The position numbers and the translations under genes were made by a program. A model generated the notes under the pieces. It had not been told where the DNA came from, did no database searches, and saw only the letters and a program-made list of their open reading frames with translations. This document shows, one piece after another, positions 1-64,000 of a stretch of DNA of 64,000 nt. How positions within the stretch are numbered: the stretch's first letter is position 1; every line of letters starts with the position of its first letter. The stretch is from Anastrepha obliqua. Taxonomy: Eukaryota > Arthropoda > Insecta > Diptera > Tephritidae. The stretch is taken from the NCBI RefSeq assembly GCF_027943255.1, contig NC_072897.1:45854044-45918043 (forward strand). Direction: 5' to 3'.

Positions 1-100
1 CGAGCCAACCAGTGCTTGCCTTGAAATTCGGTTGTTCTAATTTTGACGTGATAACGTCTTATAATTCGATTTAACAGGCTGCACGCACGAAAAAATGTGT

Positions 101-186
101 CGTTACCTGGCTCATTCAACGTTACCTTGCTCATTTGTCGTTACCTTGCTCATTTGTCGTTACCTTGCTCATTGCCGTTACCTTGA
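101..186. repeat. 19-bp tandem repeat, about 4.5 units
   Basis: The unit cgttaccttgctcatttgt recurs with starts near 101, 120, 139, 158 and 176. The middle units are almost identical and the outer ones diverge. No coding or structural role is visible. Confidence 0.8.
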
Positions 187-336
187 ATGAACTGCAAGCG
201 AAAGCGCGGAACGAACAAAGCAAACGAATGGCAACGTTCGACATTTTGCTCGCTCCTACTTAAGTGAGCGTATATATGTATGTATATGCGCATATGTACA
301 TATATAAATTCACGTATTTGTATTTGCATATGCTTT
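187..336 (+). repeat. Dispersed repeat, copy 1 of 2
   Basis: This stretch, starting at gaactgcaagcgaaagcgcg and ending near catatgctttctt, is repeated in the same orientation at 663-836. The copies share the order: a GC-rich start, a caacgttcgacat block, an agtgagc block and a gtatgtatat tract. Family unknown. The DNA between the copies (337-662) is AT-rich and I see nothing in it. Confidence 0.7.
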
Positions 337-662
337 CTTATTGATTATTATTAATTTGATTTACTTGAAGAATTTAAAATAAAACCAAGTTTGTTAATAA
401 TACCTGTTGTTTTAATATTATTATTATTAATTTTTTTATTATATATGAAGGAAAAAATGTACATGGTACCTTATAAGACATGTTACATGGTACCTTATAA
501 GATATGTTGTATACTAATATATGTATATAAACATGCATATACATATACAATTCCGCGCAATTTTCAAAAAGAACAAATCTATATGTAAAGATGCATACAA
601 CTCATATGGACATATAAAATATACGAATCTATTCCGTACGCAAGCAAATGTAAGCTAATGTG

Positions 663-836
663 CTTGAACTGCAAGCGAGAGCGCGGAACGAACGAAAAAG
701 GGCACAATCGGCCCCCGCGTTCGGCAACGTTCGACATCTGGCTCTTTCCTACTTGAGTGAGCATATATATGTATGTATATGTATGTATATGCGCATTTGT
801 ATATAAATTCACATACTTGTATTTGCATATGCCTTC
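663..836 (+). repeat. Dispersed repeat, copy 2 of 2
   Basis: Direct-orientation partner of 187-336. It carries about 20 extra bases (gggcacaatcggcccccgcg region, about 700-719) and a longer tatgta tract. A long open frame on the minus strand across 655-1092 overlaps it but shows no recognisable domain, so I do not call it a gene. Confidence 0.65.
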
Positions 837-1212
837 TTCCTGTGTGCATGGTAATGAACCATTTCTCTGTTGAGAATAAACGATGATAGGAAAAATAGGA
901 AATGAAAGGGAGTGTTTCAAGTGTAATGTGTCTTGAGAAAATCAAATCGATGATGATGCCTCTTAGTGTTGTTGACTTATTAACGTCTGATGCACAAACG
1001 AAATTGAAGATATCTTTCATGAATTTGATAAATGTTTCGTCATTTTTCACGTTTGTGTAAATGTAACTTGACCTATTCCATTGCAATTCCATTTACCTCC
1101 TCCTCTATATCCATACAAAATATCTATCAAAGAAATAAAATTAAAATTTTGTTTTGAAAATTGCAACCATTCCATCAATATTTTCTTATGACGTTGTCAC
1201 GTTAAACTATCG
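837..1212. other. No feature seen
   Basis: Moderately AT-rich sequence between the dispersed repeat and the truncated Tigger element. I see no motif, repeat or supported gene here. Confidence 0.5.
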
Positions 1213-1500
1213 TTAGTAAACCGACTTTACAGACAACCTCTTTTTTTGACTAAATTCCAATGCTTTTTCTTTAAGTAATCCTCCGGATATAGGCAAATTC
1301 CGTGTTCTTGCCGATTTAAACCATTCTAAAACTGCTTTGTCCACATTTACGTATGTTGGCTTTTTTAGCCTCTTTGAACTCCCACTTGCACCACCACTTT
1401 CGATTGCATTAATAACCGTTTGTTTATTTTTTAAAATAGTTGACACTGTATTTGCCGGAATAGCATACTTTATAGCTACATCTTTTTTTCGCGCACCCAT
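1213..1500 (-). pseudogene. pogo/Tigger transposase N-terminus (truncated)
   Basis: A frame of 95 residues starting MGARKKDVAIKYAIPANTVS. It matches the start of pogo/Tigger transposases: a Psq-type helix-turn-helix (AIKYAIPANTVSTILKN, residues about 9-25) followed by the first part of the CENP-B-type HTH (VDKAVLEWFKSARTRNLPISG). These two domains bind the element's terminal repeats. Full-length relatives have about 400-600 residues with a DDD catalytic domain, which is absent here. The frame ends at the element breakpoint, so no functional enzyme is expected. This family differs from the Tigger copies at 6551-14144 and 23551-25563. Confidence 0.75.
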
Positions 1501-1888
1501 TTCTACTTTATTACCTTTATTAGTTTAAATTTTTCATCAATAGATAAAGTTTTTAAACAACGTTTTGATCACATGTCAACAGAGTTTATTTTCGCGTAAG
1601 AACTACTAATAAAATACCTGTGGACTTAAACAGTGCAGCGACCCAACTGCTGACATCTGTTTGCTATAAAATAAGCAACACGCAATAAGGGGATGCCCCC
1701 GGAAATTCGACTTATCAATGCTGGCGCCAAATATTCTGTTCGAGTTATCAAGATATTCGACTAATAGAAGTTCGAGTTATCAAGTAAAAATTACACACAA
1801 TTCTCACTCTAAACGCCATTGCCAAGCAATTTGATTCGACATATCAAATATTCGAGATATCGAAGTTCGACTTATTGAGGTTCGGCTG
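1213..1888 (-). mobile_element. pogo/Tigger-like element, 5' end only
   Basis: Read on the minus strand, the element starts at 1888 with CAGCCGAACCTCAATAAG next to a TA (1889-1890), the expected target of pogo-type elements. The first 150 bases hold several ataagtcgaa / atatctcgaa subterminal repeats, a typical Tigger arrangement. The element breaks off at 1213 within the DNA-binding domain, so the DDE core and 3' end are missing. Confidence 0.75.
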
Positions 1889-2047
1889 TATATGGAATAT
1901 TTCGGTCTGATTGAATAATTATATTACTCCTAGCCTAAACATATTTGATTCCGACTTTATTTTATAGTTGTGAATTATTCGTTAAATGTGACAGTGCCTG
2001 CAATAAAATCTAAATGTTTTATGTAACAATATTACTATATGTATGTG

Positions 2048-3316
2048 CAGGGTGAACGATATGAAGTGTTACCAACTTCACATTGCTTGTATCTGTAAAC
2101 CAGCTCATAACATCAACGTCAAAATCATTCTAATGACAGTTCAGTATATTGTCAAAAGCATTTGCGTCTCAGTTTTGTTACAATACATTTTTTTTTCTGT
2201 GATGGAATTCAACCGTAATAGTGTGATTGCGTTATATATGGCTGGAAAATCACAACCAGCCATTGTTCGTGAGCTCAGTCACCTCAAAGTGAATAAACTG
2301 TTTGTGTATCGCACTATAAAACGTTACAATGATACTGGTAGCATTGCAAAACGCTATGGAGGTGAACCAAAAAAAAACCGCAACAATGCCAGAGTGAAGG
2401 CTTGACTTGAACGAAATCCACGTCGAAGTGGAAGAAAAATGGCTAAAGAACTGAAAATATCGCAAGACAGCATTCGACGCATATTGAAAAATGAGCTCAA
2501 AGTCAAGGCTTACAAGTTCCAAAAAGCACACGATTTTTCAGCCCAGCAAAAAAAAGTTCGGTGCGAAAGAGCAAAGGAGTTGTTGCGCTTGCACGAACGC
2601 GACGAATTTCCTAACATTGTGTTTTCTGATGAAACAAATTTTCCAATTGAGCAGTTCATAAACAATCAAAACTATCGTGTTTACTTGACCGAACTCTCAT
2701 ACGAGAAGTTGAGCCTACGTATGGCCACTCGAAGCAATTTCCTTTCGCAAGTAATGGTTTGGGCCGCAGTGACTGCTGATGGACGCTCTCCAATGGTTTT
2801 AGCGAGCCTGGTGTCAAAGTGAATGCGACTTATTATCAGGAAAATGTTTTATAAGCTGCTTTAGAGCCGTGGACATGCAAACATTTCGGTCGTAGACCAT
2901 GGACATTCCAACAGGACTCGGCACCGTCTCATAAAGCTCGTGTGAACCAAGAATGGTTAAAAAATCATGTTCCACACTTCATTTCGTTCACACAATGATT
3001 TTCGAATTCGCCAGACGCAAATCCGATGGACTGTTCCATCTGGTCCAATTTGGGGAGCAAGGTGAGGACTAAAAATATTCCAGTATGCATGCCCTGAAAA
3101 AAGCGATTATACGAGAATGGGCCAAAATACCTCAAGATCACATTCGTGCAGCATGCAACTTATTTTTTGACCGTTTGAAGGCTATAGTCAAGGCAAAAGG
3201 TGGTCATATCGAGCTAAAGTGAATATACCTATGTTAAAATTGTAATCATATTTGAACAATTTTGTCTTTGAAATCAATAAAAACTAAGTTATGGTGTTTT
3301 CATATCGTTCACCCTG
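2048..3316 (+). mobile_element. DD37D (maT-type) Tc1/mariner element, full length
   Basis: The element is 1269 bp with terminal inverted repeats CAGGGTGAACGATATGAA at both ends. TA follows the right end (3317-3318). The left flank is TG, probably a mutated TA. A second copy of the family lies at 14147-15155 on the other strand. The internal gene is broken. Confidence 0.85.
2202..3222 (+). pseudogene. DD37D (maT-type) transposase, inactivated
   Basis: The start is the ATG at 2202 (MEFNRNSVIALYMAGKSQPA). The N-terminal HTH region runs to a TGA at 2403-2405 and the same frame continues with RRSGRKMAKELKISQDSIRR, so only one codon is damaged there. The first catalytic motif VFSDETNF is near 2626. 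A small deletion near 2797 shifts the frame. The second motif FQQDSAPSHKA and third motif SPDANPMD follow in the shifted frame, with further stops. In the better-preserved copy at 14444-15049 there are 37 residues between the second and third D, hence DD37D. The enzyme would cut and paste the element at TA sites. Confidence 0.85.
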
Positions 3317-3739
3317 TATATCCGGAGCACTTTTTACTATAAGAACTTAATTTATTAAAACTGACATGCCTTACTCTGATGCACAAAATATTGAAATCAA
3401 GCGAGCCTTAGTATCTCAAGCAACATCTGAACGTTAATTTTTGGCTCTCGCATTCGTCTTCTATAAAAAATTCAACAACACCAAAGATTGTTGTGCTGCA
3501 TTGAATTATATATTGTACTAGTGACTTATTATTTTTTTTTTTAATTTCCTTATATTTTCTGCATACATTTTATTTGGCTTATTTTTTTAGTTGCGCTGAG
3601 TTGCTTTACAACTCCATTCTTAACCAACGAAATACAGCATACCTACAAACTTTTTCACCAAATAAATAAAAATAAAATTATGCTGTTTTCATGAAAATTT
3701 TGAGGATAAATTCAAAATTCATTTTTTTTACTTAACTCG
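3317..3739. other. No feature seen
   Basis: AT-rich stretch with homopolymer runs. A 19-codon frame at 3367 (MPYSDAQNIEIKRALVSQAT) has a transposase-like flavour but is too short to assign. Confidence 0.4.
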
Positions 3740-4330
3740 ACCTACAGTTTGATGCACATCCATCTAGGACAACGTATATTTCCACTATCACCCAGTGCAA
3801 TCCTCTTTCGCACTATTCCCGACTTCGTTTGATTTCGTATAATACACCCCCCAAAACAATTAAAGATCCGTCAGTATAATTCACTGTAGGTTGTACGTGG
3901 GATGCGTTAGAAGGACAGAAACCGGTTCATTCTGGTCTCATCCGACCAAATTACCTAAAAACCAGTAAACAAATCTCGATTTGCCTAAAAATTATACAAG
4001 AAAAATATCAACTTACCGCATTCCAATTGCAAGTGGTCCATTAATCGTACATTTTCAGAAATTAACACTGCTCTTTCAGGTGTTTTTGTTGAAGGCATTT
4101 GTTAAAAAGAGCTTTGAACTCTATATCTGTTAATACACTTTGAACTGTCCATCTAACAACAACAGTTGTTAAAAGAGTAGTAGACTCTCTAGCGCTTTTT
4201 AATTTATCAGTAACTAGTCGCCTAAGATTTCGCGCTTCCTCTCGGAAGCTATTTATTTTTGGGTTAGGAATCAGAGCCGGTTCAGTCGGATCTAAAAACT
4301 AATTCTTATTACAGATGGTGTTTTATAGCC
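3740..4330 (-). pseudogene. Degenerate Tc1-like transposase remnant
   Basis: On the minus strand, scattered frames resemble Tc1-family transposase in the right order: an HTH-like stretch EEARNLRRLVTDKLKSARES (around 4180-4240), then IWSDETRMNRF near 3925-3960, which fits the first catalytic motif, then a glycine-rich segment. Many stops and shifts are present and no terminal repeats were found. It could be another DDE family. Confidence 0.35.
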
Positions 4331-4434
4331 TAATATATACTTGCTATATCGTAATATTGTATTGTTAATATAATATTTTAGCCTCACCCGTTTCACATCA
4401 AAATTGCATATTTTCAAAGATACTTTTAGTTTTG

Positions 4435-5110
4435 TTCGTCGAAAGAAGACTTTAGTACTCAATTGTCTGCTCAGTTCAAAGTATCACTTGTTGGCAAGAG
4501 AGATTCTTCGTTGGATTGCAAGATTGACATTGTTATCGGCTTTAATGCTGGTTCCTAGATAAACGAAGTCTCTTTCAACCTCAAAATCATAATTGTCAAT
4601 AGTGACATGGGTGCCGATACGCGAGTGAACTGACTGTTTGTTTGATGACAGGAGATGATTCGTTTCGTCCTCGATCACCACCAGACCGATTCGCATTGCC
4701 TCTTTATCCAGTTTGGAGAAGGCAGAACTAACAGCGCGGTTGTTAAGGCCGATGATGTCAATATCATCGGCGTATGCTAACAATTGTACACTCTTACAAA
4801 AAAGTGTGCCTGAGTTTTGCGGCTGGCCTTTCATGAGTTTTTCCCAAGACTTGGAGTATTGTGAATATTTGGTCGATGGTGGACTTTTCAGGTCTAAAGC
4901 CAAACTGATAAGGTATAATCGGTTGGTTGATGCTAGGTCCAGTCTTTCAAACAATGCACTCGCTAGATCCTTATAAGCGATATTTAGAAGACTAACACCG
5001 CCGTAATTGGCAGTATCGCCCTTCTGGTGGACTGGGCAGTGCACACTTAAATTCCAATCGGCATTCATGCTTTCATCCGACCATATTTTGCATAGGAGCT
5101 GATACTTAGG
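4435..5110 (-). pseudogene. RTE-like non-LTR reverse transcriptase fragment
   Basis: The minus strand encodes NADWNLSVHCPVHQKGD, then LAYADDIDIIGLNNRAVSSA and GTHVTIDNYDFEVERDFVYL, closely matching the RTE-like copy at 6691-8452. The centre of the reverse transcriptase, including the FVDFKAAFD motif, is deleted, joining SWEKLMKGQ to NSGTLFCKSVQ. The conserved YADD survives. Frames break near 4484. It is one of three copies of the family here (with 6691-8452 and 55838-56390) and cannot make a working enzyme. Confidence 0.85.
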
Positions 5111-5398
5111 ATCATTTAAATACTATGTAGAATACTTTGACCTCAAATATGTAGTAAATAATTAATTGGTTCGTTGGCTGGTAATATATAGTAGTCAGAT
5201 AACTATCAGAAGCAGCAGAATAGTCTCATTGGCAAAATTCGAGCCAAGAAACCACTGGATCAATCGAAATCTGTATAGGAATTCAACCACGGAAGTCTCA
5301 GACCGACGTCATGTAATTTTTATCTGAACATTGATTTTGATTTCTTTACTCTATTATAATTTAGATGGTACCAATGAGTAGTAATGAGTAATAAGATA
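5111..5398. other. No feature seen
   Basis: Spacer between the RTE fragment and the MITE. No motif or repeat recognised. Confidence 0.4.
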
Positions 5399-5748
5399 GA
5401 GTCAATTTACACGATGCGTTTTCACCCTGGGTGGGAGGTCATGCGTATCGGGCTTGGTGGCAAAAAGTGTAGAGAAGTCAACTTGGTGGGCATACACACA
5501 CGGCCAGAGAAATCGAGGAGCTTTTTTGACATTCTGCTCTCATCGTATTAACATTTTCGTATTTTTATTCAAGTTCTCTTTGGGCTCGTGCCCAACGAAC
5601 GAATGTACAAAGAAAATTGTGAGCTTAAACACATAAGGAAAGCCGCAAACAAAAAATCATCGTGTAAATGCACGAAGATTTTCGAAGACATCTTTAAAAG
5701 AGAATGTGCAACAAATCCAGGGTGAAAAGTTATCGTGTAAATTGGCTC
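5399..5748. mobile_element. MITE-like element with 32-bp terminal inverted repeats
   Basis: The left end 5399-5430 (gagtcaatttacacgatgcg...) and the right end 5717-5748 are inverted copies with about 4 mismatches, both reading through caccctgg. Total size is about 350 bp with no convincing coding sequence. The superfamily is not clear because I could not fix a target-site duplication. Confidence 0.7.
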
Positions 5749-5997
5749 ATTGAGTCACAATAACTAAATTTTTGGCAAAGCACTGAACAAGCGTACAGTA
5801 AACGTACATACATATGTATGATATAATCGTTCATGCATTTGTATGTACGCATAAATGTAGCATATTTCATGTTTTGGTAATATTTTGATTTGGCTATGTT
5901 TTATTTTTTGTACGATTTTTTTTATAAAATATTAGGAGTTATTTTATTTTAATATTTAAGTCATTATGAAAGTAAATAATACATGTACATACTTATA

Positions 5998-6514
5998 TAG
6001 GGTTTTTCAGTAAGAGCGCTTCAACTTTTGAACTTTTTTGAATAAAACACAAACGGTTTGACTTTTTTAACTAATTTTTTTTTTTTATTATCGAGTTTGA
6101 ACATATACATTTAAGTATGAAATTCGATTTCTTTTGCATGACCACCGCGTGCACGTTTTACGAAGTCCAATCGTTGAACCCAATTTTCGACCACTCTTTT
6201 GCATAAATCGGCCGAAAATCCAGCGTTCAATATTGGCTCTGAGCTCACAAATCGTCGCCGGCTTGTTACTGTAGACCAATGACTTCACATAACCCCAAAA
6301 CGGGACGGCTTGTTAAATGGACCGTAAAATGGCCGTAATGCTCTTAAAGTAGCAGTAACAGAACGATTATTTTCATAAAAAATTTGCACGATTTGCAATC
6401 GTTGCTCAAGTGTAAATAAAATGTATACTAATGAAGTTTACAAATGACAAGCGAAAAATAAAAAATATTGCGTCGTTCGGAAAAAAGTTGAAGCGCACCT
6501 ATTGAATAACCCTA
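5998..6514 (-). mobile_element. Deleted DD41D-type Tc1/mariner element
   Basis: A 517-bp element flanked by TA (5996-5997 and 6515-6516). Its ends, TAGGGTTTTTCAGTAAGAGC and TAGGGTTATTCAATAGGTGC, are inverted repeats, and both continue into gcttcaac. Inside, the minus strand keeps only the transposase C-terminus. Confidence 0.75.
6088..6300 (-). pseudogene. DD41D-type transposase C-terminus
   Basis: The minus strand reads FWGYVKSLVYSNKPATICEL, then LCKRVVENWVQRLDFVKRARGGHAKEIEF, the characteristic tail after the third catalytic aspartate in DD41D transposases (FWGYVK...NKPATI...ENW..R). The N-terminal HTH and catalytic core are gone. A few residues are out of frame around ANIERWIFGRFMQKSG. 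The frame ends about 90 bases from the left terminus, the usual position for a transposase 3' end. Confidence 0.7.
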
Positions 6515-6550
6515 TATGTGTGTATTTATCCAAAAATGTTAATACAAATA

Positions 6551-6647
6551 CAATGCACTCGCGAAAAGGTGAACACCGCTTAAGATGAATAAATATTTTT
6601 TCTACATTGACTATTCTAAAAGATGAACAAAGTCAAGAAGCCCTAAA
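6551..6647 (+). mobile_element. Tigger family B, copy A, left end
   Basis: This segment aligns with the 5' end of the Tigger copy at 23551: the first block tgcactcgcgaaaaggtgaac matches its terminus, and the following cattgactattctaaaagatgaac matches its subterminal repeats. It stops at ccctaaa (6641-6647). The same 7 bases occur at 12734-12740, where the alignment with the 23551 copy resumes, so a 6-kb insertion splits this element. Confidence 0.75.
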
Positions 6648-6690
6648 TAATAATAATAATAATAATAATTTATCCTAGTAGGTGGTCCAG

Positions 6691-8421
6691 AAAATTCGGC
6701 GGCTTACAGAAGGTTTCAAGACCGGGGCGTTTTCCTGTAAGAACAAAGACGGCGAACTGGTGACTGACGTACAGAGCAATCTTAAATTATGGAGGGAACA
6801 CTTCTCGAACCTATTAAACAGTGACAGCTGCGCATGTCACAGAGAAAGTGAAGATCCCGATACCCCAATCGTTGACGACGGAATTGTCGTTCCGCTACCC
6901 GATCATGACGAGGTGAGAATAGCGATAACGCGGCTAAAGAACAACAAAGCCGCGGGCGCCGACGGACTGCCGGCTGAGCTATTCAAACATGGCGGTGAGG
7001 AGCTGGTAAGGTGCATGCATCAGCTCCTATGCAGAATATGGTCGGATGAAAGCATGCCTGCCGATTGGAATTTAAGTGTGCTCTGCCCAATCCATAAGAA
7101 GGGTGATCCTGCAATTTGTGCCAATTACCGCGGGATTAGTCTTCTAAATATCGCCTATAAGGTTCTAGCGAGCGTATTGTGTGAAAGGCTGAAGCCCACC
7201 GTCAACCAACTGATTGGACCTTATCAGTGTGGCTTCAGACCTGGAAAGTCCACCATCGACCAAATATTCTCAATACGCCAAATCTTGGAAAAGACCCATG
7301 AAAGGAGAATCGACACACACCATCTTTTCGTCGACTTCAAAGCTGCATTCGACAGTACGGAAAGGAGTTACCTGTATGCCGCGATGTCTGAATTTGGTAT
7401 CCCCGCAAAACTAATACGGCTATGCAAGATGACGTTGCTCAACACCAGCAGCGCCGTCAGAATTGGGAAGGACCTCTCCGAGCCGTTTGATACCAAACGA
7501 GGTTTCAGACAGGGTGACTCGCTGTCGTGTGACTTCTTTAACCTGATGTTGGAGAGCATTGTACGAGCCGCAGAACTTAATCGCTCAGGCACAATATTTT
7601 ATAAGAGCGTACAATTATTGGCGTATGCCGATGATATTGACATCATTGGCCTTAACAACCGCGCTGTTAGTTCTGCCTTCTCCAAACTGGATAAAGAGGC
7701 AAAGCGAATGGGTTTGGTGGTGAACGAGGGCAAAACGAAGTACCTCCTGTCTTCAAACAAACAGTCGGCGCACTCGCGTATCGGCACCCACGTCACTGTT
7801 GACAGTTATAATTTTGAGGTTGTAAAGGACTTCGTATACTTAGGAACCAGCATTAACACCGATAACAATGTCAGCCTTGAAATCCAACGTAGAATCTCTC
7901 TTGCCAACAAGTGCTACTTTGGACTAAGTAGGCAACTGAGCAGTAAAGTTCTCTCTCGACGAACAAAACTAACACTCTACAAGACTCTCATCATGCCCGT
8001 CCTAACGTATGGCGCAGAAGCTTGGACGATGACAACATCCGATGAAGCGACGCTTGGAGTGTTCGAGAGAAAGATTCTGCGGAAGATTTTTGGACCTTTG
8101 CACGTTGGCAACGGCGAATATCGCAGACGATGGAACGATGAGCTGTATGAGCTTTACGACGACATAGACATAGCGCAGCGAATAAAGATCCAGCGGCTAC
8201 GTTGGCTGGGTCATGTCGTCCGAATGGATACAAACGCTCCGGCTTTGAAAGTATTCGATGCGGTACCAGCTGGTGGTAGCAGAGGAAGAGGGCGGCCTCC
8301 TCTGCGTTGGAAAGATCAGGTGGAGAAGGACTTGGCTTCACTTGGTGTGTCCAACTGGCGCCGGTTAGCACGAGAAAGAAACGACTGGCGCGCTTTGTTA
8401 AACTCGGCCAAAATCGCGTAA
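6691..8421 (+). pseudogene. RTE-like reverse transcriptase, open but 5' truncated
   Basis: An uninterrupted frame of about 576 residues. It has the RT fingers (NNKAAGADGLPAELFKHGGE, SVLCPIHKKGD, NYRGISLLNIAYKVLA), the catalytic motif FVDFKAAFDS (about 7327-7356), FRQGDSLSC, and the YADD box near 7624. The C-terminal region has LTYGAEAWTM, IQRLRWLGHVVRM and GRGRPPLRWKDQVEKDL, conserved in this group. It would copy the element RNA at a nicked chromosomal site, but the apurinic endonuclease domain is absent. The first ATG at 6682 belongs to the flanking target (MVQ comes from the duplicated ggtggtccag), so it is not a natural start. The lack of stops suggests a recent insertion. Confidence 0.85.
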
Positions 8422-8452
8422 GCGGTTATAGCGCCAATTAAGAAGAAGAAGA
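6691..8452 (+). mobile_element. RTE-like non-LTR retrotransposon, 5' truncated
   Basis: The insertion is bounded by an 11-bp direct repeat aggtggtccag (6680-6690 and 8453-8463) and ends in an (AAG)n tail (8440-8452). It lies in the 3' UTR of the minus-strand LOA-like element. The endonuclease half is missing because of 5' truncation. Clade assignment to RTE rather than a CR1-group relative is from memory of the C-terminal motifs. Confidence 0.85.
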
Positions 8453-8561
8453 AGGTGGTCCAGTGACCGACACTGCGACCTAAAAGATCTTTTGTGTCAA
8501 GCTACCTAATTTAATATGGATGATCCTTCTGATCATCCGCGAAAGTTACCCGACCACTACA

Positions 8562-11500
8562 TCAGGTTCTAGTTTGCCTAGTTGTTCTCTGCCTTTGGAA
8601 AGGAGTTGGTTGAAAGCCATGTTCTTCCAACAATTTTTCTGCTATACGTATAAACCTTAGTATATCTGTGATAGGAGCTTTCTTTATTTCTTCCGGATCC
8701 AGTTGATCACGGTGGAAAATTTGCATTCTGGTTCTAGCCAGTGCAACGCACTCGCACAATAAGTGCTCCGTTGTTTCATCATCTTCAAAACAGAGTCTAC
8801 ACTCAGTATCCCTGAGGAGTTGAATTCTGTTAAGATGATAGTTTAGATAGTAGTGGCCCGTAAGAAAGCATACTATTTTCCTGATATCTACTTTCCGTAA
8901 GTTAATCAGTTCCTTTTTGTAGGTAAAAGGTCTAACCAACCTCTTGGCTTGACGAAGTTTCAGATTATCTTCCCAGTAAGCTATTCTGAGAGTATGTTCC
9001 CATTGGTCTACCCTGGATTTAGCTTCCGCCCAGTTGATACCACAATATGGTTCTGGTCCTATAAGGTCTGATGTCGATCCAGCCCTTGCCAGTTCATCAG
9101 CAATTTCGTTACCCTCGATTCCAGAGTGACCTGGAACCCAGCAAAGTACAACCGTATTTTTTGTACATAATTTTTGAAGATTGTTTACACATTCTTCCAC
9201 TAGTCTCGACTCCAAAGAATGAGACATTAGTGCTTTCAGTGCCGCTTGGCTGTCCGAATATATAGTTATGTGGGCCCCTTTGATACCCCTTTTTAGATTT
9301 GTCAGTGCACAGATCGAAATCGCTTGGATTTCGGCCTGGAAGACACTGGGCCATTTGCCCATGGGTTCTGAAATTTTTGTGTTGGGTCCAAAGATCCCGG
9401 CACCAACTCCAGTATTTGTTTTTGAACCATCAGTGAACCATATTAGACTTTTTGGGTTAACCCAAGGTCCTCAAATTTCCCATTCATCACGGTCTGAGAT
9501 AATTATCTCATAATTTCTATTGAAGACCCGTTTCGGAATCATGTAGTCTGTTACTGAACAGCTAATATCCCTATCCGGTATTTTTCTTAGAATACTCATA
9601 TGACCAAAGTCACTGTATTCCTTATTTGACAAGATTTGCATTTTTAGTGCATTTCTAGCTGCACATTTCCATATGAATATATGCAGTGGGGATAATCCTA
9701 CTATCGCTTCAATTGCAGTTGTGGGACAACTTCGCATGGCACCTGTTATAGACAAACAGGCCTGCCTTTGAAGACTTGCCAGTAATTTCTTGGCTGTTTC
9801 TTGTGTGGTTTTGGGCCACCAAACAAGGGACGCATAGGTAATGATTGGTCGAATCATCATTGTATACATCCAATGAATAATTTTGGAGTCAATACCCCAT
9901 GTTCTCCCCAGGAGACTGCGACATGCCCACATGGCTCTGGTGGCTTTATCTATCACCGATTTAAGGTGAGAGTTCCAATTTAATCTTTTATCCAGAACAA
10001 CTCCTAAATATTTGACCTCATTGGAATAGTTTATATTTGTTCCTTCGACAGTAATTGAACCAAGGTCCAACTTATATCTGTTTGTGAAAGGTACAATAAT
10101 AGTCTTGCTGGGATTTATAGAAAGTCCTTCTGCACGACACCAGTTTAGAATGAAATTTAATGTTTGATTCATAATGCTGGATATCGTTCTGTCTAATTTG
10201 CCAGGAATAATCACTGCAATATCGTCAGCATAGCCAATTACCTCCAAGCCTAACTCACTTAGTTTGACTAGGAGGTCGTCAAAAACCAGGGTCCATAATA
10301 AAGGTGACAAAACACCACCTTGGGGGCATCCTTTTAATGCTTTGACTGAGACTGATACATCTCCTAGAGATGAGCTGATTTCTCTGCTTTCCAGCATTGC
10401 CTTTACCCACCCTATGGTCAGCTTGTCAATGTTTTTATTTTGTAATGCTCTATCAATCGAGCGATAATCTGTATTATCAAATGCACCCTCGATATCTAAA
10501 AATGCGCATAAGGCGATTTCCTTAGATAAATGAGCTTTCTCTATCTTTGATACGAGAAAGTGAAGAGCTCTTTCTGTAGATTTCCCTTTATTATATGCGT
10601 ATTGCGATTTATGCAAAGGTGTGTTCTTTTCTATATTTTCTCTAATGTGAAGATCCACCAATCTTTCCATTGTTTTTAGGAGAAACGAAGTTAAACTAAT
10701 AGGTCTGTATGACTTTGTAAGTTCACTGGACCTCTTGCCCGTTTTTGGAATAAATATCACGTTGACCTTACGCCAAACGTTTGGTATGTATTCCATACTA
10801 AAGCTGTTTCTAAAAATGGCAACAAGTGGTTTTATTTGTGTTTCTATCCCTCGTAAGAGGAGGGCTGGAAAAATACCGTCTACCCCTGGTGCTTTAAATG
10901 ATTGGAAGGACCCAACGGCCCATCGTACTTTGTTTGGGGTAAAGATACGTCCTGACAGACTCCAGGATTTTTTGTTAGCCACGACCCCTTGGTCTGGTGT
11001 TAACTGATCATCCCTCACTGTCGATGACGTATCTATAGATCCCGGGAAGTGTACTTGAAGCATATATTCCAAAGTATCTTTCCGATTTTTTGTATACGAC
11101 CCATCTGGTCTTTTTAAAGTTGTAACACCGTTTGAGTGTTCCTTGCACAAAGCTTTAAGGAGCCTGGCGCCCTCTGGCGCCTCGATAATACTTTCACAGT
11201 ATCTTCTCCATGACTCGCGTTTAGACTTTCTCAATTCTTTGTTGTAAATTGTTAGAGCAACCCTGTAGTCGTCCCATACCTTTGTATGTTTACAACGATT
11301 GAAAAGTTGTCTTGTTTCTTTACGCATTTTGGCAAGCTTATCATTCCACCATGGGACCTTTCTAGTCACATTACGTGTTTTGACTACGTTGCTTTCGTGG
11401 TATGCTGAAATTATTGTATCCCTTAGTTGAAACGCTGCCTCATCTAGTTCACCAACAGAACTTATGTTGATAGGCAGTGAATCAACCTTTGATTCTAGTA

Positions 11501-12239
11501 ATTCCTGATATCGTTTCCAATTTGTTCTTTTAGGATCGAAGACCTCATTTCTGAGATCACTTCTGCCTGGTAGATCAAACCTTATGTGTAGATGGTCTGA
11601 CAAAGAGGCTTCATCAGACACATGCCAATTTCTCACAAAGTTAGCAATGTATGGGCTTGTTAGAGTAAGGTCTAGTACCTCCTCTCTAATAGCGTTAATA
11701 AACGTAGGTTTAGTACCTTTATTACTAATGTTTACGTTTTTGCTTAACAGATAATTTAAGAGAGACTCACCTCTATTGTTGACATCCGAGCTGCCCCAGA
11801 TACAGTGATGCGCGTTTGCATCGCATCCGATCACGAACTGTATGTTCCGTGAGTGACAGTGCTCAATAAGCGCCTGCACCTCTACAGGAAGTATATCGTT
11901 GGAATCGCCCGGGAAGTAGGCAGACGCACAAACAATTTCCTGTGTCCCCTTTTCCGTTGCGATTTCTATTTGGATAGCTGCCAGATCCTGGCTGGCAAAC
12001 TCTGAAAGTGGAAAGTAGTTAGTGTTATTGTCTACCATTATCGCAGCCCTTGGACGCGGGCAGTGATAATAAACCAACTTACATTCCTTGCTAGATAGTC
12101 CTTTAACTTGACCACCAAATACCCACGGCTCTTGTAGTAGAGCTATGGATATTTTTTCCTCGGCGAATCTCTTGCACATGGTGGCTGATGCTCCTATGGC
12201 ATGGTGCAAGTTCGCCTGTAGCACCTTCAATGTGCTCAT
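8562..12239 (-). pseudogene. LOA-like ORF2: endonuclease, reverse transcriptase, RNase H; one stop
   Basis: A single frame of 1225 codons interrupted only by TGA at 9471-9473 (codon 923). The start ATG (12237-12239) overlaps the ORF1 stop as ATGA. Residues 1-220 are an apurinic-type endonuclease (LLQEPWVFGG, CDANAHHCIWGSSD, SDHLHIRF). RT motifs follow: VIFIPKTGKR, YRPISLTSFLLKTMERL, AFLDIEGAFD, PQGGVLSPLLW and GYADDIAVI. After the stop the RNase H domain has FTDGSKTNTG, YSDSQAA and GHSGIEGNEIADELA, then a Cys-rich segment CRLC...EHLLCEC. The protein would nick DNA, copy the element RNA and remove RNA. The one stop falls just before RNase H, so a 922-residue endonuclease-RT could still be made. 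Confidence 0.9.
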
Positions 12240-12733
12240 TTTTGGCTATTTTCTGCCACAAGGTGCTGTAGCTTTGCGCCCCGAGGTCCCTTGTTTTTGT
12301 GGTCCTTATGACCCCCCACCGGCCGTGGTTTTGCTTGCTTTGGCACCTGTGTGTGCCGAGCTGCAGCGGTAGCCTTTTTCACGACCTTTATCGCGTTTTG
12401 TCGCTCTAACGCCGCTTTGCTTGTTGAGGGTTTCTCCACCTCTTTGGGTGCCGTTTCATCAGTATGCCCAACAGCACTACTTTTGGTTGTTGCGGCAGGT
12501 ACTTCTTGCGCGCCCAGTGGCTCTGCTGTACCAACGCTTTCCTCTGCCTTTTCCCCCGCTTTGTTGTTTTTGAGGATAAGGCGCACATGGCCGAAGCGAT
12601 ATGCAATTTTGCCTTTCAGCTCTGTTAGCCTACTCAGCGATTCGTCGTCAACCGCCATGACAAGGTGAAGTAAGGCACCTTCGGTCGACCTTTGAATCAC
12701 TTTCCAGTGTTTTGCTGCTAGATTGTTCTGGAC
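12236..12733 (-). pseudogene. LOA-like ORF1, C-terminal part
   Basis: The frame running to the stop at 12236-12238 begins, after truncation at 12733, with the sequence around HWKVIQRSTEGALLHLVMAV. This resembles the DUF4780-like domain found in ORF1 of related elements (WKV..RST...HLVM.VD..SL). It is followed by a low-complexity Ala/Lys/Pro-rich tail (residues about 45-154 from the Met at 12700). No zinc knuckle is seen. ORF1 proteins bind the element RNA. The 5' portion is lost and the true start is outside the copy. The 1-base-offset stop/start overlap with ORF2 suggests termination-reinitiation. Confidence 0.7.
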
Positions 12734-14144
12734 CCCTAAAATTTGAACATCAAATAATTTAACATGTTTGCGTAATTACGTTAAATTTCATTTTTGTTAG
12801 TTTTAAAAATCCCCCTTTTAGAAAAATATAAATGTTTGGTATACCAATTTCCAAGAATATATTTATGGTTGATGCTTTATTATTTTATGTAAAAATGAGT
12901 TCGAGACATTAAATTTGTTTAAAGTTAAACGAAAAAGCGGAGATTTTGAATAAACTTAAAATGAGTGTAAGTGTGATGATATTAGCAAAACAATACACTG
13001 TTGCTAAATCACCAATATACGGAATTAGAAAGAGAAAAGAAGTAATTTAAAAGAGTATCAACAACACATTTTCTGGACCTGGAAAAAGAAAAACGACGAG
13101 GGTGTTCTTCTTCTTCTTGAGGGTGTTAGCGTTGCCCAAAATGGAGAAGATTCTCTACCATTGGTTTACTTAAATGCGAAATAAGAACTCTTAATGCTGA
13201 AGGAGAAGGCTGAAATATTTTACTCAAAAATTAAAGAGAACTAAAGAGGATTTAATGCTAGTGAAGGATGGCCCCAGCCCTTTAAACAAAATATTACGGT
13301 GTTCGTCTTCTCACAATAACTGGAAAAAAATTGTCTTCGCAGCTTCAGTTGGTGGATTCATTGTGATTGGTAAGGCTAAGAAAAGTATATAAAAGCTCCA
13401 AAACAGCTTGGATGTCTTCAAACATTTTTAAAGATTGGATGATTTGTCCCACAAGTAATAATGTCAGGGTCAAGTGTTTCCCGAAAATAAAGGGCTGGCG
13501 TCAAAAGCGTTTGTTTTAATGAGAAACGTCCTATCTCATCCAAGTAAATTGGAGTTGAAAACAAAAGATGGAAACATTGTGGCTATGTTTATGCCACCAA
13601 ATGTCACTCCCTCATACAGCCAATGGATCAAAACGCAATCAAAATTACAAAAATATATTACAGAAACAAACTTTTTGCTTCGGTAGCAGCAATAAATCCA
13701 AATTTGCTTGCCGCCATGGAAAAATTTAACTCTGAAAAACGCCATTACTATGTTGGATTCTGCCTGGAATAGAGTAAGTACAGATACTCTTACTAAATGC
13801 TGGAAAAATTTGTTGATTGTTGTTGGGGATCAAGAAATGGAATGAGGAAATTATTTCTTTGATGGAACGCTCAGTCGATCGTCTTGGATCCTCAGGTTTG
13901 TTTTTTTTTTTTTCAATTTTTTGGTAGGTTGAGTGCATACTATCAACTATTCAAGATTGAATTGAAGATCGCTATGTACATACATATGTAGATGACTGAA
14001 CAAAGAGCAAAGAAATTGAACCAGAGGCAGCGACTGATAGCGCTGAGTTTATCACTGAAGAATAAGTGGCAGCAATGCGATCGAAATTTTTAATAAAGCA
14101 ATTGAATGGGCTGGAAATTAAGATGTTGAACAGATTTATGTACA
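12734..14144 (+). pseudogene. Tigger family B, copy A: degenerate transposase
   Basis: Continuation of the element begun at 6551. It aligns with the copy at 23551: ATG with MSSRH near 12896, then the Psq-type HTH around 12970-13030 (ILAKQYTVAKSPIYGIRKRK), the CENP-B HTH remnant near 13100-13220, the catalytic tail MFMPPNVTPS near 13585, and the C-terminal acidic region with FNKAIEWAGN near 14090. Many stops and deletions are present, including loss of the first catalytic motif. The C-terminal end is cut at 14145 by a DD37D element. It is older than both insertions that interrupt it. Confidence 0.7.
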
Positions 14145-14146
14145 TA

Positions 14147-15155
14147 CAGGGTGAACGATATGAAGTGTTACCTATTCAAAACACCATAACGTTTTTGTGT
14201 GAAATTAGTTTTTATTGATTTCAAAGACAAATTTGTTCAAAAATGATTACAATTTTAACATATATTCACTTTGGCTCAATATGACCACCTTTTGCCTTGA
14301 CTATAGCCTTCAAACGGTCAAAAAATGAGTTGCATGCTGCACGAATGTGATCTTGAGGTATGTTGGTCCATTCTCGTGTAATCGCTTTTTTCGCGCATCC
14401 ATACTGGAATATTTTTAGTCCTCACCTTGCTCTCCAAAATGGACTAGATGGAATAGTCCATCGGATTTGCGTCTGGCGAATTCAAAAGCCATTGTGTGGA
14501 CGAAATGAAGTGTGGAACATGATTTTTTAACCATTCTTGGTTCACACGAGCTTTATGAGACGGTGCCGAGTCCTGTTGGAACGTCCATGGTCTACGACCG
14601 AAATGTTTGCGTGTCCACGGCTCTAAAGCATCTTCTAAAACATTTTTCCGATAATAAGTCGCATTCACTTTGACACCAGGCTCGATAAAAACGATTGGAG
14701 AGCGTCCATCAGCAGTCACTGCGGCCCAAACCATTACTTGCGATCGGAAATTGCTTCGAGTAGCCATACGTTGGCTCAAATTCTCGTATGAGCGTTCGGT
14801 CAAGTAAGCACGATCGTTTTGAGTGTTTATTAACTGCTCAATTGAGAAATTCGTTTCATCAGAAAACACAATGTTAGGAAATTCGTCACGTTCGTGCAAG
14901 CGCAACAACTCCTTTGCTCTTTCGCACCGAACTTTTTTTTGCTGGGGTGAAAGATGGTGTGCTTTTTGGAACTTGTAAGCCTTGACCTTGAGCTCATTTT
15001 TCAATATGGGTCGAATGCTGTCTTGTGATATTTTCATTTCTTTAGCCATTTTTCTTCCACTTCGACGTGGATTTCGTTCAAGTCAAGCCTTCACTCTGGC
15101 ATTGTTGCGATTTTTTTGGTCCACCTCCATGAAAACAATGATACCAGCATCGGAC
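14147..15155 (-). mobile_element. DD37D (maT-type) element, copy 2, 5' truncated
   Basis: The 3' terminus CAGGGTGAACGATATGAA begins at 14147 next to a TA (14145-14146) inside Tigger copy A. The copy reads on the minus strand and stops near 15155 in the N-terminal HTH, where LOA-like sequence begins, so the 5' terminal repeat is missing. Confidence 0.8.
14444..15150 (-). pseudogene. DD37D (maT-type) transposase, 5' truncated
   Basis: This copy keeps the catalytic core in one frame: VFSDETNFSIEQ, QVMVWAAVTADGRSP, FQQDSAPSHKARVNQEWLK and LNSPDANPMDYSI. There are 37 residues between the second and third catalytic D. The frame ends at a TAG replacing a conserved Trp after MDYSI (14444-14446). The frame upstream of MAKEMKIS carries a TGA at the same codon as in the copy at 2048-3316. 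The HTH is cut off at 15155. It is non-functional but the best guide to the family. Confidence 0.85.
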
Positions 15156-15164
15156 TTTTTCCTC

Positions 15165-16790
15165 TCGTTCCAATCCTGTCTACTTGGAAACATTGCCACG
15201 TCACGTCCCTCTTACTCTAGTTTTTTGGTGTAAACTGCCTAAAAATGCTACCATGTCCCTTGAGAGATTGTTTCCAGAGGCCAACGTGTAAGTTGATGAG
15301 AAGTAAGTGAAAATCAACATTCAAGGCAGCACTGGGGCAAGTTCTACCTGCTCTGGGGGTGTTAATATATACAGTACTTTGCCACCATATTGTGGCGAAC
15401 ATAGATTTGCAGGAGTATAAAGCTATACTGGTCTTCTTTACCCGATTTTCAATGTGTAGCTTCTAATAGAGTTTGGAGGCAAGTCTCACTTCAAGATTCC
15501 TGATTTCGGGTGAAAACGCGAGGACGTGGTTATTTAGTTTGGGAAGTCTAAAGTGAGAAGGTTTATATTTTCTGATAAATGGCACTAGCTCCGGTTTGTC
15601 AGAGTTGACACTAAGACCGCAACTGTCAGCCCAGCAAATGTGTACTGCTAATAACCTTTCCAAAATCTCAGCCATAACTGAGAGAAACGGTCCGGATTCC
15701 GATGCTACTACCTTAACTCCATCCTTAATTAACATTGACAGAATTTCGTCAACAGCAACTAGCCAAAGGGAGGGGAAAGGACACCACCCTGCGTCGTCCT
15801 CTAATGACTTTCGCCCCTCTTGCCACCGCATTAACTTCCCTACAGCTAAGCAGGGACGAAATCCAGAGACAGAGGGGCTTTTCTACCTCTAGTCTATCTA
15901 ACGCAGTAACAATTAAATTCCCCTAACGTAATTAAAAGCACTCTCAATATCTATGAAGGCCACCAAAAGGAATTGGTTGTCCCTACCACATCTTGTAAAG
16001 CTGATTCCGTGGATTTCCCGATCGGGTAAGCATGCTGAGCTGGAGATAGTCTGGATTCGATGTGCTTTCGGATAAAATAATCGATCATTATTTCGCACAC
16101 AGTAATTCTTGCAGGACAGGAACCACCGTCGAGCCAAGGAGATTTGCAGGAGGAAAACTATTGGTTGCCTAGATGATTCTGTCAACAGAGGTTTTCAGGG
16201 AAACATCAAGTACCTCTACCTGTCGACTCGTGTCGACAATCTTACATGGGGTAATAGAATTTTCCGGAAAATGAATATTTACTAGGATAGTCAACGATTA
16301 TTCTACAGTTTAAGCCCACTTCCCTTTTTACAAGAGTTCTGCAGGAGTTGTCCCTCGAAATGGTCTTGCTTAGCCTGTCACGATTCTTAACGGATTCAAT
16401 GGATTCGCAGTACTCTTTCTAAGAGTTGCGTTTCGCATATTTATTGGCTTTTTTATATTCATTCAAAACTTCACGGTAAGCTTTAAAGTTTCTAATTAGG
16501 TAGTATCCATTAAAAACCCTTTTAACTTTCTCTTTTAAGTTGGTCAGCGACTTGCTCCACCAGAGAGGAAAATCTCCCTTGCTAAAAGATACTGGACAAG
16601 GCATTTAAAAGGCAGTCTGATAGCACCACTGCAAGTGTTCCACCTGATTGTCCAGTTCATCAGTGGATGATTAGGAAAAAGTTCGCTTGTTCAATTTATT
16701 ATTGGAAACCCTATTGAACAGAGACCAGTCGGTTCTTTTGGGGTTCCTGTGGGGAGATATGGTTTCCCGTGCGAAATAGATATCATAATT
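15165..16790 (-). pseudogene. LOA-like non-LTR fragment A (RT region)
   Basis: Same family as 35660-39410 and 44976-46695. From the 5' side it carries FPLWWSKSLTNLKEKVKRVFN (after the endonuclease), a broken RT with AFIDIESAFN, then GVKVVAS directly followed by ESGPFLSVMAEILERLLAV, so the YADD catalytic box is deleted. Next come SVNSDKPELVPFIRKYKPS and a degraded C-terminal part. Several frameshifts are present. It ends at 15165 beside the DD37D copy. The endonuclease and RNase H are missing. Confidence 0.8.
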
Positions 16791-18687
16791 TTGAATTAAA
16801 AATAAATCTCCTACCAAAATTTTTTGTTATTTCCAAAGAGCACACTTTTAAGTACTACCTTAATGTGATGTTAATTGTTGTTAATTGCCAGTATCTTCGG
16901 TACCTTATTCAGCGAGTTATGCTATTGTTATATTGATTGCTGTTGTTATTATTGTATTGATAATGCATTAAGCTTGCCCAACCAACGCTTTCATCATCAT
17001 CGGAGTAACTTATTGAGCAATAAATCAACAAAAAAAAAAAAAAAAAACAACGAAATCAAACAACTCACCAACTTGCGTAACGAGGCGTCCGCTCTTGACT
17101 TTCTCACCCTTAAACGTTAAACAACACTGTGTGCATCTAAGCGAAAATTATAAAATAATAATTTGACAGGGCATGATTCCGAAAAGTCCAACTACTCATA
17201 TATGTATGCCGTCCAACAACCCCTCAACTTTATCCGAATTACAATTCATACGAGGCCATAAGCAAAGGTTCACAAAGGAAACAAAAGGGAAAATATAAAA
17301 GAACTGATCGGCTGGGCCGCCCTTGTTTGTAGTTTCTTGAGTGTTATTTGCTGGCATGTATTACGGATTATTACACGCAATTATGAGCAAATATCATGAT
17401 CGGCGAGAGGGGTACACATTTAAACACATACATATTGGTATGTATTTCTAATTACAATCACAAATCTGTGGATTTGTGTTTTTTTTTCGTACATCAATAT
17501 GAAAAGAAATACTTAAGTTGCACTACTTAACAAATTAAATTACCTAATAAAAATTATACAAGCTTGACTCATATGGTAGGTGTTCCATTTCCTGCCGATG
17601 GGCGCTCGCTTAAAAAAAAACTATTTCTATAAACGATTATATACAATGAACATGGGATGCTTACATGTGAGCTAGGAGAATAAAATAATAGAAAATGCAC
17701 ACAAATTATAGTTCCTTTAGGGAAAAAATTTACCCAAGTGGCTTGTAGTGGTGGAACTCATCTGATGTATTCAATTAAAGAGCTCATCATTGTGCACCCG
17801 CTTGTGATTGTCTGTATTGAAGGGCGAAAATTACTAATAGAGAAGATACCAAAAAAAAAACAGCTCTTCCCGTATCTAAGAGTAGTACCCACCATAGAGA
17901 CAAATAAAAAGAAGAAAAAGTAACAAGACAAATTAATTTGTAACAAGCCTTTTTGGGCATAAAGATTACCTGTTCGTTATAATATCTTCTAATTTAATTA
18001 TTAAAGTGACGAGTAGTCGCGTCTCCAATAATTTATGATTATTTTGACCAAACGTTTTTTACCGCTATTGCTGTAGTGAGAAAATTGCATTGCCTGTTGC
18101 GTGGTGTTAGCCACCCCATTCGGCAATGCTCGATTAGTCCTTTGGTGAATTTAGGTTAACATAATACCACTCTAAACAACTGCACTGCGTTCCATTCCAT
18201 TCCACTTCTATTCAATTTACCCTACTCTGCATTGCGGTCGGCCGCACTAAGTGAATAGCATAATATAAATTTTATATTTTACCGCGAATTTAAGGGAAGC
18301 ACCGCGGATAAGTTCGAGCTATAAAGTATTTATATAGCTAGCAAAATGTTAAAAGTATTACAGACCTACCTGACTTGTCAACTATAAATTGATGAGAATA
18401 AACAAGCCAGGCAGCCTTTGATAGTTAGTCAAATATCAGCAAAGCAGAAATACTTATAAATCAAAATCGTTAGCTCAACTGTTTTCTACTACAAAATAAG
18501 AAATAGTTATGCAGTGTTAATTAATAGAAACTAAACTTTTTGTGACAGATGCAACTGTGTTCTCAAATTAATTTCGAGGCAGAAAATAATATATGAATTA
18601 TATTTAACTCTACATGAATCCATCTGACGTCTAAAATATATATATAATATAACAAAAAGTACTGGAATTAAAATATAAAGGTTGTAG
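16791..18687. other. No gene seen; AT-rich spacer
   Basis: A 1.9-kb stretch with poly-A/T runs (17029-17047, 17467-17476) and no coding frame with a domain or transposon terminus that I recognise. A short GC-richer block near 18085-18260 (tgttgcgtggtgttagcc; cattccattccattccac) is unremarkable. This is among the longer segments not explained by mobile elements. Confidence 0.4.
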
Positions 18688-19291
18688 GTACTTTTTCTAA
18701 TAGGCGTTTTTGACGGATCAGGCGTGACTACTGTCAAACTAAATACATAACTTTTTTAGTATTCATTGCCATTTTATCATGGAAAGACTTACGTCCCAAC
18801 AACGTTTACAATCGTTCGTGTACAATCATTCAATTGTATTAAGAAAATCCACGCACTGTGAGTATGCTATGATTAATGGCTTTTTGATGCCGGAAATTGA
18901 AGCCCGTGATCTTTGGTTTCAACAAGATGGCGCTACTTGCCATACAGCCCGTGAAGCAATGGGCTTACTGTGCCGTCGTTTCGGTGAGCATTTTATCTCT
19001 CGTCTCGGGTCAGTGGATTGGCCACCAAGATCGTGTGATATCACACCTTTGGGCTGATTCGGACCAGTTTTGATTGAGACATTGGAAGCCAACATAACTA
19101 AAGTTATTCACGAGATACTGACCGAAGTCCTCCAGCGAGTCATTCAGATTTGGTTTTGAAAGAGATTATCTTCAAAAAATACATGTCATGAATGGTTCTA
19201 CACAAAATTTGTATTCAACATTGAACAATAAATTTGAATTTTCATTGCTTTATTTCAATTTAAACATCTATACCTCTAAATTGATCACCCA
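18688..19291 (+). mobile_element. Deleted DD41D-type Tc1/mariner element
   Basis: A short element carrying both ends of a transposase gene fused in frame. The right terminus reads (reverse complement) GGGTGATCAATTTAGAGG. The left terminus near 18688 is only weakly similar, so that boundary is approximate. Confidence 0.6.
18779..19200 (+). pseudogene. DD41D transposase with internal deletion
   Basis: The frame starts MERLTSQQRLQSFVYNHSIV, the N-terminal HTH start, and jumps to EYAMINGFLMPEIEARDLWF and FQQDGATCHTAREAMGLLCR near 18920. WPPRSCDITPLG follows; the conserved aspartate that should follow ITPL is replaced by Gly. Exactly 41 residues separate that position from the D of QQDGAT, which identifies the DD41D group. 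A stop (19055-19057) follows, then the C-terminus LEANITKVIHEILTEVLQRV. The first catalytic D is lost in the deletion. It can only be moved by a related enzyme. Confidence 0.8.
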
Positions 19292-20285
19292 TTACAAGTA
19301 CATTTACTCGGATAGTCACGAGCCCATTAATATAGGCTGATCCAAATTCAAGTGTCTTATTTAATAATACTTTAAATATCCTGCTGAAAAACTTCGCTGT
19401 AAGCCAGTATCATACCTCCGTTATTATAGCAGGTCTGTGTAACAAAGCAATTGAGCTCGATTATGTTGATGGTAAACTAGATCAAGTCTGCATCAGTGTT
19501 AACATTTTAAAAAAATTAATATAATTTTTCTTTTTTCATATATTCCGAATGGAGGAGTTTTATCTATTTATCAGAAGCATTAGATAACTTACTCTATATG
19601 TCGAATGTTTATCTAGGATATTTCAATTTAATTAATTTATTTGGCCATATCACCATTGTATAAATACTTCCACAATAGAATATTTATACTCGTTGTTTGA
19701 GTGTAGCGTTCGCCCGATTGAAGGGAATAATTTCCTTTGGTACTTCGATATATGCGTCTAAAATCAATAAATGGGGCGTGGCACCGCCCTTATGAACTGA
19801 AATTTACAAATCGCTTTTCTCTGGAACCACAAAACCTAAAATAATGAAATGTGATACATAAATTACCAATATCTGTCTAATGTTGAAAAGTGGTAGGTAT
19901 TGGAAAATGGAGCGTAGCACCCCCATACAAACTGAAACTGAATGATATACATAGCTAGCTTTTCTCTGGAGACGCTTATGCTAGGTAGGCAGATAGGTAG
20001 GGTGGCTGTCGAAAAGATACATTTATACCTTTCGTAGTTCCATTGTGATACCACTGGAACTTATCCTTACCCTTTGGCTTCCTTTTAAAGCCATCCGGTA
20101 GCTTTAAAAAGCGAGCAAAGCTTAGTTAGTTTTAGATGCGCTATGTCCGCTACATCAGTTAAAAATGCCGTATCAAGAGTGCGGAAAGGGGAGAAATCGA
20201 AGGAGGGCCCTAACCTTCTAGCGTGGCTGCCTATTAAACAATGATACAATAACCCCTATCATGTTTCTTATAGGTTCTCTATTAA
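19292..20285. repeat. Spacer with a weak two-copy repeat
   Basis: Mostly unassigned. A pair of related segments, aatggggcgtggcaccgccc (about 19770) and aatggagcgtagcaccccca (about 19905), are each followed about 40 bases later by cttttctctgga. A similar gaggcggggcacc block occurs near 23045. Nothing coding is recognised. Confidence 0.4.
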
Positions 20286-20289
20286 ATTT

Positions 20290-21678
20290 TAACTAGCTTT
20301 TTGATCGACCGCTGTTCCATATCGGCCATGTCTGTCTGCTTATTTCGCACGTTGTGAGCTTTTGCCAACTTGTATTTACCTTGTTAATGGTTTCTCTATC
20401 TAAAGGGTGGTTTGAGGTATCCGGAGGAATAGTGATTTTTTGAAAGGATTTTACGCAGTCTAGAAGCCTTTTTGGTTCCTTCGATTTCTTCACAGAACGT
20501 TCTCTAACCAGACCTTTTCGCTTTCCTAACTTATTTTTTATAAATTCTTAGCCTACTCTAATAGCAGTCCCAGTCTTTACACTCTCGTGTCGCTTTCGAT
20601 CTATTAAACTGTCTTCTTGCTGTGATTTCTTAATGTCGTCAGGTCTTTAGACCACCAGGGCGATTTTTTAATTAAATAATAATAATACTTAATTAAAGGG
20701 TTTTTCAATAAAGGCGGGCAGATGTTGAAATGGAATAAAATGGCGTTTGCTGTTTGGCACGTGGCGCCGTCCTGCTGGAACTACATGTCGTCTAGGTCCA
20801 TATGGTTCAATATGGGCCATAAGAAATTGGAAGGGCCACCACGTCTACCGAAAAATGGGCGCAATGCGCGCAACGTTTGCGTTAATGAACACTCATTTTG
20901 ATAATAAAGTTTTATCATTTGAACGTGCTGTTCAATGTGTAACTTGCCACGATGATTTGGCATAAACAACTGAATAATAAACAAAAGATTTGACAGATGT
21001 CACCAGAACAAAATGGCTGCCACAGGGAACCAAAATCGACCCACGCCAATTGAAAAACCCTTTATAAGGCATGCCTTATTTAGCGCAGTTCTACAAACCA
21101 CTGCAAGCATTTGTATGTGTTCATTCAGTGGTTCTCTATTTTCAATAGTGATATTGAGGGAAGGAGGAAGTCTTTGCTTAAGTTCACGTTTATTGCCTTT
21201 GCTGCACACAAAAAGCTTTCTACATATAATATAATTAAAGAGAGACTCACCATGTTCGTTGGTATCCGAGCTCCCCCATACGGTATGGTGGGTATTGGCG
21301 TAGCCTCCTAGGACTAATTCACGATTGTGTGCGATGCAGTCTTCCACAAGTGTTCTTATCAGCGGTGACAGGCGTGGACCTGTGTCGTCACCGGCAAAAT
21401 AAAACGAGGTTAGCCAGATGTTGCTTCCGCTCACTTCCCAACTAACCGTCGTAGTATGTGTGTTACTGAAATTTTGAATCATAAATATATGTCCTTTTAA
21501 TACTTCCACAATTGGTTTTATATAACTTGTAACCTGAGGTCCTCAAGTAGCAGATTTCGCCATTTCGTACCCAAGGTTTCTGGATGAGGACTACAGCTGG
21601 CTGATCTTCTGCCAGACGATCCAGGAGGGCAAGGCAGGCTTTATTACAATGGTGTAGATTTATCTGTAGAAGATGCAT
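20290..21678 (-). pseudogene. LOA-like ORF2 start: endonuclease domain, broken
   Basis: The start ATG at 21678 gives MHLLQINLHHCNKACLALLD, the standard opening of these endonucleases, then AVVLIQKPWVRNGEI. In a shifted frame (21509-21070) come SNIWLTSFYFAGDDTGPRLS, LVLGGYANTHHTVWGSSDTN (the expected D of GCDAN is changed) and GESLFNY. The SDH end of the endonuclease is deleted. After the inserted element the frame resumes with the WWSKDLTTLKK segment and ends in VKSFQKITIPPD. The enzyme would nick the target DNA; this copy cannot. ORF2 overlaps ORF1 by 35 bases. Confidence 0.75.
20696..21062 (-). mobile_element. Deleted DD41D-type element inside LOA-like ORF2
   Basis: A 367-bp insert flanked by TA (20694-20695 and 21063-21064) with ends AAGGGTTTTTCAAT as inverted repeats. 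The minus strand keeps the N-terminal HTH (HRGKLHIEQHVQMIKLYYQN, RALRPFFGRRGGPSN), which after the internal deletion and a stop joins FQQDGATCQTAN, the second catalytic motif. Everything between and after is lost. Confidence 0.8.
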
Positions 21679-22597
21679 CAGCTGTTAGCGTTATGTCTGG
21701 ATCTTCTTTACTTTCGCATAAAAGTTCCCTTTCGGAATACTTACGCTGTTGTACGGAATACTTACTCTCCCGTTCGAAGTACATCCTCCTTAAGTCTATT
21801 TCTGAGCCTATAGAATCGTATTCTTCTTCGGTGGGACGTTCATCTTCCCTCATTGGTTCTGCTTCATTCATGGGCTTTGTGTAACCCTTAGTAGTGAGGA
21901 ACTCTATTGCCTCCGTATCAGTAAATGTGAAGTTTTATTCTTACAAAACCGTATCTCAATTGGCCATCGCATTTCGCTAACGGTTCAATTGAGTTTTCAG
22001 TCAAGAGTAGTAGCCTACATAGTAGCGCGCTTCTGGTCTCTCGATTCTTCTGCGCTGTGTTTTGCAATATCTCCACTCCTGCGCTGGGATGTCTGGATTA
22101 GAGACCCGAGTGAGCTTTATTATATCTTCCGGGTCTTCGGTTTCTTCCAAGGAACGTTGTTGTTTTGGAGCGGATTGTGTTGGTTTAAAATCGGGGTTGA
22201 AGTCAGGAATGATTGCTTTCGCTCTTTCCATCGAAACCTTCAACTTATGTGTGAATTCGTTTTCTTTTGGCTGGGTTTCGTTCACCCTCCTTAGAAGTCT
22301 TGCAGCGTTTCTGCGATCCTGGTAGCTCGCTTTCGCTGGGTCTACCACCCTCACGAGTGGCCATCCTTCGGTACCGGAGCTAGCAGTAGCTGTGCTTCCG
22401 GTCGGGACCGTTTTTGGGAGTTGAATCACAGTTGACTGCCGGGCTTGTGCACTTCTACTTGTGCTTGGACCTGTGTCCTGTACTGTTGGTGCTGTAGTTA
22501 CTGGTTTGACTTTCGGTCTTGCTGTCACTATTTGTTTTGAACGACTTATTAAGCCGATGTATGGGCTTTTTTTGAGGTCGGTGCGACCGGTGCTCAT
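21644..22597 (-). pseudogene. LOA-like ORF1 (gag-like), broken
   Basis: Two frames: 22597-22001 (198 residues from MSTGRTDLKKSPYIGLISRS) and 21871-21644 (75 residues ending TADASSTDKSTPL), joined by a damaged stretch with stops. The first is rich in Thr, Ser, Pro and Lys and contains a basic, Arg-rich segment AKASYQDRRNAARLLRRVNE (about residues 90-109). The second is acidic. No CCHC knuckle is seen. Its position upstream of and overlapping ORF2 identifies it as ORF1, whose product normally coats the element RNA. I cannot name a domain. Confidence 0.65.
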
Positions 22598-22960
22598 ATT
22601 GCGGAACTGGTTGTTCCTGTGGGTCTGTTAGGAAGAAGACCGATCTCCTTTTTTGTTAGTTTTATTATTATTACTGAGCATTTTAGACCCACGAGTGTCG
22701 GAGAAAAGTTGTCCGCCCGTGCATAGCTCCGAACTACACGGGTAAGGCTAGTTATTATGGAGGACGCCAGGTATCCGTAAGCTCCGTTCGAGACTTGGTT
22801 ATTAACGATAAGAACCCCAGCCTGACAGATTAGCGGCAGCGCATCATACCTTAATCCAGCCCTTCAGCACCGACCACGTTAAAAATACTTTGAATAATGC
22901 TGTACTTATTTCCAGCCGGCACCCTCGGGGAGGGTTCAGTGGAGGAATTTCGCCAGCCTT

Positions 22961-23550
22961 ATGCTAAGGTGCTCAAATTTCATACCGTTACATAAATTAC
23001 GAATACCTTACTTAAGCCGGAAAGCAATAATTATTTGAAAAGGAGGCGGGGCACCTACAATACAAATTTAAATCTCATATTGTGTTTACAAATTAAATGA
23101 ATCAGCGGAAAATTCAAAAGCTTAAAACTATTTGTATGGGTGGTTTGAAAAAAAAAATTACATATTTTATTGCATTGTATAGTTCCATAGAAATTGAATA
23201 AAACCTACTATTTGGGTGAATTTTCGACCTCGGGAGATGCTAGTAGTAATATAATAATTTATTGTCAAGTACCGATTTACACACGGAGACATCTAGAAGG
23301 GTGACACTGGAAATATGATACTTTTGATGTTTCATTCGTACCCACTCGGGCGAAAATATTTTCGGCAACATTCTTTGTTTTTGAAGTTTACTTCTTTATC
23401 ATCTTTTGGTGCAGATATATTCTACAACCCGTTAACATGTAAAGCGGAGAAAGTTCGTCAATAGTTTCTTAAATATTTCTATGCAAAATGCAAGCATGAC
23501 TGGTTAAATAATAAATCACTTCTTATTTTTTTTTATTTACATATATTTAT
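22961..23550. other. No feature seen
   Basis: AT-rich spacer between a LOA-like 5' end and the Tigger element. Only the ggaggcggggcacc block (about 23042) recalls the repeat near 19770. Confidence 0.4.
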
Positions 23551-25563
23551 AGCGCACGCTCGATAACGTCAACGCTCTAAAGCGTGAACACCCCAAAGCG
23601 TGAACAGACATTTTTGTGCATTGACTACTCTAAAACGTGAACAAACCCAAAAAGCTCTATAACATGAACAATAAACGTTACAATTATTTGAATGTAGTTT
23701 ACATTGATCTCAAGTAATTCTAATTATGAAATAGGCATTTTATTCGTAATTGCATGCAAGGAGTAAAATATTTCAGTCGCGGTTTGGTTTTGGAAAAAGT
23801 GTTTCGTCTTATGTTTTCTGGTGAAAATGAGTTCTAGAAAACCCGTGTGCTTGACTTTAAAATAAAAGACAAAAATTCTCGGCTTTTTAAAAAAAGGCTC
23901 ATCTGTGACGATTTTAGCAAAGAAATATAATGTTGCTAAATCAACAATTTGTAACATTAAAGCGAAAAATCAAGTGATTTTAAAATGCGTAAACAACACG
24001 TATTGTGGACCTGGAAATAGAAAAGCACTGCGTTCTTCAGAGTTGCCTAAAATGGAGAGAGCTCTTTATCGTTGGTTTATCCGAATGCGAGTAAGTACTC
24101 TAATGTTGAAGGGAAAGGCAAAAACACTGCATGAAAAATTAAAAAAAATAAAATATCAGGCAAAAAACTGTCTTCGCAACCTCAGCTAGTGGATCCGTTT
24201 AAAGAAAAACCTAAAGATAAAATGGACGAATTGGAGTTGTGCAACGATCAGTTATATAATGCTGATGAGTCGGGGTTATTCTGGAGACTTTTGCCAGAGA
24301 AAACGTACGCGTCAAGTTTGGAGAAGAGAGCCCCAGGGGTAAAGTCCGAGAAGAAGCGAATCACGTTTTTATGGATCCCACAAGCTTAAGCTTTTGGTAA
24401 TTGGAAAGGCGAAGAATCCACGTTGCTTTAAAAAGCTTTGAGTGTCTCACTGACTATAAGAGCTCGAAGTCCGCCTGGATGACGTCCGCTATTTTCACGC
24501 AATGGTTTCATGAGTCATTTGTTCCACGAGTAAATATTCCTTTTAAGTTTTGTCCGATTTTTAAGGTTAACTGGTTGTTTTTTAAGGTTACATCGTTTTT
24601 AAAGGAGAAAGCCTTACCAATTAAAGCTCTCCTCCTAATCGACAACGCTCCTTCTCACCCAAATGAAACTGAACTGACAACGGAGAATGGGCAAATTTCG
24701 GCAATGTTTATGTCACCAAACGTTACTCCCCTCATTCAACCGATGGATCAGAATGCAATCACTAAGTTGCAGTACAGAAACAGCCTTCTAGCTTCAATAG
24801 CAGCGACAAAGTCTGATTTGCTCGAGCCGTTGGAAAAATTAACTTAAAAACAGCTAAAAATCTTTTGGATACGGCTTGGTTTCGTGTTGGTGAAGCAGCA
24901 TTAGCTAAGTGCTGGAACAGTATCTTAACTTTTGCTGTAAACAATGATGATCCCGAAGATTATGTTCCGTTGGCGGTTTTGAAAGAACAATGGGAAGCTG
25001 AACTTTGCACCTTGATGAGCAATACCGTTGATCTCCTTAGTAGTTTAAATCCTGAGTTTCATTCGTGTTCGCAGATATGCTCAAAGATATGTATGTGGGT
25101 TATTGAAAACACTTTGTTTTATTAAAAATTTCAGATTGAATTCACGTTACCAGTCATTCGTGAATGGAACGAAGATATCGAGGAGGGCAATGCAGACGAC
25201 GATCATCTACAAGAGGACGAGTCCGATGATGATAGCGTATCAGAGCAACTGGAGAAAATTAAGCCGGGCTGGTCATGAAGACGTCGATCAAAATGATATG
25301 AGTGTGCTAAGACGGTTAAGAGAGAAAGCTGTGCTTTAAGTTTTAGAAAAACAGAAGATACAAAAAAATATGACTGATTTTTTTAAATAAAGCCATCGCA
25401 TGACTTTATTTTCGATTAAGATGTAACGAAAATAAGAATAGAATGGGAATTTAAATGTAAAAAAATATATTTACTTAGTCTTTTTGGGCATTCCAACCGT
25501 GAACACTCTTGTTAACGTGAACTGCCTTGGTTTGAATTAGTTCACCTTATCGAGCGTGCGCTG
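23551..25563 (+). mobile_element. Tigger family B, copy B, both termini present
   Basis: A 2.0-kb element with inverted ends gcgcacgctcgataa at 23552 and ttatcgagcgtgcgctg ending at 25563, followed by TA (25564-25565). The first 130 bases contain repeated cgtgaac motifs (23580-23670), and similar gtgaac blocks occur inside the right end (25498-25545). These are likely transposase binding sites. Confidence 0.85.
23827..25340 (+). pseudogene. Tigger/pogo transposase with DDD core, inactivated
   Basis: The start ATG at 23827 gives MSSRKPVCLTLK, then one stop, then the Psq HTH (SSVTILAKKYNVAKSTICNI). A CENP-B-type HTH follows (ERALYRWFIRMRVSTLMLKG, about 24055-24115). Catalytic motifs lie in shifted frames: LYNADESGLFWRLLPEKTY (about 24253), LLLIDNAPSHPNETEL (about 24635) and FMSPNVTPLIQPMDQN (about 24705), giving DDD with 34 residues between the last two. 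The C-terminal part has WFRVGEAALAKCWN and an acidic stretch (ADDDHLQEDESDDDSVSEQL, about 25190-25250). At least one stop and three frameshifts make it non-functional. Tigger enzymes move elements at TA sites. Confidence 0.85.
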
Positions 25564-26989
25564 TATATAAATGGTTGTACTTGAGTAAAAAAAAAATTAA
25601 ATTAAAAATTCTTCATAAATAAATACTTAATTTAAAATAAACTTATGTATCTAGAAATGGAAAAAAATTTAGAATTCTACATAAACATGTCCGTTTTTTA
25701 AGTCTGCAGTTCTGATGTTTGTCATCGTTCATTTTTTCCATTAGGTTGAAAACCAACACAGAACTCAGAACTTTCTCCCATAAAAGAAGAAAACGAATGA
25801 AGTAACTGTAAAAAATTGTTTTGCAGCCAACTTTAAGATTGGAAATACTAATAAGAAGCGCAAAGCGTGGCGCCAGTAAGGGAGACCAAATCCCTTCTCT
25901 CTTCCGCGGCCGTCCTCCCCCGAACAAAATGTTTTCCTTCCAAATGTTTCCCTGTGTAAATGGGCGCCAACATATCCCAAGTCAGGTATCGATATATTAG
26001 TGTTTCGTATTCCGCTTTCGCCTTATTTGTAACCCGACAGTGTAACCCCAGTGTAACCCCATTTTAAACAAGAATGGTAAAATTATGTATCTTATAAATG
26101 CGTCAAATGATTTAAAAATTTCTTGTGAAGGATGTGCTAGGCGTATTTCAAAAAATATTTGGCAGACAAGAAATCTCAGTATATATTATAATAACAGTAT
26201 ACGGTTTCTGTGGAAACAAAACTTAAGTCTAATCCCAAAAGTTTTTCCCATTTTATTACCTCTAAACGAAAACCAAATGGTTTTCCAACCAGTGTGGAGT
26301 ATTGCAGTGTTATTTTAAGCAATACTCAGGACTCTTGTGATCTATTTGCAGGTTGCTTTTAGAGGGTTTAACCTTTCTATCGTTAGAAATCATTAGAAAT
26401 TTTGAAATTAATGCATGTGTATGAGCCTATCTACAAATAGGTAACCGTGATAATGTCCGCAGCTATATACTCGTACTTACTGTTCAAAAATGTACTATGG
26501 ATGAAGTATTCCATTCTATTATTCAATTAAAAAAATTCATTCACGTGAGCAAGTTTATTTTTCAACTGACAACATAGTTTCCTGCCCAGTAGATCAACTT
26601 TTTCCGATCTTGTTCTAGTTTTTAATAAAATAATAAACATAAATTTTAATAAAATAATAATCAATAACCATGCACATTTAGATGTAAAATCTACAGACTT
26701 ATCAAAAAATCACCACGGTCGCTGTCCATGTTGCTTCATTGCCTCTGAACAATGGACATACATATGTATGTACAACATACATCACGGCCTACAGAAACAA
26801 AAGGTGTCGTATTTCGAAAATCAATACTTAATTTTTCGCGATTCTGACAACCGGCTGACGTCATGAACTATAATAATAATATACAAAACAAAAACGAAAC
26901 AAGCAAAAGGAAGAGAAATTATGTGTTTGTAAATATTCAGTGAGTGGCTTAGTAATATTGTGATTTGAAGATTTAAATCAAATAAACTA
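25564..26989. other. No gene seen; AT-rich spacer
   Basis: No recognisable mobile element or coding domain. A small duplication cagtgtaaccc / cagtgtaacccc occurs at about 26038-26058. Frames up to about 95 codons on both strands lack known motifs. Confidence 0.4.
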
Positions 26990-27079
26990 ATGAAAATGAA
27001 GTGCCGCGTGTTAAATTGTGAAAGCACAAATAAATATAAAGCCTTTAAATGCAGTTTTTTTGCGTTTTTATGCGGATGA
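26990..27079 (+). other. Small frame resembling the start of a THAP-type zinc domain
   Basis: A 29-codon frame, MKMKCRVLNCESTNKYKAF followed by KCSFFAFLCG. The CRVLNC spacing (C-x4-C) near the N-terminus followed by a Phe-rich turn recalls the first half of THAP DNA-binding domains. Such domains are often encoded by a short first exon in insects. There is no downstream exon I can support, and the match is weak. Confidence 0.2.
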
Positions 27080-27257
27080 CGATGTGACAAGAAAGTGTGT
27101 GCGTGTAAAATTTTTTGTGTTTGGCACTTTCTGTTGTTTGTATTTTCTTAAGTATTGATGTCTCAGCGAATTCGCAGACGCAATCTTGTATTTTAGCATT
27201 CTTGGGCATAGATGCTTAGAGAGAAATTCTATAAATTTATGTGAGAACGCGCTTAGG

Positions 27258-27345
27258 AACTCGTTTGAGTACTTGGCAGAATTGCGAGTCCCTGGGCTGA
27301 TCGACGAAATGACAGTCTGCCAGAAACCGGGCACCAAAAATAACT
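27258..27345 (+). repeat. Dispersed repeat, copy 1 of 2 (partner 29783-29870)
   Basis: Shares gaactcgtttgagtacttgg, then a gtccc(t)tggctgat block and a ccagaaa block with 29783-29870, in the same orientation. The two copies bracket a pair of mariner elements (27386-28237 and 28507-29767). Family unknown. Confidence 0.65.
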
Positions 27346-27385
27346 GAAGAAAACAATTCGTTTTTACGTTAATGAAGCGATATAC

Positions 27386-28237
27386 GAGGTGTTTTCAGAA
27401 AATAAGGTGACGGTTTCAAATATCGCGGGCTACATACATTCGACTTTCGATCATTATTTTTTTATGTTGCTACACTCGTCTCGAAGATATGTTCACGGTT
27501 TTAGCAATATAGTATGTTTAGTTTGTTTGTGAGATGGATAAATAAAACAAGTGTTTTATGTGTTCGGCGATTTTCTGCTATCGACTCTTGACTCTTCTGG
27601 ACTCTTCCACTGGGCTTTGATTTCGTTGTCATAACCATATACCCATGATTCGTTACCAGTTATGGCCCTTTAAAGCAAATCTTTGCCATCGTTGACGTCA
27701 TTCAACAATTTCTGGGTTGATTTTGGTCAAAATTTAGTAATTTTGGAATGCACTTCGCTGCCACATGCTTCATGCCCAAAATTTCCGAAAAGATTGCATG
27801 CCATGAGCCAACCGATATCCTCAGTAGCTTCTCTACTTGTGATTTGACGACTCTCCATAAAAATTTTTTTCACTTTCTCATTATTTTCTTAGGTTGTTGG
27901 TGTGCTAGGGTGTCCAGAGCGAGCGTCGTCATTCGCATCTTCTCGACCTTCTGTGAAAAGCTTGTACCACTTGTAAACATTTTTTTGAATCAGAGTACTT
28001 TCACCGTATGCCAGTGTCAACATTTCAAGTGTTTTTGAGCACTTAATTCCATTTTTTGACGTTTTGAAAAGTAATGCAACTTCTCTGATCCATTTTTTTC
28101 AATAGCAGAAAATTGCCGAACACGGAAACAACCTACCTACCTAAACAACCTGCTACATATATTGCTAAAACCGTGAACATATCTTCGAGACTAGTGTACC
28201 AAATAAAAAAAATAACAATCGAAAGTCGAAAGTATTA
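27386..28237 (-). mobile_element. Deleted mariner-type element with long inverted repeats
   Basis: Inverted repeats of about 75 bp, 27437-27511 and 28158-28234, share cgaagatatgttcacggttt with few mismatches. The minus strand between them encodes fragments of a mariner transposase: KNVYKWYKLFTEGREDANDD (HTH), SREATEDIGW, then after deletions ITGNESWVYGYDNEIKAQWK, the first catalytic region with the usual GDE as GNE. The two C-terminal catalytic residues are missing. The left boundary may extend outward to gaggtgttttcagaaaataa (27386). Confidence 0.7.
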
Positions 28238-28506
28238 GGCCGGAATTTATATTCAAAACAGAGAGAAAAATAAAAATCAAGGAGGTAAATATTCAAGTTT
28301 GATGTTTTAAGCTGATAAATTGCACTGTTTACTGTACAAGAGGTTTTTTTTTCTAAGCTATAAAAAAATTATCTTTGTTAATGGGTTTCTTGTTTTACAA
28401 TCTGTTTATCATTTACTGGCTAAAGTTATAAAATAATGCACATTTTTACAGCGCTCATCTATGCACCTATGCCATAAAAGGCAAAACTCTTTAAACTCAT
28501 TTTATA

Positions 28507-29767
28507 TAAGGTTGTCAAAAAAGTCTTGGGGTATTTTTATTGAATTTTCAATTGTTCATAAAATTGGTTATAATAATGCGATTTATGTCAAATATGAGCC
28601 GTTTTGTTCGATGACGAGTTCCCAACGAGATGCCAACTTCATAATGCCCCTCTTATAGAAGCTCGCTTCCCTATTGTCAAAAAACTCGTAGAGCCAATTT
28701 TCACAGGACTCTCTTGTGGACAACTTCCGACTACCAAGCTCGTTCGCCATGGACAGAAATAGGTGGTAATCACTTGGTGCGAGATCCGGACTAATCGGTG
28801 GATGCAAAAGAACCTCCCATCCGAGCTCCCGGAGCTTCTGGCGCGTCACCAAAGATGTGTGTGGCCTGGCGTTGTCCTGATGGAAGACAATTCGGCCTCT
28901 GTTGATCAAAGATGGCCTCTTCTGCATGAGTGCTGCATTCAAGCGGTCCAGTTGTTGGCAGTACAGATCCGAATTGAGCGTTTGGCCATAGGGGAGCAGC
29001 TCATAGTGGATGATTCCCTGCCAATCTCACCAAACACACAGAAGAACCTTCCTGGCCGTCAATCCAGACTTGGCCCCCGTCTGGGCAGCTTCACCGCTTT
29101 TCGACCACGACCGTTTGCGCATCACGTTGTCGTAAGTGACCCACTTTTCATCGCCAGTCACCATCCGCTTCAAAAACGGGTCGATTTTGTTGCGATTCAG
29201 AAGCGATTCGCATGCATCCATACGGGCAAAAATGTTTTTTTGCGTCAAGTCGTGTGGCACCCATACATCGAGCTTGTTTTTGAACCCAAGCTTCTTCAAA
29301 AGGTTTATAACGGGTTGATGACTCATGCCCAGCTCTTGGCCGATGCTACGGCTGCTATTATGCCGGTCTCTTTCGATCAATTCAGCGATTTTATCGCAAT
29401 CGTGGCGCATCTTCGATCACCTCTGCACCAGAACGAAAACGTTCAAACCATCGTTGTGCAGTGGAAATGGAAACTGTATCGGGTCCATAAACTACACAAA
29501 TTTTATTGGCAGCATGAGATGCATTTTTGCCTTTATCGTAGTAGTACTGTAAAATATACCGTATTTTCTCTTTATTTTGCTCCATGTTTGCGACGCTATA
29601 ACTCACGAACGACTAAAAGCAAACAACAATTAATCAAACACGTGTTAGCACGTGAAAAGAGCTTTCCAAAAAGCTCTAGCGTGAACCGATGCGACGAATA
29701 CAACTAGAACTACGCGCTTGCAAAGACATGCTTGCGGAAATACCGCAAGACTTTTTTGACAACCTTA
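28507..29767 (-). mobile_element. mariner element (DD34D), full length, inactivated
   Basis: A 1261-bp element with ends TAAGGTTGTCAAAAAAGTCT at both termini (the right one as its reverse complement), flanked by TA (28505-28506 and 29768-29769). The transposase lies on the minus strand. It resembles mariners of the mellifera group, an assignment made from memory. Confidence 0.9.
28583..29606 (-). pseudogene. mariner transposase, one frameshift and one stop
   Basis: The start at 29606 gives MSYSVANMEQNKEKIRYILQ, then the HTH ending STAQRWFERFRSGAEVIEDAP. A deletion of about 20 bases near 29405 shifts the frame, losing the usual SGRP linker. It continues as NSSRSIGQELGMSHQPVINL, VWVPHDLTQKN, MVTGDEKWVTYDN (first D) and LLCVW, then TGA at 29027-29029 in place of a Trp codon. 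The same frame then gives VFHQDNARPHTSLV (second D) and SPDLAPSDYHLFLS (third D) to the stop at 28583. All three catalytic D residues are intact, so only two lesions separate this copy from an open frame. Confidence 0.9.
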
Positions 29768-29782
29768 TATGACAGGACCCAT

Positions 29783-29870
29783 GAACTCGTTTGAGTACTT
29801 GGCGGTACTGCGCGTCCCTTGGCTGATGAACAGCTGATAACGAAATGGCTACCAGAAATAAGCCGCCAAA
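29783..29870 (+). repeat. Dispersed repeat, copy 2 of 2
   Basis: Direct partner of 27258-27345, with an extra aacagctgataacgaaatgg segment (29834-29853) relative to copy 1. Confidence 0.65.
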
Positions 29871-30639
29871 TATAATTAACGAAAATAGTCTAAATGGAAA
29901 AGCGAATTATATATTTATAAAAAAAAAAATTCAGTTGAAGCGAAATAATTTAAATTAAGGTTTTAATTGAATCTTTTTTTAGAATTTTCACAGATACTCT
30001 TATTTTCTTTTCGGCTTCTATTTATAATTCATCTTGTGTAAATATGTATATGCATTATAGTATGTCTCCACTGTCAAATTATGTCACACTTCGCTGAATA
30101 TATTTTGCATACATACATGTAATTCTATTGAAAACTGGGTGCTGGTTTTTATGTAAATATGTATACATGTAAATATTTTGTATTTTACCTTAAAAGCGTA
30201 GAAAATTGAATTCAATTTGAATTATGATATCTTTGGTTTAAGATATTGTACAAACATACTTTTGTTAACTATTTTTAAGTTACACAAATATTAAGGTTAC
30301 CTACGTGATCATTATTTTTAAATTTCCCGTTACGAAATAAACGTTCTGGGTCTTATTTTTGGCGCCAAGCTATTATTCTCCAATCATATTTATTTCGTTA
30401 TCTTGAAAGCATTCGCAATGATCTGTTTCATTAGAAGAAACACTAGTATGATAGCTTCAAAGATTCTTAAATATTGAAATGGCTGTATATTGCCTTGGTG
30501 AGAACTTAACTCCAATATTGCTCGTTAATATGGAACGAATACGAAGCACAAACAAAAACGAAACAAAAACAAAATTACCTGGTCCGTTTTGAAGGTGAAT
30601 GATTAAAAAATTGTTCTCCAAATTACTATATATCGGCAG
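29871..30639. other. No gene seen; AT-rich spacer
   Basis: Very AT-rich sequence with A/T homopolymers. No coding domain or transposon end recognised. Confidence 0.4.
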
Positions 30640-32016
30640 ACTAGGCCTAGAGCGATTATCTTATAGATAAACTAGCAAACCCGGTCCCCTTCGCTGGGCA
30701 CACTAAAATAGAATAGATATGGTTTAGAACAGAAAATATATGATTTTCATATTATTTATTTCTATATTCTTTATTCAAGCGCTTTGGCATAAACAATATT
30801 TTTTGTTTTTCTATTTGGTTTTGAGTAAATATAAAATATAAATTGAAAATCAGGAAAAAAGAAGATTGTTTTTAAATTTCAAATCAACGCATATGAATAA
30901 ACAATCGTCTTTTTTCCTGATCATCCATGAATTTTTCGTTTCAATTTATATGTTTAAGCATTGGAGCTTTTTTAACCATTATCCATTTACATTTTTCAAA
31001 AAAAAAACGAAAAAAAATTTTTTTTCCACGAACACATAATTTCATTCGGATTTCACATTAAATTCTCAAATTTCGTAAGAAATTATTCACTGTTCCAAAA
31101 TCCACTCCAAAAAAATTCACAAACAATTTTTACATGTTGCACTTACGTTTTTTCCTTATGGCATCCAAATCAGAAAGAAAGTAAGCGACATTATGGCTGG
31201 TTCAAAAGAACGCTGTACCCGTTGCCAGTGCTCCGAATTACAACCAAACTTTACGAAACCCATTTTCAATACTTACTTAACAATGTGTGTAAGTTTGGTT
31301 TAATTCGGTGCAAAGACACGGCGGGTCCACGTTTTGGCATATATTTCGAGACCCTAGTCATCAATAGGTATGAAAATTACCCCGTATTAAAGCACTTATC
31401 AACAGCTTTGATTTGATACCGATATTGTACACACACAACCAAAGGTTACAGGGGTCTACGTTTTGACCTATATCTCAAGACCCCAGTCACGGAGCGGCAT
31501 GAAAAATACTCTGTAATAAAGCATTCACCAACAGCTTTCATTTGATACCCATATTGTACATACACGTCCGAAGGTTACCCGGGTCCACGTTTTGACCTAT
31601 ATCTCGAGACCCTATCTACCAATAGGTATTCAAACTATACGGAAATCATCTCTAATACCTACTTAACAATGTGTGTAAGTTTGGTTTAATTCGGTTCAAA
31701 GACACGGCGGGTCCACGTTTTGGCATATATTTCGAGACCCTAGTGTTCAATAGGTATGAAAATTACCCCGTATTAAAGCACTTATCAACAGCTTTCATTT
31801 GATACCCATATTGTACACACACAACCAAAGGTTACTCGGGTCCACGTTTTGACCTATATCTCGAGCCCTATTTCCAAAATAAAATATAATCCATGTTACT
31901 CGTGGATGATGTAGCTTTCGAATGGTGAAAAAAATTTTAAAATCGGTCCAGTAGTTTTTGAGCCTATTCATTACAAACAAACAAAGTTTTCCTCTTTATA
32001 ATATTAGTATAGATTA
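30640..32016 (+). mobile_element. Unclassified interspersed repeat carrying a tandem array
   Basis: It begins with a conserved-looking segment acccggtccccttcgctggg (about 30679-30698), continues through AT-rich sequence, contains the 129-bp tandem array (31260-31900), and ends in a segment atcggtccagtagtttttga (31942) and aatattagtatagat (32001-32015). The fixed head, central repeats and fixed tail suggest a non-coding mobile element; I cannot assign the class. No frame with a known domain is present. Confidence 0.5.
31260..31900 (+). repeat. 129-bp tandem repeat, five units
   Basis: The anchor tccacgttttg (tctacgttttg in unit 2) occurs at 31326, 31455, 31584, 31712 and 31841, a period of 128-129. 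Each unit also has a tatatctcgagaccc block, and complete units have ataggtatgaaaattacccc, caacagctttcatttgatac and attgtacacacac. Units 1 and 4 are most alike, both preceded by acttaacaatgtgtgtaagt, so a higher-order pattern of three units is likely. Confidence 0.85.
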
Positions 32017-32479
32017 ATTTCTCATAGATTTTTGTTTACAAAGTCATGAATGACGACATTAACTGCAATGAGTTCACCTATATTTTCGAGACTCATATCT
32101 CGACATAGTCTTAGAACTAAGAAATCTAAATGCATCAACCTCTGATGCATGTGCCCGATTGGGCAATATTATAGATTTTAATTTTAATATTCAAAAATTC
32201 AAACCTAATTTTTTTGTTTAAAATTATTTATTTAAATAAATATTTATTTAAATAATTTTATTAAAGTGTGTATTGAAAAAGTAGCTAACATAGTAAGCAA
32301 TGCAAAGACAATCCGAATATTTGAATTTTTGAATTTGCCTATATTCCTTTTGTTAGATATTTTTATAGCTAGTTGTTTATAATAAGCTTTTGAAGTAACA
32401 CGTTTCGTTTGATTTTCGGCTCTGTTAGGTTACGGGTCCATAACTCTAAAGGAAGGAATTTAAATTGTGTTACAAAATA
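32017..32479. other. AT-rich stretch upstream of the copia gag; possible LTR
   Basis: No gene. Just before the gag, gttaggttacgggtccataa (about 32424-32443) loosely resembles the initiator-Met tRNA half-site used as primer-binding site by copia elements, so an LTR might end near 32424, but I could not identify LTR ends. Confidence 0.3.
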
Positions 32480-32493
32480 AGAACGATCTCAGT

Positions 32494-33440
32494 ATGAACA
32501 CCGTATACCAAATTGACAAGCTGGACGAAAGAAATTACGATTTCTGATCTATACAGATGGGTAGGTTGATCGTCAATGCAGAACTTTGGACGATGGCTAG
32601 CGGTCAATCGACGGAGAGTGACGATATGATAATCTCTGACGTGCTTAAATGGGAAATGAAAGATGGAAAGGCTTTGCTTTAATTAACCTAAACATAAAAT
32701 CTACACAGATGTGTCACATCAAACATAAAAAGATATCCTTTGCAGTTTGGACCAAGATAAAGCAAGTGCATCAGCCATGTGGGCCTGCTAGAAAAGTTTC
32801 ACTGTTCAAAAAGCTCACAAATTTTGGAATGGTAGATCTTGAAAGGACGTCGCAACATTTAGGTAAATTTTCAGAAATTGTAGATAAGCTGTCAGAAATT
32901 GGAATCACAGTAGGCGACGAATTATTAGTGTGGATTCTACTGTCGAGTTTGTCAAAATCTTTCGAGAACTTCGTAATAGCTGTGAAAATACGAGATTCAA
33001 TACCTACGTTAGAAGTAATGAATGCGAAAATTTTGGAGAAGGTGCGCGTAAAAAGCGCGATAAAAACGATAATTATGAAGATCACCATAGTCAAAAGGCA
33101 TTTTTGGCGCAATTCAAATTCTACGAAAAAAATACTGTGGATTGCGTAGCCGGAGTAAGACTGATGAGTATTATTTCTTTGAAACGCGGCCGAAGGCCTC
33201 CCACGCGAAATGGAATTCTACGCAAAAATACTGTGGATTGCGTAGCCAGAGTTGGACTGATGAGGGTTATTTTTTTGAAGCACGGCTGAAGGCCGCCCAC
33301 GCGGAAAGAAGTTCTACGCAAAAATTCTGTGTATTGCGTAGCCGGAGTTGGACTGATGTGGGTTATTTTTTTTTTAAGGAAACGAGTTTCTTAATAAAGA
33401 CAACTACGACCACCCTATTTGTTTTGCAGACATGGTAATT
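32494..33440 (+). pseudogene. Ty1/copia-type gag remnant
   Basis: The ATG at 32494 gives MNTVYQIDKLDERNYDF, then TGA (32545-32547) at a position where copia gag usually has Trp, then SIQMGRLIVNAELWTMASGQ. This is the UBN2-type gag opening (KLD..NY..W...M...L). A frameshift near 32680 leads into ALINLNIKSTQMCHIKHKKI, SLFKKLTNFGMVDLERTSQH and FSEIVDKLSEIGITVGDELL, ending in a Lys/Arg-rich tail. No protease, integrase or RT follows. Gag forms the element's particle and this fragment is dead. The last part is altered by a 98-bp tandem duplication. Confidence 0.8.
33116..33372 (+). repeat. 98-bp tandem repeat within gag remnant, about 2.6 units
   Basis: The block from aattctacg through tgtggattgcgtagcc and gactgatg to the gaaggcc..cccacgcg part recurs at 33116, 33214 and 33311 (last one partial). 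The reading frame stays open through the repeats because of the local sequence, not a known domain. Confidence 0.75.
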
Positions 33441-35655
33441 GAATTTTTGTGGAGAAAATCTGTTAAGAAATTCATAAGGACCCGTTTGTAAAACTGATCG
33501 AAGCAATACAATACACTTATAAACCGTAATTTTTGGCTTTTAATTACTTTATTACTTTTTGTGATACGCTTAATATTATATCATTGTTTTCAAGTTTCGA
33601 TGAGTGGTATGTTTTTATTTTCAAAAATATTTCTTAATTTTAAATTACAGCAAAAAATACTGCAGTTTTACAATCAACCCTCCACTGAACATCTCTGCAT
33701 ACGAACTTCGTTTTTATTTCAGGTGTACGGCAACACCAACTTTTCGCTAAATTACAGAAATTTAACATTAAATTACTTAAAAACTATAAGGCTCCGGAGG
33801 GTGCGATTTTCGGGGACTTTTTACCCCGGGCCCGAAGTTCTCAGAGGGCCCCGGGTTCGAGATTATACGTATTTATATGAATTAGACATAAGTGTTAAGG
33901 GCGCCATTTTCAATTTTCCCACGGGGCCCGGATATGCTCTTTACGGCCCTGAATACACTCATTAATATGTCTTTCTGTACTAAATATTATAACCTAAGTA
34001 TATTAATTTCTTTTGTCTAGTCGACGGCCCTGACATCCAGTACTTTAGGTTTAAGTGTAGCAAGTATTTATAATTGTTTCTCTTTATATACCTAAATGAA
34101 TATAAAAAATAATTTATTTAAATATTTATATCGCAATAGAGTAGATCATTTTATACCTACCATACAGTACCATTAAACATTCTATACAGTTAGAGGGTCT
34201 TATATTATTAATAGATAATAATATTTGGTGAACCGTCAATTTTTGTCATGGCAAGTGCCGACATCTAAATGCGCTACAGAATGGCGACAGTCGTGGCGAA
34301 TGGTGATTGTTTTCGCTGCTATATGTCAAGTGCGCGTAGAAGCATACACTAATGATGTAATGTAAACAAAAGCCGTCGTTAGCTTAAAACAGGTTTACGT
34401 CCTCGAAATTTCGTACTATTGAAAATTTAAAATCCATTCTTTGATACTAATTAAGATATATCTTCACGCATGGGATTATCCAATTAACAAAAACTGTACG
34501 AAATAAGTAATATATGTAGCCGTGAAGTTAGAAATTTACTTTTAAACCAGATAGCTGTTTCCTTTTTTGCTGTAGCATATCTATGTTTACATATACATTT
34601 TTCTGTGCGCTCGGCGCAGAATTTGCTTGTCTGGTTCGTAGTGTCTTCTTCGCGGGCACAAATAAAATATTTTAATGTCCGAAACATAGACGTATTTGGA
34701 TTGTAGAAATGCTTCAGAAAAAACGTTTTTAAACCTCATTTTAGATTTAATTTCATTGGAAATATAAAAACCAGTTTATTTTTTCAAAATTCATTCATTT
34801 TTGCCAACTGTTTATATTGAGCGTTTACTCTTTGTGTTTACGTGCAAAGTCATCATTGGTCGCCTTTATTACTTGGCACAATGATTTGCGTATCTTTCTG
34901 AGTAAGTTCTTATATTACCACGGAGTCGACCCAAGTTGCGTTGAAATTCGAATTAAATACGATCCAATACGAAAACATTTCTTGGTTCATCGAATCTTTT
35001 CAACGGCTCAGGAGCAGTGCTTTCGCAGAAGCACTAGGACAAAAAAGTCTAATAATTGAGTCCTATGTTTTCTACACTCACCAGTAATCCAGCTAGTTGT
35101 AGATAAAACTCATTTATCAATTATCAGTCTCTTAATTCCAAATTTTTCTGGTTCCGATTTAAACAAATTTCATGCCAGTACTGGCACCTCCTATGCAAAA
35201 TAATTTTTGTTCGAGGTTGTGACTCTTTGGGATTACTTACTCTATGGTTTAAGCCTCGTCTATTGATGCACCAATACATCGCTATGATTACAGCATTTGG
35301 TCTAAGTATGTATATACATACATACTGGTGAATACATTTACTTGGAAAACGCTATATCCAAGTCTATTAAATGAAGTCAACAATTGATTAATGTTTGCAT
35401 GATTTTTATAGTATTCATTTTATATGTAGCCTCGAATCACAAGTCAGTAAGATTAGATTAGCGGATTTATGACATAGTTATACTAGCTCATTGTAAGCTT
35501 AAAATTATTTCATATCACTTACGTATGAACTGTTTCCATACACCTACATAACAATATAATATTCACTGTTATTGCTAACTAATTAACTATCTAAAGTCTC
35601 TCAATCAGTCGCAACCGAACTTTTAACCCGTACGGTCGCATTTTTTCCGCTTGTG
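33441..35655. other. No gene seen; 2.2-kb unassigned stretch
   Basis: The longest part of the window not explained by a mobile element. A GC-rich patch at 33790-33950 contains several ggcccg/cgggcc motifs (ccccgggcccgaagttctca, gagggccccgggttcgag), perhaps a fragment of an unknown repeat. Frames of up to 134 codons show no domain. Nothing else is recognised. Confidence 0.4.
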
Positions 35656-35659
35656 TTAC

Positions 35660-38600
35660 TTTGTATTTCTGAAGAGTCCCTGTAGGTACTCGAGGAAAAG
35701 AAGAACAAACTGCGCTTTGGCCTCAGGACGGCTAAACTTACGATCTTCCACGCGTGTGGTGCTCCGGATGGCGAACTGGACGGAATAGTTGAAGTAGCAA
35801 ATCACCTCGGCGAGCTTCGGCTGCCTGCGACGGACGAAGTTCCCGACGCCAAGAGCTGTATGAAATCCCCGAAGCTCGGCCATGAAACAGGCTGAGGTGA
35901 GCATCCTTTAACAAAGAAATGTTAAGGGTAGCTCAAATTATCCTTCGCCACGCTAGTTTAGCCACCGATAACCTCTGTGTCATCCTCAGGGAGGAATGCA
36001 TAGATATCTGCCTGATCCTACAGCCCTGAAATCGGCAGTCTAAGACCAAGGGCCTCCAGACCAGACACTATGATCTTTTTTATGTCTAGTCGGAAGGTAA
36101 GCCTAGGGCTTGTATCCTCGTTAGGAATACTATTAATGCCTTTCTGACTTCTCATTTCAGCTCACCACATGTGACAGTAGTCCATGTAGGTAGAAGCATC
36201 TAGTAGCCGCTGCTACTGTTTGGTTTCTGCATACATGGCCCATGAAAATGCAGCACCTCCTGAGGAAGTGGGGCATTTGGTGGACTCATCTTCATTTAAT
36301 AAAGAGGCCATCTTCATCGGCTGCGACGCCAATGCGAGACATTCCATTTGGGGAAGCAGCGAGATAAATAATCGAGGTGAGTATTTTTTTTTATTTCATT
36401 ATAAGTCGAAATCTCCGTATTTGGAACAAGGGCAACACCCTCATGTTTGTATTTCTAGCATCGGAAATATCAAACGGTTGGGAGGAGGTTATTGATATCA
36501 CTCTTTCCTGCCATTAGGTTTGATAATTGGAAGGTTTCTCAGAGAAAATCCTTTTCGGATCTCAGGTTGATCCTTTTCGTAATCAATTTCGCACGGCAAA
36601 CCATATCTCCCCACAGATCCATAAAAGAACCGACTGGTCTCTATTCAATAGGGTTTTCAATAATAAATTGAACAGACGAACTTATTCCTACTCATCCACT
36701 GATGAACTGGACAAGCCGGTGGAACACTTGCTGCGATCCTATCAGAGGCCTTGAAAGTGGATTTTCCAGTATTTTTTAGCAAGAAAGACTTTCCTCCCTG
36801 GTGCAGGAAAACGCTGACTGAGTTGAAAAAGAAGGTTAGGACGGTTTTTAATGAATACCAAACTAAAAACTTTAAAAATTACCGTGTAATTTTGAAAGAA
36901 TACAAAAAAGCCATTAAATATGCGAAACGCAACTCCTGGAAGGAGTACTGCAAGTCCATTGAATCCGTGAAGGATTCAGCCAAGCTTAGCAAGATCCTTT
37001 CGAGATACCACTCCTGCAGAACTCTTGTTAAAAGGGAGGACGGGGAGTGGGCTGAATCTGCAGAAGAATCTTTGATTATCCTGGTAAATAACGACTTTGC
37101 GGAAAATTCTATTACCCGACGTGACATTGTCGACACGAGCCGACAGGTAGGGCTACTCGAAGTTTCCCTGTAATCTATCCTGTCAGTTGACAGAATCACG
37201 TGGGTAATAAATAGTTTTTCTCCTTTTAAATCTCCTGGTTCTGACGATATCTTGCCTGTGATGCTTCAGAAAACAAGTACCTCGGTGGTTCCTGCCCTGC
37301 AAGAAATCTACTTGGCGTGTATCGCTCTTAATCACGTTCCCGCCAACTGGAAGAAAACGAGGGTTGTTTTCATACCGAAGGCAGGTAGGAGGAGTTACGA
37401 CTCGGCCAAAGACTTAAGGCTTATAAATCTTACCTCATTTATCCTAAAAATGTTTGAAAAATTAATTGATTACGATATCCGAGAGCACATCGAATCTAAA
37501 TTATCTACAGCGCAACAAGGTTACCTGAAAGAAAAATCCACGGAATCAGCCTTACACGAGGTCGTTGGGACTGTGGGAAAATCTCTGGAAGGCACAAAAT
37601 TCACTTTGGCGGCCTTCCTAGATATAGAAGGTGCTTTTAATAACATCATGGCGGAGTCAATTACTACTGCGTTAGATAGGCTATAGGTGGAAAGACCTAT
37701 ATGTCTCTGGATCTCGTCCCTGCTTGGCTGCAGGGAAGTTAATGCAGTCGCAAGTGGGGCTAAAGTCTCTAGATTCGTTCAGAGGGGGACGCCGCAGGTT
37801 GGTGTCCTTTCGCCCCTATTTTGGCTAGTTGATATTGCCGAAGTTCTGATAATGCTAGATAAGGGTGGGGTTAAGGTAGTAGCATACGCCGACGACTTGG
37901 TCCTGATGGTATCTAGATCGTTTCCCTCAGTTATGGCTGAGATTTTGGAAAGGCTACTAGCTGTACTCAGTCGCTGGGCTGCCACTTGCGGCCTCCGAGT
38001 CAACTCTGACAAAACGGAACTGGTGCTATTTACCAGAAAATATAAACCTCCATTCCTTTCACTTCCCAAACTAAACAACCAAGTTCTCCCGCTTTCATCG
38101 GGAGTTAGGTATCTTGGAGTGATGCTTGACTTCAAACTCCAGTGGAAGCTACGCATTGAAAATCTGGTAAAGAAGGCCTTCTACTCCTGCAAATCTATGT
38201 TCGGTAAAAAATGGTGACTCAACCAACATTTGTTAGATGCCTGATTTGGTGGGAAGCGCTTCGGAAGGTCTATTATATCACTAAACTGGGGAGGGTGTAA
38301 AGGACTGCAAGCCTTGGCATCACCGGAGCATATAAAACTTGCCCCAGTTGTGCCCTGAATGTCGTTTTGCACTTACTTCCCATCGAATTTTCCATCATTT
38401 CCATCGCAGCTCAAAGTGCAATCAGGTTAAAAGAGGTTGGCCTCTAGAGGGGATATGGTAGCATTTTTGGGCAGTTAACACCGTATTTCTCCGAACTTCG
38501 AACAGATCTCTCTATCTGCAAAGTAGAGTTTGAGGGTCGTCCTAGTGCAATCTTTTCAAATAGGCAGGATTAGATCGGGGGAAATTCTGCACCGAAACTT

Positions 38601-39410
38601 GCACCTCTGTCTTCACTGAAGGTTCCAAGATGGACTCGGGAGTCGGAGCAGCGGTTTTCTCTGAATCAGCCAATTTATATATCTCCTTTTAACTGCAGAA
38701 CACTGCTAGTGTTTTTCATGTTGTGTTTCATGCTTAGGGTACGCGGGAGCGAGGGAGATATTAACATTTTTTCCGATAGCGAAGCTGCGATTAAGACTCT
38801 AACGACGCCTAGTGCAGAACGAAATTAGTAAATCCCTGTAATGAGGAGATCAAATCTCTTGGGTGTGCAGGTAACATTTCTCTGATCTAGGTTCCAGGGC
38901 TTAGGAATATAGAGGGAAATAAAATGGCTGATGAGGTTGCCAAAAAGGGGACTTGGCCACAGATACCTCCTACCCGGTCATCGGCATCCCCTAACAGTTG
39001 TTAAAGAGGCACTGCACAAATTATTTCTCAGGAAAGCGCAGAAAAGATGGAGCGCCATTTCTTCATGTGCCATTTCGAAAACCCTTTGGCCCTAATACGA
39101 TATAGATAGGACTTAGAAAGTCCGTTGGACTGCTCGTTATTCAATTTCCAAACTCGTAGCCGTGTTTACCGGTCACTGGATGATCGGCACACACGCGGAA
39201 AAGCTAGGGTTACCATTTAACCCCCGTTTCAGATGCTGTGGGGACCTTTCAGAGAAGAAGACTGTAGAGAATTTTCTCTGTAAATGTCCGGGTTTGGCAG
39301 CTAGATGACTAAGGTCACTGGGAGCACCTTTCTTCGACAGTCTGGGGCAGTACGCCAACCTAAATCCAATCAATATACTCCAATCCCTTGCGCTGCAAAA
39401 ATTGTTATCT
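35660..39410 (+). mobile_element. LOA-like non-LTR retrotransposon, copy B
   Basis: The longest copy of the family also found at 15165-16790 and 44976-46695. It begins in the ORF1 end (35660-35900, KNKLRFGLRTAKLTIFHACG and following) and runs through ORF2 to a Cys-rich C-terminus near 39330. It is followed immediately by a different non-LTR element. Confidence 0.85.
35919..39330 (+). pseudogene. LOA-like ORF2 with endonuclease, RT and RNase H remnants
   Basis: The start ATG at 35919 gives MLRVAQIILRHASLATDNLC. Endonuclease remnant: FIGCDANARHSIWGSSEINN (about 36313). RT: PANWKKTRVVFIPKAGRRSY, NLTSFILKMFEKLIDYDIRE, AAFLDIEGAFNNIM (about 37611), GTPQVGVLSPLFW (motif B with V for the second G) and VVAYADDLVLMV (about 37879). 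RNase H remnant near 38630-38950: DSGVGAAVFSES and NIEGNKMADEVAKKG. Stops occur at 37684 (TAG) and many places after 38215. The RT box is intact in this copy but the gene is heavily broken. Confidence 0.85.
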
Positions 39411-39419
39411 GTTAGGTTA

Positions 39420-41880
39420 CACAGCCAAACGCTGAAGCAATACTCCAGCTTGCGTAGTTTTGCAACCTCTCTCCCATTCACCCCTCCCTGCAGAATGCTC
39501 TAGAGTAAACTGTGCCAACTGCGCAGGTGAACATCCCTCATCATCGAATACTTGCCCCAAGTTCATTGAGTCAAAATAATTACTAAAAATTAAAACTGTA
39601 CGTAAATATACAATAAGAGAAGCCATCACCTCTTACAAAAAAAACTTCCCAGCACATTTGCCATCTCCTGTTTCGCGCGAGTGGCAAATACCGCTATAAA
39701 CTACGAGAACACTTCCAATATAAAAAACCCAATGGTTTTTCTGCCCTCCCTCTTTCGGCAGAGTGACTAATACACCTTCCCACAACGATAATATATCTAA
39801 TGTAAACAAAATTAATAGCATAGAAATTCAAACCCCAACACAAATTCCACAAAAGCATCCTCCAAGAAGAATTCATTATCCCATGAAGAACTTCTTGAAA
39901 ACTCAAAGTAGACTGCTCTTCCCACCTCTCACCCCTTGAATCCTTCCCTTTCTCCTGCTTTCTCACCAATTTCTCTCAATCCATCAAACTGCGTTATTCT
40001 TAATGACGGTTCCACCACCCAGAGTACTTTTTCACATGTTGACCTCTCTCTCTGCTCTGCATCACTCCAAAACCGATTGGCACCGTATCGATGACTTACA
40101 CGGTAGCGATCACTTTCCCATGCAAATTAAAATCTCCTCTCGCCAACCCTCACCCCTCCATAAACCCAAAACATTCTTCAAAACAGACTTAGCGGACTGG
40201 ACCAAATATCAAAGCTACTGCCTTCTCTACTCCGAATCCTTCCCTTTTTCATCCAACACCAACCAGGAAACCTCCAGAATACAAAAAATAACTCGTACCG
40301 CAGCTAACCAATCTATCCCTCAATCCTCCGTCAAACACTCAAACCATTCCCTCTCTGGTGGAACAGCGAACTCTCGGCACTAAGGCTAAATAAACAACGA
40401 ACATGGCAACTATTTAAACGAAACCGCTCACCAAGAAATCTTGTCGCCTATGAAAAAGCAAACTCTCTTTTCAGACGCAAAGCCAAAATTGACAAACCAA
40501 ACCGAAAAAAATTGGGCTAATATAAAAAGGCTATCTAGTTTGCCCTCTTTTTCCCCCATTTCTTCCTAAAATACCTAGAGAAAATCTACTACATCCTTAA
40601 GACATAGCCCTAGAATTCGCGAATAATTTCAGTAACTCCTCCTCTGATACCAATTTCACCTCACTCGAATTTGAAAAGGCCTTCGATCGTATTTGTATAC
40701 AGGTCATCCTAAGGCAACTCATCAGATGGAAGGTTGGGCCTCGCACGAAAAATGAAAGCTATTACTTTTTAATATTTCCTCCCCCACTCTACCTCTTGAT
40801 AACGGCACTCCTCAGGGCTCACCCCTTTCGGTCATTCTCTCCACCATAGCATTTGACGAAATACGCACTATCCTGTCTAACTTCTCCAATATCCGGCATC
40901 AAACATATGCCGGTGACATTCTCTCAAAATTGTCTGACCTTAACTCATCTTCCGGCGCTTCTATTCCCTATACTAAATCCAAGTTATTTGTAAAAAACAT
41001 AATTGTAGTTTCCCAATACTCACATTCAACAATACAAATATTCCATGCTCACATACTCTCAAATTTCTTGGAATTATATTACACAGCAAGTACTCATTTA
41101 TCCTTTCTGTCATCAACAACGCTTTTGAATTCTACGGTCATCATACAAAAAATAATCTAAAAATGCTTGCGGCGCCATATCACACTGATATTCACAGAGC
41201 GCTAAAATACATCATTTGTACCGATAGCGAATCCTGCTTTCACGCCATCAATCATTGCAATAACACCAATAACATCATCAGCTGCATTAGAGACAATCTC
41301 ATCTCCTACCCAAATAAGATAAAGATAATGTGGGTACCAAGCCACACCGGCATCGACGGCAATACCTAAGCAGACAAAATGGCCAAAGACACCACTTTCA
41401 TCCCGACAGTCACATGTAGCCTCTTAATCAAGAGCGACATATATCGCCTAGTTAACCAAAAAAGACTTCACTACCCTTCATCCATACCAACAATCATGCT
41501 CACACCTTTTATACGCCTCCGAATCGCACACACCATACTCACACATGCTCATCTTCTAGAAAGGGGCCGGGCCAACCAATGTCCCTTCTGTAATGCTTCA
41601 ACAAGCGTTCTCCATCTAATTGCTTTTTGCCCTGGCCAAAAGGCAACCGATTTTCGTTGGAACTGACCCCGCCGCACTTCTTATGAACCCGTCTGAAAAA
41701 AACATAAGAACAATGTATGGATTCCTAAAAGACGCCGACCTACTCCGAAAGATTTAAAACCGTTGATACTTCCCGGACAGCTGATAGCCTCTGATGCAAG
41801 TGCTGCATGACAACTCCAGTTTATATAATATTTATTAACATTGTGTAAGCTTTATTAAAATATAAAACAAGTCTCTCAAA
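39420..41880 (+). pseudogene. I/Jockey-superfamily non-LTR retrotransposon, degenerate
   Basis: Different from the LOA-like element to its left. ORF1 ends with a zinc knuckle-like NCANCAGEHPSSSNTCPKF (about 39507-39563). ORF2 fragments include endonuclease LHGSDHFPMQIKIS (about 40098), RT pieces around 40660-40930 with PLDNGTPQGSPLSVILSTIA-like order across frames, RNase H IICTDSESCFHAINHCNNTN (about 41215) and IMWVPSHTGIDGNT (about 41327), and a Cys-rich CPFCNASTSVLHLIAFCPG (about 41581). Many stops and frameshifts. The 3' end lies somewhere after 41760. Confidence 0.65.
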
Positions 41881-42026
41881 GCAAGAGCCCCGCAGCAGCC
41901 GGGCACGTTAAATATGAATCCAAAATTTAACTGTCTTTAATTTTAAAGTGGACACCTTAGATTATATTTTCTTAGTAATTTTTTTTACGAATTTATATTT
42001 GCTTTTTTAGGATAACTAATAGCATA

Positions 42027-42350
42027 GGCCGCCGTAGCCGAATGAGTTGGTGCGTGATTACCATTCGGAATTCACAGAGAGGTCGTTAGTTCGAATCTCG
42101 GTGAAAGCAAAATTAATAAAAACATTTTTCTAATAGCGGTCGCCCCTCGGCAGGCAATGGCAAACCTCCGAGTGTATTTCTGCCATGAAAAAGCTCCTCA
42201 TAAAAATATCTGCCGTTCGGAATCGGCTTGAAACTGTAGGCCCCTCCATTTGTGGAACAACATCAAGACGCACACCACAAATAGGAGGAAGAGCTCGGCC
42301 AAACATCTAATAGAAGTGTACGCGCCAATTATTTATTTTTTTATTTATTT
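42027..42350 (+). mobile_element. tRNA-derived SINE, copy 1
   Basis: A 324-bp SINE with RNA polymerase III boxes: A-box-like gtagccgaatgagttggtgc (42032-42051) and B-box-like gttcgaatctc (about 42090). A unique body follows (aatagcggtcgcccctcggc, cgttcggaatcggcttgaaa) and an ATTT-rich tail. A 12-bp target-site duplication taatagcatagg flanks it (42017-42028 and 42350-42361, overlapping the first two G). The full tRNA fold is not preserved. It depends on a LINE for movement. Confidence 0.9.
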
Positions 42351-42361
42351 AATAGCATAGG

Positions 42362-43204
42362 TTTGAACTAATTTTTGAATGTTTAACAAATTACTATACC
42401 TGAAAGAGGTTGCACTTAATTTTATGAAAAAAAACTAATTTTGTATTCACTCTCAATAAGAATTAGAATATTTTAAGGAAATGGAATCGAAATGGATGTT
42501 TCTTTTTATTTTAACTGACCGAAGATTGGATATTTTGAAAACATATTCCTCTAGATTTTTTTTTTTGGATAGTACGAAGATACTTGGCCGGATAATTCAC
42601 ATTTCGTGGGAGTTGGCCGTTCTAAAAATGCTACTTGCTAACATGAAAAAAAGATAGAACACGAACTTAAATTCGCCTTGCGTTAAGCTGAAAAGTGAAC
42701 TAGTAGTATTCCAGTATTTTTCGCTGCTCGGTATGTAAGCACAATTGCGGGGGTATAACAATGGGGGATATAACCGCGGGGGTATAACAATGGAACTGAG
42801 GGTACGGCTCAAACCAACCCTTTTGAGGGGTTGGAAATTAAATAACATAGAGCTACAACAACAAAACTATGCACAGCAGAAATCGTGGGAATGGAAAATT
42901 AAAAACTCACAAAGACTTAAATAAAAAGTCCAGTTAAAAGTAAAAAAAAAAAACAATATTGCGTCGTAAGCCTAAACAACAACAAATCCGCGAAAATTTC
43001 TACTTACGCAGTCATGTGGGCATGCATGCGAATGAGGGGTGATGATTATTTTCATGAATTGAAAACATGCTGTCAAACTACGTTTCGGTGTTTATTTCAA
43101 AATTTTTGAAGTTTTCATTATAATAAAAGGTGCAGGTAAGAAGGTTTATGTATTGAACACAAAATCCTGTAAATGGCCGGCTTGTGACGTTAGTTCCTCT
43201 GAAA
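42362..43204. other. No gene seen
   Basis: AT-rich spacer. A local duplication gcgggggtataacaatgg occurs at about 42747 and 42776. Confidence 0.4.
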
Positions 43205-43290
43205 AACAGTTCATCAACGTCTTGTTATATTTTTATTTATATTATATGTATATGTATTTATATATATATTTATTTATATTTATATACATA

Positions 43291-43329
<39 letters not shown>

Positions 43330-43460
43330 GGCTCGTACACCCTTTTTAGGTGTTTGGCCGAGCTCCTCCTTCTATTTGTGCCGTGTGTTTGATGATGTTT
43401 CATGGTAGAAATACACTCGGAAGTTTGCCATTGCCTTCCGAGGGCAGAATACACTCTGAA
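43205..43460 (-). mobile_element. tRNA-derived SINE, 3' part with long TA tail
   Basis: The minus strand keeps the body (gccaaacacctaaaaagggt, gaggaggagctcggcc-like, ctcggaaggcaatggcaaac) and a 110-bp (TA)n-rich tail (43212-43326). The tRNA-like head and about 100 bases of the body are missing. Confidence 0.75.
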
Positions 43461-44236
43461 ATTTTGACTGTCTAATAGCTTTACTGAAACAGCTTTTGAA
43501 ACAAACGCCAACGAGCATTAAACAATATAAGGGGATTTCGAGTGCTCAATAAATAATATTTACTATCTTAAAAAAAATTCTAAGGAAGCTTTTCCTCATC
43601 ACTTACATCATCGCATGAAGTCATCGATAAAAAAAACCTGTTTTGAGGGCTTCTAGGATTATTTGGAGAAACGGTGCATGAAGTATATAGAGCGAAAGTA
43701 TTAGAGCGAAAATAGTGTATTTTCTTTCAATTTCAAAGAAATCTTTTCCACATCCAAGTATTAGCATGCGCCTTTCTTTGAAAGAAACCACAACAGAAAG
43801 AAACAACAAGAAATTGATTTGAAAAAAAAAAATATGTCGCTAATATATGAAACGATGACACCATGGTAACACATTTCAGAGAACATAGCTGTAGGCTCCA
43901 CATTAATATAGTAACTTTAACCAAAACTTACTAATGCGGTGAAAAACCGACAGTCCCAAACAAAAATCTCAATGAATCGACGGGATTAACCCAAACGGAA
44001 ACCGGTATTAGAGGTCCTTATTTATGAACTAGTGTTATGCTTAATTACTTCACTCTTGGGACATATATTAAATTTGTCGTAGTTTATTCTGGAAATGTGG
44101 GAGTTTAATATGCTTTTTGAGGTGCTCGTTCATTCTGTATTTCAGTCTACCCGTAAATCCCAAAAAAACAATATCTTGCCTAGTATAGGTTTTTGAGAAC
44201 CAAGTCATAAATTGGTGTAATATATATTATATATAC
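43461..44236. other. No gene seen
   Basis: AT-rich spacer. No domain or transposon terminus recognised on either strand. Confidence 0.4.
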
Positions 44237-44400
44237 AGTCCGGTTGACTTGATTAGAGGCAATATGGAAAAACACATGGTTATTAAAGCAACCGCATTTG
44301 ATCTAGTAACTAAGAGTTTCTGATGATTCAAGTGAAGAGCGAATTTGACAATGAGTTTCGTGGTAGTTTTACCCCCAGTATGGACAGATTACCATTTTCG
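44237..44400 (+). mobile_element. Tc1-like terminal fragment
   Basis: Starts with cagtccggttgacttgatta, matching the left end of the Tc1-like copy at 60288, and contains ttaaagcaaccgcatttgat, which matches (inverted) the right end of the copy at 51545-53560 near 53500. Only the terminal region is present. Confidence 0.65.
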
Positions 44401-44975
44401 TAACTTGATTTAGCTCTTTTTTCGTTTGTTATTTAGTCTCGTAGTTTTAGTTCTATCTTCATGACATTTTTCTAGCTTGCTCTCATTAAAAGTAATGTTT
44501 ATAATTTTGTAAAATAGAATTTTTTTTTAAAATTAGTTCAATAATTCACTCAGTTTTATTTAGCTGTACTTTTTTTACATCTGGTCGCATTGCCCGCGAT
44601 TGCAGTTGTTGTTGGTGTTCTTCTGCTTTCAGCAGTCAAATCTCTCTCTCGCTACTGCAGTGTTGACAAGCGTTGGATATAAAAATGCACTAAAATGCCC
44701 ATTTAAAGAAAACAAAACACCAAATTTTTAATGAATTACTTAAAGATCTTTGTATGTGTGACAATGTGTTATGGATACGTACAATTTAATGTATGAGTTT
44801 TTTTGTTAAAAGAAACTCTTTTGTTAAAGGAACGACTTATTTGCTATAATTCAGGGTAACTAACAAAATAAGGTACTCTTTTTGTAAAAATGTCGTTATG
44901 GCTTTTTCAGTATTTTCTGGTATTTTTTTGCTTATTTTTACTATGAATTTACTTGATGCCCTGTATCCCACTAAG
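44401..44975. other. No gene seen
   Basis: AT-rich spacer with ctctctctcgct and T runs only. Confidence 0.4.
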
Positions 44976-46695
44976 GATTCAGGACACCTCTAAGAGAGAA
45001 TGCCTCCAGAGGCCAACCTCCTTTAATCTGATCGCACTTTGAGCTGCGGATGACGGAAAAGTCGATGGAAAGTAAGTGAAAAACGACATTCAGGACAGCA
45101 CTGCGGCATGTGTTACATGCTCCGGTGATACCAATGCGTGCATTCCCTCGCACCCTCCCGAGTTTAGTGATATTATAGCCCTTCCGAAGGGCTTCCGAAG
45201 CCAAACCAGGCATTTATACGTTAAAACTGGCAAAACCACTGCGTTGTACATCTACAGTACGAACTGTGGCTTGAGTCACCATTTTTTACCGAACATATAT
45301 TTGCAGGAGTAGAAGGCTATACTGGCCTTCCTTACCCGATTTACCTCTTACCCAATGTGTACCTTCAAGATACCTAACTTCCGACGAGAGCGGGAGAACG
45401 TGGTTGTTTAGTTTGGGAAGTCAAAAGGTGGAGGTTTATTTTTTCTGGTAAATAGCACCAGTTGCGTTTTGTCAGAGTTGACTCGGAGGCCGCAAGTGGT
45501 AGCAAAGCGACTGAGTACAACCAGCGACCTTTCCAAAACCTCAGCCATGATTGAAGAAAACGGGCCCGATACCATTAGGACCAAGTATGCTACTACCTTA
45601 ACCCCACCCTTATTTAGCAACTAGCCAAAGTAGGAGCGAAAGGACACCACCAACTTACCACTGCATTAACTTCCCTGCAGCCAAGCAGCCTATAGGCTAT
45701 CTAACGCAGTGACAAGTGACTTCGCCATGATGTTATTAAAAGCACCCTCTATATTTACGAGGGCCGCCAAAGTGAAATGTTTGCCTTCTAGAGATTTTTC
45801 CACAGTCTCTACGACCTCGTGTAAGGCTGATTCCGTAGATTACCCTTTCAGGTAACCATGTTGCGCTGGCGATAAATTGGATTCGATGTGCTCTCGGGTG
45901 TGATAATCAATCAATTTTTCAAACACTTTTAGGATAAATGAGGTAAGATTTAAAGGCCTAAAGTCTTTAGCCGAGTCGTGACCCCTCCTACCTGCCTTCG
46001 GTATGAAAACAACCCTCGTTTTCTTCCAGTTGGCGGGAACGTGATTATGAGCGATACACGCCAAGTAGATTTCTTGCAGGACAGGAGCCACCGAGGTACT
46101 TGTTTTCTGAAGCATCACAGGCAAGATATCGTCAGAACCAGGAGATTTAAAAGGAGAAAAACTATTTATTACCCACGTGATTCTGTCAACTGACAGGATA
46201 GATTACAGGGAAACTTCGAGTAGCCCTACCTGTCGGCTCGTGTCGACAATGTCACGTGGGGTAATAGAATTTTCCGCAAAGTCGTTATTTACCAGAATAA
46301 TCAAAGATTCTTCTGCAGATTCAGCCCACTCCCCGTCCTCCCTTTTACAAGAGTTCTGCAGGAATGGTATCTCGGATTCAATGGACTTGCAGTACTCCTT
46401 ACAGGAGTTGCCTTTCGCATATTTAATGGCTTTTTTGTATTCTTTCAAAATTACACGGTAATTTTTAAAGTTTTTAGTTTGGTATTCGTTAAAAACCCTC
46501 CTAACCTTCTTTTTCAAGTCGGTCAGCGTCTTGTTGCAACAGTGAGGTAAGTCTTTCTTGCTAAAAGATACTGGGAAAGCAACTTTGAAGGCCTCTGATA
46601 GGATCGCTGCAAGTGTTCCACCTGCTTGTCTAGTTCATCCGTGGATGAGTAGGAAAAAGTTTGCCTGTTCAATTTATTATTGAAAACCCTATTGA
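44976..46695 (-). pseudogene. LOA-like non-LTR fragment C (RT region)
   Basis: On the minus strand: KKKVRRVFNEYQTKNFKNYR (post-endonuclease), then VPANWKKTRVVFIPKAGRRG, NLTSFILKVFEKLIDYHTRE, a degraded AFLDIEGAFN (ALVNIEGAFN), GGVKVVAYLVLMVSG and TCGLRVNSDKTQLVLFTRKN. Relative to copy B, nine bases are missing in frame between VVAY and LVLM, removing exactly the A-D-D of the YADD catalytic box. It also has a stop replacing K in YLKGKSTES and other lesions. The endonuclease and RNase H are absent. The 5' break (46695) falls close to the corresponding position of fragment A. Confidence 0.85.
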
Positions 46696-46802
46696 CACTA
46701 ACTATTGACTAACACACGGATACATTTTGAAGAATACTCAGCCACCATTATGTAGGTACTTTCTGCAACACATCTGATCTAAGTGTACGACATATTTTGC
46801 TA

Positions 46803-48089
46803 ATAGGACTATGAATAAGTTCCTTGCGGTTTTACAACAGATGGCATAACTTGATTATTATTCCATCGATCCACATTTCCAAACATTCATTGGAGAGCTA
46901 CTGTCGTAAGGCACAAACGTCAGTATAAGTTTTTTATTTGAAGCGTAAACAACAATATTTTTACCACACTTGAAAATGTCGAATTTCGTGCCAAATAATG
47001 TGTTTTTGCGGGGAATTCTTCTTCATTATTTTAATATGAAGAAAAAAGCAGCCGAAAGTCATCGTATCTTGGTGGAAGTTTATGGTGAGCATGCTCTAGC
47101 TGAGCGAACGTGCCAGAAGTGGTTTGCACGCTTTAAAAGTGGTGATTTTGGCTTGGAAGACGAAGAACGCGAGGGTGCGCCGCCAAAGTTCATGGATACC
47201 GAATTGGAGGAATTGCTCGATCAAGATCCGGCTCAAACGCAAGAAGAGGTTGCAAAAACTTTGGGAGTTGATCAATCAACCATTTCCAAACGTTTAAAAG
47301 CCATGGGAATGATCCGAAAGGTAGGCCATTGGGTGCCGTATGAATTGAAGCCAAGAGACGTTGAACGCCGTTTTATAGCATGCGAACAACTGCTTCAACG
47401 GCACAAAAGAAAGGGTTTTTTGCATCGAATTGTGACTGGCGATGAAAAGTGGGTCCATTACGACAATCCAAAACGTCGGGCAACGTATGGATACCCTGGG
47501 CATGCTTCAACATCGACGTCGGCGCAGAATATTCATGGCCTGAAGGTTATGCTGTGTATCTGGTGGGACCAGCTGGGTGTTGTGTATTATGAGCTACTGA
47601 AACCGAATGAAACGATTACGGGGGATGTCTACCGACGACAATTGATGCGTTTGAGCCGAGCACTGCGAGAAAAACGGCCGCAATACGCCGATAGACACGA
47701 CAAAGTTATTTTGCAACATGACCATGCTCGGCCACATGTTGCACAAGTGGTCAAAACATACTTAGAAACGCTCAAATGGGATGTCCTACCCCACCCGCCG
47801 TATAGTCCAGACCTTGCGCCATCCGATTACTATCTCTTCCGATCGATGCAACATGGCCTGGCTGACCAGCACTTCCGTAATTACGATGAAGTCAAAAAAT
47901 GGATCGATTCGTGGATTGCGGCAAAACCGACCGAATTTTTCACAAAGGGAATCCGTGAATTGCCAGAAAGATGGGAAAAAGTAGTAGTAAGCGATGGACA
48001 ATACTTTGAATATTAAATTTGTAACCATTTTACGTCAATAAAGTTTCAAATTTCGAAAAAAAACCGCACGAACTTAACCATAGTCCTAT
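46803..48089 (+). mobile_element. Mos1-type mariner, complete with intact ends
   Basis: A 1287-bp element (Mos1 itself is 1286 bp) flanked by TA (46801-46802 and 48090-48091). Terminal inverted repeats of about 28 bp start ATAGGACTATG at both ends and read on to tgcggtttt with few differences. It contains one open transposase gene and no visible insertion or deletion. Confidence 0.95.
46976..48016 (+). CDS. mariner transposase, mauritiana (Mos1) type, apparently intact
   Basis: 346 residues; Mos1 has 345. I chose the ATG at 46976 (MSNFVPNN) because it aligns with the Mos1 start; the in-frame TTG at 46970 is not needed. The paired HTH DNA-binding region is residues 1-112 (CQKWFARFKSGDFGLED at about 46-62). 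A WVPYEL linker motif sits at 119-124 (WVPHEL in most mariners). The DDD catalytic residues are D156 (VTGDEKW), D249 (LQHDHARPH) and D284 (SPDLAPSDYYLF), at the Mos1 positions. H250 replaces the usual Asn. There are no stops or shifts. It would bind the terminal repeats and cut and paste the element at TA. It may be active or recently active. Confidence 0.93.
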   Translation: MSNFVPNNVFLRGILLHYFNMKKKAAESHRILVEVYGEHALAERTCQKWFARFKSGDFGLEDEEREGAPPKFMDTELEELLDQDPAQTQEEVAKTLGVDQSTISKRLKAMGMIRKVGHWVPYELKPRDVERRFIACEQLLQRHKRKGFLHRIVTGDEKWVHYDNPKRRATYGYPGHASTSTSAQNIHGLKVMLCIWWDQLGVVYYELLKPNETITGDVYRRQLMRLSRALREKRPQYADRHDKVILQHDHARPHVAQVVKTYLETLKWDVLPHPPYSPDLAPSDYYLFRSMQHGLADQHFRNYDEVKKWIDSWIAAKPTEFFTKGIRELPERWEKVVVSDGQYFEY

Positions 48090-48091
48090 TA

Positions 48092-48420
48092 ATTTGTACC
48101 GCTAGCTCCCATCTACACACGCAATATTTTGCAAATAAAAACCCAATTGAAATTCTTTGCAATGCAACAGAAACCAACGTAAAAGTCATTTTCAACTTTC
48201 TAGAACATGTGAACATGGGGCATCTAATTTAAGATATTGTAATATAATATATGTTTAAGTATAGTAAGTAAATAAGTGTAAGTATATAATATCCAATAAG
48301 TAATACTAATTATTTCACCTAATGTCTTAGACGATAGCCCTGGTAGCTAGTGCTGTAAACATATTAATTTATAATTTTAATATAATAATATTAATAACAC
48401 ATCCACTACAACAAGGAAAA
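48092..48420 (+). other. Possible Jockey-type 3' tail
   Basis: The block tagacgatagccctggtagc (about 48327) followed by an AATATAATAATATTAATAA tail resembles the 3' end of the Jockey-like fragment at 57650 (ctagccgatagccttggtag). Upstream coding sequence for this element was not recognised. Confidence 0.4.
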
Positions 48421-48680
48421 CATGGCGTTCGTACAACATCCTGAGGACGAGTTACCTGCTAGGATGCTCTCGCCCATGCATCTCACTTATCACTGCATTC
48501 ATGGGGATCATGTAACCAAACTCAACCTTCCTTTCAATCCCATCTGCAGAAGTTGTCAGGCGGAGGAGGTGAAAGAACGTCTTTTCCGCTATTTATGCGA
48601 ATGTCCAGGTTTAGCCAGAACAAGACATCGCTCTCTTGGTAAAACTTTTCTGCAACAAATTAAATTAAAAAACACATGAC
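48421..48680 (+). pseudogene. Non-LTR ORF2 C-terminal Cys-rich segment
   Basis: A frame of 85 residues whose second half, PICRSCQAEEVKERLFRYLC then ECPGLARTRHRSLG, matches the C-x2-C...H/C...C motif found after RNase H in LOA- and R1-like ORF2 proteins (compare CRLCFEDDETTEHLLCEC at 8780-8830). The upstream RT and RNase H are absent. It is a 3' fragment of another element, on the plus strand. Confidence 0.7.
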
Positions 48681-48846
48681 ATCACATGAGAACAGTGGTA
48701 ATAAAACGGCACTAGTCGCTAATTAAGATTATATTAGCAGATATACTCAACCACTTCAACCACAACAACATATATTCTTGTCTTCAAAGAAAGTCAAGAG
48801 CTTCCGCGAAAGGTTGTAAATACATATTATATAATATATATATATA

Positions 48847-50704
48847 TTAAGGTGTCCGTTATTTACCAATTTGATTATTTTTCTTGCGACGCCCCCTAAA
48901 CTTTTAGTTTTCCGTCTAAAAAAAATTATCGGAACAAAATCAGTTCTTAATATTCAGAATAAACCTTGCCCCAAACACGATATATTTCCCATTTACATAA
49001 CATGGGATTTCGCTACTTTTTGGAATAAACTTTTTTTTCTCTAGTATGCTAATTTACAGCTATAAAAAACACATATTCTGATGGCAATTTTTACTCTCTG
49101 CAAAAAATATCTCTTATAATTTTTCGATAAATTGACTCCTTTAAAAGTTAATCGAAGTTAAAGTTGAACTGTGTGTAAATTTCAGACTTTCACTTTTGCA
49201 GCAAAATTATTTATAATTGTTGTAGTAAACTTCTCACGTTTATATAAAAAAATAATCAATGGATCAGAGCCAAGTAAAAATTATTCAAACATTTTTCCAT
49301 TTACAGAATCTAATCAACTAATATATCTGAAAAAATTCATCAATTTTTGTCCTTTGCTATGAAATGTTTTTTTTTTTTCAATTATTTTTACAAGCATTTC
49401 TGCCAACATAGGTATGGTTTGGTTTTTTCTTGCACATTAAGGTGTCCGTCATTTACCAATTTGATTATTTTTCTTGCGACGCTCCCAAAGTCAATGGCCT
49501 TCTATTGATAAAAACAACTATAAATCTATACAAAAAAAATAAATTGAAAAAAGTCTTAAAAGAAAAAATACCAGAAATAAATTCGAAAATTGATGAATAC
49601 TTGAATACTACGCTACCTCGTGATGATTATCGAGAATTATTAGAGCTAAGTAAAATATTTTTAGGCACAATGAATGTCAAAGAAATCAAATTTTATAAAC
49701 CGGGGGCATGCCATCACGCTGTCCGATGCAGTTTTCAGAAAATTTCGGAATCATCTAAGGTACTTAAGTCCTGAAACAGGGGCCCTAGCATTTTTCGATA
49801 AAAGTTTATCTTATAGTTTAAAGCAAAAAATGGTAGAAGCATTAAAATTGAGCGATAACGATCAGTTTGATGCTCCTAAACGTTTCATATTTAATTCCGA
49901 TGATTTCAAATGGTTCATAAATAAAGACATTGATTACTTTATAAACGAAAATTCTTTAAAACTTTTTGAAAGATTTGATATTGATACCAGCTTTCTTCAA
50001 TTAGACAGCAGTAAATGGGTAGAAGATCCTGGATATTTGAGAGGTTTATAAATTGTAAGAAATTTACGATTAGTCAATGACAATGCAGAAAGAGCTGTAA
50101 AATTGTCAGAAGAATATGTTAACGTTTTAGCAAGAAGTGAAGATGACAAACAATATGTAATCCAGATTGTAAGCGAGTAGAAAAAAAAATTTAACTAAAA
50201 CATGTTTACTAGAATAAATCGTGGATTCTTAGGTGGTATAAATTTGATTCGACTTATGGATTTTTTCATCTTTCATCTTCATACCATAGAAATTGATCAT
50301 TTTTTTATATAAACGTCAGAATTTTGCTATAACAGTAATAACTTTGCTGCAAAAGTGAAAAAGTCTGAAATTTACACACAGTTCAACTTTAACTTCGATT
50401 AACTTTTAAAGGAGTCAATTTATCGAAAAATTATAAGAGATCTTTTTTGTAGAGAGTTAAAATTGGCATCAGAATATGTATTTTTCATAGCTGTAAATTA
50501 GCATACTAGAGAAAAAAAAGTTTATTCCAAAAAGTAGCAAAATCCCATGTTATATAAATGGGAAATATATCGTGTTTGGGGCAAGGTTTATTCTGAATAT
50601 TAAGAGCTGATTTTGATCTGATAATTTTTCTTAGACGGAAAACTAAAAGTATAGGGGGCGTCGCAAGAAAAATAATCAAATTGGTAAATAACGGACACCC
50701 TAAT
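48847..50704 (+). mobile_element. Unclassified TTAA element with 364-bp inverted repeats
   Basis: Inverted repeats 48851-49214 and 50337-50700 are nearly identical and begin GGTGTCCGTTATTTACC. Outside are TTAA (48847-48850) and CTAA (50701-50704 region), fitting a TTAA target with one change. A third copy of the first 48 bases of the terminus, also preceded by TTAA, lies inside at 49437-49487, just before the coding remnant. The element sits in the TA-rich tail of a SINE. TTAA targets are known for piggyBac and Kolobok elements, but the coding part matches neither as far as I can tell. Confidence 0.8.
49478..50182 (+). pseudogene. Unrecognised transposon protein remnant
   Basis: First frame: EKIPEINSKIDEYLNTTLPR, YRELLELSKIFLGTMNVKEI, KFYKPGACHHA. 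After a shift and probably an internal deletion near 49710: FRKFRNHLRYLSPETGALAF, FDKSLSYSLKQKMVEALKLS, KWFINKDIDYFINENSLKLF, then past one stop (50049-50051) VRNLRLVNDNAERAVKLSEE. The KPGA.HHA and LSPE...FFD motifs look like parts of a conserved family that recurs in arthropod genomes (from memory), but I cannot name it and see no classical DDE box. Its position inside the long inverted repeats suggests it belongs to the element's transposase. Confidence 0.6.
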
Positions 50705-51022
50705 ATATATATATAATTGGCGCGTACACCCTTTTTGGGTGTTTGGCCGAGCTCCTCCTCCTATTTGTGGTGTGCGTCTTGATGTTGTTCCACAAATGGA
50801 GGGACCTACTGTTTCAAGCCGACTCCGAACGGCAGATTTTTTTATGAGGAGCTTTTTCATAGCAGAAATACACTCGGAGGTTTGCCATTGCCTGCCGAGG
50901 GGCGACCGCTATTAGAAAAATATTTTTTATTAACTTTGGTTTCACCGAGATTCGAACCAACGTTCTCTCTGTGAATTCCGAATGGTAATCACGCACCAAC
51001 CCATTCGGCTACGGCGGCCGCC
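50705..51022 (-). mobile_element. tRNA-derived SINE, copy 2 (target of the TTAA element)
   Basis: Full SINE on the minus strand: head ccgccgtagccgaatgggtt (51018-50999 side), body, and a TA-rich tail at 50702-50716. The 11-bp duplication ggttgtaaata occurs at 51023-51033 and, on the far side of the TTAA element, at 48812-48822. The tail therefore originally continued to about 48823 and was later split by the TTAA element. Confidence 0.9.
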
Positions 51023-51033
51023 GGTTGTAAATA

Positions 51034-51544
51034 TTACTCTTTCATATTTTTCTAAATATACAATTTCTTCCTAATTAAAAGTATAAATTTCCAGCTTTTA
51101 GGATAGTTCACCTAATCTGTTTATGACTTCTAGAATTTCGAGAGTGGTAAATAAATGTGTCTGGTGTTGACATCAAGACGTCGTGATTTATTTCGGCAGA
51201 TGGAATTAATGACATGGTTTAGTTACACCGCTTATACTCCAAGAAGCATTTTTTATTCACAAACTAGTTGATAATTTCGGACATGAAATATAAAATAAAC
51301 TGTATTTACATAGTTGAAGATCATGTTTCACTGAATATTTAGTGATAGTGAAGAACAAACATTAACTACTACTAAAGGTTTAAAGACATTGCAATTTTTT
51401 TTCACTATCTCTAAAAAATTATTGATAGTTAATTTTTGTTCCACTACCTCTAAATTTTCAGTAATATGATAATTAATTTTACATTTTAACTACCACTGAA
51501 TAGACAGTGGTAGTGCAATTTAATGGTAGTGCAAAAATGACCAA
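51034..51544. other. No gene seen; short inverted motifs
   Basis: AT-rich spacer. Between 51330 and 51535 the motif cactatc/cactacc with its complement gatagtg/ggtagtg recurs (for example taccactgaatagacagtgg, 51489-51508), giving several small hairpins. Class unknown. Confidence 0.4.
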
Positions 51545-51579
51545 CCCTTATTTTAATGAAATGGGAAAGCAGAAAGGTT

Positions 51580-53275
51580 CAGCAGATCGTGAAAAAGGAC
51601 AAATTGATATCTTGACCTCAGGAGGAGTTTCAAATCGCTAAATTGCCAAAAAGATTGGTCGAAGTCCAAACGTTATGGATCTTTACGTGAAACAAGGTAC
51701 CTCCTATAGCAAGAACTGCAAAGGTATAACTGCGATGGCTTTGAAACCGAAGAAAACCCGCAAAAACCTTAGGATTGCATCAAATACCGCCGCTCCAACA
51801 GCAAAAATTAAAGAAATGGTAAATGTTGCTGCCAGCAATTCTACCGTTCGAAGGACCATTCTAAAAGCGCCACATCTGAAGCGTAAATAGTTAGAAAAAA
51901 CCAACTTGGAATAAATTTCGCAAATAACGCCGCCTTGATTTTACAAGGGACCATATGACTCCGTTAACCCTTAGGAGCATGGTGGGAAGCCAGGTTCCCA
52001 CCTTCTTTTTTCTCAACTTTTCTCTACAGATTTGATATTTATGAAAATGGGACCGAGAAAATTTATTTATATGATAATCCATATATCAAAGAATGTAACT
52101 GAAACTAAGAAAATTGTTTTGCGTGAATTTATAAACAATTACAGATAAAGAAATTGAAAAAATCGTCTATTTTCAGGAAAAAATTCATTTTTCAACAAAG
52201 TAATATACATAATGTATAAAGATGGGACATGATACTATAAGGTTTTTGGGGTTGCTGATTACGAATCTGAGGTCAGATTTGAGAAATTCAATATGGCGGA
52301 TACAAAATGGCGGACATATTTTTTGAAAAATTGTTGGATACCAAAAACTCCCTAATATCAAACTTGGTGAGTATCCAACAAGTTTTCAAAAAATATGTCC
52401 GCCATTTTGTATCCGCCATTTTGAATTTTTCAAATCTGACCCAAAATTCGTAATCAGCGACCCCAAAAACCCCCTAATGTCAAATTTGGTAAGTTTCCAA
52501 AAAATTTTTCAAAAAATAGGTCCGCCATTTTGTATCCGCCATATTGAATTTCTCAAATCTGACCTCAGATTCGTAATCAGCGACCCCTGAAACCCTTAAA
52601 ATTACATGCAATCATAAAAGCGGTTGGTAAGTAAAATGTGTGCTTCAAAGGGTTAATAATAACGGACCCGGTAAATGGAAAAACGCAGTATTTAGTGATG
52701 GAAAGAAGTTCAATATAGATGGGACGTATTTATTTATTTAATTAATTACTATGTATTTGGATGAATTAAGAAAGGAGAAAAGGTACTTGAGTCGACATCA
52801 CAACCGTGAAGGTGGTGGTGGTGTAATGGTATGGGAGCAATATCGTTCGAAATGAAAATTGTAGTCCACAAAATGATGGGAAACCGTTAAAAGCTTTGTT
52901 GGAACCATCTTTTCCCAAGATTCGTAAAACATTTGGACCTATTAATTGAATCGTTCAACAGGATAATGCACATGTACACACTTCATGTGCGGTCAAAACT
53001 TGGATAACGTCCCAAAACGTTGAAATTTTAGCATGGCTATCGTAATCCCCAGATCTGAACATTATTGCAAATATATGGGGATGGCTTTCTCGTAAAGTTT
53101 ATGAGAATGGATAACAATTTGAAGACAAAAATGCTTTCATTTGAATCATTAAAACGGCCTGGTCTGAAATTTCATAAGGCTATCTGGAGAATTTGTACAA
53201 ATCCATTCAGCAACGTATTTACGAAGTAGTTTATAAACAAGGTGACAACACTATTAAGCTTTTAATAGTAAATGT
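51580..53275 (+). pseudogene. Tc1-like transposase, all three catalytic sites damaged
   Basis: N-terminal half: LYVKQGTSYSKNCKGITAMA, KPKKTRKNLRIASNTAAPTA, NSTVRRTILKAPHLKRK, then RRLDFTRDHMT just before the nested MITE. After it: AVFSDGKKFNIDG with G in place of the usual E in the SDE motif, RYLSRHH and GVMVWE (frame changes), VQQDNAHVHTSCAVKTWI with the second D intact, and SPDLNIIANIWGWLSRKVYE with A where the catalytic E of DD34E is expected (34 residues from the second D). A stop lies just before SPDL. It is a dead member of the family also seen at 60288-60878. Confidence 0.8.
51968..52652. mobile_element. piggyBac-like MITE (685 bp)
   Basis: Flanked by TTAA (51964-51967 and 52653-52656), with ends CCCTTAGGAGCA and, inverted, CCCTTTGAAGCA, as in piggyBac-type elements. 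Close to the left end is a palindrome ggtgggaagccaggttccca. The interior has three related segments of about 110 bp built on gtccgccattttgtatccgc: one inverted (52235-52320) and two direct (52400-52475, 52520-52600). No coding sequence. Confidence 0.8.
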
Positions 53276-53727
53276 AAAAAAACAACATGTCCTATATTTG
53301 TTATTGTATTTTTTTCTTTTTCGGTTATTATTTTATTGAAGTGAACCAATAAAACAAGCACAGTATTACAGCTGCTGAAGTTATATTGCTGCAGAATACC
53401 CATGGGTGGAATAATATTTTAACGCATGTTTATTTTAAATCAATGTATAGTCTTCACTTGAAAAGAAGCCCTGTAACACAGGTGCGTCAAATGCAGTTGC
53501 TTTAACAAGCATTTTTTCGATAACATAAAAAGTTCCTTCCCCATACATAAAATAGTAAAATTACAGATTTATTTCAAAGTTACTCAAGAGCGATCCTCGA
53601 TAGAAAACTCTTCTATAAGTTAACACACTTTTGTATCTTCACTTTGCGTCTTTATATGCAAGGAGGCTATTAATACGACTAACAGGCTTACAAGAAAAAG
53701 ATGCTGATACGACCGAGTTGAGTACTA

Positions 53728-54396
53728 CTGTGGGCAAAAAGTAAGGTGAATTTATTTGTCAAACTTCGCGGGATTAAAATTTCGCTTTAGTTATTTTTTC
53801 ATAAGTTGGCAGCACTGTTAATAACATCTGGGCCAACTTTCATGTGAATGTCATTATCAGTAATATATTTACGCTTGTGTTTACCAAACGACCAAGAGTG
53901 CATTTTTCGATTTTTACAATGTAAATCAGACAGATTGAGCAGAGAAGTGCCATCAATTTTTGTTTGCTGAATGAAATTTTGGTTGCGGAAACGTTTAGCA
54001 TGTTGCAGAAGGCATTTAGTGGTTCGACCATGTCGCAGAAAAATGTTTATAAGTGGTACAAAGACTTCAAAGAGGGTCGAGAACGTGTTGATGACTTGGA
54101 GCGCTCCGGACGACCATCGACGTCAACAGATGACCAACACGTCAATAAAGTGAAGGAGTTAGTGCTCAAAAATCGTCGGTAGACTGTTAAAGACCTTACT
54201 GATCTGATCGGAATATCATAAGGATCTGTGAAAACCATTTTGAAAGACCATTTGGTCCTACGAAAAGTCAAATCTCGTTTGGTACCGAAAACCCTCAATT
54301 TCTTGGGGATTATTTTGAAGGGAATGAAATGGATTTACAAGAATAAATAACGATTTTTCATTTTACAACAAAATTCACCTTACTTTTTGCCCACAG
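53728..54396 (+). mobile_element. Deleted mariner element
   Basis: A 669-bp element whose ends CTGTGGGCAAAAAGTAAGGT are inverted repeats (right copy ending near 54396), flanked by TA. It keeps only the N-terminal part of a mariner transposase gene. Confidence 0.85.
53950..54350 (+). pseudogene. mariner transposase N-terminus
   Basis: The frame around 53964 gives LNEILVAETFSMLQKAFSGS, then TMSQKNVYKWYKDFKEGRER and DLERSGRPSTSTDDQHVNKV, the first HTH and linker of mariner transposases. A stop at 54181 (R then stop in LKNRR*TVKDL) is followed by the second HTH, GSVKTILKDHLVLRKVKSRL and VPKTLNF, which then joins directly to the last few residues before the right terminus. The whole DD34D catalytic domain is deleted. 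The VPKTL linker replaces the WVPHEL type, so this family differs from the mariners at 28507 and 46803. Confidence 0.8.
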
Positions 54397-54769
54397 AGTA
54401 AATCAAAAATTGCTGTTGGCAAAAGTTTAAACATCAGTGTTATTTAAATGTTAAAAGAAAGTGTAACACTTTAGTCCTAGCTCAAGACATACCTTGAGTG
54501 TCCTGCGGCTCATTGTTGGTTTAGCCCCAGAGCGTACGCATTGTAACTTTCCAACCCAGTACTTATGTAAGCGTATGGATTTTTCAAAATATTTGAAATT
54601 AAATACTTGAGGTTTGAAAAATGTTTTTTTTTTTTAATTTTTATCTCGAAAATTATTAGTCCCAGAAGAAAAAGTGAGTTATACAAAATTCTATGGAAAT
54701 TGTACAATATTAACACTAGATTTACGGCACCCGTCATTTTGACGGGGTTTCGATTTGATGCTTAAAAAT
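54397..54769. other. No gene; solitary TTAA-type terminus near 54710
   Basis: AT-rich spacer. At 54710 ttaacactagatttacggca is followed by a palindrome acccgtcattttgacggg, resembling the end of a piggyBac-like element. No matching inverted end was found in the window. Confidence 0.35.
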
Positions 54770-55835
54770 TCTGAACGTGCAAATATTATTCTTTATTACA
54801 TATTGGTTTTTAATTGCAATAAAATATTCACGTTCCCGAAATGCATCCTGGCATAAATGCATCGCAAACGCCTGTAATTTGTTTGGCTATTTGTTCCGCC
54901 ATATCTTCGGCAGCCGTGCTGCCAACGTGGGCGCTATTCCATATCGCGTGAAAGCTGTCGATATTAAAGGCAGTCCTTTTCCATTTCTTCTGCTATTCTC
55001 CTGGTTGTGGCAGTCGTGCAACATTTATATCAATTATAGCCAAGTGGTCTCTTCGAGCGTATATGCTTTCATCCACCCTCCATATTGTGCGGGTGCAAAG
55101 CAAAATAAATTATTGATCTCCATCTGTCGTAGTGAAATGTGTAAATCCCCAGAATGTCAACCAGACGACCTCTTGGGGTTATGCGCTGACTATCCCATGA
55201 CCCTGACCAAGCATTAAAATCTTCTGCGATGAGTATCGCACGTTTCCCTCTTAGGTCGTATTTCAGCCACGTCATCCCGTGCGAGGGAGACATATTTTGC
55301 TCTGCGATGTTTTATTTCCTACTATCCAGATCGCCACCAGCTTGTCGGGATCAACAATCCCATTATATGTGTGGAAGACCTCATAAGGTTCTGATAGGAG
55401 AGCCACACCAACCTTTTTTTCTACAACGGTTTGCGAAACCAGATTTTGAACTATCGTACAAAGCTTGATGTTTAGTAGTTGTTCATGCTTTCATCTTTCT
55501 TGCCGCTTCCTGTTGATATGGGCATTTCGCACAACCTGCTGCGTGTTTTAGTATCTGCCTATTGCCCATGCTTACCACAGCGCGTCCTAAGCTTCATGCA
55601 ATCTGGTCCTTTACGTACTACTGCGACATGGTCAAACACTCCGCTAAGACCTTTTTGGAGTCCTCAGCAGCAATGTAGTACGAAAACTTTTTATCACCCT
55701 TTTATCCGGCTTTCGCACTGCTGCTTGCTCAGCAATAGCATCAAGTAGTTCCTCATTTGTGATAAGGCCAGCAATTAGACCCTTACATTGCATCGTAACG
55801 ATATGAGCTGTTTGAAATCCAAGCGCTATATATTT
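54770..55835 (-). pseudogene. R1-like non-LTR retrotransposon fragment (ORF1 end and endonuclease)
   Basis: On the minus strand: a Cys-rich ORF1 end remnant (CAKCPYQQEAARKMKA, about 55500-55550); the start of ORF2 near 55470 (KLCTIVQNLVSQTVVEKKVG, then VALLSEPYEV); the endonuclease core GKRAILIAEDFNAWSGSWDS (about 55200-55260) with E replacing G in GDFNAW; and after it KKWKRTAFNIDSFHAIWNSA and AAEDMAEQIAKQITGVCDAF (about 54860-54990), conserved in R1-type elements. It has several frameshifts and no RT. An ordinary 5'-region fragment. Confidence 0.65.
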
Positions 55836-55837
55836 TT

Positions 55838-56390
55838 CAGTTGCGTGATGAGCTCCGTAGCGAGGACCTGGTAAGGTCCATGCATCAGCTTCTATGCTAT
55901 ATATGGTCGGATGAAAGCATGCCTGCCGATTGGAATTTAAGTGTGCTCTGCACAGTCCCTAAGAAGGGTTATCCTGCAATAAATATCGCCTATAAGGTTC
56001 TAGCGATCGTTTTGTGTGAATGGCTGAAGCCCACCATCAACCAACTGACTGGACCTTATCAGTGTGGCTTTAGACCTGGAAAGTCTACCATCGACCAAAT
56101 ATTTATGATACGCCAAAGTTACCTGTGTGCCACAATGTCTGAATTTCGTTTCCCCACAAAACTAATACGGCTTTGCAAGATGACGTTGTTCAATACGAGC
56201 AGCACCGTCAGAATTGCGGAGGACCTTTCCGAGTCGTTTGATACCAAACGAGGTTGCAGACAGGGTAACTCGCTGTCGTGTGACTTCTTTAACCTGATGT
56301 TGGAGAGGATCGTACACAATTTTTTATAAGAGCGTACAATTGTTGGCGTATGCCGATGATATTGACCTAATCAGCCTTAATAACCGCTAC
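55838..56390 (+). pseudogene. RTE-like non-LTR reverse transcriptase fragment, copy 3
   Basis: Same family as 6691-8452: EDLVRSMHQLLCYIWSDESM, PADWNLSVLCTVPKKGYPAI, INQLTGPYQCGFRPGKSTID and SFDTKRGCRQGNSLSCDFFN. Two in-frame deletions remove the NYRGISLL segment and the catalytic FVDFKAAFD region (QIFMIRQ joins SYLCATMSEF). A frameshift before YADD follows. The 5' end abuts the R1-like fragment at 55836. Confidence 0.85.
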
Positions 56391-56559
56391 ACATTCTCTT
56401 TATGGCCCCGTGGACATCCGTTGCCATTGAGGTATTCTGCCGCTGTTCCTTTTCATCATGACTTATCGGAGTTCCGGATATGCCACGACAGATTGAACTA
56501 AGGGTTGAGATACCCTACATGGTCACTCAAGACTACGCACTTTGAGCGCTCTGTGAAAC

Positions 56560-57740
56560 CTGTCAGGCGGAGAAGCGGAAAACCCTTCGTTTCGACTGGA
56601 TTTCCCTCTGCCTACTAAGATTATAGAGATTCACTGCCCCAGCCCGATTGCAACCGCATGACACCAACGTATTGGCCAACAGATCCACAAAACATTCCTG
56701 ATCTTATAGATTTTTATATAATCAGAAATTTTTCTTCAGAATATATATGCGCATAGAAAGCGCGCGATCATTCCACAATATACCGAACAATATATAAAAG
56801 TGCAATTACCAAGGAAGCACAATTACTCTAGACAGATGCAGTCGGATGACATACACAGTTCAGAAATAAATAGTAATGAGGATCTTGACGATGAAGTATT
56901 GAACTTGTTAAACAGCATGCAACGCGCTACGTAGGATGGTACGCCAATTAAAAAAAATGTCTCGTGACATAAATTCACAAGAGAAATAAAAGAAATGGTT
57001 ATGGAAACGTGCAAGGCACGTCGAAGCAGGTCTCCGCCTTATAAAAGTTGTTTAAATAAAATAATAAAAGAACTCTCTAGAAACTTAAAGGATTTTAAAA
57101 ACAGCAAAACCAATATCGAGAAAGCTAATACCTTATCTGAATACCTTGAAAATATCTTCAAGCCATACGACGTATCAGGAGTGGCTGAAATAAAATCATG
57201 TTATAACCACACACTGCATTTTGTTTTCATTTCATTCAAGTTTCCCTCACAATTTTTTTTTCATCATAAAATCTAAATCTCGAAATCTCTCATCCTTGGG
57301 CCAAAACTGCTAATCAATCGTCTTTGATCGAAACGAACATTTCCAATGGTAAATCAAAAGGAAAAAATGTTCTGATTCCAAGAATACCTCTCATGTCAAA
57401 CGATGTACCATTTGATGTGAAACGCTTATAGTTCTCCGTCTGTCTTACTTTCCCAATGACAATAAATAAAGCACAAGTACAATAACTAAAATATTGTGGA
57501 TTAAATCTTAAAAATCCATATTTTCCACCCGGTCATGTGGCATGTTCTCGAGTGCGACAGCAATGCAAGTCGGATACGCTAGTCTTTTATAAACGTAAGC
57601 AGGTATTTACATATAACGATACAGCGGTCGCCTATTATCACCTAGCCGATAGCCTTGGTAGCTTGTGCTTAAAAGTTATTTTGTAATTTTAATTATAGAT
57701 AACAAATAAATAACAATAATAATAATATTATCACCTACTA
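56560..57740 (+). pseudogene. Jockey-like non-LTR retrotransposon fragment
   Basis: An endonuclease piece TYWPTDPQNIPDLIDFYIIR (about 56670-56735) matches the conserved end of Jockey-type endonucleases (YWP.....PD.LDFF). The frame near 56995 then has KIIKELSRNLKDFKNSKTNI and EKANTLSEYLENIFKPYDVS, the region between endonuclease and RT. The RT itself is missing. The 3' part carries a short tail with ctagccgatagccttggtag (57648) and a TAA-rich end (57700-57735). Many stops. Confidence 0.6.
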
Positions 57741-57953
57741 TACAAATGTGTGTGCTCTGGTTGGTCTTAAGGGGGGAAGCTGGTCTAGAATTTTGAAAAA
57801 ATCGAAAAATTTTTTTTTGTCTTAAAAGGTGCTTTAGGGTCTTAGAAATAATATACCAAATGAGGGATGCCAGCAAAAATGTCTAAATGCCCAAATTTTT
57901 CATTCGACGGCAGTGCCTCGCAGGTATGCCCCGAACGCTATTTACAACTTTAA

Positions 57954-59166
57954 CACGTTGGCTGCCACGTCGCACGTTTTCGTGCGACACCTAAATGTTA
58001 CCCTGAGGCTACGTCGCACATTTTCGTGCGACACCTAAATGTTACCCTGAGGCCACGTCACACATTTTTGTACATTTTAATATGGAATTTTACATACAAT
58101 TTGGATTCTCTGGCCTGTGGTGAACATTTTGGTGTATTTCCCATGGCCGTTGTGTATTTTTAATGGTATTTTTTTGGATAATAAAAAAGTTGTAAATTAA
58201 AATTTGTCTTTTTATTAATTCTTTTAAAAAATAATTCATTTATGAACAAAACAAATATAAAAATATATATGTATGTAAATTCAAATGGAAATCAGTAGAA
58301 ATACAATAAACTCATAATTAAAAATTCAATTTTTTAATGGAGATCAGTGCAAAAATTAATTTTTCTAGTGGGAATATTTAGGAAAACATTCTACACATAG
58401 TTGCGGTTTATTGGGCAGTAGGTGGTGGTCCTTTTCAAGCTCTTTCTGGCTGTTACTCTCTCAGCAGATTTTTTTGACATGGCATAACACAATACACAAG
58501 CACGCCTTATTGTTTTTCCGTTGTCGTCCTTTCGTTTTTCTATAAAATGTTTTCCTTTTGTTATGGGTTCTGGAAACATGAAGTCCAACAAAGCATTTGA
58601 AGTCTCCTGCCGAAACTTAGTTATTGAAATTTGTTTGTTTGTAGCCTTTTTATATATAATAAAAGCATTTATGACAGACATTCCTAGTAACAGTTCAAAA
58701 GCCACTTTGCGGTACCACTTAACACCTCTTCTGAGAGTGGTGGCGTAGGCGGTCATTTGCTCGGATATATCAACACCTAATTTGGCTTTGTTGTAATCAA
58801 TAACAGCAAGAGGTTTTTTAAAAGCTCGTTGCCTTCGCTTCCTGGTAGAAAACTAAGTAAAATAAACTAAAAATATCAAATACAACTCGAAAACTACAAA
58901 AAATTACTGTCGCACATTTTCGTGCGACGTGGCCCCACAACATGTTTTATGATCTACCAGGCCATGTCGCACGAAAATGTGCGACACAAAAAAACCATTA
59001 TAACTGCAAAATTAGCGACCAAAATAAAGTCGCGAGTAGTCAAAACTTATTTTTAGGCACTAAGAAACAAAAAAGAGCATAAATAAGTTGTTGGCCTCAG
59101 ATGACCAAAATTGTTAAATGACACTGACACGATCAAAATTCTAAAATGGCTTTGGCAGCCAACGTG
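57954..59166 (-). mobile_element. piggyBac element, internally deleted
   Basis: Ends CACGTTGGCTGCCA and the inverted TGGCAGCCAACGTG, with TTAA on both sides (57950-57953 and 59167-59170). Near both ends are imperfect palindromes gtcgcacattttcgtgcgac (57968, 58014, degenerate at 58057; 58910 and 58967), probably transposase binding sites. It lies inside the TTAA MITE above. Confidence 0.9.
58391..58860 (-). pseudogene. piggyBac transposase C-terminus
   Basis: The minus strand carries DYNKAKLGVDISEQMTAYAT (about 58795-58740), LRRGVKWYRKVAFELLLGMS, NAFIIYKKATNKQISITKFR, then RKDDNGKTIRRACVLCYAMS and TTYCPINRNYV. This is the last part of the catalytic domain plus the C-terminal Cys-rich zinc domain (C-x2-C...C), from which some metal ligands are already lost. 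The N-terminal and DDD regions are deleted. The enzyme excises the element precisely at TTAA; this remnant cannot. Confidence 0.88.
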
Positions 59167-59719
59167 TTAAACGCGTTTTTCTCGAAATCACTTTTTTTAA
59201 ACTGGCCGAAGACATAACTCGAACAAATCTTTACCGATTCTTACGAAATTTTGACAATACATTCGAAATACCTTTCTCCGGAGACGTACGTAGGATTTTT
59301 TATTTATATTACATAGTTTTTTTTTAATCAACAATTTTATGTCGTTCTTTATAGTGAAAATTGTAACTTTTTGTTCAAACGTGCACCATTTCGCGAAAAA
59401 ACAAAATATCGAAAAAATCCTACGTACGTCTCTTTCTGTTGTTATATAGAAACTAAAAAAATTTTATTTTTTGATCCAGGACAAAAATTAAGGAGTTTAC
59501 GTCTTCGGCAATGGACCCACTAGAAAAAAAGGCGCCTTAGGAGAACTGCTGGACAGCGGCCATTTTGAAATTAATTCAGACGAAAAATTTTGTATTTGTA
59601 CCATGAAAGCTATATTATTAAACCTATTTCACAGACTTTCGATTGATTCCTTTGTTGAGTCAAAATAAATTCATAAAATATGCCCATTTTTTGCGCTCTA
59701 GACCAGCTTCCCCCCTTAA

Positions 59720-60287
59720 GCTTAAGTTCGTCGTAGTCAGTCGAAAAAGAAGTATTCGGGCTCAGCAGTTATTTACCATCGTAATAGGTCGCCATGGTAA
59801 TGATCTAATTTAATATAATTTCCAATAGTTAATTACTAAGCACTTATGAACTTTCTACCATCAATTATTATGATCTTTTGTAATATCCATAACTTTTCTC
59901 CAAATAAACATTGCTACATGAATATTGCATACCTTATTTTATTTTGTTATGAAAATACATACATAAAGAACTAGCTTGAAATACTGGATTTTTATTTCAC
60001 TCTTTTGCTTATAGGCTTAACGCGGCCGGCTATATATTCATTCCCCTCGAGCCAGTATGCATACCCAATGCTTGGTCCGGATATGACACCTTCGTGGTAA
60101 GTGCTGAAATTTAAGTCATGCTGATAATAACTGCATAGTATTTTGCATACATAGCGTAATATCTACGGAATTGGAAGCAAATCCCATTTGCCTCAACAAT
60201 TATTCATTAATTTATTTAATTTAATCAACAAAAAATATGCTTAAATATGAAAAACTTATCCATACGTAAGATAATTAACAAAATACA
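59720..60287. other. No gene seen
   Basis: AT-rich spacer between the TTAA MITE and the Tc1-like copy. Nothing recognised. Confidence 0.4.
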
Positions 60288-60878
60288 GTCCGGTTCACTT
60301 GATTAGAGGCAATAACAGTCATGGAAGAAAATGGTCAAGTGATCAATGCTTTTCTGATGATGAAGACTGCACTTTGCTCGAAAATAAATATGCATCAAAA
60401 TATTATTCCATCTAACGGTATTTCGCAGCAGTAAAACTTTAGCAGTAATATTGTGCTTGATTTATTGGTTCACTTGAATAGAGGCACTTAGTTTTCCTAT
60501 ATTATTTGCGCTGTGAAAAGGTATTTTTTAAAGCATTTATTATGTTTGGTCGAAAACTTCTTAATTCTAATAAAATGCGAAAGCAGAAAAAGTCTAACAG
60601 AGGTTTGACTTCAGAGGGACTTTCAAATCGCCCAATTGCCAAAAAGCTTAGTGATACGTTGTGGATCTTTACGTGAAACAATGTGCCTCCTATGGTGAAA
60701 CTACAAAGGCAGAACTGTGATGGCTTTGACACCGAAGGAAACCCGTAAAATTCTTAGGATTGTATAAAATTCCCCCTTTCAACAGCAAATATTAAAGAAA
60801 TGGTAAAAGCGTCACATCTGAAGCATTAAAAAAATAAAAAAAATAAACACCTTTGAATAAATTTCGCAAATAACGCCG
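60288..60878 (+). pseudogene. Tc1-like element, left end and transposase N-terminus
   Basis: Starts cagtccggttcacttgatta at 60288 and carries a decayed N-terminal transposase: LTSEGLSNRPIAKKLSDTLW then, in other frames, fragments matching KQGASYG...TAMALTPKETRKILRI of the copy at 51580. It runs through tttcgcaaataacgccg (ending 60878), where the copy at 51545-53560 continues ccttgatttt but this one is interrupted by the Transib terminus. The remainder is not found in the window. Confidence 0.8.
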
Positions 60879-63580
60879 CACAGTGGGGCAAAAAAAGTGC
60901 CCGTGGACAAATGAGGATAGAGGTCACAATTTTTCTTCTTTTTTAACTTTTTTTTTAACTTAAAGCTGATAAAATTGCGCATAACGCCACCGTTTTTGTT
61001 TTTTGAAAAAAAAAAAAAAATTTTAAATAATTTAATTAATGTTCAAATTGAAAAAAAAAATTTGTTCCACTTTATACAAGTATATTTTCTTGTAAAATAA
61101 TATTATTGTCTTAAGGAAGCTTAAAATATTTAAAACAATTATTCACAAATAAATTTTGATATTGGTTGCATTGTTAAAAAATTTATTACATTTGTTATAA
61201 ACAAATAAGTGGGCAAAAGCTGTTTTGCTAGAATTATGAATATTTAATTATTGAATTCAGTTGGATTTTCAATTTTTTTAGTCTAACAGTGATTATGAAT
61301 GAAACTAATTATTATTATATAAACAAACAAATGTAATGTTATTAACAATTTTTATAAACATTATATTTGTCGAAGTTGTTTATCGCACAAAATTCCTAAA
61401 ATTTTATCAACCATACACATAGTTATTGCTCAAGATTGACTATATTTATTTTATTTAATAAATTTTTATGCATAGCATTGTTTAAACAAACCTTAATTAA
61501 CAAATGCCTAGTATTGTTGTTTTTAGTCGCATTAACTTTGTTTTTTTTTTTAATTTTTGCTTATTTGTAAAATATTTTTTTAATCATTTATATAATTTGT
61601 TACCTAATAACATTTAGTATTGTTATTAACAATTTAATAAACAATTTTTTAGCATAAATAATTTTAGTTTAAATAAGGTCATTTTTTCAGCTTTAATTAA
61701 TGACGTCAAGTGGAAAATGAAGCTACTTAAAAAAATTTCCTTATTAGTTAAAAATTAGACATTTGTTTATATCTTGCCTAATTAACAAACGTATACTCTT
61801 AAAATTTGTAGTCTTACAGTCTTCTTCTTTTTTAATTCAGTTCCTAATATTGATAATATTTTTCAAAACTCATTTCATTTCACAATGAGTAATGATACTA
61901 ATGATTGCCATTACACAAAATTTTTTTTTATTGATAAGTAAAGCAATTGCTTCTGGCAGCAAGGGTTTTTGTACTTTAGGATACTCTTTTCTTAAGTTTG
62001 ATATGTACATGTCTGCTGAAATCAAAAGGTAATGAATTAAATCGGTATTAGTTTCAATACGACTGCTTTTTCGGGTATTATCTTGTCTGCATCTTTTGAA
62101 ATCTTTATTTTTAGCTTCTTGAGCTTCTTCAGATAATTGGCCGATTGGGACAACAAGAGAATCGATAATTTTCGAACCATGAACTAACATTTTGTGCATG
62201 GACGCAGGCATAAAGTACCAATCATACTTTTGTATGTATAATTTTGCGGTTTGTATTGCAAAGTTATGATAAGCTTTTGTGCAAATAGGTTTTCCTGATG
62301 CTAAAGTTTGCAGGAGTACATACAAATTTTTTATAAGAGCTTTATCAAAACCAGTGATTTTTTAAATTGTTTCATAATTTTGAAAGAATCTTCGTGCCGT
62401 GTTGCCATCATTAGAAGACCCAGTACCTTGTTTTGGTGTGTCTACTATTAAGCCACACGACCATTTTTTAATTTGTATCCTGTAACTGATGTTCAGCACA
62501 CATTCCATTAGACGAATCCACAAGTGTAAGACTTGTAATCCAAACGAAAATGATTCTATCTTTTCTTCTCTATGCAAAATTTGTGACAAGTTATTCATTT
62601 CACTTGGTTTGGCTCCACAAACTATACAATTTGCTGCAGAAGAGGTCTCTGTTAAATGCTGACAAACTTTTCCATCCACCATTGTGCACATTAATTGATG
62701 CTCTACATAATAAGTGGTATCATTAATTTTAATTTTACTTGGTTTTAATTTTTTTATTTCATTTTTAATATTCCTAAATTCAGACAGTATTTTATCTTTT
62801 GATTCTTTTGCGTACTCAAACATAATTGGTAAGCAATTTTTTGGCGAACAAGGTCGAGGATTTTCCCAGATAACAGAGGTCAAAGTATTATTTCCGTATT
62901 CAAGACGAAGAGGCACTAAAGACAAATAAATACTTTCATCTGAATTTTCTGAATTTTCAAATCTTTGTTTAAAACAATTAAATCCAGACGTACCATCACC
63001 ACCGTATTTTGAAATCATTTTTACTTTATTTGATTCTAAAAGAGGTCAAGCTCCATATGCAGCTTAGCAATCTGTTTCTTCATAGTGTCTTGTGCTGGAG
63101 TGGGACGTCGTTAGATGGTGTAGTGCTAATATTTTGTAGTTATGATTTTAGCATATTTTATCAAGAATTTTTTTATGCTATTAATTGTAACAGTAAACTT
63201 TATATAAAAAAAAGTATTTTCTTAAAAAAATATATATTTAACCTACCTTTTGAAGGAATGCTAAAGTAGACCGAACATTTCTCTCAGTGGATTCCCTGAG
63301 AAGCCGTTCAATCTCATGTTTAATGCGATGTATTAACTCTTCTTTCTTCGGGAATTTTTGCTTCGCAGTATTCCATAATTTTATCACATCGTCGTGGCAG
63401 GACTTCTTCGCCTTATAGACGTGTCTTTTGTCGTATGCGTTATAAAAATCTTGATAGCTCATTTTAAATTAGTAAGAGCATGAACTAAGTCGAGTAAAAC
63501 ATTTACAAGAATAAACAAAGAAGGTTGGAACCTGTCCGGCTGATAGTGGCGCGAAAACAAACGACGGTCTACACTGTACC
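60879..63580 (-). mobile_element. Transib element (RAG1-related transposase family)
   Basis: One terminus is clear: CACAGTGGGGCAAAAAAAGT at 60879, the CAC(A/T)(A/G)TG type of end shared by Transib elements and RAG recombination signals. It is preceded by GC-rich cgccg (60874-60878), the expected kind of 5-bp target. The other end is uncertain; cactgta at 63574-63580 is a candidate, but the next 5 bases do not repeat cgccg. About 1 kb of AT-rich non-coding sequence lies between the terminus and the gene. Confidence 0.75.
61870..63462 (-). pseudogene. Transib transposase, inactivated
   Basis: Start at 63462: MSYQDFYNAYDKRHVYKAKK, an N-terminal segment to 63241 ending at an AG|GTAGGT donor-like site. 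The main frame (63036-61870) has ISKYGGDGTSGFNCFKQRFE with the first catalytic D, VPLRLEYGNNTLTSVIWENP, a Cys/His region CQHLTETSSAANCIVCGAKP, then QGTGSSNDGNTARRFFQNYE with the second D. After a TAA at 62362-62364 comes KITGFDKALIKNLYVLLQTL, YDWYFMPASMHKMLVHGSKI and VPIGQLSEEAQEAKNKDFKR with the catalytic E. Part of the region between the N-terminal segment and the core seems lost, and a simple splice to the nearest acceptor (ttttag, about 63035) does not keep the frame. This family is the source of the RAG1 core in vertebrate V(D)J recombination. Confidence 0.85.
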
Positions 63581-64000
63581 GTAAGTTCAGATTAAATTGA
63601 GTTATTTGGTATAAAACAAATATGGTGGTTTGGCAGTAGTAATGTACATATGACGTCGAAGTATGAATGAAATTATTTTCTTTCGAACGAATTAGTGAAT
63701 GATCTTAATCACACTACGATTACGCTTAAGATTAAATCTTAAGCATGTACAATCTGGATAATGGACCAAAATACAATAGTATAATTTTTTTTGTTTCAAT
63801 CAGAAAAAAAATTGCGTGATATTTGCCGAGAGCCCCCCTCTCTCCAACGTAAGATTAGATGAGATTTGACTCGACCCCCTCCCCCCTTAAATATTTATCT
63901 CACGTAATTTATGGACGCCCCCCCTAGCCCGCCATTGAGCAACACGCGGTCATAAACAGCTTTTTTGTACCGAATCCTCACAGGAGCTGAGAAATGATGT
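63581..64000. other. No gene seen
   Basis: Sequence beyond the probable Transib 5' end. It includes C-rich patches (cgaccccctcccccctt, about 63873) and nothing I recognise. Confidence 0.4.

Follow-up and report, generated by a model that had tools for sequence, protein, structure and literature searches.

The 1855 bp element at 48848-50702 (+) of the window, by which we mean the whole 64,000 nucleotide stretch of Anastrepha obliqua DNA that was analysed, runs from TAAGGTGTCCG to CGGACACCCTA and is very probably a dead, internally deleted copy of a hAT-type cut-and-paste DNA transposon, most likely of the hATm lineage; it is non-autonomous. An earlier note made from the letters had rightly taken it for an internally deleted DNA transposon with related deleted copies, and had suggested that it may belong to an undescribed or poorly described family with TTAA-like flanks. 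The kind is already described: in predicted fold, ends and duplications it agrees with hAT transposons, and among the open PMC papers searched the account of hATm comes closest (PMC6004678), so far as the available text of that paper goes. The window copy itself is ordinary, a worn-out deleted hAT-like transposon whose protein is too divergent for recognition by Pfam, and the value of the analysis lies in the correction, 8-bp hAT-like duplications instead of TTAA.

Extent of the element and its arms

The left arm (48847-49214) and the right arm (50703-50337, inverted) share 95.4% identity over 367 aligned columns, in agreement with the two near-identical inverted repeats first noticed by eye, and 94.8% identity across the first 410 bp compared; the repeat finder returned 356 nt at 96%, slightly overlapping the AT-rich flank. 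The right end reads CGGACACCCTA then ATATATATAT and the left end ATATATATAT then TAAGGTGTCCG, and the limits given above therefore follow. The features of the element are:

48840-48847, no strand: left 8-bp flank ATATATAT, putative target site duplication (flank comparison)
48848-49214, +: outer left arm (repeat finder, arm alignment, between-copy comparison)
49215-49437, +: stretch from the outer left arm to the inner terminus, also in L046, L047 and partly L026
49438-49489, +: inner left terminus (TAAGGTGTCCGTC...), from the repeat finder, common to L046 and the array on contig C8
~49577-49720, +: transposase remnant A (translated match, P0108 residues 452-506)
49719-49720, +: deletion junction, ~220 bp missing relative to L046 and the C8 array unit L045 (copy comparison)
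49719-50177 (50192 with two queries), +: transposase remnant B (translated match, P0001 residues 281-436)
50337-50702, -: right arm, inverted copy of the left arm (repeat finder, arm alignment, between-copy comparison)
50703-50710, no strand: right 8-bp flank ATATATAT, putative target site duplication (flank comparison)

The window's own ATATATAT flanks are uninformative alone, since in the AT repeat that surrounds them flanks of other lengths match as well.

Termini and target site duplications

Sixteen long loci were examined for ends, and the ten with recognisable end pairs, together with L026, L046 and the window copy, gave 13 elements, which represent about seven families and not 13 independent ones. 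Left out of the count were L014, L015, L016, L017, L021 and L024 (no recognised matching end pair), L047 (right end lost) and the array (L045); L001-L008 are shorter cuts of counted families. Flanks of 8 bp were identical in 12 of the 13 elements (the window, in its AT repeat, is one of these 12) and matched at 7/8 positions in L026. At other lengths, fully matching flanks were found in 0/13 elements for 3, 5, 7, 9 and 11 bp, in 9/13 for 2 bp, in 2/13 for 4 bp and in 1/13 each for 6, 10 and 12 bp.

A TTAA-specific element, such as piggyBac, Kolobok or Sola3 (the target of which is TTAA), would fit the TTAA at the left end of the window copy and the T that also precedes the inner terminus (ATTAAGG), but the right end, for which a TTAA-like flank had been claimed as well, reads CCCTAATATA, and the relatives start TAG beside an 8-bp duplication. 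A TTAA duplication was present in 0/13 elements, most of the 8-bp duplications excluding it outright (for example ATATGCAG, ATAAGCAG and ATGCCCAT); the 4-bp matches were confined to L009 and the AT-repeat window, neither of them TTAA, and no piggyBac or THAP match to Pfam was obtained in 42 aligned members or in six near-full-length proteins. For the relatives the flank comparison already refutes TTAA targeting: copies lacking TTAA duplications at their flanks, which the earlier note had itself named as grounds for giving up its reading, are what was observed, and overall we leave TTAA targeting almost no probability.

The hAT reading agrees with the ends themselves. Ends of hAT transposons start T/C-A-G, and here 25 of 26 ends start TAG and 1/26 TAA. 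The exact 5'-TAGGGTG / CACCCTA-3' was found at 12/26 ends, the window right end included, the remainder reading TAGGGG, TAGAG, TAGAC, TAGCG or TAAGG. In 12/13 elements the duplication has T as its second base and A as its seventh, a target preference as in Hermes according to the available text of PMC10368747. In L009 the terminal inverted repeats measured 230 bp, and those of the window copy ~365-410 bp; in the text available from the respective papers, hAT inverted repeats are generally 10-25 bp (PMC3942097) and that of Hermes is 17 bp (PMC10368747), so that the long arms here are unusual for a hAT. The idea that they had arisen in the window copy only was dropped, as L026, L046 and L047 share its outer left arm and L009 has long repeats.

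The published description of hATm, in the parts available, gives 8-9 bp duplications, 5'-TAGGGTG/CACCCTA-3' ends, inverted repeats that measure 417 and 575 bp in the two members cited, and more than 74 members in Repbase (PMC6004678). The elements studied here are alike in their 8-bp duplications (8 or 9 in hATm), long inverted repeats and insect hosts; exact TAGGGTG stands at 12/26 ends, and the other ends deviate. In the same available text hATm-6 carries the hAT dimerisation domain PF05699 at its C-terminus (PMC6004678; Zhang et al. 2018), whereas none was found here in 42 members and six near-full-length proteins. We therefore take the family to behave as a hAT, consider it probable that it is hATm or close to hATm, and do not file it as proven hATm.

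The coding remnant and its relatives

The coding remnant reported between the arms was recovered, and its two motifs, KPGA.HHA and LSPE...FFD, both belong to the same transposase. Translated searches with relatives place remnants A and B in that transposase in two different frames: A terminates at KPGA.HHA, immediately before the conserved R[W/F] motif, whilst B includes LSPE...FFD and the presumed catalytic-E motif NDNAERAV and is broken by a single in-frame TAA at 50049-50051. The aligned parts contain neither the catalytic aspartate motifs (HWDGK, FDTT) nor CRHH, which fall outside them because nothing before residue 452 (of ~748) is matched. Judged from its sequence, the window copy no longer has the gene segments for the two catalytic aspartates, for CxxH and for R[W/F], and for that reason would be movable solely in trans. 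By analogy with Hermes, an intact transposase would pair the two TAGGG... ends and the element would then be cut out, which in Hermes leaves the flanking DNA with hairpins; insertion with an 8-bp stagger would produce 8-bp duplications of the pattern nTnnnnAn, and the window copy would move only with transposase supplied to its ends by an intact copy.

A protein search with the read-through remnant returned one relative, P0001 (2.0e-25), which in turn matched at least 100 stretches of the window's own genome; as 93 of 1168 first-look candidates were scored, genomic counts are lower bounds. Intact relatives in this genome encode a D-D-E transposase of ~746 aa, and six loci (L001-L004, L006 and L008) share 99.1-99.9% identity across ~3.1 kb, which suggests recent movement. 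A second protein search gave 481 proteins. Named species among the best 120 of these were Anastrepha ludens, Daktulosphaira vitifoliae, Uroleucon formosanum, Aphis glycines and Temnothorax nylanderi, whose proteins are annotated as uncharacterized or hypothetical. By eye, P0022, a protein of 746 aa from A. ludens, resembles the L009 family. Pfam misses this group of transposases, which is common in insects and entered in databases as 'uncharacterized protein'. A virus origin was considered and rejected, the A2 query having matched patterns in 30 stretches of viral_contigs with no relative confirmed.

Transposase motifs and predicted fold

The D, C, H, R and E residues (D-D-E with CxxH) are nearly invariant in 48 aligned transposases, and the conserved Trp is replaced by Phe in 13/48 and by Leu in 1/48; the meaning of the D-D-E, CxxH and Trp (W319 of Hermes) residues is set out in the text available from PMC4763223. 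No Pfam transposase family was found in the 42 aligned members at E 0.1, where hits were nine, scattered and weak; this agrees with the earlier note, by whose reading the motifs matched neither piggyBac nor Kolobok. PF05699 was absent from the 42 members (E 0.1) and from the six near-full-length proteins (E 10), and in the latter, at the same Pfam threshold, neither a BED zinc finger nor a THAP domain was reported and the ~300-residue N-terminal part gave no recognised domain. Searches of the PDB by sequence profile found nothing related, and those of NCBIfam nothing relevant.

The fold is predicted to be of RNase H type, a check that the earlier note had proposed, and to be split, like that of Hermes, by a large helical insertion. 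In Foldseek all ten best PDB ranks were Hermes, with modest TM-scores of 0.27-0.36 by query and 0.37-0.52 by target, and the match spans Hermes 135-609 almost end to end, the fold alignment reaching residue 609. RAG was among the matches listed, at E 0.066 and weaker; no P-element, piggyBac or Transib chain was among them, a point that we do not use as evidence. Against Hermes (hAT, Ac group; 6dwz, 4d1q, 2bw3) identity is 11-13%, and its PF05699 and BED finger are unrecognised here. This genome also has five canonical hATs (L048-L052), of which 5/5 carry PF05699 and 2/5 a BED finger. Neither domain was found in the transposases studied here, with which the D2 and CxxH columns of the canonical hATs nevertheless align (hhalign probability only 52% over 94 columns, a value that comes without a negative control).

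Three further readings bear on these results. A P-superfamily element like Galileo, which combines long inverted repeats (PMC3688188, in the text available) and 7-8 bp duplications with a helical insertion in its D-D-E transposase, would be compatible with the long arms and 8-bp duplications taken alone, but the ends are TAG..., no THAP was reported in the six near-full-length proteins (E 10) and the best structural ranks fell to Hermes and not to a P-type protein, which makes it very improbable. A distinct D-D-E lineage, which would have the fold and the 8-bp stagger of hAT and yet stand outside hAT as defined by PF05699 and the BED finger, draws on the missing PF05699 and the unrecognised N-terminal part; the near end-to-end match to Hermes, the correspondence of the D, CxxH and E-R motifs to hAT, and the hAT-like ends and target pattern speak against it, and we regard it as highly unlikely. 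Somewhat less unlikely, and put forward tentatively, is a separate hAT-like lineage comprising the 48 aligned transposases without recognisable PF05699 or BED, in which a ~300-residue helical N-terminal region of an undescribed type would bind the long repeats; it would be invisible to Pfam, common in insect genomes (Anastrepha, aphids, phylloxera, ant), and in this fly the fusion of one deleted member with a mariner-like element would have given rise to a ~630-kb tandem array. Membership of hAT, most likely as hATm, is the reading retained below.

A composite element shared between copies

The hAT-like copy in the window contains a second left terminus, overlooked in the earlier note, TAAGG at 49438, where 49436-49489 repeats 48846-48899 at 94% over 54 nt; directly before it stands TTGCACAT (49430-49437), which fits nTnnnnAn. 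L046 has the same composite build in 2047 bp at another site, with exact 8-bp ATGTATAT flanks, so the composite itself has transposed. In L047 the outer left arm is present and the sequence continues past the point equivalent to 49438 without an inner terminus. The composite is best and most simply explained by nested insertion and distal loss, in an inferred order: one deleted copy would have inserted into another at TTGCACAT, the distal remainder would then have been lost, and the composite would later have transposed from its outer ends. The arms cannot date this event, because across copies they are 90-98% alike in every combination. Separately, L026 (G000:C6:54608342-54611671) differs from the other copies in that its right arm repeats the left one in inverted orientation over ~520 bp.

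The tandem array on C8 and the neighbours of the element

The closest relatives of the remnant stand in tandem at 5.187-5.818 Mb of contig C8 (L045 and L027-L044), in an array that accounts for 133 of 150 scored matches (of 480 candidates). These 133 all lie on the + strand, head-to-tail, with a median spacing of 3.0 kb and 65/132 spacings of 2.8-3.2 kb. Each ~3 kb unit joins a hAT fragment, with an open frame of up to 280-286 aa, to a ~1.3-kb stretch, and in several units a 280-aa transposase frame is still open. The first part of the ~1.3-kb stretch matches DUF4817 (1.8e-11), and we read it as a probable mariner-like transposase. The flanks of L045 match at 5/8 positions by eye, and those of the deleted element within the array are unmatched (TTGCACAT / ATATACAT or ATATGCAT). 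The array could aid study of the conversion of transposons into satellite DNA.

The window also holds other mobile DNA. Non-LTR retrotransposon frames occur at 6682-8421 (+) and 8562-12245 (-), with reverse transcriptase on both strands and endonuclease and RNase H on the minus strand. A 93-aa frame at 48398-48679 (+) resembles by eye the cysteine-rich C-terminus of a non-LTR retrotransposon, with no Pfam match at E 0.01. Just upstream of the element, a 355-aa open frame at 46949-48016 (+) matches a Mos1-type mariner transposase (Transposase_1, 4e-23; HTH_48, 6e-19).
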